Shown here piece after piece: positions 1-64,000 of a stretch of DNA of 64,000 nucleotides. The notes under the pieces were generated by a model that was not told where the DNA came from, did no database searches, and saw nothing but the letters and a program-made list of their open reading frames with translations. Position 1 is the first letter of the stretch. Every line of letters starts with the position of its first letter. The position numbers were made by a program, and so were the translations under genes. This DNA comes from Xestospongia bergquistia (lineage: Eukaryota > Porifera > Demospongiae > Haplosclerida > Petrosiidae), in contig OZ014421.1 of assembly GCA_963965975.1 (NCBI GenBank), positions 4,019,001-4,083,000 of the forward strand. Reading direction: 5' to 3'.

Positions 1-85
1 AAGTAATGTTGTCTTAAGATTTCTAGTAAACACTATTACAAGCTCATACTGATACAAAATAAAGACAATGGGGGTAAAAATGTTT

Positions 86-246
86 GTACTAAATTAGCTT
101 TGTAGCCAAGCTTTCGCAATAGAAAAGAGCCTGGTAACTACTGTTTGCGTGTCAATGTGATGTCAATAATTACGCGAAAGCACAAGTAGTAATGACCAGG
201 GTTTCTTTTCTATCGCAAAAGTGTGGGTACGAGGATAGTACTAAAT
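86..246. mobile_element. Satellite-borne MITE copy 1 (143 bp, 9-bp target duplication)
   Basis: The element body is 95-237. It starts TAGCTTTGTAGCC and ends with the inverted counterpart GGTACGAGGATA. The arms can pair over roughly 45 bp: AGCTTTCGCAATAGAAAAG on the left matches the complement of CTTTTCTATCGCAAAAGT on the right, so the element folds into a hairpin. It is flanked on both sides by GTACTAAAT (86-94 and 238-246). Monomers without the element show a single GTACTAAAT at the same place, which proves insertion. A 9-bp duplication with long inverted repeats fits a Mutator-type non-autonomous element, but the superfamily is inference. There is no coding capacity. Confidence 0.9.
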
Positions 247-1579
247 AAAAACACTTATCTAATTTTATTGAGACTTGCTACAAAATATACCGGTTACTAA
301 ATTTCAAAGAGATTTACAATAGGTTAGTTAAGACAACAAAAGCACTAAAACTAAGGGCTAAAGCTCACTGAATTTAAAAGTCATGTTAGATATACTACAG
401 CACATGGAGTATTGCTTCTCTGACTGTATTTGTTACTACTGTCTTTTCCTTTTGTTGTAACGAGGAATTTCATTGTTTTGGAATTACTGCAGAGAACACT
501 GTCAAACGACTTCTCCGCATGGAATACAGTTCCTTCTTCTGTTTTGATCCATACTAAAGCACATGAAGTATTGACACTTGACTGTATTTATTTACCCCTG
601 GGCTGTAGCGAGGAACATTATTGTCTTGGATTTACTCCAGAGAACACTGTCAAATGACTTCCCTGCATGGAATACAGTTCCTTCTTTTTTGATTTACAGC
701 CCTGCAGAAGTAAAGTCCTGACACATTAATTGCTAAAATGAAGTAATGCAGTCTAAGGTTTCTAGTACAAACCATTACAAGCTGATACTGATACAAAAGT
801 AGACACAATAAGTTTAAAGTCAACCTAGATATACTAACGCACATGAAGTATTGACACTTGACTGTATTTATTTACCCTTGGGCTGTAGTGAGGAACATAT
901 ATTGTCTCAGATTTACTGCAGAGAACACTGTCAAATGATTTGGTTGAATGAAATCCAGTTCCTTCTTCTGTCATGCTAAACAGCCCTGCAGAAATAGTCA
1001 TGACTAAGTAGTTGCTAAAATGAAGTGATGCTGTCTAATATTTCTAGTACAAACCTTTACAAGCTGATACTGATACAAAAGCACACACAATGGGAGTAAA
1101 AACCCTTTTTAAAACACTTGACTAATATTGTTCAGACTTGCTACATTGTACTAAATTTACTGGTTATTAAAGTGTATATATTACACAGACAAGGAAAGGT
1201 GAGATAATAGTTTTAAAATGACTTATTACAGGCTTAGCTAAAGATAACAAATGCACTAAAACTAAGGGCTAAAGCTCATTCAATTTAAAGTCAAGCTAGA
1301 TATACTAACACAAATGAAGTATTGATACTCTGACTCTATTTATTTGCCCATGGGCTGTAGCGAGAAACATTAGTGTCTCGGATTTACTGTAGGGACACTG
1401 TCAAATCATTTAGTGAATGCAATCCACTTCCTTCTTCTGTCTTGCTAAAAAGCCCTGCAGAAATAAAGTCGTGACTCATTGCTTGCTAAAAGGAAGTAAT
1501 GCTGTCTTAAGATTTCTAGTATAAACTATCACAAGATCATACTAATACAAAAATAAAGACAATGGGGGTAAAAAGGCTT

Positions 1580-1740
1580 GTACTAAATTAGCCTTGTAGC
1601 CAAGCTTTCGCAATAGAAAAGAGCCTGGTAACTACTGTTTGCGTGTCAATATGATGTCAATAATTACCCGAAAGCACAAGTAGTAATGACCAGGGTTTCT
1701 TTTCTATCGCAAAAGTGTGGGTACGAGGCTAGTACTAAAA
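1580..1740. mobile_element. Satellite-borne MITE copy 2
   Basis: Body 1589-1731, 143 bp. The right flank has drifted to GTACTAAAA, a variant shared with copies 4 and 17. Confidence 0.88.
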
Positions 1741-2324
1741 AAAAAACTCGTCCAATTTTATTGAGACTTGCTACAAAATATACTGGTTACTAAATTTCAA
1801 AAAGATTAACGATACGTTAGTTAAGATAACAAATGCACTAAAACTAAGAGCTAAAGCTTACTGAATTTAAAAGTCATGTTAGATATACTACAGCACATGG
1901 AGTATTGCTTCTCTGACTGTATTTGTTACTACTGTCTTTCCCTTTTGTTGTAACGAGGAATTTCATTGTCTTGGAATTACTGCAGAGAACACTGTCAAAT
2001 GACTTCCCAGCATGGAATACAGTTCCTTCTTCTGTTTTGATCCATACTAAAGCACATGAAGTATTGACACTTGACTGTATTTATTTACCATCGGGCTGTA
2101 GCGAGGAACATTATTGTCTTGAATTTACTGCAGAGAATACTTTCAAACGACTTCCCAGCATGGAATACAGTTCCCTCTTCTGTTTTTGATCTACAGCCCT
2201 GTAGAAATAAAGTCATGACTCATTGCTTGCTAAAAGGAAGTAATGCTGTCTTAATATTTCTAGTACAAACCTTTTACAAGCTCATACTGATACAAAAATA
2301 AAGACAATGGGGGTAAAAAGGCTT

Positions 2325-2485
2325 GTACTAAATTAGCCTTGTAGCCAAACTTTCGCAATAGAAAAGAGCCTGGTAACTACTGTTTGCGTGTCAATGTGAT
2401 GTCAATAATTACGCGAAAGCACAGGCAGTAATGACCAGGGTTTCTTTTCTATCACAAAAGTCTGGGTACGAGGCTAGTACTGAAT
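2325..2485. mobile_element. Satellite-borne MITE copy 3
   Basis: Body 2334-2476, 143 bp. The right flank reads GTACTGAAT. The variants CACAGGCAGTAATG and TATCACAAAAG are shared with copy 5 and with the fragment at 3,571. Confidence 0.88.
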
Positions 2486-3565
2486 AAAAACACTCGTCCA
2501 ATTTTATTGAGACTTGCTACAAAATATACCAGTTACTAAATTTCAAAAAGATTTACGATAGGTTAGTTAAGATAACAAATGCACTAAAACTAAGGGCTAA
2601 AGCTTACTGAATTTAAAAGTCATGTTAGATATACTATAGCACATGGAGTACTACTTCTCTGACTGTATTTGTTACTACTGTCTTTCCCTTTGGTTGTAAC
2701 AAGGAATTTCATTGTCTTGGAATTACTGCAGAGAACACTGTCAAATGACTTCCCTGCATGGAATACAGTTCCTTCTTCTGTTTTGATCTACAGCCCTGCA
2801 GAAGTAAAGTCCTGACACATTCATTGCTAAAATGAAGTAATGCAGTCTAAGATTTCTAGTACAAACCATTACAAGCTGATACTGATACAAAAGTAGACAC
2901 AATAAGTTGAAAGTCAAGCTAGATATACTAACGCACATGATGTATTGACACTTGACTGTATTTACTTACCCTTGGGCTATAGTGAGGAAGATATATTGTC
3001 TCAGATTTACCGTAGAGAACACTGTCAAATGACTTGGTTGAATGAAATCCAGTTCCTTCTTCTGTCTAGCTAAACAGCCCTGCAGAAATAAAGTCGTGAC
3101 TCATTGCTTGCTAAAAGGAAGTAGCGCTGCCTAAGATTTCTAGTACACAATAAGTTTAAAGTCAAGCTAGAAATACTAACACACATGAAGTACTGACACT
3201 TGACTGTATTTATTTACCCTTGTCTGTAGTGAGGAAAATATATTATCTCGGATTTACTGCAGAGAACACTGTCAAATGATTTGATTGAATGAAAATCAGT
3301 TCCTTCTTCAGTCTTGCTAAAATGCCCTGCAGAAATAAAGTCATGACTAATTAGTTGCTAAAATGAAGTAATGCTGTCTAAGATTTCTAGTACAAACCTT
3401 TACAAGCTGATACTGATACAAAAGCAGACACAATGGGAGTAAAAAGCCTTTTAAAAACACTTGACTAATATTATTCAGACTTGCTACATTGTACTAAATA
3501 TACTGGTTATTAAAGTGTATATATTACACAGACAAGGAAAGGTGAGATATATGTTTTAAAATGAA

Positions 3566-3640
3566 TTATGAAAGCACAGGCAGTAATGACAAGGGTTTCT
3601 TTTCTATCACAAAAGTCTGGGTACGAGGCTAGTACTGAAT
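3566..3640. mobile_element. MITE fragment (right part only) at a recombinant junction
   Basis: Only the right part is present (about 3571-3631), joined directly to satellite text that normally lies about 90 bp after the MITE site (ATGTTTTAAAATGA). The right flank GTACTGAAT is intact. The left half and its target-site copy are missing. Confidence 0.85.
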
Positions 3641-4828
3641 AAAAACACTCGTCCAATTTTATTGAGACTTGCTGCAAAATATACCAGTTACTAAATTTCA
3701 AAAAGATTTACGATAGGTTAGTTAAGATAACAAATGCACTAAAACTAAGAGCTAAAGCTTACTGAATTTAAAAGTCATGTTTGATATACTATAGCACATG
3801 GAGTACTGTTTCTCTGACTGTATTTGTTACTACTGTCTTTCCCCTTGGTTGTAACAAGGAATTTCATTGTCTTGGAATTACTGCAGAGAACACTGTCAAA
3901 TGACATCCCTGCATGGAATACAGTTCCTTCTTCTGTTTTGATCTACAGCCCTGCAGAAGTAAAGTCCTGACACATTCATTGCTAAAATGAAGTAATGCAG
4001 TCTAAGGTTTCTAGTACAAACCATTACAAGCTGATACTGATACAAAAGTAGACACAATAAGTTTAAAGTCAACCTAGATATATTAACGCACATGAAGTAT
4101 TGACACTTGACTGTATTTATTTACCCTTGGGCTGTAGTGAGGAACATATATTGTCTCGGATTTACTGCAGAGAACACTGTCAAATGATTTGGTTGAATGA
4201 AATCCAGTTCCTTCTTCTGTCTTGCTAAACAGCCCTGCAGAAATAGTCATGACTAAGTAGTTGCTAAAATGAAGTGATGCTGTCTAATATTTCTAGTACA
4301 AACCTTTACAAGCTGATACTGATACAAAAGCACACACAATGGGAGTAAAAAGCCTTTTTAAAACACTTGAATAATATTGTTCAGACTTGCTACATTGTAC
4401 TAAATATACTGGTTATTAAAGTGTTATTATTACACAGACAAGGAAAGTTGAGATAATAGTTTTAAAATGACTTATTACAGGCTTAGTTAAAAATAACAAA
4501 TGCACTAAAACTAAGGGCTAAAGCTCATTCAATTTAAAGTCAAGCTAGATATACTAACACAAATGAAGTATTGATACTCTGACTCTATTTATTTGCCCAT
4601 GGGCTGTAGCGAGAAACATTAGTGTCTCGGATTTACTGTAGGGACACTGTCAAATCATTTAGTGAATGCAATCCACTTCCTTCTTCTGTCTTGCTAAAAA
4701 GCCCTGCAGAAATAAAGTCGTGACTCATTGCTTGCTAAAAGGAAGTAATGCTGTCTTAAGATTTCTAGTATAAACTATCACAAGATCATACTAATACAAA
4801 AATAAAGACAATGGGGGTAAAAAGGCTT

Positions 4829-4989
4829 GTACTAAATTAGCCTTGTAGCCAAGCTTTCGCAATAGAAAAGAGCCTGGTAACTACTGTTTGCGTGTCAATA
4901 TGATGTCAATAATTACCCGAAAGCACAAGTAGTAATGACCAGGGTTTCTTTTCTATCGCAAAAGTGTGGGTACGAGGCTAGTACTAAAA
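4829..4989. mobile_element. Satellite-borne MITE copy 4
   Basis: Body 4838-4980, 143 bp. It is the 3,249-bp-offset partner of copy 2, with the same right-flank variant. Confidence 0.88.
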
Positions 4990-5573
4990 AAAAAACTCGT
5001 CCAATTTTATTGAGACTTGCTACAAAATATACCGGTTACTAAATTTCAAAAAGATTAACGATACGTTAGTTAAGATAATAAATGCACTAAAACTAAGAGC
5101 TAAAGCTTACTGAATTTAAAAGTCATGTTAGATATACTACAGCACATGGAGTATTGCTTCTCTGACTGTATTTGTTACTACTGTCTTTCCCTTTTGTTGT
5201 AACGAGGAATTTCATTGTCTTGGAATTACTGCAGAGAACACTGTCAAATGACTTCCCAGCATGGAATACAGTTCCTTCTTCTGTTTTGATCCATACTAAA
5301 GCACATGAAGTATTGACACTTGACTGTATTTATTTACCATCGGGCTGTAGCGAGGAACATTATTGTCTTGAATTTACTGCAGAGAATACTTTCAAACGAC
5401 TTCCCAGCATGGAATACAGTTCCCTCTTCTGTTTTTGATCTACAGCCCTGTAGAAATAAAGTCATGACTCATTGCTTGCTAAAAGGAAGTAATGCTGTCT
5501 TAAGATTTCTAGTACAAACCTTTTACAAGCTCATACTGATACAAAAATAAAGACAATGGGGGTAAAAAGGCTT

Positions 5574-5734
5574 GTACTAAATTAGCCTTGTAGCCAAACT
5601 TTCGCAATAGAAAAGAGCCTGGTAACTACTGTTTGCGTGTCAATGTGATGTCAATAATTACGCGAAAGCACAGGCAGTAATGACCAGGGTTTCTTTTCTA
5701 TCACAAAAGTCTGGGTACGAGGCTAGTACTGAAT
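5574..5734. mobile_element. Satellite-borne MITE copy 5
   Basis: Body 5583-5725, 143 bp. It is the 3,249-bp-offset partner of copy 3. Confidence 0.88.
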
Positions 5735-6918
5735 AAAAACACTCGTCCAATTTTATTGAGACTTGCTACAAAATATACCAGTTACTAAATTTCAAAAAGA
5801 TTTACGATAGGTTAGTTAAGATAACAAATGCACTAAAACTAAGGGCTAAAGCTTACTGAATTTAAAAGTCATGTTAGATATACTATAGCACATGGAGTAC
5901 TACTTCTCTGACTGTATTTGTTACTACTGTCTTTCCCTTTGGTTGAAACAAGGAATTTCATTGTCTTGGAATTACTGCAGAGAACACTGTCAAATGACTT
6001 CCCTGCATGGAATACAGTTCCTTCTTCTGTTTTGATCTACAGCCCTGCAGAAGTAAAGTCCTGACACATTCATTGCTAAAATGAAGTAATGCAGTCTAAG
6101 ATTTCTAGTACAAACCATTACAAGCTGATACTGATACAAAAGTAGACACAATAAGTTGAAAGTCAAGCTAGATATACTAACGCACATGATGTATTGACAC
6201 TTGACTGTATTTACTTACCCTTGGGCTATAGTGAGGAAGATATATTGTCTCAGACTTACCGTAGAGAACACTGTCAAATGACTTGGTTGAATGAAATCCA
6301 GTTCCTTCTTCTGTCTTGCTAAACAGCCCAGCAGAAAAAGTCATGTCTAATTAGTTGCTAAAATGAAATAATGCTGTCTAAGATTTCTAGTACAAACGTT
6401 TACAAGCTGATACTGATACAAAAGCAGATACATTGGGGGTAAAAAGCCTTTAAAAACACTTGACTAATATTATTCAGACTTGCTACATTGTACTAAATAT
6501 ACTGGTTATTAAAGTGTACATTACACAGACAAGGAAAAGTGATATATATGTTTTAAAATGACTTATCACAGCTTAGTTAAAGATAACAAATGCACTAAAA
6601 CAAAGGGTTAAAGCTCATTGAATTTAAAGTCAAGCTAGATATACTAACACATTTGAAGTATTGATACTCTGACTCTATTTATTTACCCAAGGGCTGTAGC
6701 GAGAAACGCTAGTGTCTCCAACTTACTGCAGGGACAATGTCAAATAACTTAGCTGAATGCAATCCAGTTCCTTCTTCTTTTTTGCTAAAAAGCCCTGCAG
6801 AAATAAAGTCGTGACTCATTGCTTGCAAAAAGGAAGTGATGCAGTCTAAGGTTTCTAGTACAAACTATTACAAGCTCATACTGATACAAAAATAAAGACA
6901 ATGGGGGTAAAAAGGCTT

Positions 6919-7079
6919 GTACTAAATTAGCATTGTAGCCAAGCTTTCGCAATAGAAATGAGCCTGGTAACTACTGTTTGCGTGTCAATGGGATGTCAAT
7001 AATTACGCGAAAGCACAAGCAGTAATGACCAGGGTTTCTTTTCTATCGAAAAGGTCTGGGTACGAGGCTAGTACTAAAT
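6919..7079. mobile_element. Satellite-borne MITE copy 6
   Basis: Body 6928-7070. It has the variant TATCGAAAAGGTC, also seen in copy 13. Confidence 0.88.
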
Positions 7080-8213
7080 AAAAACACTCGTCCAATTTTA
7101 TTGAGACTTGCTACAAAATATACCGGTTACTAAATTTCAAAAAGATTTACGATAGGTTAGTTAAAACGCACTAAAACTAAGGGCTAAAGCTCACTGAATT
7201 TAAAAGTGATGTCAGATATACTACAGCACTGCTTCTGTGACTGTATTTGTTACTATTGTCTTTTCCTTTTGTTGTAACGAGGAATTTCATTGTTTTGGAA
7301 TTACTGCAGAGAACACTGTCAAATGACTTCTCCGCATGGAATACAGTTCCTTCTTCTGTTTTGATCCATACTAAAGCACATGAAGTATTGACACTTGACT
7401 GTATTTATTTACCCCTGGGCTGTAGCGAGGTCTTGGATTTACTGCAGAGAACACTGTCGAATGACTTCCCTGCATGGAATACAGTTCCTTCTTCTGTTTT
7501 TGATCCACAGCCCTGCAGAAGTAAAGTCCTGAAACATTGATTGCTAAAATGAAGTAATGCTGTCTAAAGTTTCTAGTACAAACCATTACAAGCTGATACT
7601 GATACAAAAGTAGACACAATAAGATTAAAGTCAAGCTAGATATACTAACGCACATGAAGTATTGACACTTGACTGTATTTATTTACCCTTGGGCTGTAGT
7701 GAGGAACATATAATGTCATATAATGGGGGTAAAAAGCCTTTTAAAAACACTTGACTAATATTATTCAGACTTGCTACATTGTACTAAATATACTGGTTAT
7801 TAAAGAGTATACATTACACAGACAAGAAAAGGTGAGATATATGTTTTAAAATGCTTTATTACACGCTTAATTAAAGATAACAAATGCACTAAAACTAAGG
7901 GTTAAAGCTCATTCAATTTAAAGTCAAGCTAGATATACTAACACAAATGAAGTATTGATACTCTGACTCTATTTATTTGCCCATGGGCTGTAGCGAGAAA
8001 CATTAGTGTCTCGGATTTACTACAGGGACACTGTCAAATCACTTAGCTGAATGCAATCCAGTTCCTTCTTCTGTCTTGCTAAAAAGCCCTGCAGAAATAA
8101 AGTCGTGACTCATTACTTGTTAAAAGGAAGTAATGCTCTCTTAAGATTTCTAGTAAACACTATTACAAGCTCATACTGATACAAAAATAAAGACAATAGG
8201 GGTAAAAAGGCTT

Positions 8214-8374
8214 GTACTAAATTAGCTTTGTAGCCAAGCTTTCGCAATAGAAAAGACCCTGGTAACTACTGTTTGCGTGTCAATGTGAAGTTAATAATTA
8301 TGTGAAAGCACAAGCAGTAATGACCAGGGTTTCTTTTCTATCGCAAAAGTCTGGGTACGAGGCTAGTACTAAAT
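8214..8374. mobile_element. Satellite-borne MITE copy 7
   Basis: Body 8223-8365, with both GTACTAAAT flanks intact. Confidence 0.88.
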
Positions 8375-9414
8375 AAAAACACTCGTCCAATTTTATTGAG
8401 ACTTGCTACAAAATATACCGGTTACTAAATTTCAAAAAGATTTACGATAGGTTAGTTAAGATAACAAACGGACTAAAACTAAGGGCTAAAGCTTACTGAA
8501 TTTAAAAGTCATGTTAGATATACTACAGCACATGGAGTACTGCTTCTCTTACTGTATTTGTTACTACTGTCTTTTCCTTTGGTTGTAACAAGGAATTTAA
8601 TCGTCTTGGAATTACTGCAGAGAACACTGTCAAATGACTTCCCCGCATGGAACGCAGATGCTTCTTCTGTTTTGATCCATACTAAAGCACATGAAGTATT
8701 GACACTTGACTGTATTTATTTACCCTTGGGCTGTAGCGAGAAACATTATTGTCATGGATTTACTGCAGAGAACACTGTCAATGATTTCCTGCATGGAATA
8801 CAGTTCCTTCTTCTGTTTTTGATCTATAGCCCAGCAGAAGTAACGTCCTGAAACATTGATTGCTAAAATGAAGTAATGCAGTCTAAGGTTTCTAGTAGAA
8901 ACAATTGCAAGCTGATACTGATACAAAAGTAGACACAATAAGTTTAAAGTCAAGCTACATATACTAACGCACATGAAGTATTGACACTTGACTGTATTTA
9001 TTTGCCCATGGGCTTTCCACAGACGAGGAATGGTGAGATATATGTTTTAAAATGACTTATTAAAGGCTCAGTTAAAGACAACAAATGCATTAAAACTAAG
9101 GGCTAAAGCTCATTGCATTTAAAGTCAAGCTAGATATACTAACACAAATGAAGTATTGATACTCTGACTCTATTTATTTGCCCATAGGCTGTAGCAAGAA
9201 ACATTAGTGTCTCGGATTTACAGCAGGGACACTGTAAAATCACTTAGCTGAATGCAATCCAGTTCCTTCTTCTGTCTTGCTAAAATGCCCTGCAGAAATA
9301 AAGTCGTGACTCATTGCTTGCTAAAAGGAAGTAATGCTCTCTTAAGATTTCTAGTACAAACTAGTACAAGCTCATACTGATACAAAAATAAAGACAATGG
9401 GGGTAAAAAGGCTT

Positions 9415-9575
9415 ATACTAAATTAGCCTTGCAGCCAAGCTTTCGCAACAGAAAAGAGCCTGGTAACTACTGTTCGCGTGTCAATGTCATGTCAATAATT
9501 ATGCGAAAGCACAAGTAGTAATGACCAGGGTTTCTTTTCTATCGCAAAAGTCTAGGTACGAGGCTAGTACTAAAT
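9415..9575. mobile_element. Satellite-borne MITE copy 8
   Basis: Body 9424-9566. The left flank has drifted to ATACTAAAT. Confidence 0.87.
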
Positions 9576-10913
9576 AAAAACACTCGTCCAATTTTATTGA
9601 GACTTGCAAAAAAACGTACCGGTTACTAAATTTCAAAAAGACTTAAGATACGTTAGTTAAGATAACATACGCACTAAAACTAAGGTCTAAAGCTCACTGA
9701 ATTTAAAAATCATGTTAGATATACTACAGCACATGGAGTACTGCTTCTCTGACTGTATTTGTTACTACTGTCTTTCGCTTTTGTTGTAACGAGGAATTTC
9801 ATTGTCTTGGAATTACTGCAGAGAACATTGTCAAATGACTTCCCAGCATGGAATACAGTTCCTTCTTCTGTTTTGATCCATACTAAAGCACATGAAGTAT
9901 TGACACTTGACTGTATTTATTTACCCTTGGGCAGTATTGAGGAACATTATTGTCTTGGATTTACTGCAGAGAACACTGTCAAATGACTTCCCTGCATGGA
10001 ATACAGTTCCTTCTTCTGTTTTGATCTACAGCCCTGCAGAAGTAAAGTCCTGAAACATTGATTGCTAAAATGAAGTAATGCAGTCTAAGGTTTCTAGTAC
10101 AAACCATTACAAGCTGATACTGATACAAAAGTAGAAACAATAAGTTTAAAGTCAAGCTAAATATACTAACGCACATGAAGTATTGACACTTGACTGTATT
10201 TATTTACCCTTGGGCTGTAGTGAGACACATATATTGTCTCAGATTTACTGCAGAGAACACTGTCAAATGATTTGGTTTAATGAAATCCAGTTCCATCTTC
10301 TGTCTTGCTAAACAGCCCTGCAGAAAAAGTCATGTCTAATTAGTTGCTAAAATGAAGTAATGCTGTCTAAGATTTCTAGTACAAACCTTTACAAGCTGAT
10401 ACTGATACAAAAGCAGATACAATGGGGGTAAAAAGCCTTTTAAAAACACTTGACTAATATTATTCAGACTTGCTACATTGTACTAAATATACTGGTTATT
10501 AAAGTGTATTCATTACACAGACAAGGAAAGGTGATATATATGTTTTAAAATGACTTATTACACGCTTAGTTAAAGATAACAAATACACTAAAACTAAGGG
10601 TTAAAGCTCATTGAATTGAATAAAGTCAAGCTAAATATACTAACATAAATGAAGTATTGATACTCTGACTCTATTTATTTACCCATGGGCTGTAGCGAGA
10701 AACATTAGTGTCTCCGACTTACTGCAGGGACACTGTCAAATCACTTAGCTGAATGCAATCCAGTTCCTTTTATGTCTTGCTAAAAAGCCCTGCAAAAATA
10801 AAGTTGTGACTCATTGCTTGCTAAAAGGAAGTAATGTTGTCTAACATTTCTAGTACAAACTATTATAAGCTCATACTGATACAAAAATAAAGACAATGGG
10901 GGTAAAAATGTTT

Positions 10914-11074
10914 GTACTAAATTAGCCTTGTAGCCAAGCTTTCGCAATAGAAAAGAGCCTGGTAACTACTGTTTGCGTGTCAATGTGATGTCAATAATTA
11001 TGTGAAAGCACAAGCAGTAATGACCAGGGTTTCTTGTCTATCGCAAAAGTCTGGGTACGAGGCTAGTACTAAGT
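10914..11074. mobile_element. Satellite-borne MITE copy 9
   Basis: Body 10923-11065. The variant TTCTTGTCTATCG and right flank GTACTAAGT define a subtype shared with copies 10 and 12. Confidence 0.87.
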
Positions 11075-11656
11075 AAAAACACTCGTCCAATTTATTGAGA
11101 CTTGCTATAAAATATACCGGATACTAAATTTCAAAAAGACTTATGATAGGTTAGTTAAGATAACAAACACACTAAAACTAAGGTCTAAAGTTCACTGAAT
11201 TTAAAAGTCATGTTAGATATACTACAGCACTTGGAGTACTGCTTCTCTGACTGTATTTGTTACTACTTTCTTTCCCTTTTGTTGTAACGAGGAATTTCAT
11301 GGTCTTGGAATTACTGCAGAGAACACTGTCAAATGACTTCCCAGCTTGGAATACAGTTCCTTCTTCTGTTTTGATCCATACTAAAGCACATGAAGTATTG
11401 ACACTTGACTGTATTTATTTACCCTTGGGCTGTAGCGAGGAACATTATTGTCTTGGAATTACTGCAGAGAACACTGTCAAATGACTTCCCTGCATGGAAT
11501 ACAGTTCCTTTTCTGTTTTGATCTACAGCCCTGCAGAAGTGAAGTTCTGAAACATTGATTGCTAAAAGGAAGTAATGCTGTCTTAAGATTTCTAGTACAA
11601 ACCTTTTACAAGCTCATACTGATACAAAAATAAAGACAATGGGGGTAAAAAGGCTT

Positions 11657-11817
11657 GTACTAAATTAGCCTTGTAGCCAAATTTTCGCAATAGAAAAGAG
11701 CCTGGTAACTACTGTTTGCGTGTCAATGTGATGTCAATAATTATGTGAAAGCACAAGCAGTAATGACCAGGGTTTCTTGTCTATCGCAAAAGTTTGGGTA
11801 CGAGGCTAGTACTAAGT
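11657..11817. mobile_element. Satellite-borne MITE copy 10
   Basis: Body 11666-11808, same subtype as copy 9. The start of the satellite unit is duplicated with it. Confidence 0.87.
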
Positions 11818-12697
11818 AAAAACACTCGTCCAATTTATTGAGACTTGCTATAAAATATACCGGATACTAAATTTCAAAAAGACTTACGATAGGTTAGTTA
11901 AGATAACAAACACACTAAAACTAAGGTCTAAAGTTCACTGAATTTAAAAGTCATGTTAGATATACTACAGCACTTGGAGTAATGACACTTGACTGTATTT
12001 ATTTACCCTTGGGCTGTAGTGAGGAACATATATTGTCTCAGATTTACTGCAGAGAACACTGTCAAATGATTTGGTTGAATGAAATACAGTTCCTTCTTCT
12101 GTCTTGTTAAACAGCCCTGCAGAAATAGTCATGACTAAGTAGTTGCTAAAATGAAGTAATGCTGTCTAAGATTTCTAGTACAAACATTTACAAGCTGATA
12201 CTGATACAAAAGCAGACACAATGGGACTAAAAAGCCTTTTAAAACACTTGACTAATATTATTCAGACTTGCTACATTGTACTAAATATACTGGTTATTAA
12301 AGTGTATATATTACACAGACAAGTAAAGGTGAGATATATGTTTTAAAATGACTTATTACAAGCTTATTAAAGATAACAAATACACTAAAACTAAGGGCTA
12401 AAGTTCATTGAACTTAAAGTTAAGCTAGATATACTAACACAAATGAGTATTGATACTCTGACTCTATTTATTTGCCCATGGGCTGTAGCCAGAAACATTA
12501 GTGTCTCTGATTTACTGTAGGGACACTGTCAAATCACTTAGCTGAATGCAATCCTGTTCCTTCTTAAAAGCCCTGCAGAAATAATGTCGTGACTCATTGC
12601 TTGCTAAAAGGAAGTAATTTTGTCTTAAGATTTCTAGTACAAACTATTACAAGCTCATACTGATACAAAAATAAAGACAATGGGGGTAAAAAGGCTT

Positions 12698-12858
12698 GTA
12701 CTAAATTAGCTTTGAAGCCAAGCTTTCGCAATAGAAAAGAGCCTGGTAACTACTGTTTGCATGTCAATGTGATGTCAATAATTACTCGAAAGCACAAGCA
12801 GTAATGACCAGGGTTTCTTTTCTATCGCAAAAGTCTGGGTACGAGGCTAGTACTAAAT
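12698..12858. mobile_element. Satellite-borne MITE copy 11
   Basis: Body 12707-12849, with both flanks intact. Confidence 0.87.
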
Positions 12859-13728
12859 AAAAACACTCGTCCAATTTTATTGAGACTTGCTACAGAATAT
12901 ACTGGTTACTAAATTTCAAAAAAATTTACAATAGGTTAGTTAAGATAACAAACGTACTAAAACTAAGGGCTAAAGCTCACTGAATTTAAAAGTCATGTTA
13001 GATATACTACAGCACATGGAGTACTGCTTCACTGACTGTATTTGTTACTACTGTCTTTCCCTTTTGTTGTAACGAGTAATTTCATTGTCTTGGAATTACT
13101 GCAGAGAACACTGTCAAATGACTTCTCCGCATGGAATACAGTTCCTTCTTCTGTTTTGATCCATACTAAAGCACATGAAGTATTGACACTTGACTGTATT
13201 TATTTACCCTTGGGCTGTAGCGAGGAACATTATTGTCTTGGATTTACTGCAGAGAACACTGTCAAGTGACTTCCCTGCATGGAATACAGTTCCTTCTTCT
13301 GTTTTTGATCTACAGCCCTGCAGAAGTAAAGTCCTGACACATTCATTGCTAAAATGAAGTAATGCAGGCTAAGGTTTCTAGTACAAACAATTACAAGCTG
13401 ATACTGATACAAAAGTAGTCAAGCTAGATATACTAAAGCACATGAAGTATTGACACTTCACTGTATTTATTTACCCTTGTCTGTAGTGAGGAACATATAT
13501 TGTCTTTTACAGCAGAGAACACTGTCAAATGATTTGGTTGAATGAAATCCAGTTCCTTCTTCTGTGTTGCTAAACAGCCCTGCAGAAATAAAGTCATGAC
13601 TACTTAGTTGCTAAAACGAAGTAATTCTGTCTAAGATTTCTAGTACAAACCTTAAAACACTTGACTAATATTATTCAGACTTGCTACATTGTACTAAATA
13701 TACTGGTTATTAAAGTGTATATGTTACA

Positions 13729-13910
13729 GTAAGATTGTCTAAATAGAGATTTTGTGAAATCCCTGAATCTTTCAGGGAATTTGTGAAATCACTATTTTAC
13801 TTAGGGACTTCATAAATTCACTAAAATTTCTTGTGATTTCATGAAATCACTGAATTGAGCTCTTGTTATTTCACAAAATCACTTAATGTGATATATCGTT
13901 AAAAATTAAG
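13729..13910. mobile_element. Palindrome-rich foreign insert in the satellite
   Basis: About 180 bp with no similarity to the satellite, breaking a monomer between TATATGTTACA and GGGGTAAAAAGG. TTTGTGAAATC-like motifs recur in both orientations. There is a perfect 18-bp palindrome at 13833-13850 (GTGATTTCATGAAATCAC) and a hairpin CCCTGA/TCAGGG nearby. It looks like a small foldback element. No target duplication is clear, and the break may also carry a deletion. Confidence 0.55.
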
Positions 13911-13924
13911 GGGTAAAAAGGTTT

Positions 13925-14085
13925 GCACTAAATTAGCCTTGTAACCAAGCTTTCGCAATAGAAAAGAGCCTGGTAACTACTGTTTGCGTGCCAATGTGAT
14001 GTCAATAATTACGCGAAAGCACAAGCAGTAATGACCAGGGTTTCTTGTCTATCGCAAAAGTTTGGGTACGAGGCTAGTACTAAGT
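13925..14085. mobile_element. Satellite-borne MITE copy 12
   Basis: Body 13934-14076. The left flank is GCACTAAAT and the right flank GTACTAAGT. It sits directly after the foreign insert that ends near 13,910. Confidence 0.86.
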
Positions 14086-14664
14086 TAAGCTAATTTAAAG
14101 TCAAGGTAGATAGGGGTAAAGTTCATTGAATTGAAAGTGAAGGTAGATATACTAATGCACATGAAGTATTGACACTATTTATTTGCCTTTGGGTTGTAGC
14201 GAAGAACATTATTGTCTCGGATTTACTGCAGAGAACACTGTCAAATGCTGAATGGAATCCAGTTCCTTCTTCTGTCTTGTTAAACAGCCCTGCAGAAATA
14301 AAGTTGTGATTCATTGGTTGCTAAAATGAAGTAATGCTGTGTAAGATTTCTAGTACAAATCATTACAAGCTGATACTACAAATGCACTAAAACTAAGGGC
14401 TAAAGCTCATTCAATTTAAAGTCAAGGTGGATATACTAACGCACATGAAGTAATGATATTCTGATTGTATTTATTTGCCTTAGGGCTGTAGCGAGGAACG
14501 TTATTTACTGCAGAACACTGTTAAATGACATGGAAAAATGGAATCCACTTCCTCCTTCTGTCTTGCTAAATGGCTCTGCAGAAGTAATGTCCTAAGTTTT
14601 CTAGTATTAACCATTACAAAGTCATACTCATACAAAAGTAAACACTATGGGGGTAAAAAGGCTT

Positions 14665-14673
14665 GTACTAAAT
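14665..14673. other. Unoccupied MITE target site inside the array
   Basis: A single GTACTAAAT sits between GGTAAAAAGGCTT and AAAAACTCTCG, exactly where neighbouring monomers carry the MITE plus a second GTACTAAAT. It is an ancestral, pre-insertion monomer. Confidence 0.85.
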
Positions 14674-15495
14674 AAAAACTCTCGACTAATTTTATTGAGA
14701 CTCGCTATATATATTGTACAATGGTTACTGAAGTCTTTATATTACGGACTAGTGAGATATTATATTTAAAAAAGACTTACGATAAGCTAAGTCAAGATGG
14801 GCTGTAGTGAGGAACATTAGTGTCTCAGATTTACTGCAGGGAACACTGTAAAACGATTTGGTTGAATGAAATCCAGTTCCTTCTTCTGTCTTGCTAAACA
14901 GCCCTGCAGAAATAAAGTCAAGACTAATTAGTTGCTAAAACGAAGTAATGCTGTCAAAGATTTCTAGTACAAACCTTTACAAGCTGATACTGATACAAAA
15001 GCAGACACAATGGGGGTAAAAAGCCCTTTAAAAAAACTTGACTAATATTATTCAGACTTGCTACATTTACTAAATGTACTGGTTATTAAAGTGTATATAT
15101 TACACAGACAAGGAAAGGTGAGATATATCTTTTAAAATGACTTATTACAGGCTTAGTTAAAGATAACAAATACACTAAAACTAAGGGCTAAAGCTCATTG
15201 AATTTAAAGTCAATCTAGATATACAACACAAATGAGTATTGATACTCGGACTCTATTTATTTGCCCATGGGCTGTAGCGAGAAACATTAGTGTCTCGGAT
15301 TTACTGCAGGGACACTGTCAAATCACTTAGCTGATTGCAATCCAATTCCTTCTTCTACCTTGCTAAAAAGCCATGCAGAAATAAAGTTGTGACTCATTGC
15401 TTGCTAAAAGGAAGTAATGCTGTCTAACATTTCTAATACAAACTATTACAAGCTCATACTGATACAAAATAAAGACAATGGGGGTAAAAGTGTTT

Positions 15496-15655
15496 GTACT
15501 AAATTAGCTTTGTAGCCAAGCTTTCGCAATAGAAAAGAGCCTGGTAACTACTGTTTGCGTGTCAATGTGATGTCAATAATTATGCGAAAGACAAGCAGTA
15601 ATGACCAGGGTTTCTTTTCTATCGAAAAGGTCTGGGTACGAGGCTAGTACTAAAT
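15496..15655. mobile_element. Satellite-borne MITE copy 13
   Basis: Body 15505-15646, 142 bp, with a one-base loss in the GCGAAAGACAAG segment. Confidence 0.86.
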
Positions 15656-17150
15656 AAAAACACTCGTCCAATTTTATTGAGACTTGCTACAAAATATTCT
15701 GGTTACTAAATTTCAAAAAGATTTACGATAGGTTAGTTAAGATAACAAACGCACTAAAACAAAGGTCTAAAGCTCACTGAAGTCATGTTAGATATACTAC
15801 AGCACATGGAGTACTGCTTCTCTGACTGTATTTGTTACTACTGTCTTTCCCTTTTGTTGTAACGAGGAATTTCATTGTCTTGGAATTACTGCAGAGAACA
15901 CTGTCCAATGACTTCCCTGCATGGAATACAGTTCCTTCTTCTGTTTTGATCTAAAGCCCTGCAGAAGTAAAGTCCTGACTCATTCATTGCTAAAATGAAG
16001 TAATGCAGTCTAAGGTTTCTAGTACAAACCATTACAAGCTGATACTGATACAAAAGTAGACACAATAAGTTTAAAGTCAAGCTAGATATACTAACGCACA
16101 TGAAGTATTGACACTTGACTGTATTTATTTACCCTTAGGCTGTAGTGAGGAACATATATTGTCTCAGATTTACTGCAGAGAACACTGTAAAATGATTTGG
16201 TTGAATGAAATCCAGTTCCTTCTTCTGCCTTGCTAAACAGCCCAGCAGAGATAAAGTCATGACATATTAGTTGCTAAAACGAAGTAATGCTGTCTAAGAT
16301 TTCTAGTGCAAACCTTTCCGATAGGCTAATTAAGATAACAAACGCACTAAAACTAAGGGCTAAAGCTCACTGAATTTAAAAGTCATGTTAGATATACTAC
16401 AGCACATGGAGTACTGCTTCTCTGACTGTATTTGTTACTATTGTCTTCACCTTTTGTTGTAACGAGGAATTTTATTGTCTCGGATTTACAGCAGAGAACA
16501 CTGTCAAATGATTTGGTTGAATGAAATACAGTTCCTTCTTCTCTCTTGCTGAAAAGCCCAGAAGAATTAAAGTCATGATTAATTAGTTGCTAAAACGAAG
16601 TAATCCTGTCTAAGATTTCTAGTACAAAACTTTACAAGCTGATACTGATACAAAAGCAGACACAATGGGGGTAAAAAGCCTTTTAAAAATACTTGACTAA
16701 TATAATTAAGACTTGCTACATTGTACTAAATATACTGGTTATTAAAGTGTATATATTACACAGACAAGGAAAGGTGAGATATATATTTTAAAATGAGTTA
16801 TTACAGGCTTAGTTAAAGATAACAAATGCACTAAAACTAAGGGCTAAAGCTCATTGAATTTAAAGTCAAGCTAGATATACTAACACAAATGAAGTATTGA
16901 TACTCTGACTCTATTTATTTGCCCATGGGCTGTAGCGACAAACATTAGTGTCTCGGCTTTACTGCAGGGACTCAAATCACTTAGCTGAATGCAATCCAGT
17001 TCCTTCTTCTGTCATGCTAAAAAGCTCTGTAGAAATAAAGTCGTGACTCATTGCTTGCTAAAAGGAAGTAATGCTGTCTAACATTTCTAGTACAAATTAT
17101 TAAAAGCTCATACTGATACAAAAATAAAGACAATGGGGGTAAAAAGGCTT

Positions 17151-17311
17151 GTACTAAATTAGCCTTGTAGCCAAGCTTTCGCAATAGAAAAGAGCCTGGT
17201 AACTACTGTTTGCGTGTCAACGTGATGTCAATAATTATGTGAAAGCACAAGCAGTAATGACCAGGGTTTCTTTTCTATCGCAAAAGTCTGGGTACGAGGC
17301 TAGTACTAAAT
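17151..17311. mobile_element. Satellite-borne MITE copy 14
   Basis: Body 17160-17302, with both flanks intact. Confidence 0.87.
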
Positions 17312-20300
17312 AAAAACACTCGTCCAATTTTATTGAGACTTGCTACAAAATATACCAGTTACTAAATTTCAAAAAGATTTACGATACGTTAGTTAAGATA
17401 ACAAACGCACTAAAACAAAGGTCTAAAGCTCACTGAATTTAAAAGTCATGTTAGATATACTACAGCACATGGAGTACTGCTTCTCTGACTGTATTTGTTA
17501 CTACTGTCTTTCCCTTTTGTTGTAACGAGGAATTTCATTGTCTTGGAATTACTGCAGAGAACACTGTCAAATGACTTCCGTGCATTGAATACAGTTCCTT
17601 CTTCTGTTTTGATCTACAGCCTTGCAGAAGTAAAGTCCTGACACATTCATTGCTAAAATGAAGTAATGCAGTCTAAGGTTTCTAGTACAAACCATTACAA
17701 GCTGATACTGATACAAAAGTAGACACAATAAGTTTAAAGTCAAGCTAGATATACTAACGCACATGACGTATTGACACTTGACTGTATTTATTTACCCTTA
17801 GGCTGTAGTGAGGAACATATATTGTCTCGGATTTACTGCAGAGAACACTGTCAAATGATTTGGTTGAATGAAATCCAGTTCCTTCTTCTGTCTTGCTAAA
17901 CAGCCCTGCAGAAATAAAGTCATGACTAATTAGTCGCTAAAACGAAGTAATGCTGTCTAAGATTTCTAGTGCAAACCTTTACGATAGGCTAGTTAAGATA
18001 ACAAACGCACTAAAACTAAGGGCTAAAGCTCACTGAATTTAAAAGTCATGTTAGATATACTACAGCACATGGAGTACTGCTTCTCTGACTGTATTTGTTA
18101 CTATTGTCTTCACCTTTTGTTGTAACGAGGAATTTCATTGTCTTGGAATTACTGCAGAGAACACTGTCCAATGACTTCCCCGCATGGAATACAGTTCCTT
18201 CTTCTGTTTTGATCAATACTAAAGCACATGAAGTATTGACACTTGACAGTATTTATTTACCCTTGGGATGTAGAGAGGAACATTATAGTCCTGGATTTAC
18301 TGTAAAGAACACTGTCAAATGACTTCCCTGCATGGAATACAGTTCCTTCTTCTGTTTTTCATCTACAGCCCTGCAGAAGTAATGTCCTGACACATTCATT
18401 GCTAAAATGAAGTAATGCAGTCTAAGGTTTCTAGTACAAACAATTACAAGCTGATAATGATACAAAAGTAGACACAATAAGTTTAAAGTCAACCTAGATA
18501 TACTAACGCACATGAAGTATTGACACTTGACTGTATTTATTTACCCTTGGGTTGTAGTGAGGAACATACATTGTCTCGGATTTACTGTAGAGATCACTGT
18601 CAAATGATTTGATTAAATGAAATCCAGTTCCTTCTTCTGTCTTGCTAAACAGCGATGCAGAAATAAAGTCATGACTAATTATTTGCTAAAATGAAGTAAT
18701 GCTGTCTAAGATTTCTAGTACAAACCTTTACAAGCTGATACTGATACAAAAGCAGACACAATGGGGGAAAAAAACCTTTTAAAAAACTTGACTAATATTA
18801 TTCAGACTTGCTACGTTGTACGAAATACTGACTTATTACAGGCTTAGTTAAAGGGAACAAATGCACTAAAACTAAGGGCTAAAGCTCATTGAATTTAAAG
18901 TCAAGCTAGATATACTAACAGAATTGAAGTATTGATACTCTGACTCTATTTATTTGCCAATGTGCAGTAGTGAGAAACATTAGTGTCTCGGATTTACTGC
19001 AGGGACACTGTCAAATGACTTAGCTAAGATAACAAACGGTTAGTTAAGATAACAAACGCACTAAAACTAAGGTCAAAATACACCGGTTACTAAATTTCAA
19101 AAAGATTTACGATAGTTTAGTTAAGATAACAAATGCACTAAAACTAAGGGCTAAAGCTCACTGAATTTAAAAGTCATGTTAGATATACTACAGCTCATGG
19201 AGTACTGCTTCTATGACTGTATTTGTTACTACTGTCTTTCCCTTTGGTTGTAACGAGGAATTTCATTGTCTTCGAATTACTGCAGAGGATACTGTCAAAT
19301 GATTTCCCTGCATGGAACGCAGTTGCTTCTTCTGTTTTGATCCATACTGAAGCACATGACGTATTGACACTAGACTGTATTTATTTAACCTTGGGCTGTA
19401 GCGAGGAACAATATTGTCTTGGATTTACTGCAGAGAACACTTTCAAATGACTTCCCTGTATGGAATACAGTTCCTTCTTCTGTTTTTGATCTACAGCCCT
19501 GTAGATATAAAGTCGTGACTCATTGCTTGCTAAAAGGAAGTAATGCAGTCTAAGGTTTCTAGTACAAACCATTACAAGCTGATACTGATACAAAAGTAGA
19601 CACAATAAGTTTAAAGTCAAGCTAGATATATTAACGCACATGAAGCATTGACACTTGACTGTATTTATTTACCCTTGGGCTGTAGTGAGGAACATATATT
19701 GTCTCAGATTTACTGCAGAGAACACTGTCAAATGATTTGGTTGAATGAAATCAAGTTCCTTCTTCTGTCTTGCTAAACAGCCCTGCAGATATAGTCATGA
19801 CTAAGTAGCTGCTAAAATGAAGTGATGCTGTCTAATATTTCTAGTACAAACCTTTACAAGCTGATACTGATACAAAAGCAGACACAATGGGAGTAAAAAG
19901 CCTTTTTAAAACACTTGAATAATATTGTTCAAACTTGCTACATTGTACTAAATATACTGGTTATTAAAGTGTATATATTACACAGACAAGTAAAGGTGAG
20001 ATATATGTTTTCAAATGACTTATTAAAGGCTTAGTTAAAGATAACAAATGCACTAAAACTAAGGGCTAAAGCTCATTGAATTTAAAGTCAAGCTAGATAT
20101 ACTAACAGAAATGAGTATTGATACTCGGACTCTATTTATATGCCCATGGGGTGTAGCGAGAAACATTAGTGTCTCGGATATACTGTAGGGACACTGTCAA
20201 ATCACTTAGCTGAATGCAATCCAATTCCTTCTTCTGTCTTGCTAGAAAGCCCTGCAGAAATAAAGTCGTGACTCATTGCTTGCTAAAATGAAGTAATGCT

Positions 20301-20372
20301 GTCTAACATTTCTAATACAAACTATTACAAGCTCATACTGATACAAAATAGACAATGGGGGTAAAAATGTTT

Positions 20373-20533
20373 GTACTAAATTAGCTTTGTAGCCAAGCTT
20401 TCGCAATAGAAAAGAGCCTGGTAACTACTGTTTGCTTGTCAATGTGATGTCAATAATTACGCGAAAGCACAAGCAGTAACGACCAGGGTATCTTTTCTAT
20501 TGCAAAAGTCTAGGTACGAGGCTAGTATTAAAT
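20373..20533. mobile_element. Satellite-borne MITE copy 15
   Basis: Body 20382-20524. The right flank is GTATTAAAT. Confidence 0.86.
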
Positions 20534-21141
20534 AAAAACACTCGTCCAATTTTATTGAGACTTGCTACAAAATATACTGGTTAGTTAATTTCAAAAAGAC
20601 TTACGATAGGTTACTTAAGATAACAAATGCACTAAGACAAAGAGCTAAAGCTCACTGAATTTATAAGTCATGTTAGATATACTACAGCACATGGAGTACT
20701 GCTTCTCTGACTGTATTTGTTACTACTGTCTTTCCCTGTGGTTGTAAGGAGGGATTTCATTGTCTTGGAATTACTGCAGAGAACACTGTCAAATGACTTC
20801 CCTGCATGGAAGACAGTTCCTTCTTCTGTTGTGACCTACAGCCATGCTGAAGTAAAGTCCTGACACATTCATTGCTAAAATGAAGTAATGCAGACTAAGG
20901 TTTCTAGTACAAACCATTACAAGCTGATACTGATACAAAAGTAGACACAATACGTTTAAAGTCAAGCTAGATATACTAACGCACATGAAGTATTGACACT
21001 TGACTGTCTTGCTAAAAAGCCCTGTAGAAATAAAGTCATGACTCATTGCTTGCTAAAAGGAAGTAATGCTGAGATTTCTAGTACAAACTATTACAAGCTC
21101 ATACTTATACAAAAATAAAGACAATGGGGGTAAAAAGGCTT

Positions 21142-21302
21142 GTACTAAATTAGCCTTGTAGCCAAGCTTTCACAATAGAAAAGAGCCTGGTAACTACTGT
21201 TTGCGTGTCAATGTGATGTCAATAGCTACGCGAAAGCACAAGCAGTAATGACCAGGGTTTCTTTTCTATTGCAAAAGTCTAGGTACGAGGCTAGTATTAA
21301 AT
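21142..21302. mobile_element. Satellite-borne MITE copy 16
   Basis: Body 21151-21293. The right flank is GTATTAAAT, as in copy 15, so the two are close relatives. Confidence 0.86.
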
Positions 21303-22492
21303 AAAGACACTCGTCCAATTTTATTGAGACTTGCTACAAAATATACCGGTTACTAAATTTCAAAAAGACTTACGATAGGTTAGTTAAGATAACAAATGCT
21401 CTAAGACAAAGGGCTAAAGCTCACTGAATTTAAAAGTCATGTTAGATACACTACAGCACATGGAGTGCTGCTTCTCTGACTGTATTTGTTACTACTGTCT
21501 TTCCCTTTTGTTGTAACGAAGAATTTCATTGTCTTGGAATTACTGCAGAGAACACTGTCAAATGACTTCCCTGCATGGAAGACAGTTCCTTCTTCTGTTG
21601 TGACCTACAGCCCTACTGAAGTAAACTCCTGACACATTCATTGCTAAAATGAAGTAATGCAGTCTAAGGTTTCTAGTACAAAACATTATAAGCTGATACT
21701 GATACAAAAGTAGACACAATAAGTTTAAAGTCAACCTAGATATACTAACGCACATGAAGTATTGACACTTGACTGTATTTATTTACCCTTGGGCTGTAGT
21801 GAGGAACATATATTGTCTCAGATTTACTGCAGAGAACACTGTCAAATGATTTGGTTGAATGAAATACAGTTCCTTCTTCTGTCTTGCTAAACAGCCCTGC
21901 AGAAATGAAGTTATGACTAATTAGTTGCTAAAATGAAGTAATGCTGTCTAAGATTTCTAGTACAAACCTTTACAAGCTGATACTGATACAAAAGCAGACA
22001 CAATGGGGGTAAAAAACCTTTTGAAACACTTGACTAATATTATTCAAACTTGCTACATTGTACTAAATATACTGGTTATTAAAGTGTATATATTACACAG
22101 ACAAGGAAAGGTGAGATATATACTTTAAAATGACTTATTACAGGCTTAGTTAAAGATAACAAATGCACTAAAACAAAGGGCTAAAGCTCATTGAATTTAA
22201 AGTCAAGCTAAATATACTAACACAAATGAAGTATTGATACTCTGACTCTATTTATTTGCCCATGGGCTGTAGTGAGAAACATTAGTGACTCGGATTTACT
22301 GTAGGGATACTATCAAATCACTTAGCTGAACGCAATCCAGTTCCTTCTTATGTCTTGCTAAAAAGCCCTGCAAAAATAAAATCGTGACTCATTGCTTGCT
22401 AAAAGGAAGTAATGCTTTCTTAAGATTTCTAGTAGAAACTATCACAAGCTCATACTAATACAAAAATAAAGACAATGGGGGTAAAAAGGCTT

Positions 22493-22653
22493 GTACTAAA
22501 TTAGCCTTGTAGCTAAGCTTTCGCAATAGAAAAGAGCCTGGTAACTACTGTTTGCGTGTCAATGTGATGTCAATAGCTACGCGAAAGCACAAGTAGTAAT
22601 GACCAGGGTTTCTTTTCTATCGCAAAAGTCTGGGTACGAGGCTAGTACTAAAA
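22493..22653. mobile_element. Satellite-borne MITE copy 17
   Basis: Body 22502-22644. The right flank is GTACTAAAA. Confidence 0.86.
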
Positions 22654-23838
22654 AAAACACTCGTCCAATTCTATTGAGACTTGCTACAAAATATACTGGT
22701 TACTAAATTTCAAAAAGATTTACGATAGGTTAGTTAAGATAACAAACGTACAAAAACTAAGGTCTAAAGCTCACTGAATTTAAAAGTCATGTTAGATATA
22801 CTACAGCACATGGAGTACTGCTTCTCTGACTGTATTTGTTACTACTGTCTTTCCCTTTTGTTGTAACGAGGAATTTCATTGTCTTGGAATTACTGCAGAG
22901 AACACTGTCAAATGACTTCCCTGCATGGAATACAGTTCCTTCTTCTGTTTTGTTCTACAGCACTGCAGAAGTAAAGTCCTGACACAGTCATTGCTAAAAT
23001 GAAGTAATGCAGTCTAAGGTTTCTAGTACAAACCATTACAAGCTGATACTGATACAAAAGTAGACATAATAAGTTTAAAGTCAAGCTAGATATACTAACG
23101 CACATAAAGTATTGACACTTGACTGTATTTATTTACCCTTGGGCTGTAGTGAGGAACATATATTGTCTCAGATTTACTGCAGAGAACACTGTCAAATGAT
23201 TTGGTTGAAAGAAATCCAGTTCCTTCTTCTGACTTGCTAAACAGCCCTGCAGAAAAGTCATGACTAATTAGTTGCTAAAATGAAGTAATGCTGTCTAAGA
23301 TTTCTAGTACAAACCTTTACAAGCTGATACTGATACAAAAGCAGATACAATGGGGGTAAAAAGCCTTTTAAAAACACTTGACTAATATTATTCAGACTTG
23401 CTACATTGTACTAAATATACTGGTTATTAAAGTGTATATATTACACAGACAAGGAAAGGTGAGTTATATGTTTTAAAATGACTTATTACAGGCTTAGTTA
23501 AAGATAACAAATGCACTAAACTAAGGGCTAAAGCTCATTGAATTTAAAGTCAAGCTAGATATACTAACACAAATGAAGTATTGATACTCTGACTCTATTT
23601 ATTTGCCCATGGGCTGTAGCGAGAAACATTAGTGTCTCGGATTTACTGCAGGGACACTGTCAAATCACTTAGCTGAATGCAATCCAGTTCCTTCTTCTGT
23701 CTTGCTAAAAAGCCATGCAGAAATAAAGTCGTGACTCATTGCTTGCTAAAAGGAAGTAATGCTATCTAAGATTTCTAGTACAAACTATTACAAGCTCATA
23801 TTGATACAAAAATAAAGAAAATGGGGATAAAAAGGCTT

Positions 23839-24005
23839 GTACTAAATTACCTTTGTAGCCAAGCTTTCGCAGTAGAAAAGAGCCTGGTAACTACTGTTTG
23901 TGTGTCAATGTGATGTCACGTGATGTAATTATGCGACAGCACAAGCAGTAATGACCAGGATTTCTTTTCTATCGCAAAAGTCTAGGTACGAGGCCAGTAC
24001 TAAAT
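23839..24005. mobile_element. Satellite-borne MITE copy 18
   Basis: Body 23848-23996, 149 bp. A small internal duplication (GTGATGTCACGTGATGT) makes this the longest copy. Confidence 0.85.
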
Positions 24006-25932
24006 TAAAACACTCGTCCAATTTTATTGAGACTTGCTACAAAATATACCAGTTACTAAACTTCAAAAAGACTTACGATAGGTTAGTTAAGATAACAAAC
24101 GCACAAAACTAAGGTCTAAAGCTCACTGAATTTAAAAGTCATGTTAGATATACTACAGCACATGGAGTACTGCTTCTCTGACTGTATTTGTTACTACTTT
24201 CTTTCCCTTTTGTTGTAACGAGGAATTTCATTGTCTTGGAATTACTGCAGAGAACACTGTCAAATGACTTCCCAGCATGCAATACAGTTCCCTCTTCTGT
24301 TTTGATCTACAGCCCTGCAGAAGTAAAGTCCTGACACATTTATTGCTAAAATGAAGTAATGCAGTCTAAGGTTTCTAGTACAAACCATTACAAGCTGATA
24401 CTGATACAAAAGTAGACACAATAATTTTAAAGTCAAGCTAGATATACTAACGCAAATGAAGTACTGACACTTGACTATATTTATTTACCCTTGGGCTGTA
24501 GTGAGGAACATATATTGTCTCGGATTTACTGCAGAGAACACTGTCAAATGATTTGGTTGAATGAAATCCAGTTCCTTCTTCTGTCTTGCTAAACAGCCCT
24601 GCAGAAATAAAGTCATGACTAATTAGTTGCTAAAACGAAGTAATGCTGTCTAAGATTTCTAGTACAAACCTTTACGATAGGCTAGTTAAGATAACAAACG
24701 CACTAAAACGAAGGGCTAAAGCTCACTGAATTTAAAAGTCATGTTAGATATACTACAGCACATGGAGTACTGCTTCTCTGACTGTATTTGTTACTATTGT
24801 CTTTCCCTTTTGTTGTAACGAGGAATTTCATTGTCTTGGAATTACTGAAGAGAACACTGTCAAACGACTTCTCCGCATGGAATACAGTTCCTTCTTCTGT
24901 TTTGATCCATACTAAACCACATGAAGTATTGACACTTGACTATGTATTTACCTTTGGGCTGTAGAGGGGAACATTATAGTCCCGGATTTACTGCAAAGAA
25001 CACTGTCAAATGACTTCCCTGCATGGAATACAGTTCCTTCTTCTGTTTTTGTTCTACAGTCCTGCAGAAGTAAAGTCCTGACACATTCATTGCTAAAATG
25101 AAGTAATGCAGTCTAAGGTTTCTAGCACAAACCATTACAAGCTGATACTGATACAAAAGTTGACACAATAGTTTAAAGTCAAGCTAGATATACTAACGCA
25201 CATGAAGTATTGAAACTTGACTGTATTTATTTACCCTTGGGCTGTAGTGAGGAACATATACTGTCTCAGATCTACTGCAGAGAACACTGTCAAATGATTT
25301 GATTAAATGAAATCCAGTTCCTTCTTCTGTCTTTCTAAAAAGCCCTGCAGAAATAGTCATGACTAATTACTTGCTAAAATGAAGTAATGCTGTCTAAGAT
25401 TTCTAGTACAAACCTTTAAAGCTGATACTGATACAAAAGCAGACACAATGGGGGTAAAATGCCTTTTAAAACACATGACTAATATTATTCAAACTTGCTA
25501 CATTGTACTAAATATACTGGTTATTAAAGTGTATACATTACACAGACAAGGAAAATTGAGATATATGTTTTAAAATGACTTATTACAGGCTTAGTTAAAG
25601 ATAACAAATGCACTAAAACTAAGGGCTAAAGCTCATTGAATTTAAAGTCAAGCTAGATATACTAACACAAATGAAGTATTGATACTCTGACTCTATATTT
25701 ATTTGCCCATGGGCTGTAGCGAGAAACATTAGTATCTCGGATTTACTGCAGGTCAAATCAATTAGCTGAATACAATCCAGTTCCTTCTTCTGTCTTGCTA
25801 AAAAGCCCTGCAGAAATAAAGTCGTGACTCATTGCTTGCAAAAAGGAATTAATTTTGTCTTAAGATTTCTAGTACAAACTATTACAAGCTCATACTGATA
25901 CAAAAATAAAGACAATGGGGGTAAAAAGGCTT

Positions 25933-26086
25933 GTACTAAATTGGCCTTGTAGCCAAGCTTTCGCAATAGAAAAGAGCCAGGTAACTACTGTTTGCGTGCC
26001 AATGTGACGTCAATAATTTTGTGAAAGCACAAGCAGTAATGACCAGGTTTTCTTTTCTATCGAAAAAGTCTAGGCTAGTACTAAAA
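25933..26086. mobile_element. Satellite-borne MITE copy 19
   Basis: Body 25942-26077, 136 bp. It lacks the GGGTACGA stretch of the right arm. Confidence 0.85.
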
Positions 26087-26988
26087 AAAAACACTCGTCC
26101 AATTTTATTGAGACTTGCTACAAAATATACCGGTTACAAAACTTCAAAAAGATTTACGATAGGTTAGTTAAGATAACAAATGCGCTAAAACAAAGGGCTA
26201 AAGGTCACTGAATTTAAAAGTCATGTTAGATATACTACAGCACATGGAGTACTGCTTCTCTGACTGTATTTGATACTACTGTCTTTCCCTTTTGTTGTAA
26301 CGAGGAATTTCATTGTCTTGGAATTACTGCAGAGAACAAAATGACTTCCCTGCATGGAATACAGTTCCTTCTTCTGTTTTGATCTACAGCCATGCAGAAG
26401 TAAAGTCCTGACACATTCATTGCTAAAATGAAGTAATGCAGTCTAAGGTTTCTAGTACAAACCATTACAAGCTGATACTGATACAAAAGCAAACACAATG
26501 GGGGTAAAAAGCCTTTTAAAAACACTTGACTAATATTATTCAGACTTGCTACATTGTACTAAATATACTGGTTATTAAAGTGTATATATTACACAGACAA
26601 GGAAAGGTGAGATATATATTTTAAAATGACTTATTACAGGCTTAGTAAAAGATAAGAAATGCACTAAAACTAAGGGCTAAAGCTCATTGAATTTAAAGTC
26701 AAGCTAGATATACTAACACAAATGAAGTATTGATACTCTGACTCTATTTATTTGCCAATGTGCTGTAGTGAGAAACATTAATGTCTCGGATTTACTGCAG
26801 GGACACTGTCAAATGACTTAGCTAAATGCAATCCTGTTCCTTCTTCTGTCTTGCTAAAAAGCCCTGCAGAAATAAAGTCGTGACTCATTGCTTGCTAAAA
26901 GGAAGCATTGCTTTCTTAAGATTTCTAGTACAAACTGTTACAAGCTCATACTGATACAAAAATAAAGACAACGGGGGTAAAAAGGCTT

Positions 26989-27149
26989 GTACTAAATTAG
27001 CCTTGTAGCCAAGCTTTCGCAATAGAAAAGAGCCTGGTAACTACTGTTTGCGTGTCAATGTGATGTCAATAATTTTGTGAAAGCACAAGCAGTAATGACC
27101 AGGGTTTCTTTTCTATCGCAAAAGTCAGGGCATGAGGCTAGTATTAAAT
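26989..27149. mobile_element. Satellite-borne MITE copy 20
   Basis: Body 26998-27140. The right flank is GTATTAAAT. Confidence 0.86.
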
Positions 27150-28621
27150 AAAAACACTCGTCCAATTTTATTGAGACTTGCTACAAAATATACCGGTTAC
27201 TAAATTTCAAAAAGATTTACGATAGGTTAGTTAAGATAACAAATGCACTAAAAGTAAGGGCAAAAGCTCACTGAATTTAAAAGTCATGTTAGATATACTA
27301 CAGCACATGGAGTACTGCTTCTCTGACTGTATTTGTTACTACTGTCTTTCACTTTGGTTGTAACGAGGAATTTCATTGTCTTGGAATTACTGAAGAGAAC
27401 ACTGTCAAATGACTTCCCTGCATGGAACGCAGTTGCTTCTTCTGTTTTGATCCATACTGAAGCACATGAAGTATTGACACTTGACTGTATTTATTTACCC
27501 TTGGGATGTAGAGAGGAACATTATAGTCCAGGATTTACTGCAAAGAACACTGTCAAATGACTTCCCTGCATGGAATTCAGTTTCTTCTTATGTTTTTGAT
27601 CTACAGCCCTGCAGAAGTAATGTCCTGACACATTGATTGCTAAAATGAAGTAATGCAGTCTAAGGTTTCTAGTACAAACCATTACAAGCTGATACTGATA
27701 CAAAACTAGACACAATAAGTTTAAAGTCAACCTAGATATACTAACGCACATGAAGTATTGACACTTGACTGTATTTATTTACCCTTGGGCTGTAGTGAGG
27801 AACATACATTGTCTCAGATTTACTGCAGAGAACACTGTCAAATGATTTGGTTGAATGAAATACAGTTCCTTCTTCTGTCTTGCTAAACAGCCATGACTAA
27901 TTAGTTGCTAAAATGAAGTAATGCTGTCTAAGATTTCTAGTACAAACCTTTACAAGCTGATACTGATACAAAAGGAGACACAATGGGTGTAAAAAGCCTT
28001 TTAAAACACTTGACTAATATTATTCAGACTTGCTACATTTTAATAAATATACTGGTTATTAAAGTGTATATATTACACAGACAAGGAAAGGTGAGACATA
28101 TATTTTAAAATGACTTATTACAGGCTTAGTTAAAGATAACAAATGCAATAAAATTAAGGGCTAAAGCTCACTGAACTTAAAAGTCATGTTAGATATACTA
28201 CAGCACATGGAGTACTGCTTCTATGACTGTATTTGTTACAACTTTCTTTACCTTTTGTTGTAACGAGGAATTTCATTGTCTTGGAATTACTGCAGAGAAC
28301 ACTGTCAAATGACTTCCCAGCATAGAATACAGTTCCTTCTTCTGTTTTGATCCATACTAAAGCACATGAAGTATTGACACTTGACTGTATTTATTTACCC
28401 TTGGGCTGTAGTGAGGAACATATATTGTCTCGGATTTACTGCAGGGACACTGTCAAATCACTTAGCTGAATGCAATCCAGTTCCTTCTTAAAAGCCCTGC
28501 AGAAAAAAAGTTGTGACTCATTGCTTGCTAAAAGGAAGTAATGCTGTCTTAAGATTTCTAGTAGAAACTATTACAAGCTCATACTGATACAAAAATAAAG
28601 ACAATAGAGGTAAAAAGGCTT

Positions 28622-28782
28622 GTACTAAATTAGCCTTGTAGCCAAGCTTTCGCAATAGAAAAGACCCTGCTAACTACTGTTTGCGTGTCAATGTGATGTC
28701 AATAATTATCCGAAAGCACAAGCAGTAATGACGAGGGTTTCTTTTTTATCGCAAAAGTCTGACTACGAGGCTAGTAGTAAAT
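28622..28782. mobile_element. Satellite-borne MITE copy 21
   Basis: Body 28631-28773. The right flank is GTAGTAAAT. Confidence 0.86.
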
Positions 28783-31148
28783 AAAAACACTCTTCCAATT
28801 TTATTGAGACTTGCTACAAAGTATACCGGTTACTAAATTTCAAAAAGATTTACAATAGATTAGTTAAGATAACAAACGCACTAAAACAAAGGTCTCAAGC
28901 TCACTGAATTTAAAAGTCATGTTAGATATACTACAGCACATAGAGTACTGCTTCTCTGACTGTATTTGTTACTACTGTCTTTCCCTTTTTTTGTAACGAG
29001 GAATTTCATTGCCTTGGAATTACTGCAGGGAACACTGTCAAATGACTTCCCAGAATGGAATACAGTTCCTTCTTCTGTTTTGATCCATACTAAAGCACAT
29101 GAAGTATTGACACTTGACTGTATTTATTTACCTTGGCTGTAGCGAGAAACTTTTTTGTCTTGGATTTACTGCAGAGAACACAATCAAATGATTTGGCTGA
29201 ACGAAATCCAGTTCCTTCTTCTGTCCTTGTAAATAAAGTCATGATTCATTGCGTGCTAAAACAAAGTAATGCTGTCTAGTACAAACTATTACAAGCTGAT
29301 ACTACAAAAGCACTAAAGTAAGGGCTAAAGCTCATTGAATTTAATGTCAAGGTAGATAAGGCTAACGCTCATTGAATTAAAAGTCAACGTAGATAGGGCT
29401 AAAGCTCATTGCTGATACTGATACAAAAGTTGACACAATAGTTTAGACTCAAGCTAGATATACTAACGCACATGAAGTATTGACACTTGACTGTATTTAT
29501 TTATCCTTGAGCTATACCGAGGAACATTATTGTCTCGGATTTACTGCAGAGAACACTGTCAAATGACTTCCCTGCATGGAATACAGTTCCTTCTTATGTT
29601 TTTGATCTACAGCCCTGCAGAAGTAAGGTCCTGACACATTTATTGCTAAAATGAAGTAATGCAGTCTAAGGTTTCTAGTACAAACCATTACAAGCTGATA
29701 CTGATACAAAAGTTGACCCAATACTTTAGACTAAAGCTAGATATACTAACACACATGAAGTATTGACACTTGACTGTATTTATTTACCCTTGGGCTGTAC
29801 CGAGGAACATTATTGTCTCGGATTTACTGCAGAGAACACTGTCGAATGATTTGGCTGAATGAAATCCAGTTCCTTCTTCTGTCTTGCTAAATAAAGTCAT
29901 GATTCATTGCTTGCTAAAACGAAGTAATGCTGTCTAGCACAAACTATTACAAGCTGATACTACAAAACCACTAAAATAAGGGCTAAAGCTCATTGAATTT
30001 AAAGTCAAGGTAGATAAGGCTAACGCTCATTGAATTAAAAGTCAACGTAGATAGGGCTAAAGCTCATTGCTGATACTGATACAAAAGTTGACACAATAGT
30101 TTAGACTCAAGCTAGATATACTAACGCACATGAAGTATTGCACTTGACTGTATTTATTTACCCTTGAGCTATACCGAGGAACATTATTTTCTCGGATTTA
30201 CTGCAGAGAACACTGTCAAATGACTTCCCTGCATGGAATACAGTTCCTTCTTCTGTTGTTGATCTACAGCCCTGCAGAAGTAAAGTTCTGACACATTCAT
30301 TGCTAAAATGAAGTAATGCAGTCTAAGGTTTCTAGTACAAACAATTACAAGATGATACTGATACAAAAGTAGACACAATAAGTTTAAAGTCAAGCTAGAT
30401 ATACTAACGTACATGAAGTATTGTCACTTGACTGTATTTATTTACCCTTGGGCTGTAGTGAGGAACATATATTGTCTCGTATTTACTGCAGAGAAGACTG
30501 TCAAATTATTTGGTTGAATGAAATCCAGTTCCATCTTCTGTCGTTGCTAAACAGCCCTGCAGAAATAGTCATGACTAATTAGTTGATAAAGTGAGGTAAT
30601 GCTGTCTAAGATTTCTAGTACAAACATTTACAAGCTGATACTGATACAAAAGCAGACACAATGGGGTAAAAAGCCTTTTAAAACACTTGACTAATATTAT
30701 TCAGACTTGCTACATTGTACTAAATATACTGGTTATTAAAGTGTATATATTACACAGACAAGGAAAGGTGAGATATATGTTTTAAAATGATTTATTACAG
30801 GCTTAGTTAAAGATAACAAATGCACTAAAACGAAGGGTTAAAGCTCATTGAATTTAAAGTCAAGCTAGATATACTAACACAAATGAAGTATTGATACTCT
30901 GACTCTATTTATTTGCCCATGGGCTGTAGCGAGAAAAATTAGTGTCTCGGATTTACTGCAGGGACACTGTCAAATCACTTAGCTGAATGCAATCCAGTTC
31001 CTTCTTCTATCTTGCTAAAAAGCCCTGCAGAAATAAAGTCGTGACTCATTGCTTGCTAAAAGGAAGTAATGCTGTCTAGGTTTTCTAGTACAAACTATTA
31101 CAAGCTCATACTGATACAAAAATAAAGACAATGGGGGTAAAAAGGCTT

Positions 31149-31309
31149 GTACTAAATTAGCCTTGTAGCCAAGCTTTCGCAATAGAAAAGAGCCTGGTAA
31201 CTACTGCTTGCATGTCAATGTGATGTCAATAATTACGCGAAAGCACAAGCAGTAATGACCAGGGTTTCTTTTCTATCGCAAAAGTTTGGGTACGAGGCTA
31301 GTACTAAAT
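31149..31309. mobile_element. Satellite-borne MITE copy 22 (rightmost)
   Basis: Body 31158-31300. I find no copy to the right of this one. Confidence 0.87.
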
Positions 31310-33477
31310 AAAAACATCTCGTCCAATTTTATTGAGACTTGTTACAAAATATACCGGTTACTAAATTTCAAAAAGATTTACGATAGGTTAGTTAAGATAA
31401 CAAATGCACTAAAACAAAGGGCTAAAGCTCACTGAATTTAAAAGTCATGTTAGATATACTACAGCACATGGAGTACTGCTTTTCTGACTGTATTTGTTAC
31501 TATTGTCTTTCCATTTTGTTGTAACGAGGAATTTCATTGTCTTGGAATTACTGCAGAGAACACTGTCAAATGACTTCCCTGCATGGAATAAAGTTCCTTC
31601 ATCTGTTTTGATCTACAGCCCTGATGAAGGAAAGTCCTGACACATTGATTGCTAAAATGAAGTAATGCAGTCTAAGGTTTCTAGTACAAACTATTACAAG
31701 CTGATACTGATACAAAAGTAGACACAATAAGTTTAAAGTCAAGCTAGATATACTAACGCACATGAAGTACTGACACTTGACTGTATTTATTTACCCTTGG
31801 GCTGTAGTGAGGAACATATATTGTCTTGGATTTACTGCAGAGAACACTGTCAAATGATTTGATTGAATAAAATCCAGTTCCTTCTTCTGTCTTGCTAAAC
31901 AGCCCTGAAGAAATAGTCATGACAAATTAGTTGCTAAAATGAAGTAATGCTGTCTAAGATTTCTAGTACAAACCATTACAAGCTGATACTGATACGAAAG
32001 TAGACATAATAAGTTTAAAGTCAACCTAGATATACTAACGCACATGAAGCATTCACACTTGACTGTATTTATTTATCCCTTGGCTGTACTGAGGAACATT
32101 TTATTGTCTCGGAATTATTGCAGAGAACACTGTCAAATGATTTGGCTGAATGAAATGTAGTTCCTTCTTCTGTCTTGCTAAATAAAGTCATGATTCATTG
32201 CTTGCTAAAACGAAGTAATACTGTCTAGCACAAACTATTACAAGCTGATACTACAAAAGCACTAAACTAAGGGCTAAAGCTCATTGAATTTAAAGTCAAG
32301 GTTGATTAGGCTAACGCTCATTGAATTAAAAGTCAAGGTAGATATACTAATGCACATACTAATATACTAATGCACATGAAGTATTGACACGATTTATTTG
32401 CCTTTGGGTTGCAGCGAGGAAGTATTGACACTTGACTGTATTTATTTACCCTTGGGCTGTAGCGAGGAACATTATTGTCTTGGATTTACTGCAGAGAACA
32501 CTGTCAAATGACTTCCCTGCTGGAATACAGTTCCTTCTTCTGTCTTGCTCCATAGCCCTGCAGAAGTAAAGTCCTGACACATTGATTGCTAAAATAAAAT
32601 GAAGCAATGCAGTCTAAGATTTTTAGTACAAACCATTACAAGCTGATACTGGTACAAAAGTAGAGTTTAAAGTCAAGCTAGATATACTAACGCACATGAA
32701 GTATTGACACTTGACTGTATTTATTTACCCTTGGGCTGTACCGAGGAACATTATTGTCTTGGATTTACTGCAGAGAACACTGTCAAATGACTTCCCTGTA
32801 TGGAATACAGTTCCTTCTCCTGTCTTGCTCCACAGCCCTGCAGAAGTAAAGTCTTGACACATTGATTGCGAAAATGAAATGAAGCAATGCAGTCTAAGAT
32901 TTTTAGTACAATCCATTACAAGCTGATACTGATACAAAAGTAGAGTTTAAACTCAAGCTAGATATACTAGCGCACATGAAGTATTTACACTTGACTGTAT
33001 TTATTTACCCTTGGGCTGTAGCGAGGAACATTATTGTCTTGGATTTACTGCAGAGAACACTGTCAAATGACTTCCCTATATGGAATACTGTTCCTTCTTC
33101 TGTCTTGCTCCACAGCCCTGCAGAAGTAAAGTCCTGACACATTGATTGCTAAAATGAAATGAAGCAATGCAGTCTAAGGTTTCTAGTACAAACCATTACA
33201 AGCTGATACTGATACAAAAGTAGAGTTGAAAGTCAAGCTAGATATACTAACGCACATGAAATATTGACACTTGATTGTATTTATTTACCCTTGGCCTGTA
33301 CCGACGAACATTATTGTCTTGGATTTACTGCAGAGAACACTGTCAAATGATTTGGCTGAATGAAATCCAGTTCCTTCTTCTGTCTTGCTAAATAAAGTCA
33401 TGATTCATTGCTTGCTAAAACGAAGTAATGCTGTCTAGTACAAACTATTACAAGCTGATACTACAAAAGCACTAAAC

Positions 33478-33690
33478 TAAGGGCTAAAGCTCATTGAATT
33501 TAAAGTCCAGGTATATTACGCTAAAGCTCATTGAATTTTAAGTCAAGGTAGATAGGGCTAAAGCTCATTGAATTTAAAGTCTAGGTAGATAGGGCTAAAG
33601 CTCATTGAATTTTTAAGTCAAGGTAGATAAGGCTAAAGCTCATTGAATTAAAAGTCAAGGTAGATAGGGCTAAAGCTCATTGCTGATACT
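33478..33690. repeat. Burst of a 38-40-bp subrepeat within the satellite
   Basis: About six tandem copies of a unit beginning CTAAAGCTCATTGAATT and continuing AAGTCAAGGTAGATAGGG. This unit is the start of the monomer, amplified locally. Copies differ by a few bases. Confidence 0.85.
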
Positions 33691-33954
33691 GATACAAAGG
33701 TAGACACAATAGTTTAAACTCAAGCTAGATATACTAACGCACATGAAGTATTGACACTTGACTGTATTTATTTACCCTTGGGCTGTACCGAGGAACATTA
33801 TTGTCTCAGATTTACTGCAGAGAACACTGTCAAATGATTTGGCTGAATGAAATCCAGTTCCTTCTTCTGTCTTGCTAAATAAAGTCACGATTCATTGCTT
33901 GCTAAAACGAAGTAATGTTGTCTAGCACAAACTATTACAAGCTGATACTACAAA

Positions 33955-34150
33955 AGCACTAAACTAAGGGCTAAAGCTCATTGAATTTAAAGTCCAGGTA
34001 TATTACGCTAAAGCTCATTGAATTTTAAGTCAAGGTAGATAGGGCTAAAGCTCATTGAATTTAAAGTCTAGGTAGATAGGGATAAAGCTCATTGAATTTA
34101 AAGTCAAGGTAGATAGGGCTAAAAAGCTCATTGAATTTAAAGTGACGGTA
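33955..34150. repeat. Second burst of the 38-40-bp subrepeat
   Basis: About five copies of the same unit, preceded by the same text as the first burst (CTACAAAAGCACTAAAC). The two bursts were therefore duplicated together, about 485 bp apart. Shorter two- to three-copy versions occur near 29,316-29,410 and 29,970-30,068. Confidence 0.82.
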
Positions 34151-34677
34151 GATATACTAATGCACATGAAGTATTGACACTATTTATTTGCCTTTGGGTT
34201 GTAGCAAGGAACATTATTGTCTCGGATTTACTGCAGAGAACACTGTCAAATGATTTTGCTGAATGGAATCAAGTTCCTTCTTCTCTCTTGTTAAACAGCC
34301 CTGCAGAAATAAAGTCGTGATTCATTGGTTGCTAAAATGAAGTAATGCTGTGTAAGATTTCTAGTACAAACCATTACAAGCTGATACTACAAATGCACTA
34401 AAACTAAGGGGTAAAGCTCATTCAATTTAAAGTGAATGTGGAGATACAATAACGCACATGAGGTAATGATATTCTGATTGTATTTATTTGCCTTAGGGCT
34501 GTAGCAAGGAACGTTATTTACTGCAGAACACTGTTAAATGACTTGGCAAAATGGAATCCAGATCCTTCTTCTCTCTTGCTAAATGGCCCTGCAGAAGTAA
34601 TGTCCTAAGTTTTATAGTATAAACCATTACAAAGTCATACTCATACAAAAGTAAACGCTACAGGAGTAAAAAGTCTT

Positions 34678-34686
34678 GTACTAAAT
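34678..34686. other. Unoccupied MITE target site in the edge monomer
   Basis: A single GTACTAAAT followed by AAAAACGCTCG, with no foldback. The surrounding monomer is strongly diverged. Confidence 0.82.
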
Positions 34687-35776
34687 AAAAACGCTCGACT
34701 AATTTTATTGAGACTCGCTATATATATTGTACAAAATATGCCGGTTACTGAAGTCTTTATATTACGGACTAGTGAGATATTATATTTCAAAAAGACTTAT
34801 GATAAGCTTAGTTAAGATAACAAATGCACTAAAACTAAGGGCTAAAGCTCACTGAATTTAAAAGTCATGTTAGAAATATTACAGCACATGGAGTACTGTT
34901 TCTCTGACCGTGTTTGTTACAACTGTCTTTCCCTTTCTTGTAGCGAGGACTTGCCTTCATGAAATACAGTTTCTTCTTCTGTTTTGCTCCACAGCCCTGT
35001 AGAAGTAAAGTCCTAACACATTAGTTGCTAAAATGAAGTAATGCATTTCTAATGACTTGTAGTACAACCATTACAAACACATTCACGTATGATATAGGAC
35101 AATACTCAAGATTCCAAAAAAATCTCCACAATATGCACATTTTATAATACATAGTGCATAGATAACTTACGGGACAGGAAGTCTACACATGATAATCATA
35201 TTCATAAGTATACACAATACAACAACCAACCAATAATACAGCACAAGCGTTAACCTAGGGGCTAAAGATCACTGAATATACTAACACACATGGAACTGCA
35301 TGGAATACAGTTCCTTCTTTTGTCTTGTTAAACAGCCCTGCAGAAATAAAGTCCTGACACATTGATTGCTAAAATGAAGTAATGCAGTCCATGATTTCTA
35401 GTACAAACCATTACAAGCTGATACTGATACCACAGCAGACGCAATGGTGGTAAAAAGCCTGTAAAAACACGTGACTTGCTACATTGTACTAAATATACTG
35501 GTTACCAAAGTGTATATTTTATATAGACAAGGACAGGTAAGATATTATGCTTTAAAATGACTTATTACAGGTTTAGTTAAGGTAATAAATGCACTAAAAC
35601 TAAGAGATAAATCTCACTGAATTTAAAAGTCCATCTAGATATACTAATATACATGAGTACTGCTACTCTGACCATATTTGTTACTATTGTCTTTCCCTTT
35701 TGTTGCATTGAGGAACATCATTATCAAACAAGCTGATACTGATACAAAAGTAGATGCAATGGGGGTAAATAGGTTT

Positions 35777-35785
35777 GTACTAAAT
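35777..35785. other. Unoccupied MITE target site near the array edge
   Basis: A single GTACTAAAT followed by AAAACACGTG, in the last recognisable monomers of the array. Confidence 0.75.
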
Positions 35786-36240
35786 AAAACACGTGACTAA
35801 TATTATTCAGACTTGCTACATTGTGCTAAATATACTGATTACTAAAGTCTATATATTACAGAGAAAAGACTAGTGAGATATGTTTGAAAATGGCTTATCA
35901 CAGGGTTAGTTCAGATAACATATGCACTAAAAGTACTGAATTTAAAACTTAAGTTGGGCAAGCTAGATATACTAACACACGTGGAGTACTGCTACTCTGA
36001 CCGTATTTGACTACTGTCTTTCCCTTTTGTTGTAGTGAGGAACATCACTGTCAAATGACTTGGCTGAATGGAATCCAGTTCCTTCTTCTGTCTTGCTAAA
36101 CAGCCCTGCAGAAGTAAAGTCGAGACACACTGTTGCTAAAATGAAGGAATGGCACCTAAGTTTATTAATTTCTAGTACAAATTTGGTGCCAGTAGTCTTG
36201 CTAAACAGCCCTGCAGAAGTAAAATGCTGACACACTGTAG

Positions 36241-37330
36241 AAATGTGGCGCCACTATTGTGAACTGAGAATGTTCAGTTGATGATGGATATTGCGCCATG
36301 ATAATAACAACTATATAACTCTGTATATCTTATCTATAGTACACAATGAACATTGTCTGTCTGAATATAGGTTTATTAATCAGGTGTGGAGAACTAGGGG
36401 GCAGGGGGGATGGAGCCCCCCACTTTTGAAATTGGGGGGGGGGGCTCTGCCCCCTTACTGTTTGATTTTTGACTGTGTGATATACAAGTATGCATGATGA
36501 ATTCCACTCCTCACTAACAAACTGGGTGAAAAAAAATTTGATTATTCAAACAATCAACCACCTGTATATGAATCAATGACATTCACGATTTGGTATGCTA
36601 AAGTTAATTGCTCAAAGAAGCTAAGTGTGAAAATAATCGTTTCACCAAAGTGTCTGGAGTGATCAAAGCTTTTGATACAAATATGAGTACTTATAGAGGA
36701 GAGGTCAACTGTGTTGTCACTACTGCTAAGGTATAATAATATTATTAAAGGTGCATATTGTAACATTTGAATGCAGCTTAACAACAAATTATACTATTAT
36801 GAAATCGCGAATGCCAAGGTTTAGTTGGAGTCCATATAAATGGAGACAATGATTTAACTGACATATTAGACAAGATGAGAAAAAGAGTGAGTGAGCTAGA
36901 GTGAGTGCATGAGAGAGGAGGAAAGAGCTTTAGTATGTAAGATACTGTCTTATAAAGTCTCAGTATATCGAATTAAAGAATACTTAATAGAGCAGTTTAC
37001 AACAAATACTATCGAATCAGCCACAGTCCCATTCTAGTAAACAACAACAGCACAACGTCTTGTAATGGTGGCTTTCAAAAAGCCATTTAGTAGAGCAGAG
37101 CAGGAGTAATTTTGCTGCAATCGCAGTTAACATTAAGGGTGTCTGTTGTTTCCTTTACAGGAAACACATTAAAAGAGGTAAAACAAATTTTAATTTCTCC
37201 GATATAAAGTACATTATATACGTTATCTAATATAAAGTGCTGATGATGAGTGATTTGGTATGGTAGTCCTCCTCCCAGTAGGTCAAGGCACTGCAATTCT
37301 TTGGGTACTTGTTCTTCCTAGCATAGCTGA
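36241..37330. other. Transition out of the satellite, with a G/C-rich hairpin
   Basis: Satellite similarity ends near 36,240. At 36397-36458 runs of G and C alternate (GGGGGCAGGGGGGATGGAG, then GGGGGGGGGGCTCTGCCCCC), giving an imperfect inverted repeat with quadruplex-forming G runs in otherwise AT-rich DNA. From 36,500 to 37,330 I see no supported gene. A purine-rich GAGTGAGTGAG stretch lies near 36,880. Confidence 0.6.
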
Positions 37331-37336
37331 GTACAA

Positions 37337-37535
37337 TCAAACTTGATAAAATTCATGAGAGGAGTAGTTTCGAAAACCAGCTACAGTACAAAGATATGCA
37401 AGTGCATATATTACAAAAAATAATGGATTATTAGGGCAATAAGCTGATAATAAAACACACACCAGAAGTGTCCAAGCAAAAAAGCACAAGAAGATGCCAG
37501 TAACAAAGATCTTATAATATCCTGTCCACACGTTA
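37337..37535 (-). CDS. Possible terminal exon of a multi-pass membrane protein
   Basis: A minus-strand open stretch of about 64 codons ends in TGA and encodes two strongly hydrophobic segments (one around IFLCFFAWTLLVCVLL, one around FFVIYALAYLCTVAGF) separated by a short polar loop with a Cys. A plausible splice acceptor (TAG) precedes it. I do not recognise the family, and no upstream exons are evident to about 38.1 kb. AT-rich DNA can give hydrophobic ORFs by chance, so this is tentative. Confidence 0.3.
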
Positions 37536-37539
37536 ACTA

Positions 37540-38170
37540 TCTATCTAGATAATGAGAACAAAGAAAACTCATAAAATATTCATTATTTAAAAGTAGTATT
37601 ACTGGCACTATTTGATGTCTGAGTTTGCTGTACATAGTATATCCAAAATATCTTTATAATATAATGTAGTGATACATTAGAACATCCCAGACAATTACAA
37701 AAATAGATGACTGTGAAGACAAATGACAGAAATGACTAAAGAATCTTGACTTATGACTTGTTATTTCTCAAATGTTATACTTGAAAACAGAGAAACCTAA
37801 AAATATAAAATTCTATTTATCAACTCTTATAATTCCCAATTGTAACAATGACCTGATATGAACATAACAGACTATACACTTTAATATATATGAAGTACTT
37901 CACAGCAATACTTGGGATAAATCTGATATTCAACAGTATAATTACCACAGAGTTATATGTACAGATTGCAATTGCAAATTTATTGCTGAAATAAGCGTAA
38001 CCTATTGCTTTTACTAATTCTAGCTATATCACCTTCACTTTCGTAATACATTAGTAATTAATAGTATTATATGTAGATATTTTTCATAACTATGCAACCT
38101 GTATACACTGTATTTAAAATTAAATCAATTTGCAATGAATTATCTTTTACAGTTTTGTTACATAATTTAT
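37540..38170. other. Intergenic, no supported feature
   Basis: AT-rich sequence. I see no coding similarity, repeat or structured element. Confidence 0.5.
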
Positions 38171-38630
38171 ATGTATAGCAGGCATGAGGTCAAATACATC
38201 GAATAGTATTTAAATACAAATACAAATACTCTCAAAACATGAAATACAATATACAAATACAAATACTTCTAGCAGGAATGTATTTCAAATACAAATACAA
38301 ATACTTTGAAAAGTATTTAAATGCTTTCCAAATACTTCTTTATACTATCCCAGCAGGAAAATCCCCATTATTTGCTTTACATATAATGAACTAATCATTA
38401 CAAATTATTGATAATCTCTTCAAATGTTTTGTCAGTTAGGCGACATTGATCAGGGCAAAAAAACTTTTCCTACTATGCTGAATAGTCTTTCCACAGAAAC
38501 AAACAATTTAAAAAGGAGTATTTAAAGATTTCACGAAGTATTTCAAATACAAATACAAATACTCAAAAAAAGTATTTAAATACAGCTAAATACAAATACT
38601 CATATATTTGACCCCAAGCCTGATGTATAG
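38171..38630. mobile_element. hAT-type MITE with exact 8-bp target duplication
   Basis: The body is 38179-38622 (444 bp), flanked on both sides by ATGTATAG (38171-38178 and 38623-38630). The ends are inverted: CAGGCATGAGGTCAAATA on the left, and on the right the complement of TATTTGACCCCAAGCCTG. The interior is built of repeated GTATTTAAATACAAATAC-type motifs in both orientations. An 8-bp duplication with CAGG-type ends is typical of hAT elements. There is no transposase, so it is non-autonomous. One end mismatch near position 5 suggests moderate age. Confidence 0.85.
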
Positions 38631-40330
38631 TATATAATAATGGATCACATATGATCTGTTTTGTAATAATGAACCACTTCTGTCAGCCTGTTTCTATATG
38701 AGATACAAGTATTTGAAACTCATGCAAGATATTTGTGTGTAATTTAGTCTATCTTTAAATCTATAACCACATTTTCTTTGAATCATTTAAGTGTTAATTA
38801 AGTGTGTGTAAGCTTGCCTCATTCCTGATTTCTGTAATAGTTCTTATCTTTGTTCATTGTCCTTCCATTTAGTTTGATCTTTCTTCTTTATTCAATTTCA
38901 GATAAATACCTGATTTTTGTTTGTTCCTGGCTGTATCAATTTCGTTTAAATACAAGTTCTACTTAAACTTAGTTGTGACGAGAATAGAGCTGCATATTCA
39001 ACTGCAGTCTTGCCATAGAACTATACAAAAACTTTCAACTGTTACTAGTGACACTGATAGTCTAAAAGGCTATATAGAAAAGATTCTCCATATTTTCAAA
39101 TGTAATGTCAAAGTTTATGTCACAAAGAGTGTGACATAATTCTTTTACAACTTACTAAAGTGTATTGTATAGGCTTATTTAACTAAACTTACCATTGCCA
39201 CTTTCTTATTTGTAGAATTTATTTTTTCAAGAGATTAGAAGTATTTGATAAGGTGCTATTTTTGCACATTACTAAGGTTTTAGCGCTATATTCAATATTG
39301 TCCAGTAAAAATGGTACTTTTATCTGGCTAATGGTTGATTAAGGCACTACAAACATTTGTTCATCATTTGTCTTTTGTGCATATTGCTAAAAATAGAGAA
39401 AAGGGAGCTTCATTACTGTATTGTCAAAATAACTTAAATCCCAACTTATGTATTGTTAGTACTCATCATACTTATGTATTGTTAGTACTCATAAATGATA
39501 GCTAATTAAATCCTTTCTAAACAGTTTGTTTACTAATTTTTTTAAAAATCACTTTTCATATTTTCTTAAAAACACAATTTTAGCATAACCTTGTTAGTAT
39601 AAACAATAATCAAGAAACTAGCACTGCAGTTACTGGTCTCCAGGAACGTTTGTCCTTAATTTCTTACACTAGATTGTTTTGCATACAAATTTAAAAAACA
39701 TTAGGTTATTATAAACATTTACATGAATTTTATTACTGAGTTAAAAATAGTGACAAGCTTCACATTCTTATTTGCAAATATAAAATCATAATGACTTGTA
39801 ATATACAAGGTGACAACATCATTCAATGTGACTTCTTAATATACATCATTACAATGGTTCACAAAAAATGGACTCAATAGCCAGCAATAAGAGGAAATGT
39901 ACTAAAATGAACAAATGGCCTTGTTGCTGGGTGGGAAAGACACACCCATATCAAAACAACTGACGATAGTATTTGTACTAACCTGACACACTTGAATATC
40001 ATATCGTCGTTCACATTCATAGCACTGGAGTTGTGCTATAGACCTAACAAGGCTTTTGAAAATCAAACCAGCAACCTATGTTGGATAAACTGTGTCCTCC
40101 AGTTATTGCATGTAACACCCCTGGCAAAACATCTGTGTGGAAATTAGAAACCCCAAACTTTGTTGAAGCAATCATGAATTATTTTAATAGCTATACCACA
40201 AGCAGAATTAACACCAGTACAGAAAGAATACTTAAACATTGAGTGTGCAGTAGAAGATAACGTTGTTAATTCACAGATGATAACAGTACTCATTTATTTC
40301 TAGGCAATATGATATAATATATGTAATTTA
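38631..40330. other. Intergenic, no supported gene
   Basis: AT-rich sequence. The only structure seen is a short tandem duplication at about 39,446-39,502 (ACTTATGTATTGTTAGTACT twice). The few ORFs present are short and show no recognisable motif. Confidence 0.5.
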
Positions 40331-40334
40331 ATAG

Positions 40335-42945
40335 ACATTGATGACATCAACACACATAGATTTTGGTGGCCAGAATGATGCAATAGAAGGAATACAATTA
40401 CTTGCTGATCCCTTACTGTTCAATCAATGGAGGTAATAGAGATTTAAGAAATATACAACTGTAATCAAGTAAGATGTTTGTCTAATTAACAGAAACTGTT
40501 TAATATGTATACAATCACTGAGAAACAATGTCCTATCTGCAAGGAGGTCTGTTATAGTGTGTGTCGTTTATATTAACAATTAGATATATGTTGGAGAAGA
40601 GTACACAAAAATACTACTAATTTCAGTAGTTGGACATAAAGAAGACCGCATATCAGAATTGTGGTGGAAGAAAATATCTTGTTAATCAGATGAATCATCC
40701 TATCATTTGTAAGCTGTTTATTGTGGACAATAATGTCATAATAAAGCCTACAATGCATACCTTGCAATGAACGTCTAATGACTGTTAGGACAAAAGTTGC
40801 TTCATTACCTGATGTACAGATAATAGGCATTTCTCGAAACACACATTCAAGTAAAAAATCAAACAAGCCATTGTTGCTACAAGAGTAAGATGCAGGCAAT
40901 GTAATCCATCTGATATTATATCTGATAGGTCACTTACAATTGAAAGTACTACCAGACATGATTACACCTCAAGAACTTACAGATTACTTGGAATAGCTGT
41001 TAGTGCTGATTACAATGAAAGTATCCTTTTAATCTTGCTTCCATTTAGGTTCATCATGGACATCCATTCAACATCTGTAGATACAGGTCACTTAAGTTAT
41101 TATACAGCTATAAGATACCTACATTAAAACAAACACAATAGACACTGCATTAGTGAAAACACCAGGTGGAGAATGGATTGAATATGATGACAATAACGTA
41201 AATACTAACTACGATTACAACAGAAATATAGATTACATTTCAGTGAGTAAAGATAATGAAAACAATGCATCATTATGATTACCTCTTAGAGAAATGTATG
41301 TCTAGCTATATACAAGTCTGATGAGTCTGAGGTTAGCATGCAATTATTGTATATCACATAATACATATTGTAATTCATTTTGCTAACTATAGACTGTATT
41401 AAAAGTGATTGATTGTCCACCAATTTTAACATGGAGCGAAGTCAGTCGGTTGTTAAAATGTGCATACTTTACTGTTATAATATTTCTATCAGAGTCCACT
41501 TGTTGTTGTTAATGAAGACAAGGAAATAGTAAGTGCATTGCTAGCAAAGAATTTATTTTATATATTTGAATAAAGGACTGGAAAGAGATTAAGGCACCAT
41601 ACAATACTTTACAGCCAGGAGTGTGGCTAACTGCAATAGTAAACCGTGTATATATTACGTATAAATATATATATAATCAGTATATATAATAGTATATACT
41701 TGTGTAGGTGATAATGAATTACTTAATATTGTTAGCAAAAGATGTAAGTCAAATCATTTTACATGCACGTCACAGAAATTGTTAAAACTAGAGAAACATA
41801 GCCATTGTCGACTCCACATTCCTTCCATTATTAAAAGCAAGAGGCTTTAGTGGTGTTATAAAATATGTAAGGCTTTTACAATTTTAACAAAGTATGAAAA
41901 GTAATAAATTATAGGGCAAAAATCTGTTAGAGAAAGACATGATCATATTTCCTATTCATTGTCCACAACATTGGATTCTCATCGTCAGTGCCTTAATCAA
42001 CACAATATATGTTTGGGATACATTACATAGGTTGTTGATGTAAATGATAAGGTCATATCTGAAGTTGATTCATTTATATCATAATAGTCGGCCTCATTTA
42101 ATAAATAGCATATGGTAAGAAATTATTACATAAGATAACATTTAAAAAAACACAGGCTATATTTGTGTAGATTGTCAAAGTTTAAACTATCCGTTAGTAA
42201 GTGGAGGTACTGTCATTCCAAAGTACATTACACATCCGCAAATGTACTTTTATGGTACTTATATACACACAGATGTGCAACAGTGGACACATGCCATGAC
42301 ATGTACAGAAATGTAGATATATGTAAGGTATGTAAAAAGCATAGCTAAGATTTAACATTTACATTAGTCAATTAAACTTAACAGTATGTGGCAAGTTATC
42401 TCAGATTATCATATGATGAGGATAATTTTGAGGTAGAGACTGTTTATTACATGTTGACATTATTTATAAAAATAGCTGACAACTTACAAGAAATGGATCC
42501 TTAAAATTAGGTATGCTGTTCATGAAATGAGTACACTCATTATACATTAATACATTGCCTGTTAATATCTAGCTGTTCAGTAGCAGAAGTGCACATAGAA
42601 AATGTTCCACCAGATTATATAGAAACCATCAAAACTTATGTCAACTCAGGTACATAATAAATTACATAAATACTGAGTGATTATAATTTCAATCTTTGTT
42701 AACTTTAGGCTGGGATGGAGACAATGAAGTTAATTATATAATGGATCGTAAGCATACTGTTCTATAAATTCTATGTTGTGATTGATATTTAGTAGAAGAT
42801 TTAGAGGACAATGACATACCACTTCCATCATTTACATCTGAACCAGTAATAGATAAGGATGATATATTTTGTACTGAACAAAAATGGGGCAAGGAATTTT
42901 ACCTTAAAAGTTATCCAAACTTCAGATGTGACAAATCAGATCAGT
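40335..42945 (+). CDS. Many-exon gene or gene relic with a Ulp1/C48-like cysteine protease segment
   Basis: Several short GT..AG exons can be followed. They include about 40335-40432 (contains DAIEGIQLLADPLLFNQW), 41579-41638 (PYNTLQPGVWLTAI), 41708-41744, about 41800-41866, 41915-42030, 42385-42500, 42573-42650 (VHIENVPPDYIETIKTYV), 42710-42748 and about 42793-42943. The 41915-42030 exon reads DMIIFPIHCPQHWILIV and then IYVWDTLH. This matches the Ulp1/adenain pattern in which His-Trp and a later Asp supply two of the three catalytic residues, and the preceding PGVWL fits the family's N-terminal substrate-groove motif. The catalytic Cys region after it is not clear. Stops lie in possible exons near 42,085 and 42,313. 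Such proteases process SUMO-like proteins in hosts and also occur in large DNA transposons; which applies here is unknown. Exon borders are by eye. Confidence 0.5.
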
Positions 42946-43300
42946 ATGTTTTTCATATATGTGAATACATATTGATCAAATTTGTACTGAAATGCTTTGA
43001 AAGAAAGTCAGATATTTGAATATTAATTGGAAACCCTGAAGTTATATTGGACTTACAAACCAATCTTAAGCCAATAAGAGTCTCATATCCTACAACATAA
43101 GCACTTGATGCACAATCAATAATGCTTTGAGCAGAGTATACTACACTAATGTTTGCTATTGCTGCCTAGGCATCAATACAAAAACACTGACCTTCAGAGA
43201 TCTTTCAGTGCAGTCTCATATCCAAAATAATACAAATTTCCTTGTAGTATTGTCATGTGGTGATGAGACATTAATTAGGCATTAATTAGGCTTCTGCAGC
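42946..43300. other. Short spacer between the protease gene and the reverse-transcriptase relic
   Basis: I see no supported gene or structured repeat, apart from a small direct repeat GGCATTAATTA near 43,280. Confidence 0.4.
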
Positions 43301-43574
43301 AGCACATACCGAGGTTTTAAGATCCACCTACAGGAGTGTGCTGCTAACTTCAACAGAGTTGCTCACCCTCTCCCAAGGTATTACACGAGACTAGCATTTT
43401 ATATCTTCAATTTCCTTTAATAAGAACAATACGGTCAAGAATATTAAAACGACCACATGAGGTGAGTTCAACTATAATAGTCTCGCGTTGCCAGCCCCTC
43501 CCTCTCAGAATTTTAATTTGTGGTTGGATCAGCCAAATACACTAGCCAACAGTATGGTTACTTCGGAAGACTCA

Positions 43575-43985
43575 ATTACTTGTAAAACCTGACTTCAACT
43601 CTGAGGCAAAGAGGGTCTCTGCTGGTTCTGGGATACAGGTCAGTTCAGATAGATTTGAATATCTTGGAGGTACTTAGCCTATTGGATCTCACAACTCCAT
43701 AAGACAAATTGCTAAAAATAAGATTAGTCTTTGGTGTGAAGAGTTTAACTCCCTGAACTTCATCGCTACGTCCCATCCTCATGGGATACAGAAACCGGCT
43801 ATGTTTGCATTAGGACAATTTTCTTTCTCAAATTCGATTTGTGGCCCCTTCATTGAACTTATTAACAACCAATCAACATCTGCAAACCCAGTGAACTGTA
43901 GCTGGAAACAACTCTGGATCAAAACCTTCATTCAAGGAAAAAAGAGGAAGTATAAAAAGGATAATGCAGCTTTTTCTTTATAACA
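43575..43985 (+). pseudogene. Decayed reverse-transcriptase fragment (non-LTR type likely)
   Basis: Reading from about 43,590 gives a frame with RFEYLGGT, a stop, PIGSH, then ISLWCEEFNSLNF and a Trp-containing tail (NCSWKQLWIKTF) to a stop near 43,981. The LGG(x)PIG sequence is the motif of the thumb-proximal part of non-LTR reverse transcriptases. A TAG interrupts it, and no catalytic YADD-type motif is visible upstream. Base composition is less AT-rich than the neighbours, as expected for an inserted element. The family is uncertain. Confidence 0.4.
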
Positions 43986-44349
43986 AACTAGGCCTATGGA
44001 TCTTCTCGAAGCTGTGTATTGTTGACATGAGGATGATAAAATGCAACAATGTGACCAACGGGTACTTGAGATAGAACATTCTACCTTCATCCTACTGATT
44101 CTCTCAACTTGTGGACAGATAGGCAAATGTGCAACATCATTCTATAGCATCTCTTCTAAGTGACAAAAGTGGGACATCCTATAATAAGACCATCGAACAG
44201 ATTAGATGAAAACTGAATTTTGCTCTATTGCATTCCTCTATTCTCTACATAAGGGGCAGCAGTTTCTCCAAATCGAAGCCAATTAAAGAGTCTTCAATAG
44301 ACCTTCAAGTCAGTTAAGGCATATTTTAATAGCTAACTGAGATATAATG

Positions 44350-44600
44350 ATCATTATTATTATTATTAATTGTTGTTATTATTATAATTTCAGGATGCAT
44401 TATGTCTCTGCCTATGGCTGGTCCAATTTTTAAAAAATAACATTATTATTGTCATTGTTACCGTTGTTGTTCTTTTTATTATTACTATTATCATTATTAT
44501 TATCATAGCTATTACTATTATTATTATTTTTATCATCATTATTATTGTTATTATCATTATTAAGTATTACTATTATCATCAATATAATACGATATGATTA
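44350..44600. repeat. ATT/ATC trinucleotide microsatellite
   Basis: Interrupted runs of ATTATTATT, GTTGTT and ATCATT fill most of the stretch. It may descend from the 3' tail of the retroelement relic just upstream. Confidence 0.8.
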
Positions 44601-44707
44601 CAATAGCCTTAAACCCTAATTTGCCAGCATCAAGCCTTAAGATTTCTATTGCAAACCGTAATTGATCCGTCATCTATATGAGTAAAAATTGCGAATGGAG
44701 TATGTAC

Positions 44708-44737
44708 TATGGCATTCCAAACTGGACAAAATTATGT
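44708..44737 (+). mobile_element. Solo terminal sequence of the 3.9-kb transposon family
   Basis: Thirty bases from TATGGCATTCC to AAATTATGT are identical to the outer end of the transposon at 51349, after which the sequence diverges at once. I find no inverted partner nearby. It is either an end fragment or one end of a diverged relative. Confidence 0.75.
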
Positions 44738-44813
44738 AGACTCTTTGACCCACAAACCTCATGTACTTAGCTACGTGAGAGCCCTAATTAGTTAGACAGT
44801 AACAGCAAGCTTA

Positions 44814-46141
44814 TTATGTCAAGGTATAAAGTGCAGGAGGATAAAGTGCAGGATTATAAGGAGAAGGGGCGGGTATTGATGGGTTAAAAGATGGAGGATG
44901 CTCTTGAGCTGTGGTTAAAGGTGCTGGAGGTGTGTCTAGCCTTGCTAATGAGATTGGAGGATGGTTTGTAGTAGTCATTGAGCTAGGATGATCTGATGGT
45001 GTCCAAGTTCAACCTACATTACGGAATGGATTTCTGACATTATGGAATGGGTTTCTCACATTGTGGAATGGATTCTCAGGTAAATTAATCTTTCTTTTTT
45101 TATGTTGGTGTCCAATAAATAGTACTACAACAACAATAATCACAAATCCAACAACACTTCAAATTGTAGCCCCGATGATAGTTCCAGTATGATCAATTGT
45201 GTCTAGAAAATATTTTGTAATAATATCAATTTTAAAAAAATTACAAGAGCAAAATCTAATGGTGTTACTACTATCAGTAGTACTAGCTGAATCTGTGGTG
45301 TTAAAGAAAAGATGACTATTAAATTATCATATTAGATGGTACGCTAGTACTATTAAAGTGTGGCATGTTACTATAGCAACAGTGACTGTATAATATATTG
45401 TGACTGCACAGTATTGTTACTATGGCAACAGTGAGTATAATGTATTGTCACTATATTAAATCATCTACTTACAACAGGTAATGGTGACGTCTTCATTACG
45501 TCCACAGTTATAATCTTCATTGCCAGGACATCTCTGACATGTTGTTAGACAACTATCACATTCTAGATCATCCAACCAAATTGATTGAGAAGTATACCCT
45601 CATCTATGAAAAGTATGGAGATAACAACTGATCATGTAGTCTTACTCACATAGACAGATGCTCAAATCGATAATAGGTATTATAACCAAATTTTTTGCAT
45701 GTTGATATAGCTCTGTATAATCCAAAAGAGTCATCACAAACTGTTCCCCATCTTCCATTACAGTACACTTCAATCAGTCCTTCATTGACATAGTTGCCTC
45801 CCGTGAGATGTACTATACCATTATATCTGTTGTTTCAGATATGAGTAGAATCTGTGAGATGACCAGAGCATTAAATATCAATCTATTTATAGTTATTACT
45901 GCATAGTTCAACTTTCCATCCATACATTTCCAAGTTTATTCAAGCATTTTTCTTGCCAGTATCCTCTATCCGTCCACACATCCACCCTTTTTATAACTTA
46001 CAACATGTCACAGAGATATCATTATTATCAGTACAAGAGCTACTGATAATATGACTCACAGTACATTGAAATACCATTTGATATTGACTACTAGAACATG
46101 ACACATCATCAAATAGAGCTGGTCTAAAATCAATACCAAAC
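44814..46141 (-). pseudogene. Scavenger-receptor (SRCR) membrane protein, decayed
   Basis: Reading on the minus strand, exon 46141-46002 encodes the C-terminal half of an SRCR domain (GFGIDFRPALFDDVSC to the closing VTCC). About 45834-45650 encodes the first half of a second SRCR domain (LTGGNYVNEGLIEVYCNGRW then GTVCDDSF), and 45603-45475 its second half (IWLDDLECDSC, NCGRNEDVTITC). Both have the usual Cys spacing. About 45180-44814 gives a short linker, a hydrophobic helix (VVGFVIIVVVVLFIG), a basic KKRK stop-transfer, three NPFHNVR-like repeats and a Pro-rich tail ending in TAA. In-frame stops occur at the start of the 45603 exon, just before the helix, and after the third repeat. The family binds extracellular ligands at the cell surface. 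No first half of the first SRCR or signal peptide is identified. A related stretch at 46200-46280 may be another exon. Confidence 0.7.
45375..45465. repeat. Short tandem duplication in an intron of the SRCR gene
   Basis: Two copies of a roughly 45-bp unit built on TTACTATGGCAACAGTGA and TATAATGTATTGTCACT, differing at several positions. Confidence 0.6.
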
Positions 46142-46144
46142 CTA

Positions 46145-47515
46145 CAATCTATGATAACATTAATGATTTAGTAATAACTAGTGGTTTATAAACTAACAAG
46201 TCTTGTTCTGCATAAGACCAAGAAGAAGCTCCAGAATAAGTAATGATAATAAAACTTTTCAATGACATTATCTTTAAGCTTAGCAACATATTTGTATAAT
46301 TATATATTAGACCTAAGCATGCATGTATTCATGTTCATATATGTCTACTTTGTATAAATATTTTACAATAATAACTCTAGATGCTCACATCCAGATCGCT
46401 AGCAAAACCCTCCTGTTCTTTAATTTTTAATATCATTTCAATGAAACAACGTAAATATTTGATGAGACACTGGAATTGAACAGTTTCTTATTTGTCGTTG
46501 TCTTTATGGCACCTATGCTGATATCTTATATGAGCATTTAATTGGCTCAGAATAGCCTTCCATGCTAATTCCATTTGTTTCTTTTTTCTGAACATTATCT
46601 ATTATTATCAAGGAAAAAAGCAATAATACTCTTATATTGTAAGGCTGCCTAAATTGTGTATCCATCATGCATGATCTCATAATGCCAAGAAGTTTAAGTA
46701 AAGTTACCAGTTGGACGTCTGGACATAAGACTGTTATAACAGTGCTTTAATGAGTGTGGTCAGTATTAATACAAACCAATATATGGTCACATGATGATTT
46801 ATTGTTTCCAATAACTCCCTTGACTTTATCAATGATTTAGGTTAGCTAAAACTCTACACACTAAGAAATTTCTAGATATGATTTATAAATATACATCGAT
46901 AAGCTCATAAATAGAAGAGACTACTAAATTAAAGTGTAAAAATGTAATATATCTTGATTCCTCACTCACTGTCATATTAGGTAGACAAATATTAGTTGAT
47001 ATCTGCTATCCAGAAAATGTTATTGTTAAAATATGTATAACAATCTCTTCACTGGTAATTGTAAACATATATTAGGACTATAAGCCTTGGGAGAGAGTGT
47101 ACCACCAGCTATACCATTAACAGTTGAGAACATCACTAAAACAAAAATACAAATTGTAAGGATTTTTATACATGTGTTTTATCACTTCTATTAATTCATC
47201 CTTCTGTCTACATGTACATCATCCATTCATTCACCCATCATGTACTTACATAGTTGCTTCAAATTTCCGAGATATGTGTCCTGATAGAAATATAAACTTA
47301 ATATTTGAGATAACAACATACTCTTCAATATGTGGTGGCAACATAATTGTTTATATACCCAGTCCTGGGTATATACACAGCTCATGAATTGTATAACAGT
47401 AATAAACTAGATCAAAGTGAAGACCAAAGAAACTATAAACAAATTATACTCTCAATAGCAGTACTATGAATTCAAGTATAGATAAGCAATACCCTATTAA
47501 ATAACAGGTTTATAG
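46145..47515. other. Intergenic or intronic, holding one copy of a duplicated segment
   Basis: About 46665-46890 is clearly related to 48730-48975 in the same orientation; shared words include GCCAAGAA, TCTGGACAT, GTGTGGTCA and GTTAGCTAAAA. A minus-strand reading near 47,130 (MFSTVNGIAGGTLSP after a TTTTAG acceptor) might be a 5' exon of the SRCR gene but is not secure. CATC-rich low-complexity sequence lies around 47,200. Confidence 0.45.
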
Positions 47516-47590
47516 CCATTTCGTCTAATCCCGTTTCGTCTAATCCCATTTCGTCTAACAAAATGTACAATTGTCCCATTTCGTCTAAAA
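47516..47590. repeat. 15-bp tandem repeat (TTTCGTCTAATCC)
   Basis: Three consecutive 15-bp copies of (C)ATTTCGTCTAATCCC, then a spacer containing the palindrome ACAATTGT, then a fourth copy. Arrays like this are often found at transposon ends, but I see no inverted partner. Confidence 0.75.
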
Positions 47591-47934
47591 ACTACATTGA
47601 ATTAAATAACAGTAATTACAAAGATACCCAATGGCTATATGCCCTTCTGTCACAGCTTGTTTTATATATCTGCCCATCTGCTGTTCTTCGATTGAGTGTG
47701 TACCTATAAGAGTCTTTAAATCTAGTCAGTAGTTCCCTAACTGTTAAGCAACATAACTACGCAGCAACCTTTACTGGAGCTAAGAAAGACATTAAAGAAC
47801 TTGATAGCAAAGGGTTATTAAGGGTCTTTATAATATTTTGGTGGGTGTGGTCAATATTATAATACTGAAAATTACAATTTTCTAATGCTGTAAATTTTCT
47901 AGAAAATTTTAGGGCATTTAGAATTAAATTTCAC

Positions 47935-48230
47935 AATTACTATTTTGTTGTTGTTGTTACTTTTAGTATTGCTGACAATATTGATATACTCTTACTGTTC
48001 AATGGATCTTCATATATATCTCCAGTCTCATCACTCCATTTATTAAGATTGTTTATGATAACTGCAGTGCTTTCAGGAGATGATGAGAGGAGACTAATAT
48101 TCCATTCTTTTCCTGTTTGTTGTATATTGATCAATTTACTCATTACATCTTCACTTTGTTTGACACTTGGTCTAGTAAGACAAACAATATTTGTCGTCAT
48201 CATTCCACTGAACACTTCCAGTATCTCCTA
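47935..48230 (-). CDS. Unrecognised terminal coding exon
   Basis: An open frame starts at a good acceptor (TTTTTTAATAG, near 48,230) and runs about 95 codons to TAG. It is polar and helix-prone, with SVKQSEDVMSKLINIQQTG, a Trp in KEWNISLLSSS, then INNLNKWSDETGDIYEDP and a closing Lys/Thr run. Composition and the intact splice site suggest real coding sequence. I do not recognise the domain. It lies on the same strand as the SRCR and death-fold copies. Confidence 0.4.
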
Positions 48231-48234
48231 TTAA

Positions 48235-49005
48235 AAAACAGAGTTAGCATGCAATACAGTACACACATAGTAATATCTACTATAACACAGTACAATACAT
48301 AGACAACACAATATAGAAGAGAGGACAACAGTACTGTCTACAATCTATGTTCACTACAGTAATGAATTATGAAATATGATGCAAATGATCATTGTAAATA
48401 CTGGAATACACAAAAGATGGAATTGGGCAGGTTAGTAATGGTGATTCTATTGAGAAGAAGTCTCTAGCAATTATACTAACTTATTAATACAGCATTGTTT
48501 TTGATACATTTTAACCACATTCTTAGCAAACTAATCAGAATGCTTAAAATCTATGACATCATCTGTCACATGAACGTTCAATAAAACATTGATAATAAAC
48601 ATTTTGAAATTATGGATAAAAGTATAGTTCTTTCAAATGTAGTTCTTGAAGCTATCACAAATATAAGATAGTCGCTATTTCTTATATTTTCAGGACTGAA
48701 CCTCTTTGACTGGCATCTACTATCTTAACTATGAGTGACATATCATGTTGTCATAGTGCCAAGAAATTTAACCAAGTTACATGACATCCTTTCCCACATT
48801 AAGCAAGTGAACATCTGGACATGAGACTACATCAAAATAGCAGTTTAAGAGGTGTGGTCAATATTAAAACATGGGTCACCTGATAATTGTGTTTTATTTC
48901 TAATCACTCCCTTTACTTTATTTACGATACAAGTTAGCTAAAATTGTTGACACTAAGGAATTCATAAGAAATGGGGTTCTGGGGAGGAGACTAAGCTGAT
49001 GTTAA
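48235..49005. other. Intergenic, holding the second copy of a duplicated segment
   Basis: About 48730-48975 matches 46665-46890, as described for that region. Nothing else is supported. Confidence 0.5.
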
Positions 49006-49009
49006 TTCT

Positions 49010-49350
49010 TTTATATTTATTACTCTTGTATTCTCTTGTTATCTCATGAATATTGAATATAGGTAACATCTCATGATCATTATGTTATATGGTAATAGTT
49101 GAGACAATCTTATTTTAGACAGTAGTAGTTTATTTTAACTCCACCCATAATATTGTTGGCATATTGTTTATACACTAATTCTTCAACTCTCATAACAGAC
49201 TTGGAAAAGAAACAAAGTACATATTAATGCTGACATACAATGCAACAATGAATCTTGTATAGCAGTCTGTTAAAGTAGGTGGGATTAGTATACTACTATA
49301 ACATGAAGGGACTTGACTGATTATAATTTGAAGTGTTCATAACATAGCAG
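49010..49350. repeat. Segmental duplicate of the 3' flank of the death-fold genes (copy 1)
   Basis: Related over about 340 bp to 55540-55895 in the same orientation. Shared words include CATTATGTTATATGGTA, TATTAATGCTGACATACA and GGGACTTGACTGA. In each case it lies about 1 kb or less downstream (minus-strand sense) of death-fold gene exons, so it is probably the duplicated 3' flank of a gene copy. Confidence 0.75.
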
Positions 49351-49496
49351 GAAACTCTTACTATTATTACTACAAACATGTAATTAGAAACATTGTGAAC
49401 TGGTGGCTATATATAAATAAATTAGTTAAAAGTAGAGTTGTATTGCAGATACAGTGTGTATGTTATGATATAATCATGTCTAGAAGTCTGACTACA

Positions 49497-49904
49497 TCAA
49501 TGGTTATGCGAAAGAGGCCTGGATGTTTGGGTAAGTTTATAGTAATGTTCATTTTTTGATCTTTCACCAAACAAAAACAGTCCCAGCAGCAGGGTCCCAT
49601 ACCTCAAGCTTACCTAACACTCCAGAACAAAGCGCACGAGCCACACCCAACCCACGCAACGCGTGCATCCATTCCTGGTACGTCAATATGTACTACATCA
49701 ACTCCTGGGATGACTACCAACAACGAAAAAGACGCTAACCTTTGAACCTAGTTTTGAGTATAAATAGGACTGTTTTCATTCATGCATTTATTATTATGTA
49801 GCCACTGATGATGGCAGTTGATCTAACTGTTGAAACGTTTGGCAAAGAAAATTGTTTTTGTTTGGTGAAAGATCAAAAAATGAACATTACTATCAATGGT
49901 TATG
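49497..49904 (+). mobile_element. Small Penelope-like relic with perfect 41-bp inverted arms and hammerhead-like core
   Basis: A 12-bp direct repeat TCAATGGTTATG (49497-49508 and 49893-49904) brackets the element. Inside it, 49539-49579 and 49853-49893 are perfect inverted repeats of 41 bp. A 3' coding scrap (frame from about 49556) ends in SWDDYQQRKRR and a stop at about 49738. It is followed by GTATAAATAG and then the hammerhead-like core at 49805-49835. This arrangement (end of an ORF, TATA-like box, hammerhead, terminal repeat) resembles Penelope-like retroelements. Its GC-richer composition also sets it apart. The class assignment is inference. Confidence 0.6.
49801..49843 (+). ncRNA. 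Hammerhead-ribozyme-like core
   Basis: CTGATGA at 49805-49811 and GAAA at 49832-49835 are the two invariant strands of the hammerhead core, spaced by a perfect 5-bp stem II (CAGTT 49815-49819 with AACTG 49825-49829, loop GATCT). The 5' strand of stem III and the cleavage triplet are not evident upstream, so it may be incomplete or inactive. Confidence 0.45.
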
Positions 49905-50330
49905 ATAGCTCACTATAAGCAATACAATGGTGTGAGTTGTGCTTTAATATGTTTGTGGTATGTAGTCTCATCTCTAGACTGCAATGCATCACAAAGCTAA
50001 AAGGTAATCAGGAGACTTTGCTAAAATGTCTTTAGTCTCATTCACAGACTACTATGTCCCTAAAGCAAAAAGGCTCAGGGAGGATGGAAATCTGGGAACA
50101 AGACAATGAGGTATGACATCTAAAATATTTTTGTTGCTATTTTGAAATTCTACATGTGTATATAATGTAATTAAACAAGAAAGAGAATGTTTTGTTACTT
50201 ATGAATATTATTACTATATCAGTGTAACTAAACCCACAGTGCTAAGGTTATATAAACTGAACACACACTCACATATTTGGATTCACTCACTCAATAATAT
50301 AATAGCTACTGTACATGCTATAATATTTAC
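49905..50330. other. Intergenic, no supported gene
   Basis: AT-rich sequence with one short plus-strand coding-like stretch near 50,020-50,110 that I cannot assign. Confidence 0.4.
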
Positions 50331-50334
50331 CTTT

Positions 50335-51120
50335 TAGAGTCTTCTGTTTCTCTATTTCTTTCTGTCTCTCAGCAGCCACTGACACAAATTTCTTCTCAAT
50401 AACTAACAGAAAAAAAAGTGATCAACAATGTATAATTTTTGATAGACATGAGACATAAACTATGTTAGTGGTAGCTATTGTATTAATAATACCTTTCTTT
50501 CTTTTTGGAAATGATGTCGAATTTTCAACTTGTTTTTCTTTCATTTCTACATACAATAACATTGTACTCAGTATCATAAATTATATTCATGATCTCAAAT
50601 AGAATAATTTATAAGCAAAATTTATATGTGTCCAAAAATACAAAAATGGTACCTAGCATGCAAATGAATTTTGAAAAAATGCTAGTGTAGAAACAGTTGC
50701 TACTAATCAATCTTGAGCAGGAAGTCAATGTAATTTCGTATTCATAAAGGTCAATCATTGAACTTGTCACACTAAAACTTAATAACTTACTGTTTAAGAT
50801 GTCTGCATAGCAACAATTTACACACAAAATTTGTTTGTGCATTAGGTACTATTTTTATATTTATGGTCACATATATACATGTACAAATTTAGGATACTAA
50901 ACAAGTATTAACAAATACTACTACCTTCATTTATTGAATTTATTTCCATTATCTTCCTTGTTAATTGTTATCCGTTATATTAATATGAATTACCTTGTAA
51001 CTTCGGTTTTAATATCTCATTTTTTCTTTCTTTTTCTCTCTTAGCTGTAATGTCAATGATGTTAACATCTGCTGATGTTCCTCTATTTCTCTTTGTTTCT
51101 TAACTGAATTATTCTTATTA
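50335..51120 (-). pseudogene. Coiled-coil 3' end of a third death-fold gene copy (copy C)
   Basis: Minus-strand exons with good borders occur at about 51120-50990, 50550-50490 and 50402-50338. They encode Lys/Glu/Gln-rich heptads: VKKQREIEEHQQMLTSL, then KNEILKPKLQ in another frame, then EMKEKQVENSTSFPKRKK, then IEKKFVSVAAERQKEIEKQK. The last exon aligns with the tail of copy B at 59145-59333 (ISQRERNQQIEKLKQSLKG), which makes it a paralogue. A frameshift is needed within the first exon. The 5' part of the gene is absent: the transposon begins at 51,351, just upstream in gene sense. Confidence 0.55.
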
Positions 51121-51350
51121 ACTAAAATTAATTCACAAGTGTACGGAAAAATAAATGATACAAAGTTTGTAATGGCTTATATAATTGTATTAATTAAATT
51201 TTCCTTGGTTTAGAATGATGTTGTTTGATATCAGAAACAAGTTAAAGAAATAGACCATTCCCAATCACAGACAACATCAGACCAATGTATAATGTCTGTA
51301 AGTCTAGTGCAACAATCCCAGATTAGGTTATTTATATTGATATCTATCTA

Positions 51351-51783
51351 TGGCATTCCAAACTGGACAAAATTATGTTGACAAAAACACCATTACCTAG
51401 ACAACATCGCCATGCTCAAACAGACAAAAACACTATTACCTAGACAACATCGCCATGCTCAAACAGTGCTTCATTCATGTCAGCTAACTAGTATTGTTGT
51501 TCACTGTCTGATCAATAGACAACATCTATATGCTCAACTTGAACACAGTGCTATCGTCATTGTGTGATTGTGGTGGATCCACAGACAAGATCATCATGCT
51601 CAACAATACTATCATTCATCGTTCTCAGAATCAGACAAAATCGTCATGCTCAAACAAAATCGTAGTGGTCAAACGCCCCGCCCAACGGAACTGACGTCAC
51701 ATGTCGTCATATGAATTGTTAATAAGATTAATTATTATTAATTATTAAATTGCTAGCAATCTATTTAATACGTATTAACACAT
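51351..51783 (+). repeat. Left inverted arm of the transposon
   Basis: Carries two copies of a 43-bp subrepeat (ACAAAAACACTATTACCTAG then ACAACATCGCCATGCTCAAA), then at least three looser repeats of the core ATCNTCATGCTCAA, then a GC-richer stretch CGCCCCGCCCAACGGAAC. The repeated CATGCTCAA core is a candidate transposase-binding site. Confidence 0.85.
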
Positions 51784-51985
51784 TGTTGTAATACTTCAGA
51801 TAATAGAGATTCTTGTGCAGTTGATAACTTTGATAGTGCCTAAGGGAGTAGCATGCTTTCTTTTTAAGTGAATTTACAATTGTTATGCCAACATGTAATC
51901 GATGAGGCTTACTACTTTGATGAGGACGAAGGCCTAAGTTCTGATCATGAGATCTTGAGTCAGAAACAAATTTAGAAGTCATTTT
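51761..51985 (-). CDS. Small ORF inside the transposon, unrecognised
   Basis: From an ATG near 51,983 on the minus strand it encodes about 73 residues (starts MTSKFVSDSRSHDQNLGL) and ends inside the left arm. It is basic, with no known motif. It could be a terminal exon of an element-encoded protein or chance. Confidence 0.25.
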   Translation of the reverse strand, partial: KMTSKFVSDSRSHDQNLGLRPHQSSKPHRLHVGITIVNSLKKKACYSLRHYQSYQLHKNLYYLKYYNNVLIRIK

Positions 51986-52645
51986 TATTGTACAATGTAT
52001 AGCCAATAAAGACTACTAAAGGATCAGCCTCGGAATATAATTATAAATAAATCTGAAAGGGGAAGGAAGAATTTGCTTTGGGAAATTTGGTGTGAAGATA
52101 ATGAAAGAAGATTGGAATAATGATCAGATATCAGTGGACTAGAATACTCAGATGACATGATAAAGCCTGTGATTAGTGTTATTAGGAGATAACTCTATAA
52201 GTCTAAGATGTTTTGTCTTTGTGGATGGATTTCTCAAAAATGGTTTCCATTTAAAACAAATTTAGGCAGATAGAATCTTTCATGACAATCATCTCTTGTG
52301 TACACAGAGCCGACCTAACTGTTTTACTGAAAAACAACCTACAGAAGCCGAGGCAGACATCTAATTCTATTTTGTAATTTCATATTCTATTTTGAAATTT
52401 TCAAAAAATATTCCAATTCCAATTTTATTTCTTATCCTTTGATGGAAAATATTTAACAATTCAAATTGAGCTCAATTAAGTGAAGTGAGCACAGTGAGGA
52501 GTACACATGAAAACAAATCTATTATTGATAATATATAAAACAGTAGTAAAGATTATTATAAACTATTTACTTTACACAGATATTATATACCTCTAGTTTA
52601 AATATCAAACACTTCACTTATGTATAATAATTATAGAATAATGTA

Positions 52646-52653
<8 letters not shown>

Positions 52654-52736
<83 letters not shown>
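52654..52736. repeat. (AT)n microsatellite
   Basis: An uninterrupted TA dinucleotide run of about 80 bp. A second short run lies at 52795-52812. Between them, 52758-52783 is a hairpin with perfect 11-bp arms TTTACCCATAT/ATATGGGTAAA. Confidence 0.95.
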
Positions 52737-52737
<1 letters not shown>

Positions 52738-52997
52738 TGTTTCATTTGCATGGCTAATTTACCCATATAACCATATGGGTAAATCAATCAACACATATAT
52801 ATATATATATACATTTAAGTGTTAATTTGTTTCTATCTCTGTCAACTAAGTTGATCACTTCAATAACTGCATAGCATGAAATTACCAGACACAGTTCTAA
52901 TTATCAGTAATGTGAACTAATGTAAAAAGTAAATTTAAACACATTATTTGTTTAATTCAACATATTATACTATAACATTGTGTAATAATCTTTTAAT

Positions 52998-53470
52998 CTA
53001 ATACTGTGCATATTCATAATCTGATATATCACTGGTGACACCTCTTATCAATTGCAAGAACACATTTCTTCTACTATATGATGGACTGGTCTGCAGTTGA
53101 GGATCTGGTATATCTTTTTTCTGAAAAATGATTAAGATCAAATGATAATCTACTCTAATTAATTACCAAACCTTTCTGTTAATATACACAGCCGTTCCTG
53201 ATATCAATATTATTATAACAGTAGTTAGTAAAAACAGAATGATAAGTATACAACCAAAAGTTACTATAACTGTCAATAAAATAATAGTATAGTCCTCTGC
53301 TAATGGTTGAGTTGGAAGTGAATTCCCAGCTTCTGTAAAAAAATCACTCTTAACAGTTGTTTATGAGGAAGATTACCTGTACCTACTACTATTGTAGTAA
53401 CTTAGTTTGCAAATGACAGGCACAGAAATAGCTCAGGGCAGTGTAGAGCTAAAAAGAAAATCGAATAGAC
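52998..53470 (-). pseudogene. Receptor-like membrane segment and cytoplasmic tail inside the transposon
   Basis: Three minus-strand exons with plausible splice borders are seen. The first (about 53458-53385) has a TAA in the frame that joins to the next. The second (about 53335-53170) reads EAGNSLPTQPLAEDY, then a hydrophobic stretch over 25 residues long (IILLTVIVTFGCILIILFLL onward), then the anchor YINRK. The third (about 53121-52998) reads KKDIPDPQLQTSPSYSRR and ends ISDYEYAQY and a TAG stop. This is the architecture of the end of a single-pass receptor with tyrosine sites in its tail, and does not belong to any transposase I know. I infer capture of host exons by the element. Confidence 0.5.
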
Positions 53471-53639
53471 CACATGGGCTATTGTTTGAGGCTATACACT
53501 AAATGATACTTTCAGTTGATGAACCATTACTGTCTGTCATTATCTGTTTGCACTACAACTACCAACATTTGGTTTAAAAAGTAATGTTGCTCTCTCTATA
53601 TACAACCACAACTAGGTTGATTATATTTACTATACATAC

Positions 53640-54810
53640 CTCCATGGATGACCATCTTCCACCTGATGAGCTTGTGGTTTCCATCAATATGCCTATAACA
53701 AATGTGTAATTATATGTAAACATTAATTTTATACAACACTTATGACTTATAAGTACAACATTTCCCACAGATGAAATGTCCAATATGACAGTCTATTAGA
53801 TACTATGTGGCTGTCTGTTACTGGGTATTTGAATGCATGGTACATATTACCACATAATATATTTGGCTTGACTTGCCATAAAAACATAGCAGATTCATCT
53901 GATATTACTCAGTTAGCACTTTCACATCACAATATAAAAATTTGCTATAAGAACACTAATTGCTAACCACAGTACTGTAATAATGAAGTAAAGAAAGAAT
54001 GCACAATATTTACCATAAAGCATTTGGTCCCGCAACAGAGTAGCATCGACGGTGTATTCTAGCTGCTCGTCTTAGAGACTAATTGACAGGACAACTCTTC
54101 GCATGCTCTCAATAACTCTACTTTTTTGGATAATGAGCCCACGTGAGAGTAACGCCCCCCGAACAAGTGACAATCCAAAATCCATTGTAACCTGTTGTTA
54201 GTATATAAATAATTTTTATAACCAAAATTCAAACACTTCTATTATATCATGTACCAGTGGATGTCAATGTTACCTGTAAAATATTAAAGATTATGTCATC
54301 TAGTTCTTCATTAGAAATCTGTGTGAAGTTATTCCCTATTCCAAGACCAAACAGTTCTCTTCGTCTTCTTAAAGTTCTTTCAGACACTCCAAGAATCATA
54401 GACATTTGATGGAAATTGAATCCAAGCTCTAACAAAGATTCTAAATCTTCTTTACGAATATGGTATGATGGCCGTCCAGGATGTCCTGTTCTTTGACAAG
54501 AAAGATGGTGGTTAGTAGGGAGGTTGCTAGAATCAGGTTGTATCCGAAGGGTCCATTCCCCATAATGGGAACACAACCTTTGAAATTCTCCTATTACATA
54601 TTCAATATCTCTTATGACTTCTTGCGGAGTATGGTCATTTTCTAATACCCTCCCTAAAATCACTCAAAGGACACTTATACAGTCTTCAGCCCTAAAAAGT
54701 AAGTTCTCTGCCAAATTTAAGTCGTCGGTGTTATAGTGACGATGGAGTTGAGATGACAATCCCAATAGGTACTCCAGAAAAGAGTCTATATCAAAGGTTG
54801 AGCTCGTCAT
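53640..54810 (-). pseudogene. Integrase-type (RNase-H fold) transposase, broken
   Basis: Exon 1 (54810-54274) starts MTSSTFDIDSFLEYLLGL. It has a TGA at 54664-54666 and then a helix-turn-helix region (GRPSYHIRKEDLESLLELGF, ILGVSERTLRRRRELFGLG). Exon 2 (54191-54014) encodes SLVRGALLSRG, RVIESMRRV and, after a one-base frameshift, ARIHRRCYSVAGPNALW. Exon 3 (53692-53640) continues HIDGNHKLIRWKMVIHGG. The Trp codon is split correctly across the exon 2/3 junction. This matches the integrase-core proteins abundant in cnidarian, fish and sponge genomes, in which HIDG.HKLIRW carries the first catalytic Asp. The remaining catalytic part is not found before the receptor-like exons. The start is the ATG flush with the right arm. 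Confidence 0.7.
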
Positions 54811-55284
54811 GTGTAAATGCGCATTAAATAGATTGCTAGCAATTTAATAATTAATAATAGTTAATCTTATTAACAATTCATATGACGACATGTGACGTCA
54901 GTTCCGTTGGGCGGGGCGTTTGACCACTACGATTTTGTTTGAGCATGACGATTTTGTCTGCTGCTGAGAACGATGAATGATAGTACTGTTGAGCATGATG
55001 ATCTTGTCTGTGGATCCACCACAATCACACAATGACGATAGCACTGTGTTCAAGTTGAGCATATAGATGTTGTCTATTGATCAGACAGTGAACAACAGTA
55101 CTAGTTAGCTGACATGAATGAAGCACTGTTTGAGCATGGCGATGTTGTCTAGGTAATAGTGTTTTTGTCTGTTTGAGCATGGCGATGTTGTCTAGGTAAT
55201 AGTGTTTTTGTCTGTTTGAGCATGGCGATGTTGTCTAGGTAATGGTGTTTTTGTTAACATAATTTTGTCCAGTTTGGAATGCCA
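54811..55284 (-). repeat. Right inverted arm of the transposon
   Basis: Inverted counterpart of the left arm, but with three 43-bp subrepeats instead of two, which accounts for most of the length difference. Confidence 0.85.
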
Positions 55285-55289
55285 TATGT

Positions 55290-56095
55290 TAATCTCATCC
55301 CCAGGCATCCACTTGCTAATGCAGAGAGGGTAACCCTCTCTGTTCACTTGTCTAAAGTCAATTATATTAGGCTTTTTAGACTTTATGACAAAATGGGATA
55401 ATAACACATTTTGCTACATGAAAAAGGATTAGATAAAAAGGCATGACACCTACCTAGACACCCACTTGGTAATGTGTAGAAGGTCATGCTCTTCGTTCTA
55501 GTATGTGGGTATCTAGATCAAGACTAAACTTATGTATAATTCGTATATATTTGTTGTTCTTATGTACTCTTTATATCTCATAACTATTGAATACAAGTAA
55601 CATCTCAGTATCATTATGTTATATGGTAGTAGTTGAAAGTCTTGTTTTAGACTGTAATAGTTTATGTTGACTCTAGCCTTAATATTATCATCATATCGTG
55701 CATACACTAATACTTTAACCATTAACTTATCATAATAGACTTGGAGAGAAAACAAAGTAGATATTAATGCTGACATACATTGCAAACAATGGACCTTGTA
55801 GTCTAAAGTAGGAGGAGCTAGCTTACTAGACTACACTAGTGCTACATTACGGGACTTGACTGACTGTTGTTTGAAGTGTTCATAATATAACAGGTACTAT
55901 ATTATTACATAATATAGCAAAACGTTTGAGATTATTGTAACCACTTCCTTAAAAGTGTTCATTTTGAGGAAGAAACTAACTAAATTGAGACTATGTAGCA
56001 ATTTAATCTATTTAGCAAAAATTGAAGTCTATACATAACTTTAAAGTGTAAATCTTTTTATCTGTGACATATGTCTATACATCATACTACTGGTA
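55290..56095. other. Spacer between transposon and death-fold copy A
   Basis: Contains a hairpin at about 55320-55340 (CAGAGAGGG/CCCTCTCTG, 3-base loop), a diverged direct repeat of the same stretch near 55,450 (ACCCACTTGGTAATG), and at 55540-55895 the duplicate of 49010-49350. No gene is supported. Confidence 0.6.
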
Positions 56096-56099
56096 ACAT

Positions 56100-58060
56100 A
56101 CCTTGTCTGACCAACTCTTCATCTTTTGACTCTTGGTCATCATGTGATACTGTAGTCTTTAGATAAGATACATGACCATGTACAAAGTGAAATATGACAA
56201 CACTCAGTAAAACTAGTTCTAGTTGACTTCTCAACTCCTCTGTTTTCTCTTCTACAATAGCTCTAACTTCCTATAGATCAATAAACAACACATGTAGTTA
56301 CTGTTGTATGATACTACTCATCTCTTACTTTGTCTCTTTGATGTTTGTCATAAATAGTATAATAACCAATTGTGAGCTTACTCAATCCCATCTCTGTCAA
56401 CAGACCAAGATTCTCTTCTGTTGTCACTAATAGAATATCCATCATATGGTATGGAGTATAGCAGATAATATTGATGGAGTTGATAATGAGATTCTCTTGA
56501 AGATATCTTTACAACATACACTAAGTTTAACTTTTTTGCAAAACATATCAACTTCTGTCTTGAACTCTGTGATGTGTCATTTAGCCTCAATGATATTATA
56601 TTGATCAGCAATAGTCTCCAAACAGCAAATATTTGTAAAGGTACATTTGTCTTCCACAATAGGCATTACATCATCAAATTATTCTGCTATAGCAAGTTTA
56701 GGTGTAAGTTCTGGGAAACATCTTCGAAGACATGTTTTGAGATCTTCCAAACAAGGAATGCCATCTTTAATAAGAGGTGCTACTCTGTGAATAAGTTTCC
56801 CAAAGGTTGCTCAGATGTGATCAAAACGATAATGATAAGTTGATGGGAGATGAAATTGGTGAAGTGTGGTTTGGTCTAAAAGAATGTGTAATTTTTGCTG
56901 TTGAATGAAGAGCTTTCACTTACCACACTTCTTTAGTATGTCTCGTGTAACACCTTCCTTATTAAAATATGTAATATTAGAATTATATGGTATTAGTGTA
57001 CTCACAATATTCCTCTAAGATAGCATTACCACATTGTATATTATTAGTAACTTTTAACAGTACACTAGCAAAGTGTTCCAAGTTATGGTAGTTGTTATGT
57101 ACAGCATGACAGATGGCTTTTAGCAAAATAAATATTGCTTCTTCATCAGAAAAAGATTGTGCAGTGAATTTTACAATAGTTAACCTTGTCTGAGAAATGA
57201 CTTGGTCTCTATAAAGTAGTTCTGCAATGCCAGCAGGTTATTGAAGAGTATGAGTGAGGATACCATAATTACAACATAATATATCAGTGGCTTGATCTTC
57301 ATGACTCTTATGATCACTTGCTTTCTCTTGAACATTAAGTGTTGTCTTGTCATCAATTTTAAATGTATGAGCTATAATTACAGACAAAGAAATACATTAA
57401 TTGGTTAGCTTAATTCTTTCTTACCATATTCACTGTTAAGTCTCTCAGACAAATGCTTTGTCTCCTCAAACTTGGATAGTACTGTAGTTAAAGCATATAT
57501 TTTCCTGTGGTCTGAAGATATTGCTGTTTGTATAGTAGATAACAGAGTTGTTTTCTTCTCATCCAATGTGTCTTCTAATGTTTCAATCTTATCAAATGTT
57601 GTTTCATTGATACATCTGTCACTAAATAAGAGCTGGGACACCTTTATGGGATTGATCGGACATTTAGATAGTTCATTAATATAAGCCTGAATCACAACAT
57701 CACTACCTATTAAACATGGACAATATTTATTCACTTACTTATAAACAAGCATTACATTTGTTGATAGTTCACTTACAAGAACTACAAGACAATTTCAATG
57801 TCTCATAATTATGAGCAATAGCATTTCTTCTAACAGACTCCCTCTTTAAAGCATCTATGACTTGTCTTCTCGTAGCATGAGTGATAGTTGTCAACCACAA
57901 TGCAAACATTTTGTCGTTTTGTGAATGTAATCTTTTGGTAGACTGTCAATATCATCCAAAGTGTCATGATCAAAGTCAAGCTGAACTGGTACCAGTTACC
58001 AATATAAACATTTTCACTTAATTCTTTAAGAATTGGTCTCTCCTATAATATCTCTTCAAA
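56100..58060 (-). pseudogene. Death-fold gene copy A (death domain, CARD-like units, coiled coil)
   Basis: Minus-strand exons in order. About 58050-57777 is a death domain (ERPILKELSENV, TLDDIDSLPKD, then MFALWLTTITHATRRQVIDA), needing frame shifts near 58,000 and 57,920. 57706-57424 is a CARD-like helical unit (NPIKVSQLLFSDRCI, DEKKTTLLSTI, VLSKFEETKHLSERLNSEYG). 57370-57006 is a second such unit (ILLKAICHAVHNNYHNLEHF) with a TAA. About 56985-56930 is a small exon (EGVTRDILKKC). About 56860-56470 reads LIHRVAPLIKDGIPCLEDLK and ITEFKTEVDMFCKKVKL, with TAG and TGA stops. About 56420-56100 reads LLTEMGLSKLTIGYYTIY, then an acidic coiled coil (EVRAIVEEKTEELRSQLELV). Death folds assemble signalling complexes in immunity and cell death. 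Multiple stops mark it as decayed. Confidence 0.6.
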
Positions 58061-58108
58061 TCTTTTATCCATTGCTACTTTGTCAAATGTAGTCTGGTGA
58101 CCTTTGAG

Positions 58109-58131
58109 TGTAGCTCATTACATGAGCTACA
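58109..58131. repeat. Short hairpin upstream of copy A
   Basis: Perfect 10-bp arms TGTAGCTCAT/ATGAGCTACA with a 3-base loop. Its role is unknown. Confidence 0.7.
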
Positions 58132-58139
58132 ATAACCAC

Positions 58140-59140
58140 ACACAACTTAATAAGATTCATAAGCCACACCCAAATACACATGACTGTTATAAGTTGGTAG
58201 GAACCTTCTTAAGACACCAGAATGTCTGAAAAATTGATAGAAATAGAGAAAAGCATTTATTTATATCTCATCCAATTGTTTTTTTGAGTAGCCATAGTCA
58301 TTTAGATTTTTTAAAATTATGTTAGGGTTGTCACTTTTATAATAGGTTTTTGGGAGATCTTTGACACATATGTATAATTGTATTATTAAATTTTCTCACC
58401 ATCATAAAAGTTTTATTTGCTGTCAGAACAACAAATAGACAATTTTTTTGGGTGGAACTCATTCTATTGGTTACATTTCTAATATTAGCTGTAACCTATC
58501 TGATTATAAACAACACCTACAATAGTATCTGTAGTTCATGTACACTGTTGTAAATGTATTAAGTAGAAACAAACATAGTTCAATAAATGATTTATACACA
58601 TTGTACATGATAACAGTAAATACAACTATACAACAATACATGTCACATGATATGTTTATCAGTTTAATTGGTTATATTTAAATCATTTATTAAGTAAAAA
58701 GTGGAACATTAACCGTTATCTTTTTTTATTAACACAAGACAGAGTTATTAATAACACATACACACATAAGACAAATAGAAAACTAGTTCTAGTTCACAGT
58801 GATATACAGGAATTAATTATGAACGTGTAATAATTGTTTCATTCTATATAAAAGGTATTTTCAAGCTGAGAATTTAGTTTTTCACCTAGATTAGGTTCTG
58901 AATACTGAAGAGAAGAGAAAGAAGAGTAATTCATTATTTATAACTACTAATATCTTTCATTTAAAGCTACATTAGTATGAATATAGTAGTTTGTAGATAT
59001 AATTATAAATATAAAAATAATTACATAGAGTATACTACTTACTACCTGAATAGTTTTACTATGACTGGTAAATGGTTACTGCCTGTGCTGTCTTCGAGTC
59101 TCTTTTTGTATGAACGCTAGATCTAGTAATAATGCAATGA
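58140..59140. other. Spacer between death-fold copies A and B
   Basis: AT-rich. I see no gene or repeat. Confidence 0.5.
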
Positions 59141-59866
59141 GAACTCAGTAACCTTTTAAACTCTGTTTTAACTTCTCAATCTGTTGGTTTCTCTCTCTCT
59201 GGCTTATAAATTCAATTACGTAATTATTTCTTGGTGTGTCTCTAGCTCTTTTTCTCTCAGTAGATAATGACATTATGTGTTCTTGGTAGTAACTAAGAAC
59301 TGACCAAATTGTGTCAGGTGGTGGGTATTGCATTAATTACCTTGTAAATCTTTAATTTCCTTTACTTTCCTTTGCTCATTTCTATATTGAAACATCGAGT
59401 CATATGTTATAGACAGGTATAATTGAAATCATTTTGTAGTCACAAATATCTACCTTCAGTTTTTCTGGCAATAGACTCAACTCCTTTGTGTTCTCTTCTA
59501 CAATAGCTCTAACCTCCTATATATCAATAAAAAACATACATAGTAACAGTTCTCTAATACTACTCATTTCTTACCTTGTCTCTTCTGTGATTGCAAATGG
59601 TACAATGACCAACTACAAGTTGGATTAGTCCATTCCTCTTCATTGATTCAAGTGTCTCTTGAGCTTTAGTAATAAGTAGTATTGTTAGACTAAGTGGAAA
59701 AAAAACAAGTGACGCTGAAAAGCTCATCCTCTCTTATAACACAAATTTGCACATTAAATTTTTCTTGTTAACTGATTCAGCAAGAATATCCTTAATATCT
59801 TCCAACATACAACATTTAGGATCCCAGTCTAAGACAAAAAGAGCAATCTCACATTTGAGAAGGGAA

Positions 59867-59900
59867 TGACTTTTGTTTTCTTTAAAGAAAACAAAAGTCA
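59867..59900. repeat. Perfect 34-bp palindrome in copy B
   Basis: TGACTTTTGTTTTC TTTAAA followed by the exact complement of the first half, with no spacer. Confidence 0.95.
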
Positions 59901-59972
59901 AAGACAGACATTTATTTCCGACAAAATGACAGACAGACAAAGACAGACATTTATTTCCGTACAAAATGACTG
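59898..59972. repeat. Tandem duplication in copy B
   Basis: AAAGACAGACATTTATTTCC plus GACAAAATGAC occurs twice, separated by AGACAGAC. It disrupts the frame corresponding to VVQSFC in the paralogue. Confidence 0.85.
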
Positions 59973-61629
59973 AACAACATCTTTATATGCTTGTATATGT
60001 GTCTCTGATTCTTTGAGATCAAACTGCTTCACAATGCCCTCTAAACAACTGATATCAATCAGAGTACAATTATCACACGCAATGTTTAAGACATTGTCAA
60101 TGGACTTTGCTCATTTCAGATTTTAGATGAGGATAACTATCAGCAAAAAAGCATGTCAATTTTGTTAATTGCTTTTTGGAGTTTGTTGAATGCTATTCCA
60201 AATTTCTTTCGTATTGACCCAAATGTGGATTTTAACTTTCGAGGAATTGGAAGAGGTTTTATGGCTTTATCTATAAATAATTTAAATAAAGGTAAAATCT
60301 CTCCCTGTACTTACATTACACGCCTTACAGTGGTCAGAGGATTACCTAATGTTTCATTACTTCCAGTATATGCAACTTGTATGCCATAATCAGAAAATGC
60401 TTAAACTATTAAAATAGACTTCTAACAAGTGAAGTGTATGTCAGTACTCACTATAATCTTGTATGATAGCCTTAGCATATGGTACATTGCCAGTTTGTTT
60501 TAATAGTGCACTAGCAATAACTCCCAAGATTATGACAGTTGGTATGTACAGCATAGAGCTTGTAATAGGACAAATAATGCTTTTCTTGTGGATGGAGACT
60601 TGGCAGTATATTTATAATTTCTAGTCTATTTTTTTGTAATAACCCCCTATCCATAGACGGACTGTGCAGCTTTAAAGGGATAGCTAAGAGACTGAGAGAG
60701 AATATACTATAATGACAATGTATAATGTCACTGGCATGATCTTCACAACTACTATAACTTATCATTTCTTTCTCTTGAACAGTGTTTCATATTGTCTGGT
60801 CATCTGGAAATGTTTGACTTATTAACAATAAGCATTACTTATAAATTATTTAATTGACCTTTCACTATATTCATTGCTAATTCCCTCAGATAGAAGCATC
60901 ATCTCTTCAAACTTGGAGAGTACTGTAGCTAACACTTTCAATTTCAAGTGATTTGAAGATGTTGCTGTACGTATAGTACATAACAAGAGTTGTTTTCTTC
61001 TCATCTGAGGAGCCTTGCAATGACTCCATCTTATCAAGTGTTTCTTCACTGATACATCTCTCACTAAATATTAGCTGGGACAATTTTACAGGATTAATCA
61101 AACACTATGACAGTATATCATTATGGCAATAAATAACAGTAGTAACTTCATTAGTTAGAGAGTGAGAGTCCATTCCTATAATTAGAACAATACACAATCC
61201 ATAAAGAAACCAGTAATATAACATTTATAACATGATGTACATGTAAAAGGTTCCTGTACTCACTAGCAGGAAAACTACAGGATTTACACAACGTTTGCTC
61301 ATATTCATGAGCAACAGTGATTTCTTTGATGTCTTTGTTCCTTAAAGCATCTACCACTTGTCTTCTAGTAGATTGAGGTTTAGTATCTAACCACAACTCA
61401 AACATTTTTATGGCGTTGTATGTGGAGTCATCTGGTAGCTTGTAAATATCATCCAACTTCTTATTGTTCAGTTTCAACTAAATTCCCAACTAACATCATT
61501 TACTACCAATATGTTTATGTTCATATAATTTATCAAGTGTTGGCTTCTCTTCTAGAATCTCCTTGAAAGATAATTTTTGTAACCACTGCTTCTTTGTGAC
61601 ACATCCAGTAAATTTGGTGAACTTTGGGT

Positions 61630-62090
61630 TATATTAGATATAATGACCACACCAGTAATAATAATCATAGTGTGTTATTTGAATAGAGGTTAGTATTGTA
61701 GTTATCCCTTGTTGTCTGACCTATCCTCCTATGTAACGTATCTAGCATTTTAACATGTAACTATATATTAATATTTTGAGTCCATTTGTCCTGTACTGGC
61801 TGTATTAAGTCATATTCAAGCACTTTATCCTCTTATATTAACAGTATGTGGATCATATGTTGTTTGGACATAATAAATCGATATAGTATATTTATGACAT
61901 CTCTGTAGTGACCACACCCCTTCTTAAAATTCTTATTATGTAATGGTGGATCATTCCAAAGTAAGTATGAGAATCTTACATTCTCTTGTGTCACTCCCCC
62001 TATTACATTAGTCACATTGGATAGGACTGTCTATTATTTTAACTCATTAGAATATGTTGTATATAAGAGAACATTTGATATTGATAGTCA
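61630..62090. other. Spacer between copy B and the kinase pseudogene
   Basis: No supported gene. The strand of coding signal changes from minus to plus across this stretch. Confidence 0.5.
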
Positions 62091-62408
62091 AGATGAGGTT
62101 AGTAGAACTATCCAACTATCAGTCTTATCAATTTATTTTATAGTTGTTTGTTAAATTGGAGTCTAATTATAATCTACTTGGATTTGGATATGACTGGATT
62201 ACATAAACATTATACATTGTTGGCCGAACAACTCAATGGAAAACTAATACGTGGAGAGTATTCAGATTATATCCTGATAGTATTACAAGAATAGTTAGTG
62301 ATAATAATGGTGTTCCTTCTAATGTTCTGATTAATACCACCTGTGATATTTGTAGGTCATGTGATAATTATACTTGCACTGATAAAACTGTGTTTAATAT
62401 GATTGAAT

Positions 62409-62409
62409 T

Positions 62410-62466
<57 letters not shown>

Positions 62467-62471
62467 GTATG
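62409..62471. repeat. Compound microsatellite (CT)n(AT)n(GTAT)n
   Basis: Uninterrupted CT, then AT, then GTAT runs lie between the ectodomain and kinase parts of the pseudogene, where the membrane-spanning exon would be expected. Confidence 0.95.
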
Positions 62472-63559
62472 AGGTAATCATATTTTGTTTATGTTCTAGA
62501 GTTCATAACTCTCCCTTACAGTAATTTAAATCATCAAAACATTGTTAAGGAGTTAGGGGTGTGTCTTGATGATGATCCTATTTATTTCATTACAAAATTA
62601 ATGCCAGAGGGTGACTAATTGGAATTCATAAGAGAAGGTGAACAAGAAAATGTGAGTGTTACATGATAAATATAGTCACTTGATCTGATTGTACACTTAT
62701 TCATCCATCCATTTGTAAGATCCTGCATTATTGACTTTAGTTGAACTTGTTCAGATAGCATTAGATGTTGCTCAAGGTTTTTGACTTGGAGCAACAACAT
62801 TTTATTCGTAGAGATCTTGCAGTACGCAATTGTCTTGTGTCAAATAAAGGAGTATATCATGTTGTGAAGATTAGTAATTGTGGTCTTGATAAAGATCTCT
62901 ATAGCCAAGACTATTACTATGTTAAAGAGAGAGAGTGTATTTTATATCTTTGCATTGTGTAGGTCAAAGACAGAGGATGTTACCAGTACAATGAATGGTA
63001 CCAGAGGCTTTCCTTCAAGGGATGTTTACAAGTTTGTCAGATATTTGGTAGGTGAAGGTCGAAATGGTTACTATTAAGATATCATTATTGTGAAGGTTTA
63101 TGGAGTACTTCTGTGGGAGATTATGACGAGTGATAATCAACCATACCCTAGTAGAATAAACCAAGAGGTTCTCCAGTTTGTTAGATAGATGTATTGCTAA
63201 ATCCATCGGACCATTAGATGATACCAGTATATGTATGACTAGATATTGAATGAATGAATAAGAAAGTGAATATATTGATAGTCTGATTGACTTAGTTCAA
63301 ATATTATAATTGTTGATTCCTTTATTTCTAGATATAAACTCATGATATTGTGTTGGAAGAGGTATGCCAGTGATTAACCTCACTTTGTACAAATAGTAGA
63401 CGTTATAACATCATTCTTAGAACACGATAAAAGACATAGTTATAATTCTGATGATGATGATGATGAAAATTTAGGAGAGGTCTACATTGAAGAAACTCTA
63501 GACTTTAAGATCATCAGTACAATTAGGCAAGACCATTCATCCATTTATCACATCATAAT

Positions 63560-63730
63560 ATTATATCTGTGTCCATCTACAACTCCATCTGCCCATTTAC
63601 CCTTGTCCATTTGCCCATAAATCCATCTACTCATATATGTATCTATTCATCCATTTTTTTTCCATTCAATCATTACATTTATCCATCATTAAACTATTTT
63701 TCCACTCTTTCATTTATTCATCCATTTTAT
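63560..63730. repeat. CATC/CATT-rich low-complexity stretch
   Basis: Repeated CCATCTA, CCATTT and CATTCAT words fill what would be the last intron of the kinase pseudogene. Confidence 0.65.
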
Positions 63731-64000
63731 AAGTATTCTAAATTTAGCTTGTCAAGGTAGTATGGAAATTCATAACAGTTTTGAACAGAGCGGTAATCTC
63801 CATAGACAAGAAGAACTTGACTCACATCAGAATCATACTGGAATGAACAGTGATGAAAACTTAATCGAGGTAATATACCCAATATAATAACAACAGAAAC
63901 ACACATACATAGACATAGACTAGACACAATGATCAATTTATTTATAATTTTAATATGTTAAATAACCCTTTAATAACCAAATGTAATGACATGACTATTA

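Follow-up and report, generated by a model that had tools for sequence, protein, structure and literature searches.

IS3EU transposons are described as having TA..TA termini, usually with 6-bp duplications (PMC10045372), and the available account of fungal IS3EU families that carry TET genes reports TAYGG..CCRTA ends together with extra genes (PMC12730594). Capture of host sequence by DNA transposons of animals is known from Pack-TIRs, 370 of which have been reported from 100 animal genomes (Tan et al. 2021, PMC8277862). As outlined in that report, gap filling accounts for the origin of most single-copy cases and multicopy families reflect transposition after replication fork switching, and plant Pack-MULEs are named beside them (PMC8277862).

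We describe here a DNA transposon of the sponge Xestospongia bergquistia that shares features with each of these systems. On the basis of its sequence, the element is best filed as IS3EU-type with Pack-TIR-like capture. Its TATGG..CCATA ends fit the fungal TAYGG..CCRTA pattern and the TA..TA termini given for IS3EU/GingerRoot elements (PMC10045372, PMC12730594). As in those elements, so far as the accounts describe them, an integrase-like DDE transposase with a helix-turn-helix (HTH) front is present and extra genes are aboard, one of them opposite to the transposase; 6-bp duplications were seen in two of five copies. Unlike them, it has terminal inverted repeats (TIRs) of more than 400 bp, and it carries a HECT gene together with a receptor fragment rather than the TET/JBP and alpha-kinase genes mentioned in those accounts. 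The resemblance to animal Pack-TIRs lies in host-like sequence inside a TIR transposon, with related genes elsewhere in the genome and several copies; in contrast to what is outlined for Pack-TIRs, the captured block is found in long copies together with the transposase core and HECT, receptor-free relatives occur in the same genome, and a single parental locus was not found (PMC8277862). With Pack-MULEs the element has gene fragments between TIRs in common. The transposase family and ends of Pack-MULEs differ from those of this element. Among the papers listed in literature searches, titles and the openings of abstracts showed nothing on this element.

The window analyzed is a stretch of 64,000 nucleotides (C11:4019001-4083000), and searches were carried out against a genome of 146 Mb in 21 contigs. 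Within the window, a DNA transposon copy with an internal deletion spans 51349-55286; its features are listed in Table 1.

Table 1. Features of the transposon copy in the window (window positions)
Feature	Position	Strand	Remarks
Left terminal inverted repeat	51349..51783	+	Start TATGGCATTCC; with 43-bp tandem subrepeats
Subterminal element sequence	51784..52486	.	Common to relatives without the receptor block; window offsets up to 1186
AT microsatellite	52655..52737	.	By the left edge of the captured block
Captured receptor block remnant	52879..53340	-	80% DNA match to C2:1734775-1735220
Receptor tail exon	52998..53120	-	Ends DYEYAQY plus stop; tail frame 52998-53162
Receptor membrane-helix exon	53163..53335	-	Membrane-helix frame 53163-53360
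Internal deletion junction	53388..53394	.	7-bp overlap; ~2.1 kb missing relative to L009, ~11 kb relative to the C10 copy
Transposase exon C stretch	53662..53691	-	HIDGNHKLIR, start of rva_4 region
Transposase exon B stretch	54090..54176	-	Frame lost beyond it in the window copy
Transposase exon A with helix-turn-helix	54247..54810	-	HTH exon 54247-54663; in-frame stop 54664-54666
Right terminal inverted repeat	54809..55286	-	End GGAATGCCATA

The initial annotation had described arms pairing over more than 400 bp. This was borne out: 51380-51783 pairs with 54809-55212 over 404 nt at 98%, and pairing of the outermost bases extends to 51349 and 55286. Inside the arms are 43-bp tandem repeats, present in two copies on the left and three on the right. 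The element termini are TATGGC...GCCATA, of IS3EU type, and both ends of the window copy, which were checked, follow the TA..TA pattern. In an end scan, which may miss weaker ends, TA precedes TGGCATTCC or a variant of it at 17 of 18 distinct ends. Among five copies in which both ends were found, L009 and L010 are flanked by exact 6-bp duplications (TGTGAG and CCTTTT, respectively) located outside TATGGC and GCCATA; no such duplication was found flanking the window copy, L011 or the C10 copy. From this flank check and the IS3EU reports, TA is taken to be part of the element, with a duplication of 6 bp where present. A Tc1/mariner element with a 2-bp TA duplication was considered and ruled out by the 6-bp repeats outside TA in L009 and L010 and by the rva_4 core of the family. 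L011 has left-end-type arms of about 1.2 kb at both its ends, and a single end each was found in the sequence examined of C8, C4 and C11b.

Transposase exon A and stretches of exons B and C lie on the minus strand of the window copy, as do the helix and tail frames, so that the single-strand arrangement proposed at the outset holds. A frame of a relative ending in HIDGNHKLIR matches positions 2-21 of rva_4 in a Pfam search. The later catalytic part of the transposase is missing in the window, also as proposed, and the core exon is present in longer copies. With an in-frame stop in exon A and the frame lost at exon B, neither transposase nor a simple chimera is expected from the window copy.

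In order to find further copies, the left arm and the interval 52850-53500 were used as queries. The left arm gave at least 38 matches, and no place on C2 is among those listed. The interval gave 20 matches in the genome, the window included. Seven are further copies that match over 1-545 or 1-535 of the query at 90-97% DNA identity and contain the helix/DYEYAQY exons, five are fragments from the transposase-side end (95-100%), one is a C2 place at 80%, and six are diverged at 67-75% (five on C2, one on C10). Another family fragment, at C4:3.69 Mb (L018, L037), is silent on the receptor block, since it covers the transposase end only.

The fullest copy seen is that on C10, with long TIRs and 14.9 kb between its ends. 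In the orientation of the window, its order is left TIR, receptor block, HECT (+), integrase core (-), HTH exons (-) and right TIR. The C10 core matches PF24764 rva_4 in Pfam (E 3e-62); among 94 matches to the family core, four places belong to the family and the remainder are more diverged. The idea that the receptor exons had taken the place of the catalytic part is thus wrong, because in C10 the core exon and HECT separate the transposase front from the block. The HECT C-lobe matches PF00632 with E-values of 1.6e-8 in C10 and 1.4e-10 in C8, and the remaining HECT-like frames have no HECT match in Pfam. A query from the HECT side gave nine matches at five places, namely three receptor carriers and two places on C1 (L022 and one more). 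In the C8 copy, a reverse-transcriptase frame (L047:2339-4689; RVT_1 E 2.5e-5, below the cut-off) is nested within the HECT region; it may be a Penelope-type element. Downstream of the receptor-free relative L022, a weak DDE_3 match at 5640-6266 (E 0.0022, below the cut-off) probably belongs to another element.

Relative to C10, the sequence lost at the junction of the window copy includes HECT, the integrase core exon and most of the captured block. L009 and L010 have one deletion relative to C10 in common, in which C10 position 3902 is joined to 12767, and more is missing from the window copy than from these two. Deletions aside, the window copy and both of these copies are collinear, which argues that the window element is not a chance arrangement.

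Sequences related to the block are concentrated on C2. The FN3-like exon of the block gave 39 matches, of which 30 lie at C2:1.72-1.91 Mb, two elsewhere on C2 and two at C10:4.87 Mb; the other five come from four element copies, so the exon is present in four of the eight copies. It is deleted in the window, L009 and L010, and C11b, in which HECT, the core and the helix/tail exons are present, also has no FN3 match. Twelve of the 30 matches at C2:1.72-1.91 Mb span 98-99 of 99 residues at 87-93% identity. This region contains FN3-like receptor exons in a large cluster spread over both strands, and its helix/tail exons are only 44-63% like those of the element. DNA similar to the middle piece of the block also occurs at C2:2.28-2.39 and 4.34-4.37 Mb.

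In L049, the only host gene that was read from end to end, the exons are a signal-peptide/Ig-like one, two that are FN3-like and one for the helix. The block retains one FN3-like exon, tyrosine-motif exons, the helix and the tail; exons with the motifs YAEL, YSEV and YAEM occur both in the block and in C2 loci. The Ig-like and second FN3-like exons had no protein match in the six element sequences searched, some of them partial, and in C8 and C10 similarity at the DNA level begins within the Ig-like exon, about 95 bp before its end. FN3 scores fall below the Pfam cut-off (E 0.0059 to 0.084) and the Ig-like exon has no Ig match in Pfam; FN3-like and Ig-like are therefore labels based on weak scores and on the pattern of the sequence. 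The helix frame had Pfam hits to viral proteins (E 0.1-0.32) and an FN3 frame one to a coronavirus spike model (E 0.0082); all were below the cut-off and were dismissed.

Comparison with receptor-free relatives delimits the insertion. L017 aligns to C10 at 376-1139 and 6170-6347 with 13 bp between these segments, in the place of which C10 holds 5.0 kb; relative to C4 it aligns at 290-1073 and 5972-6191 with 155 bp between. L022, which also lacks the block, aligns to C10 at 211-664, then at 6393-6517, and then along HECT from 7275. The C2 host loci align, in pieces, within the gap (C10 1299-5942; C4 1523-5973). Together these alignments show that HECT was already aboard when the receptor block arrived. 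Host-type DNA thus lies between the TIRs, is absent from L017 and L022 and is present in the C2 cluster, as in a Pack-TIR. Compared with the C2 loci that were read, the block lacks collinearity and has one piece in inverted orientation, suggesting a rearranged donor or several steps. In C10, the members of an imperfect inverted pair of 67 bp (81%) lie close to either edge of the block (L012:1194-1260 and 5992-6057).

The middle of the block (C10 4020-5360) was also considered as a dispersed repeat. Among the best 25 of 90 rows, 18 are on C2, five are family copies and two are on C5, and the best C2 place is C2:1726680 at 84%; a 392-bp piece gave 22 rows, comprising six family copies, four on C2 and 12 short ones elsewhere. 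With strong matches on C2, in family copies and at one C5 place, a dispersed repeat was rejected, but one stretch of ~100 bp and other short pieces are dispersed. The search for a donor gene yielded the related C2 cluster at 1.72-1.91 Mb and stopped short of the exact donor: the best non-family matches are 80% identical for the helix/tail and 84% for the middle piece, and the closest chromosomal helix/tail locus, at 80%, is degraded.

We consider it highly probable that the element in the window is a long-TIR transposon of IS3EU type that has lost internal sequence, is non-autonomous and contains a passive captured fragment of C2-type receptor genes. The C2 loci, the block-free relatives and the further copies support the initial proposal that receptor exons were captured by a cut-and-paste element. 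The fullest copy has a transposase (HTH exons and rva_4 DDE core) on one strand and, on the opposite one, HECT as an older passenger gene; in one lineage the block resembling the C2 receptor family lies between the left subterminal region and HECT. It is hypothesized that transfer ran from host to transposon. Entry of the block would be due to repair or template switching within the element. Because the block is rearranged, this may have taken more than one step, and what entered would be a passive fragment without protein function. The order of events was HECT first, the receptor block later and then deletion; it can be read directly because one genome contains relatives without the block, long copies that carry it, copies with deletions and the host gene family related to it.

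Three other readings were weighed against capture followed by deletion. Were the helix and tail exons part of an ordinary transposon protein, with the C2 genes as domesticated or inserted copies of it, their presence in the window and seven other copies would fit. The diverged relatives L017 and L022 nevertheless share TIR sequence (and, in L022, HECT) without the block, the signal/Ig-like and second FN3-like exons of L049 are missing from the element copies save for the ~95 bp of Ig-like end in C8 and C10, and no family end was found on C2, either among the TIR matches listed or in the three loci read (L031, L048 and L049). With the frame also decayed in four of eight copies, we regard this origin as very improbable. 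It is unlikely that the two arms are separate insertions, or the ends of two recombined copies, flanking intervening DNA. The flanks of the window copy do differ (TCTATC versus TGTTAA), but its interior is collinear, bar deletions, with L009 and L010, both of which have matching 6-bp duplications. The window copy may have arisen through recombination of two family members.

That the window copy encodes a chimera, with a DNA-binding/integrase part joined to a membrane tail through a splice from transposase exon C to the receptor helix exon, is scarcely credible in our judgment. The initial annotation had envisaged such a product as a possibility. By sequence reading, the donor of exon C and the acceptor of the helix exon share phase 1, so the joint would keep frame, an agreement expected in ~1 in 3 cases by chance. 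Against this, the stop in exon A and the loss of frame in exon B leave the chimera unsupported for the window copy, the core exon intervenes in C10, and constraint on the helix and tail was not seen.

Under capture followed by deletion, the condition of the cargo is that of a fragment in decay. The helix/tail frame is broken by a stop in C8, by frameshifts in C1b and C4 and by an insertion in C11c. Across the 28 pairs of the eight copies, pN is 0.039 and pS 0.025 (ratio 1.55), divergence is alike in coding (3.6%) and non-coding (4.3%) sequence, and pN/pS relative to the C2 relative is similar (1.47). There is no sign of constraint on the helix/tail cargo. The ratios above 1, based on few changes only, could reflect diversifying selection; those for the FN3 exon are mixed, from 0 to 2.14, also with few changes. 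Judged from these frames, the captured receptor cargo is probably non-functional. We consider it improbable that the captured exons (FN3-like, tyrosine-motif, helix and tail) are expressed from the long copies, either by themselves or through splicing to exons of the element or of the flanking host DNA, and that the transposon serves to spread exons for signalling tails from a fast-evolving receptor cluster genome-wide, possibly exchanging sequence with the cluster. The findings suggest that the carriage of extra genes, as reported in the available account of fungal IS3EU (PMC12730594), occurs in an apparently animal-like genome with Ig/FN3-like receptor genes.

The end scan was redone on 22 sequences with all matches kept, and its sole addition was at window position 44708. 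Position 55286 is the only right-type end within six mismatches in the window, and its flank does not match that of the added end. The latter, at 44708-44739, is a lone left-type end of the transposon family with one mismatch in 32.
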